This document shows positions 1-35,750 of a DNA stretch of 35,750 nt, piece by piece. The translations under genes and the position numbers were made by a program. Source of the DNA: an uncultured Ignavibacteriota bacterium. Lineage in GTDB: Bacteria > Bacteroidota > Ignavibacteria > Palsa-1295. How positions within the stretch are numbered: position 1 is the first letter of the stretch; every line of letters begins with the position of its first letter. The notes beneath the pieces were generated by a model that saw nothing but the letters and a program-made list of their open reading frames with translations, searched no databases and was not told the DNA's origin. The stretch covers positions 1 through 35,750 of the forward strand of contig CAIUMP010000048.1 in assembly GCA_903900335.1 (NCBI GenBank). Direction: 5' to 3'.

Positions 1-141
1 AAGATCGAACGGTGGATCATTCTTGAAATGGAATACATTGCCATAAAGGTCAGTCGCTACATAGTCACTCCGCCCCGTGGATCGAAGGTCACCCGACCCA
101 CCATTGCGATTCAGATAGGATCGATTATGATCGTATGGAAA
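1..141. repeat. Terminal inverted repeat, left copy (141 bp, exact)
   Basis: Bases 1-141 are the exact reverse complement of 35610-35750. The match stops sharply: base 142 is A where the partner (35609, C) would require G. It lies inside the two truncated paralogous genes. 141 equals the largest default k-mer of the MEGAHIT assembler, so this is best read as a repeat node shared by both ends, not as a transposon end. Confidence 0.95.
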
Positions 142-837
142 ATACGCGGCATCATCATTGAGCACCGTATCTCCCGGCTTATACAAGGTTGCGCCGCCGG
201 AGTACCGTAGTACGAATAGACTATCCGCATTATTATCGTTTGAGGTTGCACAACAAAGAATCAAGTCATCGACAGTGTCGCTTGTCATGTGTGCAATATA
301 GGGGGAGAAAATGTTGTATTTGTAGGCACCATTCGGCGGACCTGGTCTCATGCGATATTCAAGAATCGTTCGTCTGGATGAATCGTAGTCACCACTTGAG
401 TCAGCCCAGTAGATTCGTACGAAGCCCGAAGCAAAGTGCAATATGTCACAGAATTTCCGGGAGTGGAAATGGCCGAGAGCCTGTCCGTAGCCCGAGAGCA
501 AAAACTTCGACTTTGGTTTATCGAGATCGTTGAGATTAAAGTTGGCTCCGCCAGCCATAATATCCCATCCATTCGGATTATTCGGGTAGCCACTAAAGAA
601 AACGCGGTTGTACCCATTCGGCCCCGGCCCCGGCGAGAACTGGTTGCCGCCGAGCTGCTGCCCGGAGTACGAACCATAAATCGTATCGATCTCTCCCGGC
701 ACACCGATTCGCGGCTGGTAGCAGTTGGGGTCGAAGGCGCTGCTGGAGATTTGGGCACACAGCAGCGCAGGGCAAGCAGCACCAGCCCACACCAGAACCA
801 GCACCAATCTCAGAGCAGGATGAATTACACGCTTCAT
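1..837 (-). CDS. Secreted FG-GAP/VCBS-like repeat protein, 3'-truncated by contig end (copy 1)
   Basis: The frame is open from an ATG at 837 to base 1, giving 279 codons with no stop, so the C-terminus is missing. It starts with a signal peptide (MKR, a hydrophobic stretch, then cleavage near LLCAQ, about residue 28). Next comes a Pro/Gly-rich conserved segment (GGNQFSPGPGPNGYNR). Repeats of the form 'GHFHS-x-F-x-DIL ... IYWADSSGDYDSSRRT' and 'MTSDTVDDLILCC' follow, resembling FG-GAP/VCBS beta-propeller blades of the 'D.NGDG..D' type, though calcium-site residues are not fully kept. The end of this window (34929 onward) holds a close paralogue on the other strand. The two share long identical DNA blocks and patchy divergence. 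By analogy with its neighbours I expect a T9SS sorting domain beyond the contig end, but it is not visible. Exact function unknown; the secreted repeat-protein call is fairly sure. Confidence 0.75.
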   Translation of the reverse strand, partial: MKRVIHPALRLVLVLVWAGAACPALLCAQISSSAFDPNCYQPRIGVPGEIDTIYGSYSGQQLGGNQFSPGPGPNGYNRVFFSGYPNNPNGWDIMAGGANFNLNDLDKPKSKFLLSGYGQALGHFHSRKFCDILHFASGFVRIYWADSSGDYDSSRRTILEYRMRPGPPNGAYKYNIFSPYIAHMTSDTVDDLILCCATSNDNNADSLFVLRYSGGATLYKPGDTVLNDDAAYFPYDHNRSYLNRNGGSGDLRSTGRSDYVATDLYGNVFHFKNDPPFDL

Positions 838-901
838 ATCGGATAGACACATTGAGATGATGAAAGGTAACAGGGGCTTCGAACATGCCGTGCCGCAGCG
901 C

Positions 902-1588
902 TTATCTCCCCCAAAACTCCCTCACCGCCCCCTCGTACTCCTCCATCGAGAGCTTTCTGAGCGAGTGCCCTGCTCCAGCAAAGATCATTGAGGAAGCGGT
1001 GCCGCCGATCTCCTGCGCGAGCCGGATCACTTCAGCAGGCACAACAAATTCATCGTTCGCTCCTGTCGATAGAAAAACCGGCACACCTGAATTGCGAATA
1101 TCTGTGGGTGTAAGCTCCCGCCGAGCGAAATCGCGAATGACCGAGGAAATCACGCGCACCGCTTCATCCTGCCCCTTAGCTTTGGCGAACGTCGCGATCG
1201 CGTCCTGCTTGCCTTCCGGCGTCCAGAAGAATTTCATCGCGTGGCTTGCTACGCTTCGCACCCGGTTGGGCTCAGCAGCGGCAAGTTCGAGCGCAGCATA
1301 ACCACCGAGGCTGTATCCGATGATGTCCAGCTTGGGTAGATCCAAGTGCGCCAGCAGTTCACCGGCGCACTGTCCGAGCAGGGCGCTGGTCATCGGAACG
1401 CGCGGTGCGGAGCTCTTTCCATGTCCGGGGAAATCGAGGAAGATGGCCGTCCGCTCCGGAAATCGCGCTGCGATGGGGAGCATTTCTTCAATGCTTCCGA
1501 GGGCCGAGGGGAGGTACAGTATCGGCTCGGTGCCGGGGACATTGCGGACATTATAGAACAATGATGCTTCAGCCGTTTCAATTACCAT
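902..1588 (-). CDS. Alpha/beta-fold hydrolase
   Basis: A 228-aa single-domain alpha/beta hydrolase. The nucleophile elbow is GYSLGG with Ser93. The acid is probably Asp179 in TGANDEF, and the catalytic His is His208 in GAGHSL. An oxyanion-type region (YLPSALGS, residues 25-32) and the LDFPGHGKS stretch (51-59) are typical of esterase/lipase or MhpC-like members. No signal peptide is seen, so it is probably cytoplasmic. The ATG at 1588 (MVIETAEASL) is preferred over an in-frame one at 1645, because the extra 19 residues would be translated from a C-rich intergenic repeat. It is transcribed divergently from the acyl-CoA dehydrogenase at 1705, with about 116 bp between. The substrate cannot be told from sequence; a thioesterase or ester hydrolase role beside an acyl-CoA enzyme is only inference. 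Confidence 0.85.
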   Translation of the reverse strand: MVIETAEASLFYNVRNVPGTEPILYLPSALGSIEEMLPIAARFPERTAIFLDFPGHGKSSAPRVPMTSALLGQCAGELLAHLDLPKLDIIGYSLGGYAALELAAAEPNRVRSVASHAMKFFWTPEGKQDAIATFAKAKGQDEAVRVISSVIRDFARRELTPTDIRNSGVPVFLSTGANDEFVVPAEVIRLAQEIGGTASSMIFAGAGHSLRKLSMEEYEGAVREFWGR

Positions 1589-1626
1589 AGATAAGTTAGT
1601 TAAACCTGCTTGGGGTGATTTTTTTT

Positions 1627-1672
1627 CTTCACCCCTATACCCCAACCCCTAAACCCTATACCCGTCCCCGCT
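1627..1672. repeat. C-rich telomere-like intergenic repeat (CCCTA/ACCCC units)
   Basis: A run of short units such as ACCCCTA, ACCCCAACCCCTAAACCC and CCCTATACCC lies between the divergent hydrolase and acyl-CoA dehydrogenase genes, just after an eight-T run. The same vocabulary recurs at 34373-34455 upstream of tig. The opposite strand is G-rich with G-runs spaced for possible quadruplex formation. Confidence 0.7.
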
Positions 1673-1704
1673 GTTCTCCGCCCGACAAAAAGATTCAACT
1701 TCGC

Positions 1705-2886
1705 ATGACCGACACGACCGCCGACGCACTCAGCTTCAAACTGACCGAAGACCAACAGGCCATCCGCGATCTCGCGCGCGATTTCGCCGAGACCGAACTC
1801 AAGCCACACCGCATGGAGTGGGATGAGTCCCAGCACTTCCCGATGGAAGCATTCAAGAAGATGGGTCAGCTGGGTTTCCTGGGCACGCTCGTCCAAACAG
1901 AGCTTGGCGGAGCTGGGCTTGGGGCAATGGAAAACACGATCATCATCGAGGAGATCGCCCGTGTGGATCCATCCGTTGCACTCTCGGTCGCAGCGCATAA
2001 CGGATTGTGTTCGAGCCATATCAATAAGTTTGCTTCCGAGGAGCTTCGCCAGAAGTACATGCCCGCGCTTGCGAAGGGAGAGATCCTCGGCGCATGGGGA
2101 CTCACGGAGCCATCGGCAGGCTCCGACGCAGGCGGCACGCGCACCGTCGCCGTTCGTGATGGCGATCATTACATCATCAATGGCGCAAAGAATTTTATCA
2201 CGCATGGCACCGTCGGTGACACCACGGTCATCATGGCCGTGACCGAACCGGGCAAGGGCGCGCGCGGAATTTCAGCATTTGTTCTTGAAAAGTCCATGCA
2301 GGGATTTTATGCCTCAAAGAAGGAGAACAAAGTCGGTATGCGCTGCTCGGATACTTCCAGCCTTGTGATGGAGAATGTCCGCGTGCCGGTGTCGCATCGG
2401 ATTGGTGAGGAAGGCGATGGCTTCCTACAAGCGCTGCAAATTTTGGACGGCGGTCGTATCTCTATCGCCGCGCTATCTGTTGGTTGCGCGCAGGGCGCGT
2501 TCGAAGCAGCGATCAAGTATGCGCAAGAACGTGAACAGTTTGGCAAGCCGATCGCACAGCAGCAGGCCACACAATTCAAACTTGCCGAGATGGCAATGAA
2601 GATCGAGGCTGCCCGCTCACTCACCTACAAATCAGCGTGGCTGCGCGACATGGGTCAGCCCTTCGGCAAGGCCGCGAGCATGGCGAAGTTATTCGCGAGC
2701 GAGACAGCGGTTCAAGTCTCTGAAGAGTCCGTGCAGATACACGGCGGCTACGGCTACATCAAGGAATATCCCGTCGAGAAATTCTGGCGGGATTCGAAGC
2801 TGCTCACCATTGGCGAGGGCACGAGCGAGGTGCAGCGCATGGTGATCGCGCGGCATTTGATCAAAGAGGGAGAGGCCGCAGGATAA
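1705..2886 (+). CDS. Acyl-CoA dehydrogenase
   Basis: A 393-aa flavoprotein of the short/medium-chain acyl-CoA dehydrogenase family. It catalyses FAD-dependent alpha,beta-desaturation of an acyl-CoA and passes electrons to electron-transferring flavoprotein. Family signatures are in order: WGLTEPSAGSDAGG (FAD/acyl-binding, about residues 133-146), an FITHG segment, REQFGKPI (about 275-282), QIHGGYGYIKEYPVEKFWRD (about 343-362), and IGEGTSEVQR, where Glu371 is the expected catalytic base. Length matches the family. The ATG at 1705 gives the usual short N-terminus before FKLTEDQQAIRDLARDF; upstream sequence is the C-rich repeat. It converges on the lipoprotein gene with only 5 bp between stop codons. 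Chain length is uncertain: butyryl-CoA or a branched-chain substrate is possible. Confidence 0.93.
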   Translation: MTDTTADALSFKLTEDQQAIRDLARDFAETELKPHRMEWDESQHFPMEAFKKMGQLGFLGTLVQTELGGAGLGAMENTIIIEEIARVDPSVALSVAAHNGLCSSHINKFASEELRQKYMPALAKGEILGAWGLTEPSAGSDAGGTRTVAVRDGDHYIINGAKNFITHGTVGDTTVIMAVTEPGKGARGISAFVLEKSMQGFYASKKENKVGMRCSDTSSLVMENVRVPVSHRIGEEGDGFLQALQILDGGRISIAALSVGCAQGAFEAAIKYAQEREQFGKPIAQQQATQFKLAEMAMKIEAARSLTYKSAWLRDMGQPFGKAASMAKLFASETAVQVSEESVQIHGGYGYIKEYPVEKFWRDSKLLTIGEGTSEVQRMVIARHLIKEGEAAG

Positions 2887-2891
2887 GCGTC

Positions 2892-3206
2892 TCAGTCAGC
2901 ACGCACGCTGCCTGTCCGTTCTATTGTGATGGCATAGCCATCAATTTCTCCCGGAAGCCGCGCCAGGTTAGCAGAATGATCTACAAAGATCACAACGGCT
3001 GGCTTGCCATCCTTGCGACTTTCTCCGGTGCCGATCACCCCCTCTAGTTTCATCCATCTAGGCGTACTATCGGCAAGGATCTGCGCTATCGTGCGGTGAC
3101 CCTTCGAAAACGCTGCGGTATCCATTGCAACCTCTGTGTTCGATTTCATAGGATGCGGCGCACACGAGAAGAGCATCAGTGAAAGCAGAGGAGTAACTAC
3201 CTTCAT
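2892..3206 (-). CDS. Small lipoprotein homologous to the N-terminal domain of the adjacent protease
   Basis: A 104-aa protein from the ATG at 3206. The N-terminus MKVVTPLLSLMLFSC is a lipoprotein signal with a lipobox ending at Cys15. The rest reads MKLEGVIGTGESRKDGKPAV, then VIFV, LPGEIDGYAI and ERTGSVRA. This matches the segment IPGVIGTGTGLDKSDPKQAV ... IPATVGG ... VGTARA of the upstream protease, so the two genes share one domain. A longer in-frame ATG at 3275 would place 23 non-signal-like residues in front and is rejected. The gene lies 72 bp downstream of the protease on the same strand, with a hairpin between. A guess is an envelope accessory or regulatory copy of the protease's N-terminal domain; no function is established. 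Confidence 0.75.
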   Translation of the reverse strand: MKVVTPLLSLMLFSCAPHPMKSNTEVAMDTAAFSKGHRTIAQILADSTPRWMKLEGVIGTGESRKDGKPAVVIFVDHSANLARLPGEIDGYAITIERTGSVRAD

Positions 3207-3223
3207 TGTTGCCTTATAAGAAT

Positions 3224-3256
3224 AGCCCCTGTAATCACTCAAAGAACACAGGGGCT
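3224..3256 (-). terminator. Intergenic hairpin between protease and lipoprotein genes
   Basis: A perfect 9-bp stem (AGCCCCTGT with ACAGGGGCT) with a 15-nt loop lies in the 72-bp gap. On the minus strand it is followed by ATTCTTATAA rather than a clean T-run. It may be a weak terminator or attenuator that lets some transcript through to the lipoprotein gene. Confidence 0.45.
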
Positions 3257-3278
3257 GAAGGTTTAAACATAGCAAAGA

Positions 3279-4475
3279 TCAAAAAGAGGAGGTCACAAAG
3301 CCCAGACCGAAGTCATGCGCGATGTGATCCATTCGATTCGCGAACGATGCCGTGCTCGAACCCGCGAAGTTGAGCCCGACGGGATTGTTGCTTCCATCGT
3401 TGGTCACCATCATCGAGCCAGAATCGCCTGCTTGAATGAACTGACCACTCACGTAGATCTGATCAACAAACGTTGCCGTGAAGCGGGAGTAACTCACCGT
3501 GATCGTAACGTTGATCCCGGCGATAGTCCCCGTCGTGTGGCCCGTTGTGCGTCCAACTTTCTGCACACCGAGATTGAGGCTTGGAGAGACCACTGTCGTC
3601 GAAGGCGTGTACCAATTATCTGGTGACATCGCTGGCGACCAGCCGCCGGAGAGCGAAGGATTACATTCAGCGATGGCGGCGTCGTAGTAATTGTTATGAC
3701 GGTTGTCGATGTAATTCCATGCGTAGAGCTTGCCGACCGCCCCAGATGTGCCACAGCTTACATCATAGCGGCCCGGCTGATCCTGCTGATCGGCCCCCGT
3801 TGCGGTATTCTCATTTGCGAAGACATGATTACAGCTAAGCATGAACTTGTGCGAGGTGGTTGAATACCCCGAGCTATAGACACGGATGACATCCCTGCTG
3901 GAACCGCTCGCCTCATACGTCCCGGAGTATGTGCCGGCGCTTGTTAACCTCGAAGTTGTGACGAGTGCACCGATGGAGCCCGAGGCACATTGATCGTTGT
4001 CGCCAACACTCACACCAGCAGGAAGCGGTGTGCGATAGGTCCCTGTGTATCCCGAGAAAGCCCTTGCTGTACCGACAAACTCCACACGGGTCTTCAGACC
4101 TCCAACAGTAGCAGGGATTCCCCGCACACCGGCAAGGCTCGTGAAGACAAGTATCACGGCCTGTTTCGGGTCCGACTTATCCAATCCAGTGCCGGTACCG
4201 ATGACACCCGGGATGGCCATCAAACTGGTCGTGTTTGCATCCTGAATTTTGATGGCGTGTTGAACGAAAGCAGGCTGGTTCGACCAGTCGGCATGATAAT
4301 TCGCATCTGGTCCGATCGACAGCGGTCCAGAAGACGGTGCGCTTCCCGAGGGTGCGTTCGGTGTGTTGCAGCCCCATATCGCAACCGCCAGCAACACCAG
4401 AAGCGCTATGGAAGAAAGGCCAAGGCCAAAGCGGGTGGAATAGAGCATTCGGGCAAAACCATGATTGTTTTTCAT
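3279..4475 (-). CDS. Lipoprotein trypsin-like serine protease (NAL1-like)
   Basis: About 398 aa from the ATG at 4475. A hydrophobic segment ends in a lipobox (VLLAVAIWGC, Cys36), so it is probably membrane-anchored. An N-terminal domain with GVIGTGTG and LP/IP-type motifs (about residues 70-140) precedes a chymotrypsin-fold domain. The visible triad is His217 (LSCNHVFAN), Asp265 (YYDAAIAEC) and Ser352 (QAGDSGSMM). The arrangement resembles plant NAL1-type and related bacterial trypsin-like proteins. Several cysteines suggest an exported, oxidised protein. The start could instead be the ATG at 4448, which gives a shorter, more typical signal (MLYSTRFGLGLSS). A hairpin and the related lipoprotein gene follow. 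The protease assignment is strong; the substrate is unknown. Confidence 0.85.
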   Translation of the reverse strand: MKNNHGFARMLYSTRFGLGLSSIALLVLLAVAIWGCNTPNAPSGSAPSSGPLSIGPDANYHADWSNQPAFVQHAIKIQDANTTSLMAIPGVIGTGTGLDKSDPKQAVILVFTSLAGVRGIPATVGGLKTRVEFVGTARAFSGYTGTYRTPLPAGVSVGDNDQCASGSIGALVTTSRLTSAGTYSGTYEASGSSRDVIRVYSSGYSTTSHKFMLSCNHVFANENTATGADQQDQPGRYDVSCGTSGAVGKLYAWNYIDNRHNNYYDAAIAECNPSLSGGWSPAMSPDNWYTPSTTVVSPSLNLGVQKVGRTTGHTTGTIAGINVTITVSYSRFTATFVDQIYVSGQFIQAGDSGSMMVTNDGSNNPVGLNFAGSSTASFANRMDHIAHDFGLGFVTSSF

Positions 4476-4614
4476 AGACAAAAAAAGAGTAGAAATACAT
4501 AACAGAGCTTGTTCAGAGCGGCGTGTGAGGTGGGCACCGTCCGACACAACGATATACGATCGAAACTACAGTAGAACAGAACTCAAAAGTTCCATCCCCA
4601 GATGCTGCGACTCT

Positions 4615-5838
4615 TTAAGTATATTTTGCCACCACAATGCGTAACTCATCCGCATTGTTCGCCTCGTCCAGCACAGAGAGAAGTTCAGCAGGATCGAAAG
4701 GATTATTGATGCGAAGGATGTACCTTTCGTATCCTGCCAGAAGCGTTTCGAGCAAAGCAAGATCGAGCGACTGACCGCCCGTCGTCTGCGCTTTGCCATT
4801 GGCATATATCAGAACTTTGATCGGTGCATTGCGAAGCAGTGCTTCTATGAGTCCATAGTGTCCTGCCGAGATAAAAGAGAAATCCCCGATGAAAGCCCAC
4901 GAGCGTTTCATGCCCGCCAAGTTTGCACCGATCACCGTCGGGATACTACCACCCATGTAGAGCGCTGCGTGTGCGATGTCATACGGCGGAAGTGCGGAGA
5001 GCGTTGAAACACCGGCATCGCCACACACGAAATCTACTTCCATTGTTTTGAAGACTTCGAAGAGTGGAAGATACGGTGCGACTGCCTTTTGATAATCCGC
5101 CGGAAGATCATCCGGGATGCGCGGCATCGGTGGGCGCTTAACGAACTCGTAGATCTCGGATGGACGAATTTTGCTCAGCAACACTTCCCGCTGGTAGGGT
5201 GCGAAGATCGGGCAGACAAGATGACGTTGAATATCGCGTTGATACCACTGGCGCATTCTTTGGTGCGGGGCATTATCTAGAACCGATTTCGGAATTCCCG
5301 TCCCCTTCAAAGCGGATTCTGGAGCTGGCGGTGATTCGACCTCGGTGTCTATTTCTGCTGAGTCGATCACCAATGTATAAGGAAGACTCAACATCTCCGA
5401 TTTCTTATACGCATCCTTCACATCGCGATAGATAGTCGCAGCAGTGCCAATGGCATACGGCATCTCCGCCCCATAGATGATGGGCAGAATCTCGATAATG
5501 TTATCCGAATGGCTGCCCCCCTTATCCTCGAAGATGATATTCACCATACCCGCCGTGACGCCACACGAGAGCGAGTCCATCACCGCGTTCATCGCCTTCG
5601 TGAGTCCGTGCGATTTGATGATGCAAGCGGAGCGCATACCAGTAAGCGCCGCACCATGTGCAATTGCGTAAGCTGGCTCTTCGTGGAAGGAGACGGGGAA
5701 GTCCTGCTCCATTACTCCCCTAAACGCATTGAACGTCTGCGTTGCACCGTGACCAGGGACGTGCGTGGCAATGCCGACGTTGCAATCGCGTAATGCGAGC
5801 GCAATCGCGCGAGACATGGGAATGGTGGAGCTGCTCAT
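4615..5838 (-). CDS. Thiamine-pyrophosphate-dependent 2-oxoacid enzyme (IorA / sulfopyruvate-decarboxylase-like)
   Basis: A 407-aa protein with both TPP half-domains. The N-terminal PYR-type domain carries FHEEPAYAIAHGAALTG (about 51-67), whose Glu would contact the cofactor, and IIKSHGLTKAMNAVMDSL. The C-terminal PP-type domain has CGDAGVSTL (about 283-291), MGGSIPTVIGANLAG, and the GD...N cofactor motif starting at GDFSFISAGHYG (about 328) and ending at YAN. This C-half resembles the alpha subunit of indolepyruvate ferredoxin oxidoreductase, but the ferredoxin domain with Cys clusters at the end of IorA is absent. A non-redox decarboxylase or lyase is therefore as likely. It starts 3 bp after the stop of the flavin hydroxylase gene, so the two are almost certainly co-transcribed and may act on one aromatic 2-oxoacid or acyl-CoA pathway. 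Confidence 0.78.
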   Translation of the reverse strand: MSSSTIPMSRAIALALRDCNVGIATHVPGHGATQTFNAFRGVMEQDFPVSFHEEPAYAIAHGAALTGMRSACIIKSHGLTKAMNAVMDSLSCGVTAGMVNIIFEDKGGSHSDNIIEILPIIYGAEMPYAIGTAATIYRDVKDAYKKSEMLSLPYTLVIDSAEIDTEVESPPAPESALKGTGIPKSVLDNAPHQRMRQWYQRDIQRHLVCPIFAPYQREVLLSKIRPSEIYEFVKRPPMPRIPDDLPADYQKAVAPYLPLFEVFKTMEVDFVCGDAGVSTLSALPPYDIAHAALYMGGSIPTVIGANLAGMKRSWAFIGDFSFISAGHYGLIEALLRNAPIKVLIYANGKAQTTGGQSLDLALLETLLAGYERYILRINNPFDPAELLSVLDEANNADELRIVVAKYT

Positions 5839-5841
5839 TCT

Positions 5842-6972
5842 TTACTTAACGTACTTCTCATATCTCTCCACAAACCCTGGATCGCGCTTCCGCAAATTCT
5901 CATGATCGACCTTTCCGGAGCGCATCATCAACTTATACGCGAATGGAATAGGGTCGAGATGCATATAGTCCTTGAGTGTTTCGAAGAAGACAAGACTTTC
6001 GTATGCAGCCTCCTGATACTCATTCACAACAGGGCTTCGTGCCTTATCAAATGCCGCGAGGGTGGCAGGAATGCCGAGCTTATCGTTATCACGCATAGCA
6101 AGAAAAAGCGCGATCGCATCTTCAAGCGCGAGCTTCGTGCCGGAGCCGATAGAGAAGTGAACCGTTGCGACCGAATCCCCAAGCAGCACGACATTCTCGT
6201 GATAGCGATGTTGATTCTTGACGAAGAGGAAATTAATCCACTTCGAATTGTTCGAAAGCAAGTCCGCCCCTTGCAGATCGTCCTTAAACACATCTTGAAG
6301 ATAGAGACGCGTAGCAGTCTCATCCATATTGGCGAACCCCGCAGTGTCCCAGGTCTCCTCATCGCACTCGACGATGAACGTGCTGAGATCCTTGTTGAAC
6401 TTGTAGGAATGGGCTGCAAAGACACCGTCCCCATTCTCGCGAAACGTCAGTGTCAGTCCATGGAAGAGGTGGGGTGTGCCATACCAAATATAGCGGTTGG
6501 GGCGCGTGCTGATGTTCGGCCCGAACGCGTCCTTATAACGCGAACGAACCTCGCTGTTGATGCCATCTGCACCGACGATGAGATCGTAACCTGTCAGCGA
6601 AGCAACGTCTGTAATGTTGGTGCGGAAGTTCAAGTTGACGCCAAGCTCTTTGCATCGTTCTTGGAGGATGTGCAAGATCTCGATGCGTGCGATGCCGGAA
6701 AACTTGTTACCACCAACGGTGATCTTCTCACCTCGATAGACGATATCGACATTATCCCACGTCTCGAAGCTGCGTAAGATTGCCTCGTAGGAAGGTTCGT
6801 CTTCTGCTTTGAGATAACCGAGCGTCTTGTCGGAGAAGACGACGCCCCAGCCGAACGTATCGTCCGGGCCGTTGCGCTCGAAGAGGTCGATGGTGGTTTC
6901 GGGCCGCCATTTTTTGACGAGCAGTGCAAGGTAAAGGCCCGCCGGGCCGCCGCCGATAATTGCGATCTTCAT
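5842..6972 (-). CDS. FAD-dependent aromatic hydroxylase (salicylyl-CoA 5-hydroxylase / VioD-like)
   Basis: A 376-aa group A flavin monooxygenase. The N-terminal dinucleotide motif is IIGGGPAGLY (Gly7, Gly9, Gly12). It is followed by FERNGPDDTFGWGVVFSD (31-48), a stretch very characteristic of the salicylyl-CoA / 2-aminobenzoyl-CoA hydroxylase and VioD branch. The DG motif is VGADG (Asp136) and the second FAD motif is LLGDSVATVHFSIGSG (Gly265-Asp266). Salicylyl-CoA hydroxylases are often fused to a C-terminal old-yellow-enzyme half; here only the hydroxylase half exists, the length of VioD. The start at 6972 puts the FAD motif at the N-terminus; 68 further in-frame codons upstream lack homology. 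It is first gene of a two-gene operon with the TPP enzyme. The substrate is probably an aromatic ring, possibly a CoA thioester or an indole compound; that part is inference. Confidence 0.82.
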   Translation of the reverse strand: MKIAIIGGGPAGLYLALLVKKWRPETTIDLFERNGPDDTFGWGVVFSDKTLGYLKAEDEPSYEAILRSFETWDNVDIVYRGEKITVGGNKFSGIARIEILHILQERCKELGVNLNFRTNITDVASLTGYDLIVGADGINSEVRSRYKDAFGPNISTRPNRYIWYGTPHLFHGLTLTFRENGDGVFAAHSYKFNKDLSTFIVECDEETWDTAGFANMDETATRLYLQDVFKDDLQGADLLSNNSKWINFLFVKNQHRYHENVVLLGDSVATVHFSIGSGTKLALEDAIALFLAMRDNDKLGIPATLAAFDKARSPVVNEYQEAAYESLVFFETLKDYMHLDPIPFAYKLMMRSGKVDHENLRKRDPGFVERYEKYVK

Positions 6973-7100
6973 GTATGGGTGATGAGTTCGATGATGTGAG
7001 TCGGTAACGGATCGCAAAACAACCGCGGCTTTCGCTTGGTTGTGCTGAAGAAGCAAATATCCACGAGAAACCGAACCGGCGAGCCATGCGTCTGTAAGTG

Positions 7101-7865
7101 ATGCTAAGTCGCCTAATATCATCGAAGAACATCGGACAGAAGGAAGGCTTTCGGTGGCGGGGAGAGGAAATCTCACGGCTCGAAGGACTCAGCGATGCCG
7201 TCTTCGCTTTTTCTGTCACGCTACTTATTGTCTCCGGCGAAGTACCGAAGACGTTCGATCAACTCGTGGTTGTGCTTCGGGCGTTTATTCCCTTTGCGGC
7301 GTGCTTCGCGCAGATAATGAGTGTGTGGTACATCCACTATCTCTACTATCGGCGGTATGGGCTAGAGGACTTCAAGTCCATTGTCCTTACGATGGTCCTG
7401 CTGTTTGTTGTGCTTGTTTATACGTATCCTCTCAAATTCGTGTTCATGTCTCTGTTCGCATCGATGGGATTATCGCGGGATGGTGAGAACTACATGCTTC
7501 ACAACTACGATGAGCTCGCGCAGCTCTTCACCGTATATGCGCTGGGCTATATCGCTGTCTTTGGGGTTTTCTATTTCATGCATCTGCATGCGTATCAGTC
7601 ACGACATTCGCTTCAATTGACTGAACTCGAGATCTGGGATACGAAGGTTGTCATGCGGGAGATGCTTATGTATTGCGGCGTGGGCGTCATTTCGCTCACG
7701 TTAGCGAATGTACTGGAAGGAGACTGGAGATCGCTGGCAGGCATCTCCTATTCGCTTATTGGCGTCGTCAGTTGGATCCACGGCACCTGGAGCCGCAAAC
7801 GACGGGAGGAGATCTATTTCCGGCTCTATCCGACGCAAGCTCCGGAAGCAAACACTACTTTGTGA
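7101..7865 (+). CDS. TMEM175-family (DUF1211) potassium channel-like membrane protein
   Basis: A 254-aa membrane protein with about six hydrophobic segments. Just before the first is RLEGLSDAVFAFSVTLLIV (residues 26-44). This is the TMEM175 hallmark (usually R-x3-F-S-D-x-V-x-A), with Phe replaced by Leu30. Bacterial relatives are K+-permeable channels that assemble as tetramers of one such domain. The C-terminus is basic and polar (TWSRKRREEIYFRLYP). A GTG directly precedes the chosen ATG; either could start. The gene is divergent from the flavin hydroxylase and converges on the 1230-aa secreted protein gene, overlapping its 3' end by 11 bp. Channel activity is inferred from the family only. 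Confidence 0.8.
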   Translation: MLSRLISSKNIGQKEGFRWRGEEISRLEGLSDAVFAFSVTLLIVSGEVPKTFDQLVVVLRAFIPFAACFAQIMSVWYIHYLYYRRYGLEDFKSIVLTMVLLFVVLVYTYPLKFVFMSLFASMGLSRDGENYMLHNYDELAQLFTVYALGYIAVFGVFYFMHLHAYQSRHSLQLTELEIWDTKVVMREMLMYCGVGVISLTLANVLEGDWRSLAGISYSLIGVVSWIHGTWSRKRREEIYFRLYPTQAPEANTTL

Positions 7866-10800
7866 TCGAGAATCGCCGCCCGAGTCTGCGTCCTTCCGAT
7901 TCAAGAACAAGCACGTACACTCCGCTGCTTGCCCTGAACGGATAGGTAATCTCCTGATCACCGACGTGCGGTGCATACGCGCCCAGATCACTCACGACAA
8001 CTCCGCGCATATCGGTAACACTGAAATGGAGGGGAGTCGAAGTCTGCGCCGTTATTCTCAAATGGAGAGCCGTTAATCCAGCAGTCTCCACAGCTTCAAC
8101 ACGATTCAGCGACACGGGTAAATTCAGTAAGGCATCACCATACAACGAGTCTCCACAGAACGGAGCGATGGAACACGCGACGCCACCGATGACCATTGAT
8201 GACAAGACGCAGCTTGCGAAGGTGGTATCGCCGTCATTGAACGAAGAACTCGTAAGTTGAACGTTCGTGGAGTGCGGCTCGGCGAAATGGGTTGTGAATG
8301 ATACTACCGCAAGCGGAGTGCGGGTATCCAACGCGTGGGAAGTAGAGCTGACGAGCCGAACATCATCCGTGGGTTGCGGAGCTGTCGTCCAATTTGCATT
8401 ACTCCTAATGCCCTGGAGGTCGAGCAGATCGTGATCGTAACCGAGGCGCGCTGCTATCTTGACAGGACCGGAAGAATCCGGTATATCATCCAGCGACATG
8501 AGCGCGATCGAGAGCGTATCGCCCGGCAACCGTGACACCACGGTTGATCCGTCCAGAGCTCGCAACGTGAGCCGGGCGAGTAGTGGCCGTGTTGTCGTCA
8601 TACTGGAAATAGGAATATCTCGAACGATCCTCCCATCCGAAGTAGTGTAATGGATCGCCGCTGTTCGCGACGTAGTGTCATCTGCATTGAAGAGGACATC
8701 AAATGCGACACTGCTATTTGCTGGAATAACGAACGGTACAGCCCTCGGAGAGATGATGCCAAATGCTGTCGAGTCCGTAAGGTGCAGATCATTTACTTCC
8801 AGCGGCCCGCATGTCCTGTTACGCAGCACAAACTTCTTGACATCGCTGGAGCAGAGTTTTGCGTGAAAGACAGTATCCGTATATGACGCCAGAACCTCAT
8901 CGCCTTTGATCGGTGCAGTAATGGCACGGAGTGGGAGTGTAGTATCTATTCCGGCACCAGTTAAATGGAGCGAAGCATCAGAAGCAGAATCACTGTTCGT
9001 CTGGATATGGATGTGCACCTGTGCCGAATGTCCGGGGGCAAGTCGCGTTGGAAGCGATGAGACATCTGCCGTAAACCACGATGTACCAGATAAGTCCGCA
9101 CGTGCGATCGTGATCGTATCACAGAGCGAGACGTTAGTGATCGTTACCGACGTGTCATGATCCGAACACGGGTCGAGATCTGTCATCGAGACGGAGGCAA
9201 TGCTCATGGTGACGTGTGGAACATCTGGTATCACATAGCCATGGAGCGCAACGGTGAGAGCCTGGGGCGTATTGCTGGAATCCAAGAAGAAGAGCGTGAG
9301 CGAATCCAGTTTATCACCAGGGGTGCGCGGTTTGAAGCGTACGCGAACTTCCACACTGTCGCCTGGTCCCAGCGCATCGCCAACTGACGGGCTCGCAGAG
9401 ATAAAATCGAGGTAACTTGATGCCACGATTTCAGTGACCCTCGTTGGCTTGCAGGATTCATTCCGAATGAATACAGATCGTTCTGACTCGTTACAGATCA
9501 ACAAGGAATCGAACTCCATCGCATCGGCCGAGAGCGTGGCCTTTGAAAGATCGTAGGCACTCGTATGTATCTGGATCGAGGTGTCGATGTTCGATGAAGC
9601 AGAGTGCATATTTATCCCAAGTATCGCCGTCTTGCTCAGTGGCAGATCGGGAGCATACTCCATTATGATCGAATCACTCTCACCGGGATTTATCGTATCC
9701 GGGTAGCTGGGCTGCGAAAGTATCCTAAGCTCTGGTATCGGTATGATCCAGTGCGGTGACTCGCAGATCATACGAAAGCAACCGAGGTTGTGAATCGGGA
9801 TTGTGTACTTCCTCTTTGCGCAAATGTTTGTCGGCGCGACGACTGCGAGCCGGGGAAGCCCCGGTGTGACCGGGCCATCGCGCGGCACATAAAGGGCTGC
9901 TGGCATCTGTAGGTGTGTAACGACACCCGCTACCTCCGTTACCACATCGATCATCGTGAGGAAGGTGTCTCGTGTTTCACCCGAAGCGGAAATCGCGATG
10001 GGCAGACTGCCAAACGGAAGCAGCGTTGTTGGCAGCTTCGTCATCACATGGAAGTGAACGGAATCCAGCGGATGCACCGCGAGGATCGTGACGGAATCAC
10101 ATTTTCCGTTGAGAGCGGTGAAGATCCCAACTTCCGGCTTGCAAGCCGATTTTGCATTCATGATCAGCGGAGAGTGGTCGAAAAGCACACTTATGCGCCG
10201 GTCGCGCGAGGCATAGAGAGTGATCGTCGTGTCGAAGAGCGTAACGCCAATCTGATAATGCAATGTGACAACAGCTGAGTCCTTCGCGGCAGAAGGCCGA
10301 TAGATCACATGCAACGGGACAAAACTGGTATCATCGAACGTGAATGTGTAGGGCAGTGCCGCATGTTCAAGATCGTGATACTTCCGATCGTGGAACCATG
10401 CCGTGTCATAGAATTGGAACGGACCAGCGGGCTGAAACACCCGTAATCCCTTCGTGCTCCGTATGCTGTCGAAATCATACCCTAGCAGCTTAGTGGTCTG
10501 GCACGTGGTTACTCCGGTAATCATGATGGTCGTGTCGAGTCCGCTGCATCCAATGGTGAGAATGCTGGGCAGCGGTCCCTTGACGGCAATACGACCCTCC
10601 GGCGGACGGTCAATGTCCACCAGCTTATAAACGCCGCCATCAGCACCTCCAGCATAGACAGTCGTCCCAACAGAGTAGAACCGTGTGTCGGATTGATTGC
10701 CGGGGCCTCCGAGTGAGTGCCAGGTATAGCCTTCATCATTCGAATAGTAGAGTCCGGAATCCGACTGCGCATAGAGCTGCCCACAAACACCACGAATGTC

Positions 10801-11547
10801 CCCCGTTGGCCGACGCGGCAGGCTTCCGCGCGTCTTCCACACATTGCCGCCATCGGTCGAGCAGAAGACCTGCCAGCTCGCTTCGCTAACCATGAAGAAG
10901 ATAGAAGGCCCAGCGGCCATAGGATTCCAGCACTCCACTGCCGTCGGGCTTGGAAGCCATGTGAGGCCACCATCGTGCGTGTAGAACATCCCGCCGTTGA
11001 AGCAGCTGATCACGCCGACCAGCCCTGTACTAAAGACGATGCCATTTAAGTAGATTGGTCCGGCCTTCGTCCATGTCGCACCGTTGTCTGGTGAATAGCG
11101 AAAGTAATCATCGGGGCTGGACATGAAGAGACGATTATTCGCCGGATTGTAGGCAATGTCGAAGCGGTTGCCCCAGGTGTTGACACCGAGTTGGGTCCAC
11201 GTGTTGCCGCCGTCGTGCGTCTCGTAGCAGCCCGGCTTGTTGAGTTGCCGACACGTCAGCCAACCATTTGTTGCATCCTTGAAGACGAAGGAGGTTACGG
11301 GCCCTTTGATCGGAAGCACAACGTTCGATGCCTGCCAGCTTCTGCCAAAATCTACCGTGTGATACACTTTTCCGTCCTGAGTGCCAGCCACACCGATACC
11401 GGGCTGCCCTTGCTTGTCCAGAAAATGGACACACACCACCTCGGAGTCGAACTTCGCGATCTGTACCCAACTCTGCGCGCACGCATTCTTCGGGGAGACG
11501 AAATTCCCGAGAGCTAGGATGACAAGAATGTACGCGAGTATTTTCAT
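7855..11547 (-). CDS. Large T9SS-secreted protein: Asp-box repeats, anchor-D-type beta domains, sorting domain
   Basis: 1230 aa from the ATG at 11547. It has a signal peptide (MKILAYILVILALG ... CAQ). Residues about 30-330 hold at least six Asp-box/BNR (YCF48-like) motifs: VDFGRSWQ, HDGGNTWTQ, PDNGATWT, HDGGLTWL, TDGGNVWK and NDEGYTWH. This implies a six- to seven-bladed propeller. The middle has repeated ASH/choice-of-anchor-D-like modules with the pattern 'C...V.I.N....C....I..........F......LAPGDS'. A cohesin-like segment follows (TLSIALMSLDDIPDSSG ... ARLGYDHDLLDLQGI, about 1010-1070). The last 75 residues are a T9SS type-A-like sorting domain (VTDMRGVVVSDLG ... SSGVYVLVLE ... GRRFSITK). 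It is exported and probably surface-bound or released. Its ligand is unknown. The 12 codons upstream of 11547 are not signal-like and are excluded. Confidence 0.85.
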   Translation of the reverse strand: MKILAYILVILALGNFVSPKNACAQSWVQIAKFDSEVVCVHFLDKQGQPGIGVAGTQDGKVYHTVDFGRSWQASNVVLPIKGPVTSFVFKDATNGWLTCRQLNKPGCYETHDGGNTWTQLGVNTWGNRFDIAYNPANNRLFMSSPDDYFRYSPDNGATWTKAGPIYLNGIVFSTGLVGVISCFNGGMFYTHDGGLTWLPSPTAVECWNPMAAGPSIFFMVSEASWQVFCSTDGGNVWKTRGSLPRRPTGDIRGVCGQLYAQSDSGLYYSNDEGYTWHSLGGPGNQSDTRFYSVGTTVYAGGADGGVYKLVDIDRPPEGRIAVKGPLPSILTIGCSGLDTTIMITGVTTCQTTKLLGYDFDSIRSTKGLRVFQPAGPFQFYDTAWFHDRKYHDLEHAALPYTFTFDDTSFVPLHVIYRPSAAKDSAVVTLHYQIGVTLFDTTITLYASRDRRISVLFDHSPLIMNAKSACKPEVGIFTALNGKCDSVTILAVHPLDSVHFHVMTKLPTTLLPFGSLPIAISASGETRDTFLTMIDVVTEVAGVVTHLQMPAALYVPRDGPVTPGLPRLAVVAPTNICAKRKYTIPIHNLGCFRMICESPHWIIPIPELRILSQPSYPDTINPGESDSIIMEYAPDLPLSKTAILGINMHSASSNIDTSIQIHTSAYDLSKATLSADAMEFDSLLICNESERSVFIRNESCKPTRVTEIVASSYLDFISASPSVGDALGPGDSVEVRVRFKPRTPGDKLDSLTLFFLDSSNTPQALTVALHGYVIPDVPHVTMSIASVSMTDLDPCSDHDTSVTITNVSLCDTITIARADLSGTSWFTADVSSLPTRLAPGHSAQVHIHIQTNSDSASDASLHLTGAGIDTTLPLRAITAPIKGDEVLASYTDTVFHAKLCSSDVKKFVLRNRTCGPLEVNDLHLTDSTAFGIISPRAVPFVIPANSSVAFDVLFNADDTTSRTAAIHYTTSDGRIVRDIPISSMTTTRPLLARLTLRALDGSTVVSRLPGDTLSIALMSLDDIPDSSGPVKIAARLGYDHDLLDLQGIRSNANWTTAPQPTDDVRLVSSTSHALDTRTPLAVVSFTTHFAEPHSTNVQLTSSSFNDGDTTFASCVLSSMVIGGVACSIAPFCGDSLYGDALLNLPVSLNRVEAVETAGLTALHLRITAQTSTPLHFSVTDMRGVVVSDLGAYAPHVGDQEITYPFRASSGVYVLVLESEGRRLGRRFSITK

Positions 11548-11822
11548 AAACACAACCTTCCGTAAGGACAATCGGATAACCACATCCTATCTTCCCTGAC
11601 CTGGAGAGTTCGACCTATTTCGAAGAGATATAAGTGCATTCACGAGAAAAAGGTTTGCCTGGACTCGCATGGCCCCGAACTGATCGGAGCGGAGCTTTCT
11701 GCATTCCCCGATAATACCCGTTCCAGAGGCTGGCACGACAGTTGGAGATTATTGCTTAGTTGTTATTGGTGCACCGATATCGTGGTCGTTCGGTGACGCC
11801 TAATTCACATTTCATTTCACGC

Positions 11823-12689
11823 GTGTCGAACAATGCTTCGTTTTCAGGAAGTCAAGAACGCGCCGCCGAGCTCAATGCTCAGGCGGCGGAGGATGCCCTC
11901 GTATCCAGGATACCTGACTTAGATGACGCTTCTCCGGAAGAGATCGCTGCCGAGCGGTTGCCTCGTGAGGCCGCGAGACAACATGAGCGTGAAGAAGCGA
12001 TCAGGTTAAGGGTCGTGGAAGAAGAAGCGGCGCTTGAGGCGCTGGCCGCAGAAGCACAAGCTTCCATACCGAAGCCCGAAAGCCAGGGCGATCCGCTTCC
12101 AAAAGTCGGCAAGGGAAGACAGCGGGTCCGACGATGGGTAGAAATTGGGAAGAGTAAGAAGACACCGCGCCTCCTCCTCCAGATCTGGCAAAGCGATTAC
12201 AGCATTATCGGCTTTGTGATCACGATGGCGACTTTTACCCTGATGAAGGACACCGGCTATGGCCCGATCGGCGTGCTGTTCTTCCTCGTCGCAATGGCCG
12301 AGATCGACGCGATCCTCTCCATCTTCGTCGTTCGACTCTCCTTCCATCAGAACAAACACGGCTTTTACCGCACGGAAGATTTCGAACGAGATTGGCTGCG
12401 ATATCGAATGTTGTTGAGCATGACGAAGGCAGCGCTATTGTTCGTTGTCGCGACGAGTTGCGGGGCTTCCGCGACGATCGCCTGTTTCGTAATGTGGTTC
12501 TTCACTACCACGTTGCGACTTCGCTATATCATCCTACGTTGGTCCATGGACGACCACTATCCCGATCTGCAACGCTGGAGCGTCTTCGCTATTCTGAGCG
12601 AGGCCGGCATCCAACCAAAACTTCGGAATTTCAATATCCTCGCAATTTTGGGAGTTCTGATCGGGTTTGGGATCGCGTTCTTGTTCTGA
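11823..12689 (+). CDS. Orphan membrane protein with charged N-terminal coiled coil and C-terminal membrane segments
   Basis: About 288 aa from a GTG at 11823; the frame is open from a TTG at 11760 and there is no ATG until codon 155 of the longer frame, so the start is unsure. Residues about 10-90 are Ala/Glu/Arg-rich and heptad-like (ERAAELNAQAAEDALVSR, REAARQHEREEAIRLRVVE), a probable coiled coil facing the cytoplasm. A basic linker (GKGRQRVRRWVEIGKSKKTPR) follows, then about four hydrophobic segments (SIIGFVITMATFTL, GPIGVLFFLVAMAEI, ALLFVVATSCGASATIACFVM and the C-terminal ILAILGVLIGFGIAFLF). I do not recognise the family. It is divergent from the large secreted protein and 120 bp upstream of the beta-lactamase-like gene. 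Confidence 0.7.
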   Translation: MSNNASFSGSQERAAELNAQAAEDALVSRIPDLDDASPEEIAAERLPREAARQHEREEAIRLRVVEEEAALEALAAEAQASIPKPESQGDPLPKVGKGRQRVRRWVEIGKSKKTPRLLLQIWQSDYSIIGFVITMATFTLMKDTGYGPIGVLFFLVAMAEIDAILSIFVVRLSFHQNKHGFYRTEDFERDWLRYRMLLSMTKAALLFVVATSCGASATIACFVMWFFTTTLRLRYIILRWSMDDHYPDLQRWSVFAILSEAGIQPKLRNFNILAILGVLIGFGIAFLF

Positions 12690-12809
12690 GCCCGATGAGA
12701 AGCGTGTGACGAGCGCACACGCTTAGTATTGACCGGGATGAGAATTATGCTATGCGGCAATGCGTTGCTTCGACGTACCACCTGAGGTTGTCTAATTCTC
12801 GTTATCCTT

Positions 12810-14246
12810 ATGAGATCAAAAGTTGGTTTGGTCGTCCTGTTCCTTCTCATCTCCGGGCCAGTTGTTGCGCAATGGAGCCCCATAGATCCGTTCGGCAATT
12901 ACGATACGACACTCGGCTCCCGCATTCACGCCGCAATGCTGGCGATCTACAACAAAACGTTTACATACGAGCAGCATGGCGTCGTGGCGAGTGTGATCGT
13001 GCCCGGGCTTCCGCAATGGAACGGAGCCGTCGGCACAGAAGACGATGCGAATCCGATGGCACCGGACTACTACTTCGAGATCGGCGAGTGTACGAAGACG
13101 TTCGTGGCTACGCTCATCCTCCAGCTCGAGGATTCTGGCAAGCTTTCCATTCGAGACCCGATCTACAAGTATTTGCCCAGCTATCCAAATGTTGATCCCG
13201 GCATCACGATCAAGCAATTATTGGAGCACTCCAGCGGCACGTACGATTACATTCATGATGATCCCGCCAACACGTTGCTGATCGATGCCTACTTCGCCAA
13301 CCAATCCAAACGCTGGACGGTGGACGAGATCCTACAAAATTACGTCAAAACACGCGTCTTCACCGCCGGAGCTGATTACAAATTCTCCAACACCGATTAT
13401 CTCCTGCTCGGTCTCATAGCAGAGAAGGTAACGGGGAATGCACTCTCGGCTGAAATTCACCGTCGATTCCTTGCACCGCTTGGACTGACCCATACCTTAT
13501 GCTGCTGGAGTGATTCGCTTCCTACCGGCTTCGCTCATAACTACACCGCTGCACCAGATGAGTTCACCCCATCCAACGATTACTTCGGTACCGACAAGAG
13601 CGCCCAACTGACAATGGCAAACGCCGCGGCCGGCATGGTTTCCACACCATCGGATCTGGCGAAGTGGGCCGACGCATTGTATAGTTGGAAATTCCTAAGT
13701 CATCAGGCACTCGCAGAGATGTTAGCTTTCAACAAGTGGACGGACGGCTCTTACTATGGCCTAGGGGCAGCTCGGATCGGCTTCAGCACCAAAGCGTTTT
13801 ACGGTCACGAAGGATCGCTGCCAGGCTTTCACACCATGCTGATATCCAATCCGAGCGACAGCATAACCGTTGCGCTCTATATGAACTCAGATATGGATTC
13901 GACCGACATGAATTGCAGTAACTTTGCGCGAGCCATCGTAAACCAGATCTATTCTCCGAATGCCACGGTTCGGGCCCCATCGAGCTCGACCAAGAATGCT
14001 GCCTTTGTTTATCCCAATCCTGTCTCTGAAACCACCTGCATTACTTTCGATCAGAATATTTCCGGCGAAGCATTTTTTACCCTATATGATGTCATGGGGC
14101 ATCAGGTTCGGATGTTGCGCGACGCTTCCGGTACTGTTGGTCACCACTCGCTTACCCTATTACGCGGGGACTTGGCCGCGGGTGCTTACCACTATGTGTT
14201 GAACTGGCCGGAAGGTACGCGGTCGGGAAATCTGGTGATCGAGTAA
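12810..14246 (+). CDS. Secreted beta-lactamase-fold protein with substituted active site and T9SS sorting domain
   Basis: 478 aa. Signal peptide (residues 1-20, ending PVVAQ), then a class C beta-lactamase/esterase-type domain (about 35-385), then a T9SS sorting domain beginning FVYPNPVSETT (about 400) and ending GNLVIE. Family context is clear: ILQLEDSGKLSIRDPIYKYL, ITIKQLLEHSSG, NTDYLLLGLIAEKVTG. However, the SxxK motif is replaced by E93-C94-T95-K96 (normally IGSxTK), so Glu occupies the nucleophile site. The YxN motif reads F192-S193-N194. The HxG motif (His333-Glu334-Gly335) is intact. It is therefore probably a non-hydrolytic binding protein, unless Cys94 acts in place of Ser. The start follows from the signal peptide. 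It converges on the DUF3052 gene with 15 bp between. Confidence 0.88.
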   Translation: MRSKVGLVVLFLLISGPVVAQWSPIDPFGNYDTTLGSRIHAAMLAIYNKTFTYEQHGVVASVIVPGLPQWNGAVGTEDDANPMAPDYYFEIGECTKTFVATLILQLEDSGKLSIRDPIYKYLPSYPNVDPGITIKQLLEHSSGTYDYIHDDPANTLLIDAYFANQSKRWTVDEILQNYVKTRVFTAGADYKFSNTDYLLLGLIAEKVTGNALSAEIHRRFLAPLGLTHTLCCWSDSLPTGFAHNYTAAPDEFTPSNDYFGTDKSAQLTMANAAAGMVSTPSDLAKWADALYSWKFLSHQALAEMLAFNKWTDGSYYGLGAARIGFSTKAFYGHEGSLPGFHTMLISNPSDSITVALYMNSDMDSTDMNCSNFARAIVNQIYSPNATVRAPSSSTKNAAFVYPNPVSETTCITFDQNISGEAFFTLYDVMGHQVRMLRDASGTVGHHSLTLLRGDLAAGAYHYVLNWPEGTRSGNLVIE

Positions 14247-14261
14247 AGTGCGTTTGCGGCT

Positions 14262-14702
14262 CTATCGATCTGAGAGACGGTAGACGAACTTCAGCCCACT
14301 CCAGGTTTCATCAATCGCACAGACTTTCACATCCACAAGACCGTTTGCCAGGCCGATCTCCCGAATGATATTCTCGTTGAGATCGGTCGCTACTTTGGCA
14401 GTCTTTTTGGGCCAGGAGATCCATAGGGTGCCATTCTTTTCGAGTCGCGAAACGAGAATCGGAAAGATGTCTCGCAGGGCGATCATGCTCGGCGTGAAAA
14501 AGTGCAGGAAGGTGTAGGCCGAAAGATCAAGCTCGGTGTCGAACGCATCTGTTCCGAGCAGCCCTGCGTAGCCCGGCGGGGCTTCGATTACCGCTGCGAC
14601 CATTCCTTCCTTCATTCCGAGCTTATCCCGTAAGGATCGGAGGGAGTAGCCCGCTGTGGACACTGGAGCCGCCTGTTTGATCTTCTGCTTTTTGGATGGC
14701 AT
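14262..14702 (-). CDS. DUF3052 domain protein
   Basis: 146 aa, cytoplasmic. After a Lys/Gln-rich N-terminus (MPSKKQKIKQ) comes a DUF3052 domain with its usual signatures: AGYSLRSLRDKLGMKEGM (17-34), IEAPPGYAGLLG (39-50), LHFFTPS, then the strongest block TLWISWPKKTAKVATDLNE (92-110), REIGLANGLVDVKVCAIDET and WSGLKFVYR at the end. The family is widespread but has no assigned biochemical role. It stands alone here, between two convergently or divergently placed genes, and full length is present. The family call is confident; the function is unknown. Confidence 0.87.
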   Translation of the reverse strand: MPSKKQKIKQAAPVSTAGYSLRSLRDKLGMKEGMVAAVIEAPPGYAGLLGTDAFDTELDLSAYTFLHFFTPSMIALRDIFPILVSRLEKNGTLWISWPKKTAKVATDLNENIIREIGLANGLVDVKVCAIDETWSGLKFVYRLSDR

Positions 14703-14918
14703 CTTTCAGTAATCTCAACACGCACATTCTGTATCATGATCGTGGTCGCCCTAACTGGAACCGGCGACCAGCTATTAAAATCAGGCTAAGGTCTAAAGGT
14801 TCATTCGAATTGCTGGCGCAAGGGCACTCTGGTAGGCTCCTCCGCTCCTCGCGAAGCCTCGATAGGCGTTCCTCAGGCCGGACTCAGACCCGCCATCGAT
14901 GTGTTGCATTCACACATC
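14703..14918. other. Divergent intergenic region, no gene seen
   Basis: 216 bp between the DUF3052 gene and the exporter-like gene. It contains a weakly palindromic GC-rich patch near 14828-14885 reminiscent of the dispersed repeats elsewhere in the contig, but no convincing gene or promoter motif. Confidence 0.4.
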
Positions 14919-16559
14919 ATGTTCGTTACTATCGACTTCCAGCAAGTTCGCATCCTCGCGCGGTACGCCCTCAAAAGTGAGTGGCGTCAAATGAATAAGC
15001 GGGCTATCGGTAAACGGAGCAAGTCTTCCTCGTGGGGCGCTTACTGGAATTTCCTGCTCTATCTCTTCGCAGGTCTCCTCTTATTGAAGCTCTATCGCGG
15101 CAATGCATACGGCCCGACGTTCGTAACCGCCGCAAGTTTCGAGCTGTTAATGCTTGCCGTCGTTACCGCGAGCAATATCTTGCTCTCCTTCGGTTCTGGC
15201 TTCCTCGCTCCCGACGAACTACAGATCATCTCGCCAATGCCCATATCCAGCGAGACCTTCTTTGCGTCCCGGCTCGTAGTGCTGCTTACCTACAGTTGGG
15301 TGATCACGCTCCTCTTTATCGCTGGCACCACTATTGGCCTTCCGGTTCTTTACCACACCAGCCCGTGGCTCTCCCTTTCCCTTCTTGTTGCCGCGCTGGC
15401 ATCCAACACAGCAGCCGCGATGACGGTCGTGGTGATGTACGGTCTCGTTCTCAAGAAGCTCCCCAAGCAAACGCTCACTAAAGCGATGGGCTATGTACAG
15501 CTGACTGCCTCGCTTGTTACTGCGACAAGTCTCGTGATCCTGCCACGCGTTCAGCAAAGCATCAACTTTACGGACTGGACACTGGCGGCGAAACCCGCGC
15601 TGGCGCTGCTGCCTTCCTTCTGGTTCGGCTCTATCGCTGGCCTTGCGCTGGATGGCAACACCTGGTTTGGGTATCTCCTTGCCGGGCTTGCTCTGGTATC
15701 TGTGATCGGGCTTGCGGTAACGTCCTATTCGCTTCTGGGAAAACACTACACAACAGAAGTCGGCGAACTTGCTCAGAGCACAGCAACATTTGCAAAACAG
15801 GCAAAGCGGAAGCGCGATGGAGTTCTATTTAGAATTCTTCTCGGCGTAACTCGGTCGTTCGAAACGCGTGCGGTCCTAATGCTTATTCGTGCGCAATTCC
15901 GCTATGATACGAAATTCCGAATGTCGCTTCTTGCCACCTTGCCCCTAAGCTTCATTTACCTTTTACTCGCGCTGTTCCAGGGCGGGATCCACGATCCATT
16001 CACGGAAGGTTGGAAATCTGGGCTCAATGCGTATGCGTTGTACTTTGTGGCGCTGCTCATGCCGATCATTGTCATGCAGACTATCTCGCAGACGGAGAAT
16101 TTCAAAGCGGCGTGGATCTTCTTTGTCTCACCGATCGACCGCTCGAAGCTCTTACTCGCCGTTCGCAATACGCTTCTCATCACGATGATCCTACCCTACA
16201 TGCTCGGCCTGACGATCGTCTTTACTTTCTTCATGCCGGTTTCCCACGCTGTCCCCCACATCATCGTGCTTTCCGCGATCTCTGGCTTCATCTTTCAGGG
16301 ATTCGTGATGATCGCACCCCGAATGCCATTCGCACAACAGCGTCGGCCGAATCGCGGCAATCTTGGCAACGTCATGGGTATCCCTATTCTTGCTGGTTTT
16401 GGTGCGCTTCTGCTTGGTTTGGAGATGTTTTATGCGTATGGTGATTTCACCCGATTTTGGCTGAGCGTGGCGCTCCTCGTTACGCTTTCCGTCATAATGG
16501 AACAGGTCGTTCGTCTGAGGATTCGGCGGACGTTGGCACGGGAAGAATTCGAGATGTAG
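14919..16559 (+). CDS. Multi-spanning ABC-2/exporter-like membrane protein
   Basis: 546 aa with about 10-12 hydrophobic segments. The N-terminus has a cytoplasmic amphipathic part (VRILARYALKSEWRQMNKR). The motif APDELQIISPMPISSETFFASRL (about 98-120) is typical of large ABC-exporter permeases of the 12-TM type, where a 'P.E...L..LPIS...' sequence links transmembrane segments. A similar sequence, FVSPIDRSKLLLAVRN, appears in the second half, suggesting an internal duplication. No ATP-binding subunit is encoded nearby; it must be elsewhere if this is a transporter. The ATG at 14919 is preferred over a GTG 18 bp upstream. Alternative: a non-ABC membrane protein. The substrate is unknown. Confidence 0.72.
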   Translation: MFVTIDFQQVRILARYALKSEWRQMNKRAIGKRSKSSSWGAYWNFLLYLFAGLLLLKLYRGNAYGPTFVTAASFELLMLAVVTASNILLSFGSGFLAPDELQIISPMPISSETFFASRLVVLLTYSWVITLLFIAGTTIGLPVLYHTSPWLSLSLLVAALASNTAAAMTVVVMYGLVLKKLPKQTLTKAMGYVQLTASLVTATSLVILPRVQQSINFTDWTLAAKPALALLPSFWFGSIAGLALDGNTWFGYLLAGLALVSVIGLAVTSYSLLGKHYTTEVGELAQSTATFAKQAKRKRDGVLFRILLGVTRSFETRAVLMLIRAQFRYDTKFRMSLLATLPLSFIYLLLALFQGGIHDPFTEGWKSGLNAYALYFVALLMPIIVMQTISQTENFKAAWIFFVSPIDRSKLLLAVRNTLLITMILPYMLGLTIVFTFFMPVSHAVPHIIVLSAISGFIFQGFVMIAPRMPFAQQRRPNRGNLGNVMGIPILAGFGALLLGLEMFYAYGDFTRFWLSVALLVTLSVIMEQVVRLRIRRTLAREEFEM

Positions 16560-16715
16560 TTAGGTCCTCATTGTCAATCCGGCACGCAGACCCCTTCTCT
16601 GGGAGCCAAAGCCGACCCGAGAAGCGTTCAATCCGGGTGAATTACCGAACTTCCCGTGCAGCTTTGGTGATCCACTCGGCGTCACAGTCTCAATCCCTTT
16701 ACGATTCAAGATACC
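16560..16715. other. Intergenic region, nothing recognised
   Basis: 156 bp upstream of the subtilase gene. No repeat, terminator or RNA gene is apparent; it presumably holds the subtilase promoter. Confidence 0.35.
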
Positions 16716-19700
16716 ATGATCCACATTTCTGTTTCCCGTCCTTCGTGGATGATCGCTCATACATCCACAGTGGATGTGCGCTCATCTAAGCACAAAACCT
16801 TTCTACGCACTGCGTGTGCGGCAATACTCTGCGCAATCCTCGCTCTTACGGGTGGTGCCCTTCGCGCTCAAGAAGTCAGCGGCACCGACGTTGGATCGGA
16901 CGAATCCTATGCCCAGCGAGTACCAGGCACGGTCTATGTGCAATTTCGCGAAGGTTATGTGCCGGAGGGAGCAAAGAAGAGCTCCGCGCCGCGACGCAAT
17001 ACCGACCCAGTGCAGAAGATCTTCAACCGCATCGGCGTCACGTCGATCCAGCCGTTCGATCGCATGGCGTGGAAGGACTCGATCTCGCATAGTCTTGGTA
17101 TTGACAGAATTTACGTCGTGAATTATTCCACGGATGCTGCCCCGCTTGATGTCACGATCAAGCTGCTGCAAACCGGTCTCGTGCAGACCGCTTCGCCGCG
17201 ATACATTTTCAAGGTGCAGGGCATCGTGCCAAACGATACCTACTACGACACCGAATATTATGCGAAGATCATCGGCATGCCGGACGCGTGGAATATCACC
17301 ATGGGAGATACCAGCGTGATCATCGCCGATGTCGATGAAGGCGTGAATTACAATCACGAGGACCTCAAAGATAACATCAAGTATTTCACGGGTCACGACC
17401 ATCCCGGCTTCCCGAATGACTATCGCGGCTGGGACGCGGCTGGCGATGGCACAGGCGGTAACCCAATACCGGATAACAATCCCTACCCCTCCATGACGCT
17501 CGGTGGCATTGCCGGAGAGTCATCACACGGCACGAACACCACCGGTTGCTTCGGCATGGTGATCAACAATCGCACCGGTGGTTCTGGCGTAGCACCGAAG
17601 TGCAAGATCCTGTGCGTGAAAATTGGTAACGCCAACGGACAGCTCATTGCTGGCTATGAAGGCGTACACTATGCGGCAGTAGCTGGCGCGAAGGTGATCA
17701 ACTGTTCGTGGGGCGGAAGAGCCGACCCGGCGGCACTTCCTTTTGCGTACATCTTCCCACAGGAAGTTACTGCACGTGGTGAGGTGATGGTTGCCGCGGC
17801 TGGCAATTATCATATGAATAATGATAAGACCCCCTTTGTGCCCGCATGTATTCCGGGAGTGCTTTCGGTTGGTGCTAGCGATGAAAACGATAATCCAACA
17901 TCATTCACCCATTGGGGCCATATCGTTTCCGTCTTTGCGCCTGGTATCAACATCATGACGACGGACATCAGCAAGAATGCTGGCGACACTCTGAGCAACA
18001 ATCTTTATACTCCGATCGGCGATCTGATCGCTGGCACCAGCTTCTCCTCGCCGATCACGGCAGGCCTTGTTGGGTTGGTGATGTCGAAATTCCCGAAGCT
18101 TTCGCCGGACGCTGTTAAAGCACGCATTATCTCGACCTGCGATCCGATGAAGGGTGCGGCACTCGGTAATTCCTATCTCTTCCATGGCCGCATCAATGCC
18201 TTTACTGCGTTGAATGCCCCGGGTCATCCGTCCATTGTTGTCAAGGCGCTACAGGCGGCTGGACAAGACTCACTGGACATTGTAGGAAAGCGTACAACGC
18301 TCAGTGTCACCTTCCAAAATGGCGGCGATCCCGGCGTGAACCTGACAGCCGAACTGCAACCTGGTTCCGGCTACACGTGGGATCAATTCGATCCTAATTT
18401 TCATGGACTCTGGCCAAAGGCAAATATTGGTAATCTCGACAGCCAGTTGACCATCACGCTTGGTGTGCAGAATGTTGAACGTTCGGGGCAATTCTCCGAA
18501 GGCTTCGCACCTCTTCGCTTTGCTGTCTATGATGGTAGTGGATACAATGACACACTGACAGTGCAGGTACCGCTAACAAAGAAGGTCGGGATGAAGCACA
18601 AACTTCTCTCCGGCCATGCAACGACCGTGAAGCAAGTGGATGCCAAGATCGGCTGGGCTGGCTATGGATATTTCCTTAGTTACTACGATCCGGAAAAGCG
18701 ACAGACACAAGTTGTGCAGGTCAGCCAATTCTCCAAGCGTGATCCCGACGGCACATGGAGCGCCCCGCAGGACATTGCGACCGGTGACAAGCCGATCTCC
18801 ACTTGCGATGCCATTGATGCTAACACAGCGTGGTTCGGCGGTGCCGACCCAACTGGGCAAGCTTCGATCTTCTCGACGACCGACGGCGGGACCTTCTCCG
18901 AGACGAATGTTAGCTCCACTCCACGCATCATCCACTTCGCAGACGCCAATCATGGTATATTCATTGGCAAAGCAGGAGATCGTTGGCAAACGCAAGTTAC
19001 ACTTGATGGAGGAACGAACTGGTCTGCAGGAGCTTCGTCTCCGCTTTCGAACGACACCACGTTCAATAATGCAGGATTCTTCCACGGCCTCAGAGGCTGG
19101 TTCGGCTCAAGCCAAGGGCGCGTGTACCTAACCACCAACGGTGGGCAATCATGGAATCCGATCAGCATTAGTGGTACGGCAAAGCAGAAGAATGTCATGG
19201 CTGTCGGTTTTGCAGACGATGACAAGAACGGGTATGCTGCTGTTAGGGATTACGGTCCGAATCCGGATAGCGCAGGACTCTTCTATTCGCAGTCCAATGG
19301 AACATCGTGGTCGAAATACCTAAAGGCACCCGTTGGCTTTATTCCATTCTCTATCGCTTTCATACCCGGCACGACCACCGCGGTGATCACCTCGAATTTC
19401 GGAATTTTCCAGCTTAAGAGTCCGACCGACTCCCTGCAATTCCAGGGCTATCCATCTTCGTGGGAGTCGAACAACAGCGTGATCAGTGCAGCTGGCTCTG
19501 CGAGCAACTACACGATCAGCGCTGTCTCCGAAAACTCTGGTATCGTGGATTATACGGTCGGAACAGCAGCGGTTCAGCCTGCTAAGGAAATCTCTACTTC
19601 AGCGAACGGACTTGTGCTTTCCAACTCCCCAAATCCATTTGCGACATCGACCACGCTCTATTTCTCCCTTGCGAAGGAAGATCATGTCAGGATCCGATTG

Positions 19701-19868
19701 CAGGATGTTCTCGGGCGCACAGTCTCCGAAGTTTATGATGGCCTGCTCTCCGAAGGACCACACGAGATCCCAGTTAGCTCTGACGATCTTGCACGGGGCG
19801 TCTATCATGTCGCCGTTGAGACCGGCAATGGTGACCGCGCTGAGACGAGCATCGTGCTGATGAAATAA
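16716..19868 (+). CDS. Subtilisin-like (S8) secreted protease with propeller-like region and T9SS sorting domain
   Basis: 1050 aa. A long n-region precedes a signal peptide (TACAAILCAILALTGGALRAQ region, cleavage about 52). An ATG at 16749 could equally start it. A prodomain-like part (about 65-180) comes before the S8 domain. The triad is intact: Asp207 (ADVDEGV, the DxG motif reading DEG), His271 (SSHGTNTTG), Ser442 (AGTSFSSP), with oxyanion Asn363 (AAAGN). A C-terminal region (about 600-960) has Asp-box-like turns (TTDGGTFSE, LDGGTNWS, TNGGQSWNP, SNGTSWSK). The last 80 residues, from SNSPNPFATSTTLYFSL to ETSIVLMK, form a T9SS type-A sorting domain. It is probably exported, processed and displayed or released as an active protease. 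A strong terminator follows. Confidence 0.92.
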   Translation: MIHISVSRPSWMIAHTSTVDVRSSKHKTFLRTACAAILCAILALTGGALRAQEVSGTDVGSDESYAQRVPGTVYVQFREGYVPEGAKKSSAPRRNTDPVQKIFNRIGVTSIQPFDRMAWKDSISHSLGIDRIYVVNYSTDAAPLDVTIKLLQTGLVQTASPRYIFKVQGIVPNDTYYDTEYYAKIIGMPDAWNITMGDTSVIIADVDEGVNYNHEDLKDNIKYFTGHDHPGFPNDYRGWDAAGDGTGGNPIPDNNPYPSMTLGGIAGESSHGTNTTGCFGMVINNRTGGSGVAPKCKILCVKIGNANGQLIAGYEGVHYAAVAGAKVINCSWGGRADPAALPFAYIFPQEVTARGEVMVAAAGNYHMNNDKTPFVPACIPGVLSVGASDENDNPTSFTHWGHIVSVFAPGINIMTTDISKNAGDTLSNNLYTPIGDLIAGTSFSSPITAGLVGLVMSKFPKLSPDAVKARIISTCDPMKGAALGNSYLFHGRINAFTALNAPGHPSIVVKALQAAGQDSLDIVGKRTTLSVTFQNGGDPGVNLTAELQPGSGYTWDQFDPNFHGLWPKANIGNLDSQLTITLGVQNVERSGQFSEGFAPLRFAVYDGSGYNDTLTVQVPLTKKVGMKHKLLSGHATTVKQVDAKIGWAGYGYFLSYYDPEKRQTQVVQVSQFSKRDPDGTWSAPQDIATGDKPISTCDAIDANTAWFGGADPTGQASIFSTTDGGTFSETNVSSTPRIIHFADANHGIFIGKAGDRWQTQVTLDGGTNWSAGASSPLSNDTTFNNAGFFHGLRGWFGSSQGRVYLTTNGGQSWNPISISGTAKQKNVMAVGFADDDKNGYAAVRDYGPNPDSAGLFYSQSNGTSWSKYLKAPVGFIPFSIAFIPGTTTAVITSNFGIFQLKSPTDSLQFQGYPSSWESNNSVISAAGSASNYTISAVSENSGIVDYTVGTAAVQPAKEISTSANGLVLSNSPNPFATSTTLYFSLAKEDHVRIRLQDVLGRTVSEVYDGLLSEGPHEIPVSSDDLARGVYHVAVETGNGDRAETSIVLMK

Positions 19869-19887
19869 TTGGGCATTGCCTACAAAG

Positions 19888-19924
19888 AAGAGGGCGGTGA
19901 GCTTAGCTCGCCGCCCTCTTTTGT
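19888..19924 (+). terminator. Rho-independent terminator after the subtilase gene
   Basis: A long GC-rich stem (AAGAGGGCGG-T-GAGC, loop TTA, GCTC-G-CCGCCCTCTT) of about 15 pairs with one G-U wobble is followed by TTTG, 20 bp after the subtilase stop. The stem is symmetrical enough to serve the convergent S41 peptidase gene as well. Confidence 0.85.
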
Positions 19925-19975
19925 CATTAGATTATTCGTGAACGAGGCGCTCCTCGTCCACATCCCTTCCCGCGC

Positions 19976-21715
19976 CTACTCCGTGCCGTGGATGGCCAGC
20001 GGCAATGGATTCGAACTCAGCAAACCTACTGCGCGTCGAACCGTAGCATTGTTCTTCCCCCACAGATTGAAGAAGCCCGCGTCACTCCAAATGCACCAGG
20101 CTACGTAGGCCATCACTATCTTCGGCACCAGGCTTGCCTGTTGTAGTGACAGGTGTTTCGTCTTTGTGGTGTCGTGCAAATACAATTGATCAAGAACTGT
20201 GTCAACGAGCGCCTGTGGCATCTCGCAAAAACGGGAGAAGCTGTCAAGCGTTGTGTGAAGCAGCCACCCGGCGTTCTGCCAAAGATAACTTGCTGCCGCC
20301 TGCCAAACGACATCCCGAATCCAGTCAGCTGCAAAGCAGTCCTGTGCAACAAGGTATTCTGGTACGATGCCGGTATTGCCATACAGGCTCCGGCCAGATA
20401 CCGTCTTGTAGACTGGGCACTCACCTTCCGCAATGTTGCTGTCGATACCATGACCGTGGTTATCGGCGCTTCCGAATTCGCGGTAGCCGCCGCCGACGAG
20501 CACACCGTTCGTGTACGGACGCTGTACACAGCGCCCGGTCGGAAGCTTGTACGCCGCCACGGTAAGGTACAGCCATTCCAACTTCGGGAGTCTGAAGAAA
20601 TTCATCACCAGGCTTTTGCCGATTGTTGGCTGACCGACGATCACGGCTCGATCCAGATCCTGTACGATGCCGGCGAAGATCTCCGAGGCGCTGCATGAGC
20701 CGTTATCTACAAGTACAGCGAGCGGCAGTTTGGGAAAATCGGCTGGTTTACTCAGGGTGTACTCAGATCTGTGGATCGGCACACGTGAGTCTGTAACGAG
20801 CGCGCGTCCCGCATCATGCACGAAGAGGTTCGCCATGTCTATCGCTTCGTCTAGATATCCGCCAGGGTTACCACGAAGATCCAGTACAAGCGAGGTCATG
20901 CCACGGAGTAGAAGATCCTCTATCGCATCGTGCAGCTTCTCGCTCGTACCTCTGTGGAATCCGGTGACCTTTACGTAACCGATTCGTGTGTCGATCATTG
21001 CCGCAAGAGGCACGCTGGACTCCGGACAATTGGCCTTGGAGAGCCCGCGCTCATACGTCTCGTTGGCGGATGATCGGAAGAGCAACAACTTAACGTAGTC
21101 TGCACCAAGCAGTGCAACGCCAACGCTGTCATTGCCATGGAGCAGGTGACCATTAATGCTCCGCACTTCGTCACCAGGCAGAATTCCCGCAAACTCTGCC
21201 GCGCTGCCCTTCGCCACGTGTGTCAGAATAACCTTCCCATCGGCGGACTGCAGCTGAACACCATATCGTCGCGCTTCATCATTGCAGCTTCGCATGAATG
21301 CCGCATACTCGGCCTCCGTGAAGTGATGACTGAAGGGGTCGAGACGTGAAATGATGGTGTCGATCGGCAGCGTGGTGTCAACGTGGACCGCTTCGAAATA
21401 TTGATCCGCTATGTCGCGCAAGACTGACTGTCGAAGCAGCGTTGTATCGTCGAGATGCGGCAGTGATTCTTCCGCGTAGTGCGCTTCGTGCGCGTAACCG
21501 GATCGAGCGTTTGCATTGTCATCACGGGTGGTGTAATCCGTGTGGCGGAAGTCCGAGTCACTTCGGTGCGTTTCCGCTTCAATGAGTATTGCGTCAACGC
21601 GGTCGCGAAAGTCATCGGTGATCGCACGTTGGGTTGGGCTATCGCAGGACGGCCCGAGTGCGGCAAGTGTGAGTGTGGTGCCGAAGAAGAGGGGTGTGCC
21701 GAGATGATGTCTCAT
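19976..21715 (-). CDS. S41 family C-terminal processing-type peptidase with PDZ domain, probable lipoprotein
   Basis: 579 aa. The N-terminus ends at GPSC24, a plausible lipobox. An Asp/His-rich linker (about 45-95) precedes an N-terminal helical part with LDPFSHHFTEAEY (125-137), typical of CtpA-like enzymes. A PDZ domain follows (VILTHVAKGSAAEFAGILPGDEV, about 162-184), then the S41 protease core: IGYVKVTGFHRGTSEKL (245-261), LVLDLRGNPGGYLDEAIDMAN (277-296). The nucleophile Ser lies within NGSCSASE (338-345, most likely Ser342), and the general base is Lys367 in PTIGKSLV. The long C-terminal part (about 420-579) has many Cys and Trp and no assigned role. It is likely a periplasmic or envelope protease acting on protein C-termini. 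Confidence 0.88.
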   Translation of the reverse strand: MRHHLGTPLFFGTTLTLAALGPSCDSPTQRAITDDFRDRVDAILIEAETHRSDSDFRHTDYTTRDDNANARSGYAHEAHYAEESLPHLDDTTLLRQSVLRDIADQYFEAVHVDTTLPIDTIISRLDPFSHHFTEAEYAAFMRSCNDEARRYGVQLQSADGKVILTHVAKGSAAEFAGILPGDEVRSINGHLLHGNDSVGVALLGADYVKLLLFRSSANETYERGLSKANCPESSVPLAAMIDTRIGYVKVTGFHRGTSEKLHDAIEDLLLRGMTSLVLDLRGNPGGYLDEAIDMANLFVHDAGRALVTDSRVPIHRSEYTLSKPADFPKLPLAVLVDNGSCSASEIFAGIVQDLDRAVIVGQPTIGKSLVMNFFRLPKLEWLYLTVAAYKLPTGRCVQRPYTNGVLVGGGYREFGSADNHGHGIDSNIAEGECPVYKTVSGRSLYGNTGIVPEYLVAQDCFAADWIRDVVWQAAASYLWQNAGWLLHTTLDSFSRFCEMPQALVDTVLDQLYLHDTTKTKHLSLQQASLVPKIVMAYVAWCIWSDAGFFNLWGKNNATVRRAVGLLSSNPLPLAIHGTE

Positions 21716-21998
21716 TGGCGTGAGGTGATAACGTGTTTCGATAGTGCTCTCCTGTCTGGGGAGCCACCTGTTTCCCTACTGTGGGAATACTGTATCGAGT
21801 CGCCATGCGTACCTCCGTCTAAATTACTCTACATTCATCCGTACGATGGCCGTAACGTGGAAGTTACATGCCAACACGCTCTCATGAGCCACTGGCTCTT
21901 CGCCGGGAAGTGATCTACCTGGCTCTTGACGAAGGATCCCAGGCCTACTAGTTGGATCAACTCACTGTCCACTGATAGCCACCCATAAACTCAACACA
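21716..21998. other. Intergenic region upstream of the S41 peptidase gene
   Basis: About 280 bp with no supported gene. A short inverted pair (CCTACTGTGGGAATACTG area) and an unremarkable AT/GC mix are seen. It probably holds the S41 peptidase promoter on the minus strand. Confidence 0.35.
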
Positions 21999-22038
21999 CA
22001 AAAGCAAAAGCCTCTAAGTCTTTTAGACTTAGAGGCTT
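21999..22038 (-). terminator. Rho-independent terminator downstream of tRNA-Gln
   Basis: A perfect 13-bp stem (AAGCCTCTAAGTC / GACTTAGAGGCTT) with a 5-nt loop. On the minus strand it is followed by TTTGCTTTTGTG, 16 bp past the 3' end of the tRNA. Confidence 0.8.
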
Positions 22039-22053
22039 ACACGCTGTCTTCCG

Positions 22054-22125
22054 CTGCCTCGCTAGGATTCGAACCTAGAACCTACTGCTCCAGAGGCAGC
22101 CGCCATACCATTAGGCCACGAGGCA
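22054..22125 (-). tRNA. tRNA-Gln (anticodon CTG)
   Basis: 72 nt. The acceptor stem TGCCTCG pairs with CGAGGCA, starting U1-A72 as usual for Gln, with discriminator G73. The anticodon loop CTCTGGA gives anticodon CTG, reading CAG. The T-arm contains GGTTCGAATCC. CCA is not encoded. Confidence 0.93.
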
Positions 22126-22215
22126 ATCATTTACAGACATTTCTGTCTGGGACGGTGCTAACAGCCGCAAGGCGCGGACGGTTTCGCTGCCGATCGCCCA
22201 TCATCCTTTCCCCGC

Positions 22216-23052
22216 CTACAGTCCAAATTTCAGCGCAACCGTCGCATAAAGCGAAGAGACCTTCCAACCCGATGCGTTCTGGTCGCGAACGGTGGTGAGT
22301 GGTAGGTCGTAGGTCACCATTGGGGCGAGGGTGATGCCCCAGAGGGGGATGTTCCAACCCGTTGACAGCAGGGCTGAGACGCGAAGGGAACTGACATTTG
22401 GAATCGCACCATCTTCGACGACTTCGGAAGATGTACCACTGTTTCCGAATCTGGGGTTATAAATTGTCTGACCTTGCACGGATACCGTCGCGGGCATTTC
22501 GCGAGTTTGAACAAAGTGACTTGCGGCAAGTATCGAGAGAGATGGACCAATTTGGATAAAGGCCCCTTCCGATATTATCCTGTATTGAACATATGGTGCG
22601 GCGAAGAGGTACGTTAGCTTATACGTCCCAACTTCCGCTATTGGGATACCCGCTAGTACATAGCCAGTATCAATCGTCGATGGATTAATGATGACGACCG
22701 ACTCCGCTTGTTGGCGTGATCCCGTGGCATTCTTATAGTCAATACCTGCCTTTAAGCCGAACGTGAAGCTACTTACACTTGGCAGCTCAACAAGGAGTGA
22801 TCCAACAAATCCTGATCCTGTTGCGCCTTCCTCAAGCGCGCATCCACACGGTCCGCTGAATTCTCCCAGTTGCTTATGCCACCCATTCCCAGCTTCGATG
22901 CCGAACTTGAAGGATTGATCTTCATCCGCGGGCCGCTTCATCTGGGCGTTGCCAACGGATGCAACCGTGACGGATAACAGCACGATTGCTAATGCCCGGT
23001 GAGATATCCCGGCAATAGGAACTGGGACGAAGACACGCTTAACTCTCTCCAT
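22216..23052 (-). CDS. Outer-membrane beta-barrel protein, PCGC paralogue B
   Basis: 278 aa from the ATG at 23052. Signal peptide with a long basic n-region (MERVKRVFVPV ... ASVGNAQ, cleavage about 37). The remainder is alternating polar/hydrophobic strands with terminal sequence SLYATVALKFGL, a typical beta-barrel ending in an aromatic residue followed by Gly-Leu. It is paralogous to the upstream gene: both have a conserved PCGC cysteine pair (GPCGCALEEG here) followed by a Gly-rich strand, and the same C-terminal strand pattern. The upstream gene ends 7 bp before this start, so they form an operon. The role could be a porin or a T9SS/PorT-like barrel; not resolvable. Confidence 0.75.
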   Translation of the reverse strand: MERVKRVFVPVPIAGISHRALAIVLLSVTVASVGNAQMKRPADEDQSFKFGIEAGNGWHKQLGEFSGPCGCALEEGATGSGFVGSLLVELPSVSSFTFGLKAGIDYKNATGSRQQAESVVIINPSTIDTGYVLAGIPIAEVGTYKLTYLFAAPYVQYRIISEGAFIQIGPSLSILAASHFVQTREMPATVSVQGQTIYNPRFGNSGTSSEVVEDGAIPNVSSLRVSALLSTGWNIPLWGITLAPMVTYDLPLTTVRDQNASGWKVSSLYATVALKFGL

Positions 23053-23059
23053 GATGTGC

Positions 23060-23740
23060 TCACAATCCAAATCGAATAGCTAAGGCTGCATATAAGGTTG
23101 TTACGTGCCACTCATCGGTGGCGGCGGCACTGAGATTTGATAAAGGCTGCTTTGCGTAGATGCTTGGTTCGAGCGCCATGCCGAGCAGGCCAAAGCTATA
23201 ACCAACCGACACCTTCGCATGATAGCTCGCTTTGTGGATGTCCACGGCGTCGGTGGGATTGAAGGAGATCGTGGTATCTTCCACTGCCACCGCTCCGGCG
23301 ATATGATTGAAACTGCTCGAAACGAGATAGTCAATTCCCGGTGAGACCTGAAAGAACAGTCCAGTGCCCGGAATTTGATAACGGATATAGGGGTCGATAT
23401 TCACGTATGCTAACTTGATCTCTTCTTGATCTCCATTCGCGTATTGAAGCAGCGTGGCCGGATCCACTTCGTGCGAAGTGAATTTCTGAACATCGACACC
23501 TGTGCCAAGCCCAACGGAAAAACCACCCAACGAAAAGAAGGAAGCCGAAACAGAACCGATCAACCCGAGGCCGTACCCATCCGCAAATGTGCAGCCGCAC
23601 GGCGCAACGAAGGTGCCCTTTTGAATATTGTATGCTGGGCCAACTTCGATAGCCCATCCTTGTGCTTCAACTGCTGAAGAGGAGAACAGCAGTAGTGATA
23701 GCACTGACGCAAATACGATTGAAGAGAGTTTTGCCTTCAT
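23060..23740 (-). CDS. Outer-membrane beta-barrel protein, PCGC paralogue A
   Basis: 226 aa. Signal peptide MKAKLSSIVFASVLSLLLF ... VEAQ (cleavage about 26). Mature part: GWAIEVGPAYNIQ, then APCGCTFADGYGLGLIGSV, then strand repeats (VNIDPYIRYQIPGTGLFFQV, VSVGYSFGLLGMALEPSIYA) and a C-terminal strand LYAALAIRFGL. It is a small barrel in the 8- to 12-strand size range. It is first gene of a two-gene operon with its paralogue. The PCGC pair near the start of the barrel is unusual for outer-membrane barrels and may form a disulfide or bind a metal; that is inference. Confidence 0.75.
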   Translation of the reverse strand: MKAKLSSIVFASVLSLLLFSSSAVEAQGWAIEVGPAYNIQKGTFVAPCGCTFADGYGLGLIGSVSASFFSLGGFSVGLGTGVDVQKFTSHEVDPATLLQYANGDQEEIKLAYVNIDPYIRYQIPGTGLFFQVSPGIDYLVSSSFNHIAGAVAVEDTTISFNPTDAVDIHKASYHAKVSVGYSFGLLGMALEPSIYAKQPLSNLSAAATDEWHVTTLYAALAIRFGL

Positions 23741-23757
23741 AAGAATTGGCAGTTAGG

Positions 23758-23780
23758 GATCGGGTGCACAGTCCCCGATC
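23758..23780 (-). terminator. Hairpin downstream of clpX
   Basis: A 7-bp stem (GATCGGG / CCCGATC) with a 9-nt loop lies in the 78-bp gap after clpX. There is no T-run on the minus strand, so it is a weak or Rho-assisted terminator at best. Confidence 0.35.
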
Positions 23781-23818
23781 CAGCACGTCATAATTCTTCT
23801 TTCATCGTTACAATTCCC

Positions 23819-25099
23819 CTACGCGGCCTTCCGCTCTGCACTAATGTAGAGTGGCGGGGCACCAGAAACCGTCTCTTCGGTTATGACAACCTTCGTGAGA
23901 TTTGTCTTATCCGGCATGTCATACATCGTCTCGCGCAGGGTATCTTCCATGATAGCTCGCAGTGAGCGAGCCCCTGAGCCGCGTTCGACAGCCAGCGCGA
24001 TGATGGCATCGAGCGCACGACGGTCGAACTCCAAATCGACACCTTCCATTGCGAAGAGCTTGCGATATTGCTTGACCAGCGCATTGCGTGGCTCAGTAAG
24101 TACTCGGTAGAGCGCTTCCTTCGAAAGTCCATTGAGCGGTGCAAGCACCGGGAAACGACCTATCAATTCGGGAATAAATCCAAACTTCAGGAGATCCTCG
24201 GGTTGCACATACTGGAAGAGATCGACGGCCTTCTCATCGAGTCTAGATGGGATCTTCGCTCCAAATCCTATTGGAGTTTGATGGAGCCTTCGCAGAATGA
24301 TCTTGTCGAGTCCATCGAACGCACCGCCCGCAATAAAGAGAATATGCTTGGTATTGATATGCACGAGCGGCTGCTCCGGGTGCTTGCGGCCACCATGCGG
24401 CGGCACACCAGCGATGGTGCCTTCCAATAGCTTCAATAATCCTTGCTGAACGCCCTCGCCGGAAACATCGCGCGTGATTGACGCACTGTCAGATTTCCGT
24501 GCGATCTTATCTACTTCATCAAGATAGACAATGCCACGCTCTGCACGGGCAACATCAAAGTCAGCCGCCTGTAAAAGTGCACTGAGCACTGCCTCGACAT
24601 CATCACCAACATATCCCGCTTCGGTGAGCGTTGTTGCGTCAGCAATGGCCAACGGCACGTCGAGCGTGCGCGCGAGCGTCTGCGCGAGCAGCGTCTTGCC
24701 AGTACCCGTGGGTCCAAGCAAAAGCACATTCGACTTCTCGATCTCCGTATCCTCAAAACCTTCCACGCCGATCAGCGTCTCGGCATCGATACGCTTATAG
24801 TGATTATAGACGGAGACTGCAAGCGTTCGCTTTGCACGATCCTGATCGATCACAAATTCGGAAAGTGACTTTTCAATGGAGCGTGGTGTAAAGTTCGTGA
24901 TACCTGCCTGCCGGGCGGACGCCTTTGTCGCATACTGCGGCAAGTGCGCGCGGAGCAGATCCACGTGACCGGAAGTGCAGATATCGCAGATCATCGCGCC
25001 ACCAAACGGCGCGCTGATCAGCGTGAGAACTTCATCGGCCGAGCGGCCGCAGAAGTTACAAACGGGAGGATGTTCGTTTTGTCGTTTTGTATTAGCCAT
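23819..25099 (-). CDS. clpX: ATP-dependent Clp protease ATP-binding subunit ClpX
   Basis: 426 aa, normal length. It unfolds tagged proteins and threads them into ClpP. The zinc-binding domain has Cys14, Cys17, Cys38 and Cys41 (CNFC, CDIC). Walker A is GPTGTGKT (129-136). Pore loop 1 is GYVG (162-165). Walker B is IVYLDEVDK (190-198). The ClpP-docking IGF loop is present (PIGFGAK, 276-282). ERGSGARSLRAIMED is the sensor-2 region. The ATG at 25099 overlaps the stop of the M3 peptidase gene by 8 bp (ATGGCTAA), implying translational coupling. In many bacteria clpX directly follows clpP; here clpP lies some 7 kb upstream on the same strand. Confidence 0.97.
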   Translation of the reverse strand: MANTKRQNEHPPVCNFCGRSADEVLTLISAPFGGAMICDICTSGHVDLLRAHLPQYATKASARQAGITNFTPRSIEKSLSEFVIDQDRAKRTLAVSVYNHYKRIDAETLIGVEGFEDTEIEKSNVLLLGPTGTGKTLLAQTLARTLDVPLAIADATTLTEAGYVGDDVEAVLSALLQAADFDVARAERGIVYLDEVDKIARKSDSASITRDVSGEGVQQGLLKLLEGTIAGVPPHGGRKHPEQPLVHINTKHILFIAGGAFDGLDKIILRRLHQTPIGFGAKIPSRLDEKAVDLFQYVQPEDLLKFGFIPELIGRFPVLAPLNGLSKEALYRVLTEPRNALVKQYRKLFAMEGVDLEFDRRALDAIIALAVERGSGARSLRAIMEDTLRETMYDMPDKTNLTKVVITEETVSGAPPLYISAERKAA

Positions 25100-26942
25100 T
25101 TACCTTCGGATATCGCGCGCGCACCCATGATTTGAATTCTTCATCTGCCCGCGCGAACTCGCCATTTGAAAATTCCGTGATCAATTCGTGACCGTGCATG
25201 ACGCGGATATGCGCATCCAGGTCCAGCGGCCCGGAATACTCCGGTGTCGTTGCAAGCCGTTCGATCTGCGCTTTTGCATCGCTGACTGCCTGATCCGCTG
25301 TTTCATTTGCGGAGTGAACGATCGCGTCAGCGGAGAAAGGCTTGCCCGTCACGCGTTGTACCAGATCAAAGAACCTTTCCGAGTTCCCACTCGCCCAATA
25401 TCCCGCTGCCAACTCTGGCCCAACATGCGGATTATCCATGATATAGCCATACTTCTCCTGGAAGTACTGGCGCGTTTGATGCACCGCCATTTTCGCTAAC
25501 ACATAGCCATGATAGTATGCACTCGATTCGCCAGCCAGAAGATGCGGCACGGATAAGACGGGTCGCACAGAGTCCATAAATTCAAGCCGGTTCTCCGTCT
25601 CGCGAATCATTCGGAGCACGTTGTCCTCTGTGAGTTCGGCATCGGACATCTCATACAGTGCCTTCTCTACATAGCAGACCGTCAGCATATTGCGAACGCC
25701 AACTGCTTCGAATGGCTGTGACAACCGGATCGATTTTTCGATCAACGAGAACGGCATCTTCTCGCCAGAACGACTCCGCAAATAGCGGGTCTCCCAATCT
25801 GCATCGGAGATGATCGAGTCCAGGAACATAGATTGGGTCTCGGCATAGGCAACGGATGTTGGCGCAAACTCCTGACCGAAGCACGGTGCGTGCTGTAAGA
25901 CATTCGAGAAGTGGGCCGCGTGACCGCCTTCATGGAACAGTGTGCGCAACGCCTGCGGGCCGGATCCAATGCGATCCGGCATGGCGTTGGCCGTAAAGTT
26001 AATTCGGGCGGCGTTCCACTTCCCATTGTTATAGAAGCTTGGTACGGGACCGTGCATGAAGCCGTTCTCGTACTTGCCTTTGCGATCGATGAGGTCAAGT
26101 GTCAGCGTAGCGCCACGATAGCGAATTCCCAATGCGGCGAAGGAATGAACCCAGTCCGCGAGCGAGCTCTCGAAAGGGAAATACTGATCGCGTTCTTCCG
26201 CAAGCGAGCCCATGCGGTAATGAGCGAAGTTCCACGGCTCGATAGCCGAGGCCCCTTTCTCCTTCGCAAAGTTCTCGATTGATGCACGAGCAACGTCACG
26301 AGTGCGCTCTTCCAGATCATCGAGCAACCGGAACAACTCGGCTTTCGTAAAGCCTTCCGTTCGCTGCACCTTCATGTCGTAGTAATCTTCGAAGCCGAGC
26401 AACCTTCCGAGCTCGTTGCGCTTCTTGACGATCTCCAAAAATCCATGCTCGATCGCGAAAGGCTCGATGGAGCGCCGTCCTTCGAAGGCGGCTTTGCGAA
26501 GAGCCTCATCACCCTCGATCAGCACCATGTTGGAGAGCACATTCGCTCCGGCAGCGACGAACTCTCCGCTCTTGGGATCCGTGTAACCCAAGTGCATTGC
26601 ACCTCGAACGGCCTGCAGTTTGCCTTCAAGACCAATGATCTCTTCAGAGAGCTCCCGCCCTCTGGGGTCTTCAATGGCGTTTGCCTGGAATAGTCGGATC
26701 CAACCCTGAAGCACTTTCTCTTCGTCGCTATCCGCTGAGTCGAGCTCTGACAGTTTTTGCAGGATCTCTGCATTCTGCAAGAATTGCTGCACGCCGATCT
26801 CCGCCAAGGAGAGTTCATGCTGCGTAGCATGGGGATCGGAGCCAAGGCCCATTTTGGTCTCCCAAAACAAATTCTCTTTCGTCGTATGGACGTCCAGGAA
26901 TTGTTCTGCTAAGCTGTTAAGAATTTGGGCTGTTTCTGGCAT
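25092..26942 (-). CDS. M3 family (oligoendopeptidase F / thimet-like) metallopeptidase
   Basis: 616 aa, cytoplasmic. The zinc motif is HEGGH (His337, Glu338, His341), preceded by ALRTLF. The third ligand is likely Glu368 in VAYAETQSM. Supporting blocks include FTANAMPDRIGSGPQALRTL before the zinc site and HLLAGESSAYYHGYVLAKMA, where the Tyr/His of the substrate clamp occur. Length is normal for the family. The ATG at 26942 (MPETAQILNSL) is chosen; 52 more in-frame codons upstream would overlap the divergent 167-aa gene. It overlaps clpX by 8 bp, so the operon pairs an oligopeptidase with the unfoldase. It could clear peptides released by ClpXP. Confidence 0.93.
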   Translation of the reverse strand: MPETAQILNSLAEQFLDVHTTKENLFWETKMGLGSDPHATQHELSLAEIGVQQFLQNAEILQKLSELDSADSDEEKVLQGWIRLFQANAIEDPRGRELSEEIIGLEGKLQAVRGAMHLGYTDPKSGEFVAAGANVLSNMVLIEGDEALRKAAFEGRRSIEPFAIEHGFLEIVKKRNELGRLLGFEDYYDMKVQRTEGFTKAELFRLLDDLEERTRDVARASIENFAKEKGASAIEPWNFAHYRMGSLAEERDQYFPFESSLADWVHSFAALGIRYRGATLTLDLIDRKGKYENGFMHGPVPSFYNNGKWNAARINFTANAMPDRIGSGPQALRTLFHEGGHAAHFSNVLQHAPCFGQEFAPTSVAYAETQSMFLDSIISDADWETRYLRSRSGEKMPFSLIEKSIRLSQPFEAVGVRNMLTVCYVEKALYEMSDAELTEDNVLRMIRETENRLEFMDSVRPVLSVPHLLAGESSAYYHGYVLAKMAVHQTRQYFQEKYGYIMDNPHVGPELAAGYWASGNSERFFDLVQRVTGKPFSADAIVHSANETADQAVSDAKAQIERLATTPEYSGPLDLDAHIRVMHGHELITEFSNGEFARADEEFKSWVRARYPKVNG

Positions 26943-27057
26943 ACGGCGTGGTTTCTGTTGTGATGAATGCTGCAAGCGGTTAGAGAGCAAGGCTCGACCA
27001 CTTTGGAACACCGACTGTACAGACCTTGTTCGTGCAACCAGAATAATTACACACCCA

Positions 27058-27561
27058 ATGATCGCTCCGATTAACACCCTCCCGGACTCCTCTCGCATCT
27101 GGATCTACGCAGCAGACCGACAGCTCTCCTCCGCTGAAACACAGGATCTTTCCTCGACGCTAAACACATATCTTGCCGGATGGAAAGCCCATGGCGCGCC
27201 AGTGCAGGCCGCGCTGGAAACTCGCCACAACCAGTTTCTCATTATCGCCGCAGACCCGGAGGTTGCCTCGCCCGGTGGCTGTTCCATTGATGATATGACG
27301 CGCACCGTCAAGACGCTCGGCGCGCAATTCCATGTGGATTTCTTCGTTGCGATGAGGGTCTATTATCGCGCGAGCGATGGCACCATCCGCACAACCGACC
27401 GCGCGGGATTCAAGGCGCTCGCGATTGCGGGCGATATCACACCAGAGACCGTAGTTTTCGATAACGCCCTAACTTCGCTGGCCGATCTGCGCGCGGGGAA
27501 ATGGGAGTTGCCCGCTGTTGAGTCCTGGCATGCCCGGTACTTCGAGACTGTGATGGCTTAA
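27058..27561 (+). CDS. Conserved 167-aa protein (often mis-named 'ABC transporter ATPase')
   Basis: 167 aa from the ATG at 27058. Signatures SSRIWIYAADRQLSSAE (11-27), LAGWKAHGAPVQA, NQFLIIAADPE and PGGCSIDDMTRTVKTLG (about 78-94) match a small family found across Bacteroidota and relatives that carries no Walker motifs despite its common name. Conserved Trp, His and Cys (WKAHG, GGCSID) suggest a real function, not yet assigned. It is transcribed away from the M3 peptidase gene, with 115 bp between starts, and converges on the tandem cargo genes (20-bp gap). An upstream in-frame extension to 26854 runs through the M3 gene and is rejected. Confidence 0.78.
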   Translation: MIAPINTLPDSSRIWIYAADRQLSSAETQDLSSTLNTYLAGWKAHGAPVQAALETRHNQFLIIAADPEVASPGGCSIDDMTRTVKTLGAQFHVDFFVAMRVYYRASDGTIRTTDRAGFKALAIAGDITPETVVFDNALTSLADLRAGKWELPAVESWHARYFETVMA

Positions 27562-27581
27562 AGGCCAGTGCCCGTTCGCGC

Positions 27582-29126
27582 TTAGTGCGTAACGAGCACC
27601 TTCCGTACCACCCGCTCATCCCCAGCCTGCACAAGAGCAAAATACATCCCCGCCGGAAGTAGCGTGAGATCAACATCGAGCTTGCCCTCCCCGCGCTGCG
27701 AGAGAAGTTCGGTGCCCAAGAGGGAGAAGATGCGGCAGGTGGTAGTGGGTTGGTCGCCGGTGATTCGGAGGTGGTCGGAGTTTTGGGAGATGGTAATTGC
27801 TGGTGCTTGCGTGGCCTCTATACTCGCATTGACTTGGGAGTAGTCGAAGGAGAGATCGCCACAAGTCATTGTATCCATTTGCTGAACGCCCGGACTAAAC
27901 GCAATTTTGCGGCCTGCTGCCATAATGACTTTCAAATCACCGTTCTTGCCTTGATTTGAAAAATTTGCCCCGCGCTTTAGGTAATAGATCCCCTCTGGGG
28001 CGGATGTGGCCGTCACCGTTCCACCATCCTCCACGAAGATCGTCTGTGGATTGCCGACCCCACCGGTGGCTGTATAGTTACCACCTGATTTGACCCATAC
28101 CGCTCCGTCGTTTCCTTGTGCTGTGCCGGTTACCCTGCGAATAGCAAGTGGCAGGACTGGACGGCAGCCGGAGGGACTCACCAAAGAATAGTCAAAAGTA
28201 AGACCGTCACACTGGAAGGTTTCTTTGAACGAGCGCGCACTGTTACCATCAATCTTCATTCCGGAATCAATAATTAGGATTGAATAACCGGATTGGCTTG
28301 CAAAGGAGGATCCATTTCGCAGGTAAAAAGTCCCTACCCAATTACTCGCTGCATCAACATACCCTCCCGGTTCAACGAAGACCGTCTGGTCTCGCCCCGT
28401 GGTGGTGTACGCCCCTCCAGCTTGAACCCAGACGAATAGATCGCCACCGGTCTCGGTACCAGTCACCACATGCGCTCCGTGTGGAATTGTAGGGTTACAG
28501 TTGAAGACGTGAATATGGAAATTGACGGTTGAACTGCATCCCCCAACGTTCGTAACGGTGAGGGAGGCAGGCTTCGCGCCTGCCGTGGGATAGGTTACGG
28601 TTGGAGCGGCAAGCGTTGAAAGGGAAGGCGTGGCGTCTTGCGCACAAGTCCATTGATAGGTGGAACCTGCGGATTCGACTTTCCAGTCTTGGAGATTAAT
28701 TGTACTGTTGATAAGCCCCGCTGGTTCAACCGGAGCATGCTTCATCGTCTCCACTTCAACTGGTTCGGGAGTAGGATAGGCGGAAGAGATTACATCACTG
28801 TCGCATGGTGCCGAGAATAGATATGGATCGGAGGAGGCGACCCTGAACCGATAGTAGTTGCCCTCATAGATGAGAGGAAAGCGAAACTCACCCGCAGCGG
28901 TGCTGTCGTGACCGAAGTTCGTGAAATTGGCGAACGAACCCTTCGGACCGGAGACCTGGAGCGTGAAATGATTGTCCCCCGCAAACGAGCCGCCGGACTG
29001 ATACGCGATGATGAGCGTATCACCGACGCAGTAGGCATACTTCGTAATCGGCCCGAGGGTGATCGTCTGCGCCTCGGCCGAGGCGGCGGTAAGAAGCAGA
29101 AATAGAATGGGCTGTAGTAGTTTCAT
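27582..29126 (-). CDS. T9SS cargo protein, tandem family member 1 (duplicated middle module)
   Basis: 514 aa. Signal peptide MKLLQPILFLLLTAASAEAQ. Domains in order: an Ig-like unit TITLGPITK ... YCVGDTLII (20-115); a PKD-like unit (STYQWTCAQDATPS to TVTNVGGCSS, 155-200); then two copies of a beta-helix-like module, residues 210-314 and 321-430, each with 'VWVxxGGxYT', 'TVFVE/TIFVE-x-GG', 'YYLK/FYLR-x-G-x-x-F' and ending 'C-x-x-L-x-FDYS'. The C-terminal sorting domain starts about 455 (TTCRIFSLLGTELLSQRG ... AGMYFALVQAGDERVVRKVLV). It is last in a three-gene tandem array. The first 14 codons of the open frame before MKLLQ are the conserved inter-gene spacer and are not counted. Probably surface-displayed; ligand unknown. 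Confidence 0.85.
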   Translation of the reverse strand: MKLLQPILFLLLTAASAEAQTITLGPITKYAYCVGDTLIIAYQSGGSFAGDNHFTLQVSGPKGSFANFTNFGHDSTAAGEFRFPLIYEGNYYRFRVASSDPYLFSAPCDSDVISSAYPTPEPVEVETMKHAPVEPAGLINSTINLQDWKVESAGSTYQWTCAQDATPSLSTLAAPTVTYPTAGAKPASLTVTNVGGCSSTVNFHIHVFNCNPTIPHGAHVVTGTETGGDLFVWVQAGGAYTTTGRDQTVFVEPGGYVDAASNWVGTFYLRNGSSFASQSGYSILIIDSGMKIDGNSARSFKETFQCDGLTFDYSLVSPSGCRPVLPLAIRRVTGTAQGNDGAVWVKSGGNYTATGGVGNPQTIFVEDGGTVTATSAPEGIYYLKRGANFSNQGKNGDLKVIMAAGRKIAFSPGVQQMDTMTCGDLSFDYSQVNASIEATQAPAITISQNSDHLRITGDQPTTTCRIFSLLGTELLSQRGEGKLDVDLTLLPAGMYFALVQAGDERVVRKVLVTH

Positions 29127-29340
29127 ACTATAGAAACGCAAAAACCGCCCCCGGTTACAAGAATTCATCTAAATATCCTAATACGCCACCACAATCTTCC
29201 TCACCACCCGCTCTTCCCCAGCCTGCACGATAGCAAAATACATCCCCGCCGGAAGCTGAGTGAGATCGACATCGAGCGAGCCATCCCCGCGCTGCGAGAG
29301 GAGTGGAGTGCCCAAGAGCGAGAAGATGCGGCAGGTGGTA
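29041..29340. repeat. Direct repeat across gene junctions, copy 1
   Basis: 29041-29340 matches 30301-30600 at a constant offset of 1260 bp, with roughly 18 differences in 300 by eye and only two in the first 170. It spans the signal-peptide start of one cargo gene, the 51-bp spacer, and the sorting domain end of the next gene. Confidence 0.9.
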
Positions 29341-30386
29341 GCACCCGTTGCTCTTACTTGAAAATCATTCTGCCTCTCATCAATTTGGATTTTGGGAAGA
29401 CACAACGACTCCCCGTCCACCCCCAGCAGCGAATAGTCGAAACTCAAAGCACTGCAACACACCGTGTCATAAAGGTCGCCGAAATCCCCATTCGTATATC
29501 CAGAATTCGAAGCCAAGATGAACTGAGCCGATCCACCATCCTTGCCAAAGTTGAGGGACGCACCTTTGAGCATATAGATGATGTCGAACGATTGATTCCC
29601 AAGATTGAGCGCACCGCCCGCTTCAACAAAAATAGTTTGGTTGCTCCTCGCAACATAATTCGCCCCAGCCTTAACTAGGACGTTTGTATAACCCAACGGC
29701 CCCTCGTTCCCGCGAACCACATACGTGTTTGCCGGAATCTGGGGATTACAAGAAGCGACAAGATACGCCACGCCCTGAGAGGTACTACAACCGGCGCTAT
29801 TCGTGACAGTTAAGGTTGCGGTCTTAACCCCATCAGACGAATACACTACGGTTGGCTTAGGGTCTGTGGACATTATTGGTACTGCATCCTCATGGAACAC
29901 CCATTGATAGGTGTCACCGGAGCGTCCGCCTCCAGCCGTAAATGTGATTGGCTCACCAGCAAGCCCGAATACACGGCGTTCACCGAAAATAAAGAGATAC
30001 TCGTGACCCCTGGTTTCGGAAAGTATTGGAGATGGGTAAGGCGAAACCGAAAGGTCCACGCCATTATCAGCCGAGGCCATGTACGGATCAGTAGAGCTCA
30101 CTCTCACTCTGAAACGGCTTCCAAGCTTCGGCAATGGTACTGCAATCGCTCCGCTGTTAAGTAAAGCATGACCAACATTCGTGAATCCAGCAAAGGACCC
30201 TGTGTCGTCAGACATTTGAGCAGTAAAGAAATTGCCTGGCTTAAACGTCCCACTCGCCGTGTACGGCACCACCATCGTATCCCCCACGCAATACACCGTC
30301 TTCGTAATCGGCCCAAGGGTGATCGTCTGCGCCTCGGCCGAGGCGGCGGTAAGAAGCAGAAATAGAATGGGCTGTAGTAGTTTCAT
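29178..30386 (-). CDS. T9SS cargo protein, tandem family member 2
   Basis: 402 aa. The signal peptide and first residues are the same as member 1 (MKLLQPILFLLLTAASAEAQ, then TITLGPITK). Then come the Ig-like unit YCVGDTMVVPYTASGTF, a PKD-like unit (GDTYQWVFHEDAVPIM ... TVTNSAGCSTSQG), and one beta-helix-like module from CNPQIPANTYVVRGNEG through VLVKAGANY, TIFVEAGG, MLKGASLNFG to LSFDYS. The sorting domain is TTCRIFSLLGTPLLSQRG ... EERVVRKIVVAY. The 51-bp spacers on both sides are nearly identical to each other in sequence. A short stem (AACCG / CGGTT) followed by T's sits in each spacer on the minus strand, possibly an attenuator. Function unknown; cargo and surface display are inferred from the sorting domain. 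Confidence 0.85.
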   Translation of the reverse strand: MKLLQPILFLLLTAASAEAQTITLGPITKTVYCVGDTMVVPYTASGTFKPGNFFTAQMSDDTGSFAGFTNVGHALLNSGAIAVPLPKLGSRFRVRVSSTDPYMASADNGVDLSVSPYPSPILSETRGHEYLFIFGERRVFGLAGEPITFTAGGGRSGDTYQWVFHEDAVPIMSTDPKPTVVYSSDGVKTATLTVTNSAGCSTSQGVAYLVASCNPQIPANTYVVRGNEGPLGYTNVLVKAGANYVARSNQTIFVEAGGALNLGNQSFDIIYMLKGASLNFGKDGGSAQFILASNSGYTNGDFGDLYDTVCCSALSFDYSLLGVDGESLCLPKIQIDERQNDFQVRATGATTCRIFSLLGTPLLSQRGDGSLDVDLTQLPAGMYFAIVQAGEERVVRKIVVAY

Positions 30387-30600
30387 ACTATAGAAACGCA
30401 AAAACCGCCTCCGGTTACAAGAATTCATCTAAATATCCTAATACGCCACCACAATCTTCCTCACCACCCGCTCATCCCCTGCCTGCACAATAGCAAAATA
30501 CATCCCCGCCGGAAGTAGCGTGAGATCAACATCGAGCTTGCCCTCCCCGCGCTGCGAGAGGAGTTCGGTGCCCAAGAGGAAGAAGATGCGGCAGGTGGTG
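30301..30600. repeat. Direct repeat across gene junctions, copy 2
   Basis: Partner of 29041-29340 at an offset of exactly 1260 bp. It covers the 5' end of member 2, the spacer, and the 3' end of member 3. Recombination between the copies would delete or duplicate one cargo gene cleanly. Confidence 0.9.
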
Positions 30601-31682
30601 GCGGGTTGGTCGTCGGTGATGCGGAGGTGGTTGGAGTTTTGGGAAATTGTGATTGATGGTTGAGGTATGTCGTTGACGCTTCCGGATACTTGAGAGTAAT
30701 CGAATGCTAAGCCAGTACAATTGAAGGAATCCACTCCATCTTGGTTAGCATCGAAAGGCTGCCCACGCAGCATAACTACGGTGTTGAAACCGACATCGTG
30801 CCTTGCGAAAGAAGCCCCCGGCTTTAGGTAAAAGACGCAATAGTGGCTACCGCCAACGAATGCCGCGCCACCAGGCTCGACAAATATTAATTGATAACCT
30901 GCCCCAGCCGTGTAATTAGCTCCGGCTTTTACCCAGACCGCAGAATCGCCGCCACCCTCAGAACCAGTTACGATGTGCACATTCCGCGGAATTATGGGAG
31001 AACAGGTCAGCACACGGAACAAGAAACCTGTAGTGTCTGAACATCCCGCGCGGTTTGACACTACGAGTTTTCCTGTCTTAATTCCAGGTGTTGAATAGGA
31101 AACACGCACGGAATCGGAGCTTGCTTTGGAGGGGCTTGCATCTTGGTCGAAGAACCAAAGGAACGTAGAACCAGCTGGCTCACTAATTCCACCATTGAGT
31201 CCAATAGGGTCGCTAACAAAGCCGATTGGCCAGATCGCATCTTTTCTGTTTACATCCGAGATTACAATAGCATAATCTCCGAAGATTGCCATACCTCGAT
31301 CAACATTCCAGCGAGGTGACGCGTGTGGGTGAGGTAGCACAGCTATATCGGAATCGAAAGGTGGGGAAATGATATAGGGATCGGTTGAAGAAACCCGAAC
31401 TCTATACTTTGCTCCCACATTGCTCAGCCGGATTTTAAACGAAGAACTCACCAATGAATCGTGACCCAGATTCGAAAATCCGATGAATGAGCTGGTATCA
31501 TCAGAGAGCTGCGCGGTGAAGAAGTTATCCGTGCCAAACGTCCCACTCGCCTGATACGGCACCACAATCGTATCCCCCACGCAATACACAGTCTTCGCAA
31601 TCGGCCCAAGCGTGATGGTCTGCGCCGCGAGGAAGCGCGGCGCGAGGAGGAGCAGTGTGATACCCAACCAAATGTGTCTCAT
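30438..31682 (-). CDS. T9SS cargo protein, tandem family member 3 (first in the array)
   Basis: 414 aa from the ATG at 31682. The signal peptide differs from the others (MRHIWLGITLLLLAPRFLAAQ), but the mature start TITLGPIAKTVYCVGDTIVV is the same. Ig-like unit with FFTAQLSDDTSSFIGFSNLG, PKD-like unit (GSTFLWFFDQDASPS ... VSNRAGCSDTTG), one beta-helix-like module (CSPIIPRNVHIVTGSEGGG, AVWVKAGANYT, IFVEPGGAAF, FYLKPGASF, LAFDYS), then the sorting domain TTCRIFFLLGTELLSQRG ... RKIVVAY. The C-terminal quarter is closest to member 1, including ITISQNSNHLRIT. Its promoter presumably serves the array. 71 further in-frame codons upstream are not signal-like and are rejected. Confidence 0.85.
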   Translation of the reverse strand: MRHIWLGITLLLLAPRFLAAQTITLGPIAKTVYCVGDTIVVPYQASGTFGTDNFFTAQLSDDTSSFIGFSNLGHDSLVSSSFKIRLSNVGAKYRVRVSSTDPYIISPPFDSDIAVLPHPHASPRWNVDRGMAIFGDYAIVISDVNRKDAIWPIGFVSDPIGLNGGISEPAGSTFLWFFDQDASPSKASSDSVRVSYSTPGIKTGKLVVSNRAGCSDTTGFLFRVLTCSPIIPRNVHIVTGSEGGGDSAVWVKAGANYTAGAGYQLIFVEPGGAAFVGGSHYCVFYLKPGASFARHDVGFNTVVMLRGQPFDANQDGVDSFNCTGLAFDYSQVSGSVNDIPQPSITISQNSNHLRITDDQPATTCRIFFLLGTELLSQRGEGKLDVDLTLLPAGMYFAIVQAGDERVVRKIVVAY

Positions 31683-31939
31683 AGCGTACAAATATAAGAA
31701 AAGCCGCCTGCGCCGGTGTGGTTTGTAGTAACACGAACGATTGCTCATTCGGGACGTGGTATGACGATCCCTAACCAACATGTGAACCCAGTCGCAGGCG
31801 GCGAGCCTTATTTGAAGTGCCGCGAAACGCCGCTTGCAGTCAGCGCGTCCCGGCGTGGATGACCAATCATCCACGTGGGTAATAACTTCGCTCACGGTCG
31901 TTTGTTACACCTTCTTCATCCTCCATCTCATTCAGACTG
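31683..31939. other. Intergenic region upstream of the cargo array
   Basis: No gene is supported. It contains a perfect 9-bp hairpin at 31854-31875 (CGTGGATGA, loop CCAA, TCATCCACG) without a T-run on either side. The array promoter should lie here on the minus strand. Confidence 0.4.
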
Positions 31940-32102
31940 GTCATCCTGAGCACCCGCGGAGCGAAAGTTGCGACCACAGGAGCAACACCCATTCGTGCGA
32001 CCCGAGAGCAAGAACGAAGTCCAAGGATCTTTCTTCAATGAGAAGAGATTCTTAGACTCCGCAAATCTACGCTCCGCTTCGATTTGCTCCGCTCAGAATG
32101 AC
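31940..32102. repeat. Dispersed palindromic repeat (GTCATYCTGAG ends)
   Basis: The left end GTCATCCTGAG (31940-31950) and right end CTCAGAATGAC (32092-32102) are inverted copies with one mismatch. Inside are fragments such as GGAGCGAAAG, AAGGATCTTTCTTC, AGATTCTTAGACTCCGC and CTCCGCTTCGATTTGCTCCG. This is the 'GTCATCCTGAGCGGAGCGAAGGATCT' type of intergenic repeat that recurs in many environmental bacterial genomes. Confidence 0.75.
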
Positions 32103-32149
32103 GTTACTGAAGATCCCGTGTGGCGCGAAGTGTTGCTTCACTCTCCCCC

Positions 32150-32178
32150 AAAAAAAAGAGGCGATGTACCACATCGCC
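32150..32178 (-). terminator. Rho-independent terminator of clpP
   Basis: On the minus strand, GGCGATGT-GGT-ACATCGCC forms a perfect 8-bp hairpin followed by TC and a run of eight T's, 30 bp after the clpP stop. Confidence 0.88.
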
Positions 32179-32207
32179 CCACACAGAAACCTCTAATCCT
32201 TTCGCGG

Positions 32208-32975
32208 TTATCTCGACGAACTCCCCCCGCTCCCAGGCGTTGGGCTGGGTGACGGCGCAATACCGGAATCAACATTCTCATTCAGGCGCTCGACCGCGCC
32301 CGTCAGCGGCAAGCGGACACCGGAGCCGAGTTCTTTCAGCGCGCTCTTCGTCATGATGTTGTCGATGAGGTGATACTCCTGCGCTTGCGTTGGCGACATG
32401 TAATTATCGCGTTCGGCGTCCTTTGCAATTTGCTCGACGGCCTTGCCGGTGTGCTCGGAGTAGATCTTGTAGAGGTCTTCGCGGATTCGAAGCATCTCCT
32501 TCGTGTAGATTTCGATGTCCGTCGCCTGACCCTGCGTTCCGCCGAGCGGCTGGTGGATCATGATGCGCGAGTGCGGCAGCGATGTACGTTTGCCCGCTGC
32601 TCCGCCCGCAAGCAGCAGCGATGCCATTGAGGCCGCCATGCCGAGACAGATCGTCGCGCAGTCCGGCTTGATGTATTGCATCGTGTCATAGACCGCAAGC
32701 CCCGCCGAGACCGATCCGCCGGGCGAGTTGATGTAGATATTGATATCGCGGTCCGGGTCTTCCGACTCCAAAAAGAGCAACTGCGCGATAAGCAGCGACG
32801 ACACGTTATCGTCGATCGGTGTGCCGATAAAGACGATGCGCTCCTTGAGCAAACGCGAGTAAATGTCATACGCGCGCTCGCCACGGGAGGTCTGCTCGAC
32901 GACCATCGGCACCAGCGCCGAACGCACAGATTGACTCATCGGAAAGTTGTTGAAATTCGGTATATTCGTATTCAT
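32208..32975 (-). CDS. clpP: ATP-dependent Clp protease proteolytic subunit ClpP, with extended C-terminus
   Basis: 255 aa. The catalytic triad is Ser116 (GMAASMASL), His141 (MIHQPLGG) and Asp190 (ERDNYMSP), each 19 residues later than in mature E. coli ClpP. Other family blocks are [20 protein letters not shown] and [13 protein letters not shown]. The N-terminus up to about residue 24 probably includes a short propeptide. After the normal end (LIDNIMTK, 210) there is an extra 45-residue tail, finishing in a Pro/Ser/Gly-rich low-complexity stretch ([16 protein letters not shown]). It lies 119 bp downstream of tig on the same strand and ends in a strong terminator; clpX is not adjacent. ATG at 32975. 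Confidence 0.97.
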
Positions 32976-33068
32976 AGTATTCCTAATGTATCACGAAAAG
33001 GGATGACGTATTAGAAGTACGAATATTACATCCCGCGTGTTTCGACCGTACGCTGCAGTACCTGTGCC

Positions 33069-33096
33069 AGGAATTGCCTCTGTCGCAGCAATTCCT
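33069..33096 (-). other. Hairpin at the tig stop codon
   Basis: A 9-bp perfect stem (AGGAATTGC / GCAATTCCT) with a 10-nt loop overlaps the tig stop codon. No T-run follows, so it is more likely an RNA-stability or processing element in a tig-clpP transcript than a terminator. Confidence 0.45.
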
Positions 33097-34372
33097 AATT
33101 AATGACCTTCTCCACGACCTTGACCATCTCCTTCAGCCGCGCACCGAGCTTCTCGTTGACAATGCGGTGCTTGACCGTATCGTACTTACTGTAATACTTG
33201 AGCAAGCCCTCTTTCGGTACACCGTACTTCAGGGATTCTGCCTCTGCGAGCTTCTCCAGGTCTTCATCGGTGGCCTCGATGTTGTCAAGCTCGATGAGCT
33301 TCTCGCGGATGAGCATCCACTTTCCGCGCGCTTGTGCGGCGGGCATGGAGCGCTCGTGGAATTCCTCTTCATCAATGCCGTAATTTGCCGGGAAGCCATG
33401 GCGGGTGTTCTCCTGCTGTGCTTCTTCCATCATCTGATGAGTGATGGCGTGAACGATGGAGTGCGGCACTTCGAAATCGTGCATCTCCAGAAGCTTTGCA
33501 ACGATGTGCTCTTCCAGATCTTCCTCGGCCGCTTTGGCGCGCGCTTCGATCAGCTCCGTGCGAACCATCTCGCCAAATTCCTCGCGAGTCGTGACCTTGT
33601 CGGAGGATAGCTCCTTGATAAGCTCTTCAGAAAGCTCTGGAAGCGTTGCTTTCTCTGCTTCGACGATCGTGATCTCTGCCGGCTCCGATTTCTCTTCGGA
33701 TTCCTCAGCACCACGCTTGCGGCGCGTTGGCAGCGCGAGCTCGATCACATCGCCAACAGAGTGACCAATGATCGCTTCTTTGAGATTGGGAAGCATGTCG
33801 GGATCACCCAAGAAGACTTCCTCCTCCGAGTGCCCTGGTTCACGGCCATCCTCAACGCCCACTTCCTTGAAGCTGAGTTTGACGACGGTTTGATCGTCTT
33901 CAATTTTCGTGATAGGCTCGCGCACGGCGCGGCGGAAGCGCATACGCTCGATGGTGCGATCAACATCCTCGTCGGTGACGGGGATGATGCGCTTCTCCAC
34001 TTCGACCTCGGACATATCCTTCAGCTCGATGACCGGAGGAATTTCATAGACGACCTTGAAGTGCGCGCCCTCGCCTTTGTGGCGATGCAGGTCGGTCATG
34101 ACGGGCTGGCCGATCGGCTCGATCTTGTTCTCTTCGAGTGCCTCGCGGAATTTCTCCTGCGCTAACTTTTCGAGCGCCTCGCCTTCGATGGCATCGCCGT
34201 GCATTTTCTTGAGCATGCCCATCGGCGCTTTGCCGGGACGGAACCCCGGAAGCGCGAGCTTCGGACGCATGGTCTTGTATGCCTCGTCAAAGGCCTCTTG
34301 CAGTTCGGCCTCGTCAACAAAAATCTCTAGTTCGCGCTGGACCTGCGAACGTTCGTGTATTGTAGTCTTCAA
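33095..34372 (-). CDS. tig: Trigger factor
   Basis: About 425 aa, a ribosome-associated chaperone and prolyl isomerase. The ribosome-binding N-terminal domain carries LPGFRPGKAPMGMLKK (about residues 38-53), matching the conserved GFRxGKxP signature. The central FKBP-like part is reduced or divergent (SFKEVGVEDGREPGHSEEE, LPNLKEAIIGHSVGDVIEL), and the C-terminal helical arms are acidic and charged. The frame continues upstream through a C-rich repeat and into tRNA-Leu, with an ATG at 34537. The expected family N-terminus (KTTIHERSQVQRELEIF) points to a TTG start at 34372; no ATG or GTG is near. tRNA-Leu lies 89 bp upstream on the same strand and clpP follows. Confidence 0.94.
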   Translation of the reverse strand: MKTTIHERSQVQRELEIFVDEAELQEAFDEAYKTMRPKLALPGFRPGKAPMGMLKKMHGDAIEGEALEKLAQEKFREALEENKIEPIGQPVMTDLHRHKGEGAHFKVVYEIPPVIELKDMSEVEVEKRIIPVTDEDVDRTIERMRFRRAVREPITKIEDDQTVVKLSFKEVGVEDGREPGHSEEEVFLGDPDMLPNLKEAIIGHSVGDVIELALPTRRKRGAEESEEKSEPAEITIVEAEKATLPELSEELIKELSSDKVTTREEFGEMVRTELIEARAKAAEEDLEEHIVAKLLEMHDFEVPHSIVHAITHQMMEEAQQENTRHGFPANYGIDEEEFHERSMPAAQARGKWMLIREKLIELDNIEATDEDLEKLAEAESLKYGVPKEGLLKYYSKYDTVKHRIVNEKLGARLKEMVKVVEKVIN

Positions 34373-34455
34373 AATAGGGTATAGCGTTTGGGGTGTAGGG
34401 TATGGGGTGTAGGGAGGGCATTCACACCCTAAACCCCGTACCCCATACCCCGCCC
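34373..34455. repeat. G/C-rich telomere-like repeat upstream of tig, partly inverted
   Basis: The plus strand reads G-rich (GGGTATAG, TTTGGGGTGTAGGGTATGGG, GTGTAGGGAGGG) up to about 34418, then C-rich (CACCCTAAACCCCGTACCCC, ATACCCCGCCCG). The two halves are imperfect inverted copies and would form a hairpin in the tig leader. The units are the same as at 1627-1672. Confidence 0.75.
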
Positions 34456-34461
34456 GTAAAG

Positions 34462-34543
34462 TGCCGGTGGCAGGACTTGAACCTGTACATCTTTCGATAC
34501 GAGATCCTAAGTCTCGCGCGTCTGCCAATTTCGCCACACCGGC
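34462..34543 (-). tRNA. tRNA-Leu (anticodon TAG)
   Basis: 82 nt, with the extra-long variable arm expected for Leu. The acceptor stem GCCGGTG pairs with CACCGGC, discriminator A. The anticodon stem CGAGA/TCTCG encloses loop CTTAGGA, giving TAG, which reads CTA/CTN. The T-arm has GGTTCAAGTCC. CCA is not encoded. It precedes tig on the same strand. Confidence 0.93.
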
Positions 34544-34928
34544 CTGGTTTCTTGCGATAATTGCCCGTTTTCACGGGATAGCCGCACTAAACAGACGAGC
34601 CGTTTGGTTCGTTGCAGGGACGAGATTCTCCTTCTGGTTTGATTCCCCCGCCTCGCGTAGGGCGGGTGTTCTCGCCCGACACTCCCGACAATTTCCCCCG
34701 TGTAGCCCAGACTTTAGTCTGGACTCCAATTTGTGCACAGACTGAAGTCCGCGCTACACGGGCGCGAGCAGGATCACAGTTCAGGCATTCCCCGCGCGAG
34801 ACCGAGACCCTTCGGCAAATTCAGGGCAGGCTCTACAGGTCACGGTTACAACGATTGCACTTTACTGCAAGAAAGGAAATTGCCCCTCCCCCCTGCAATT
34901 ATTCTGCTATTCCTGAGTTAGTAGCAGC
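34544..34928. other. Gene-free region rich in dispersed repeats
   Basis: 385 bp between tRNA-Leu and the terminal surface-protein gene. It holds several repeat-like blocks: a CG-rich patch at 34646-34680 (CCCCCGCCTCGCGTAGGGCG, GGTGTTCTCGCCCG), the palindrome at 34697-34762, and a CCTTCGGCAAATTCAGGGCA block at 34808-34827. Short open frames here come from these repeats and are not genes. Confidence 0.65.
34697..34762. repeat. Palindromic dispersed repeat (CCCGTGTAG ... CTACACGGG)
   Basis: A 25-bp imperfect inverted repeat (34697-34721 with 34738-34762, 22 of 25 matching) with a 16-nt spacer. The arms read CCCGTGTAGCCCAGACTTTA and onward. This is the 'agACTTtAGTCTg / GTAGCGCGGACTTCAGTC' type of intergenic repeat. 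Each arm also contains a small internal palindrome (CAGACTTTAGTCTG). Confidence 0.8.
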
Positions 34929-35750
34929 ATGAAACGTGCGTGTCTGTTTCTGATGCTCTTCGCGTTGGTTGGTGCTTCCAACCCGACTCTTCTCCGCGCG
35001 CAAATCTCAAGTTCTGCCTTCGACCCCAACTGCTACCAGCCGCGAATCGGTGTGCCGGGAGAGATCGATACGATTTATGGTTCGTACTCCGGGCAGCAGC
35101 TCGGCGGCAACCAGTTCTCGCCGGGGCCGGGGCCGAACGGGTACAATCGGGTCTTCTTTACAGGGTATGTGAATAATCTAAACGGGTCTGACATCCTCGT
35201 AGGAGGGCCAGGGTTCAACTTGCAAAACCTCGATCCCCCTAAGTCTTCACTCAAGTTATCACCGGGCATGTACACGGGTCATTTCCATTCGTCGAAATTC
35301 AATGACATCCTGTTTACAACTGGGCTGATTCCGCAAATCTATTGGGCTGATTCAAACGGAAATTTCGACAGTTCTCGGCGAACGGTTCTTAGGTATCGGA
35401 CAAGACCTGGGCCACCGAATAATGCGTTCAATTACGACATTTTTTCACCCTACATTGGGTACTTGACCAGCGATAGCGTAAGCGACATTGTATTGTGTTG
35501 TCGGACAAAAATGCAGGGAGGGCTCGACAGCCTCTTTGTCGTGCATTACACTGGAGGGGCAGCACTCTACAAACCAGGCGACACTGTCCTTAACGACGAT
35601 GCGGCATACTTTCCATACGATCATAATCGATCCTATCTGAATCGCAATGGTGGGTCGGGTGACCTTCGATCCACGGGGCGGAGTGACTATGTAGCGACTG
35701 ACCTTTATGGCAATGTATTCCATTTCAAGAATGATCCACCGTTCGATCTT
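34929..35750 (+). CDS. Secreted FG-GAP/VCBS-like repeat protein, 3'-truncated by contig end (copy 2)
   Basis: The frame is open from the ATG at 34929 to the last base, 274 codons with no stop. Signal peptide MKRACLFLMLFALVGA ... LLRAQ (cleavage about 25), then the same conserved SSSAFDPNCYQPRIGVPGEI start and Pro/Gly-rich block as the gene at 1-837. Repeats 'GHFHSSKFNDILFTTG ... IYWADSNGNFDSSRR' and 'GYLTSDSVSDIVLCC' follow. Some DNA blocks are identical to copy 1 (35016-35137 and 35610-35750), while the stretch between is clearly diverged. The two genes face outward at opposite contig ends. Beyond the end the two copies must stay identical for at least a short way. Ligand and role unknown. 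Confidence 0.78.
   Translation, partial: MKRACLFLMLFALVGASNPTLLRAQISSSAFDPNCYQPRIGVPGEIDTIYGSYSGQQLGGNQFSPGPGPNGYNRVFFTGYVNNLNGSDILVGGPGFNLQNLDPPKSSLKLSPGMYTGHFHSSKFNDILFTTGLIPQIYWADSNGNFDSSRRTVLRYRTRPGPPNNAFNYDIFSPYIGYLTSDSVSDIVLCCRTKMQGGLDSLFVVHYTGGAALYKPGDTVLNDDAAYFPYDHNRSYLNRNGGSGDLRSTGRSDYVATDLYGNVFHFKNDPPFDL
35610..35750. repeat. Terminal inverted repeat, right copy (141 bp, exact)
   Basis: Exact reverse complement of bases 1-141, inside the second truncated surface-protein gene. The boundary is sharp at 35610. Confidence 0.95.

Follow-up and report, generated by a model that had tools for sequence, protein, structure and literature searches.

The window analysed here is a stretch of 35,750 nucleotides, contig C48 of a 4.0-Mb genome of soil-type Kapaibacteria in 62 contigs. 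The named genomes closest to it are metagenome-assembled ones that carry the labels Candidatus Kapaibacterium, Ignavibacteriae and Bacteroidetes. A scan of named genomes for conspecifics returned other species only. Between clpP/tig and an M3 peptidase/clpX pair the window holds an array of three genes on the minus strand (m1, m2 and m3), all intact open reading frames (ORFs) with 9-bp gaps between neighbours (Table 1). The mechanical ORF of m3 extends to 31895, and the true start of m2 is likely the ATG at 30386. An earlier sequence-only reading of this DNA had described three adjacent T9SS cargo genes, and this was borne out by the ORFs and by the type A sorting domain (NCBIfam TIGR04183), which scored above its cut-off in all three. 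The host genome encodes a T9SS translocon (SprA family TIGR04189, 772 bits against a cut-off of 200) and at least 150 type A sorting domains, and the N-terminus of m1-m3, as read from the sequence, is a hydrophobic stretch ending A-x-A-Q. These features support the assignment of m1-m3 as predicted T9SS type A cargo.

Table 1. Features of the three-gene array and its neighbour (window coordinates).
Feature	Coordinates	Strand	Evidence
m1, T9SS cargo protein, 528 aa; predicted signal peptide, N-terminal beta-sandwich, PKD-like domain, two beta-helix-like modules, type A CTD	27582..29168	-	ORF; TIGR04183 27.8 bits, cut-off 23
m2, T9SS cargo protein, 416 aa	29178..30428	-	ORF; PKD_4 9e-8; TIGR04183 30.4 bits; AlphaFold2 model
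m3, T9SS cargo protein, 414 aa from ATG	30438..31682	-	TIGR04183 23.9 bits
Inner junction copy 1: m2 3' end, spacer, promoter motif, m1 5' end	29016..29339	-	92-94% identical to copy 2
Inner junction copy 2: m3 3' end, spacer, promoter motif, m2 5' end	30276..30599	-	offset 1260
m1 CTD-coding tract common to m3 (30456-30660)	27600..27804	-	205 bp, 92.7%
ECF-sigma-like promoter motif TGTAACC-N13-GCGTTT before m1	29134..29159	-	10 sites vs 0 control, own genome; 62 vs 2, seven genomes
ECF-sigma-like promoter motif before m2	30394..30419	-	same motif counts as m1 site
clpP, conserved upstream neighbour, marks site in sister species	32208..32975	-	CLP_protease 1e-82; synteny

The AlphaFold2 model of m2 (pLDDT 79.8) was almost entirely beta, and its strand groups are compatible with four parts: a sandwich at the N-terminus, a PKD-like domain, a short section resembling a beta-helix, and the CTD. 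In m1 the beta-helix-like module is duplicated, the copies being 42% alike at the amino acid level and 48% at the DNA level. The best Pfam matches of m1-m3 were PKD and Por_Secre_tail. A fold search gave weak Ig-like matches only, the best being a fragment of Aureispira GhpA (TM 0.26-0.31), and a specific function was therefore not assigned. The three products are best read as paralogous, T9SS-exported, modular, beta-rich surface proteins, probably adhesin-like.

Shared ends and diverged middles

The array had been read as having junction repeats of about 300 bp at an exact 1260-bp offset. The offset was exact, and the best block spanned about 300-324 bp with longest exact runs of 94 and 63 bp. 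Its edges were sharp, matches falling from 19/20 to 3/20 at 29340 and from 19/20 to 12/20 at 29040. Chimeric joins made by the assembly at short repeats would be one way to obtain such a layout, and both the exact 94-bp repeat and the fact that several contigs of this assembly, this one included, break in near-identical repeats speak for it. However, about 6-8% of sites are different between the two junctions and mismatches flank the exact run on both sides, the ORFs are intact and an independent array of the same design occurs in another genome (G001, see below), making an artefact highly improbable.

The partner with which each gene shares its DNA changes by tract. The signal regions of m1 and m2 were 97-100% identical, and m1 and m3 had the closest C-terminal DNA (205 bp, about 93%), both as previously noted. 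The signal-peptide DNA of m3 was unlike the others, and about 90 bp of its mature N-terminus was about 90% like m2. The last 35 bp of m2 match m3, while those of m1 differ, so that each outer edge of the array is unique, the repeats being confined to the inner junctions; homologous sequence had been claimed for every gene boundary, and this holds for the inner ones. Thus the signal peptide pairs m1 with m2, the mature start and last 35 bp pair m2 with m3, and the CTD pairs m1 with m3. In a permutation run test, the 5' tract of m1/m2 was significant at p<1e-4 and the 3' tract of m2/m3 at p=4e-4. The middles of all three genes align along their full length at 38-41% amino acid identity, and therefore represent a single architecture in diverged forms rather than inserts with no relationship to each other.

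Synonymous divergence was 0.00-0.1 for the 5' ends of m1 and m2 and 0.04-0.3 for the CTD region, as compared to about 0.7-1.1 (saturated) in the middles. To remove protein constraint from the comparison, only fourfold-degenerate codons with a conserved amino acid were counted. Fourfold identity was 23/27 at the m1/m2 5' end versus 17/62 in the middle (p 4e-7), 26/31 at the m2/m3 3' end versus 14/57 (p 8e-8) and 29/34 at the m1/m3 3' end versus 16/58 (p 6e-8). Overall, fourfold agreement was 65-85% for the ends of array neighbours and 25-28% for the middles; the exception among the ends was the m1/m3 5' end, which had no fourfold excess. The controls, namely the orthologues G1clp and G2clp and non-adjacent paralogues of the same genome, showed no contrast between end and middle.

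These counts bear on a reading without recombination, in which the ends are under strong constraint and the middles change fast. The signal peptide, mature start and CTD are functional, as such a reading would expect, but silent third positions are identical in the ends too, and only between array neighbours, the spacers are identical as well and the orthologue controls are flat. Protein-level constraint is thereby ruled out as the cause of the similar ends, and we regard this reading as very unlikely. Recombination between paralogue ends is well supported by the fourfold result, with the DNA comparisons indicating exchange between the ends of m1-m3. Constant ends with variable middles, as first described, is an apt summary for ends made alike by DNA exchange, with the corrections that the middles are homologous and that m3 lacks the shared signal-peptide DNA.

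Promoter-like motif in the junctions

The leaders of m1 and m2 carry TGTAACC-N13-GCGTTT. The motif was counted against reversed controls in its own genome and its core was counted over seven genomes of the genus (Table 1); a first, long form matched the own genome only and the short core is genus-wide. It was found before several genes whose products start signal-peptide-like, and in other species immediately upstream of family genes (G001:C5:100905, G001:C1:262146 and G002:C122:18222). It also precedes an ECF sigma gene on contig C37 (TIGR02937 85.5 bits vs 42.9; L101 1541-2179), which suggests a possible autoregulated regulon of secreted proteins. The m1/m2 motif fits an ECF-sigma promoter, and may function as one. 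In P. gingivalis, the ECF sigma factor SigP is known to control the T9SS (PMC4800418). The ECF-like -10 element is followed by the ATG of m1 and of m2 at a distance of about 10-15 bases (window 29126-29159 and 30386-30419), so near that the mRNAs of both genes may have little or no leader. m3 differs from both in that TATATTTG precedes its ATG.

Relatives and the rest of the genome

Family genes downstream of clpP numbered 3, 1, 1, 1, 1, 0 and 0 in seven species of the genus, with three genes here, one in G001, G002, G004 and G005 and none in G003 and G006. No family relics were found at the empty clpP sites of G003, G006, G007, G008 and G011, and the flanks of the window array held no convincing family relics. 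The middle of m3 was 48-50% identical in amino acids to the clpP-site genes of G001 and G002 versus 38-40% to m1 and m2, and by sequence m3 is the probable positional counterpart of the single gene of the sister species. Nonetheless, the CTD of m3 sits with m1 and m2: the CTD tree grouped the three together and rejected two other groupings, that of m3 and its positional counterparts (AU p 0.005) and that of m2 and G1a, a gene of another species (AU p 2e-8). Trees of the middle region were poorly resolved and did not reject m1+m2+m3 as one clade (p 0.14-0.27), so topology alone is no proof of mosaicism. The m2 middle grouped with G1a with support of 99/91 in a set of 30 rows and 53/74 in a set of 16, and with this fall in support we dropped the claim that middle-region phylogeny demonstrates an imported body.

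G001 carries a second array elsewhere, a separate gene pair whose spacer measures 10 bp. The 5' ends of this pair are young (190 bp at 92%) and its middles saturated, fourfold identity being 25/31 in the former versus 22/61 in the latter. Its junction is repeated past the last gene and followed by an orphan signal-peptide start, a relic. From the copy-number differences and this remnant it follows that family arrays vary in size between species and leave remnants. Two further loci were seen. A further array in G009 (L063, G009:C8) consists of three or four related genes, between which repeat blocks at about 71-90% are numerous. In G001 (L230, G001:C1:416500-423300) neighbouring T9SS genes of about 3 kb have their 3' two thirds in common (85%) and not the first kilobase, a layout that differs from m1-m3 in that the front is the variable part.

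The array had also been put forward as a possible diversity-generating locus, with the same three genes, order and junctions in distant relatives as the sign of a stable array. That sign was not found, the number of genes at the site varying from 0 to 3 between species. A locus at which cells routinely add, delete or shuffle members would agree with the homologous inner junctions, the variable copy number and the orphan relic of G001. Yet all three ORFs are intact, the mutual saturation of the bodies means that there was no recent body exchange inside the array, and a single reverse-transcriptase match was found in the genome, on another contig and none near. We consider an active generator unlikely: end exchange and varying copy number stand from the original proposal and a dedicated generator does not, the middles being slowly diverged homologues instead of interchangeable cassettes and the site having no reverse-transcriptase machinery. 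A DGR was rejected with the only RVT_1 match of the genome on C3 and none on this contig, and none of the window proteins scanned was recognisable as a recombinase. In silent-cassette antigenic variation of the vls/pilS type, promoterless partial donor copies feed one expression site. This too was rejected, the array having three full ORFs, with m1 and m2 each carrying its own promoter-like motif.

Recurrence was assessed in 108 T9SS cargo genes sampled from this genome, with neighbours preferred, and end sharing was scored as a block of >=60 bp at >=85% between cargo genes that reached the stop-codon region. Fifteen of the 108 shared ends, four of these being fragments at contig starts whose bodies are not visible. 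Diverged bodies with shared ends were found in neighbours on C25 (251 bp, 94%) and on C4 (250 bp, 92%) and in dispersed genes on C17 and C21 (310 bp, 92%), and some genes had different partners at their two ends, such as C61:117939, whose 5' end matches C62 and whose 3' end matches C7. At the same 85% threshold none of 91 sampled cargo genes of G001 shared ends, so the process differs within the genus and is particular to this lineage or to recent time; genus-wide end sharing is not claimed.

C61 and C62 carry divergent T9SS gene pairs with flanks of 492 bp and 406 bp at 93-94% (L127 C61:113500-125000, 1869-3588; L128 C62:90500-98500, 1809-4045). The intergenic region, the signal-peptide starts and the downstream flank are near-identical and the body is 310 aa in one versus 482 aa in the other, suggesting that these bodies may differ through body replacement. 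For m1-m3 the equivalent would be a recent tandem duplication followed by replacement of the body with a diverged homologue, imported or from the same genome and anchored in the constant ends, with the ends young since the duplication is young. In its favour, the inner junctions take in the non-coding spacer and promoter, and the C61/C62 pairs and the better supported of the two trees joining m2 to G1a point the same way. Against it, that grouping weakens in the smaller set, and neighbours differ in which tracts they share, a pattern that a single duplication would not produce. We regard body replacement as possible but rather doubtful for this array.

Similar repeats were seen at contig ends. 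At either end of the window lies the 5' part of a gene for a secreted protein, the two genes being paralogous and inverted relative to each other (1-852 on the minus strand, 34929-35750 on the plus strand), with 163 bp of the mature N-terminus alike at 94%, the last 153-183 bp at 93-98% and the stretch between diverged; with near-identical tracts around a diverged stretch, these contig ends are mosaic repeats of the kind seen in the array. Contigs C50 and C51 (L120/L121) start in near-identical CTD-coding sequence (95% over 402 bp), as do C8 and C56 (L122/L123; 99% over 294 bp), and CTD repeats therefore break the assembly. Such gene ends are a warning for metagenome assemblies in general.

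Origin of the array and comparison with known systems

We favour the reading, as the probable one, that m1-m3 are old tandem paralogues whose ends were repeatedly overwritten by homologous recombination while the middles keep their old differences. It rests on the T9SS signal, the saturated middles, the young ends, the sharp borders, the copy-number differences between species and the recurrence in this genome. An old tandem expansion downstream of clpP would have given rise to the three genes, and recombination between neighbours, presumably gene conversion and/or unequal crossing-over, would then have repeatedly overwritten the CTD-coding 3' end, the short spacer with its ECF-type promoter and the signal-peptide 5' end. 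The middles would have been too diverged to recombine. The mixed partners of m2, with a signal peptide like m1 and last 35 bp and mature start like m3, are consistent with repeated overwriting of the ends. The same process would also have reached other T9SS cargo genes of this genome, both tandem and dispersed. Gene conversion, unequal crossing-over and duplication with body replacement are all candidate modes of exchange.

A broader and tentative proposal is that recombination is anchored, genome-wide, in the sorting domain and in the promoter/signal-peptide leader. The cargo genes, more than 150 in number, would then form a single exchange network, with heads and tails swapped or overwritten between tandem and dispersed genes. 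If true, new bodies could be put under export and regulation. No description of end-limited exchange as a genome-wide feature of T9SS cargo was found in the open-licence literature searched. The array suggests how one genome with at least 150 sorting-domain proteins diversifies bodies while export signal and promoter stay uniform.

In concerted evolution of tandem gene families, inner junctions are homogenised and outer edges remain unique. m1-m3 have the same pattern of inner junctions and outer edges, but the ends alone are homogenised, presumably since the bodies are too diverged. The earlier statement that the layout could not be matched to a described system was too strong, as babA/babB of H. 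pylori and the KLIKK genes of T. forsythia have the same layout of constant ends and divergent bodies. In the Bab proteins of H. pylori the N- and C-termini are near-identical and the middle is divergent, with chimeras arising through gene conversion from one locus to another (PMC4552749). Like babA/babB/babC, m1-m3 encode surface proteins with near-identical ends and a divergent middle at the DNA level. However, bab genes occupy dispersed loci of a host pathogen with chimeras between strains, whereas m1-m3 are in tandem with 9-bp spacers in one genome of Kapaibacteria, have a T9SS sorting domain and carry the promoter inside the repeat. No Helicobacter outer-membrane family was among the Pfam matches of m1-m3.

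The KLIKK proteases of T. forsythia are clustered T9SS cargo with virtually identical CTDs, called unusual by the authors, and the identical motifs may have led to assembly errors (PMC4404884). Clustered T9SS cargo genes with like CTDs and differing bodies are common to both systems, but KLIKK proteins are proteases with different catalytic domains whereas m1-m3 have homologous bodies without a recognised enzyme domain, share signal-peptide ends and spacer as well, and have a design that recurs across the genome. The Pfam search found no protease domain in m1-m3, and their C-termini end RKVLVTH or RKIVVAY. End-limited exchange might also account for the as yet unexplained identity of the CTDs among the Tannerella KLIKK genes. 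In P. gingivalis, the T9SS cargo gingipain/HagA is diversified by modular domain rearrangement and allelic exchange (PMC5266723); there the change lies in repeated adhesin domains within genes, and in m1-m3 it lies in the ends of tandem paralogues. The array is a measured, clear case of end-limited exchange in T9SS surface-protein genes beyond the oral pathogens.
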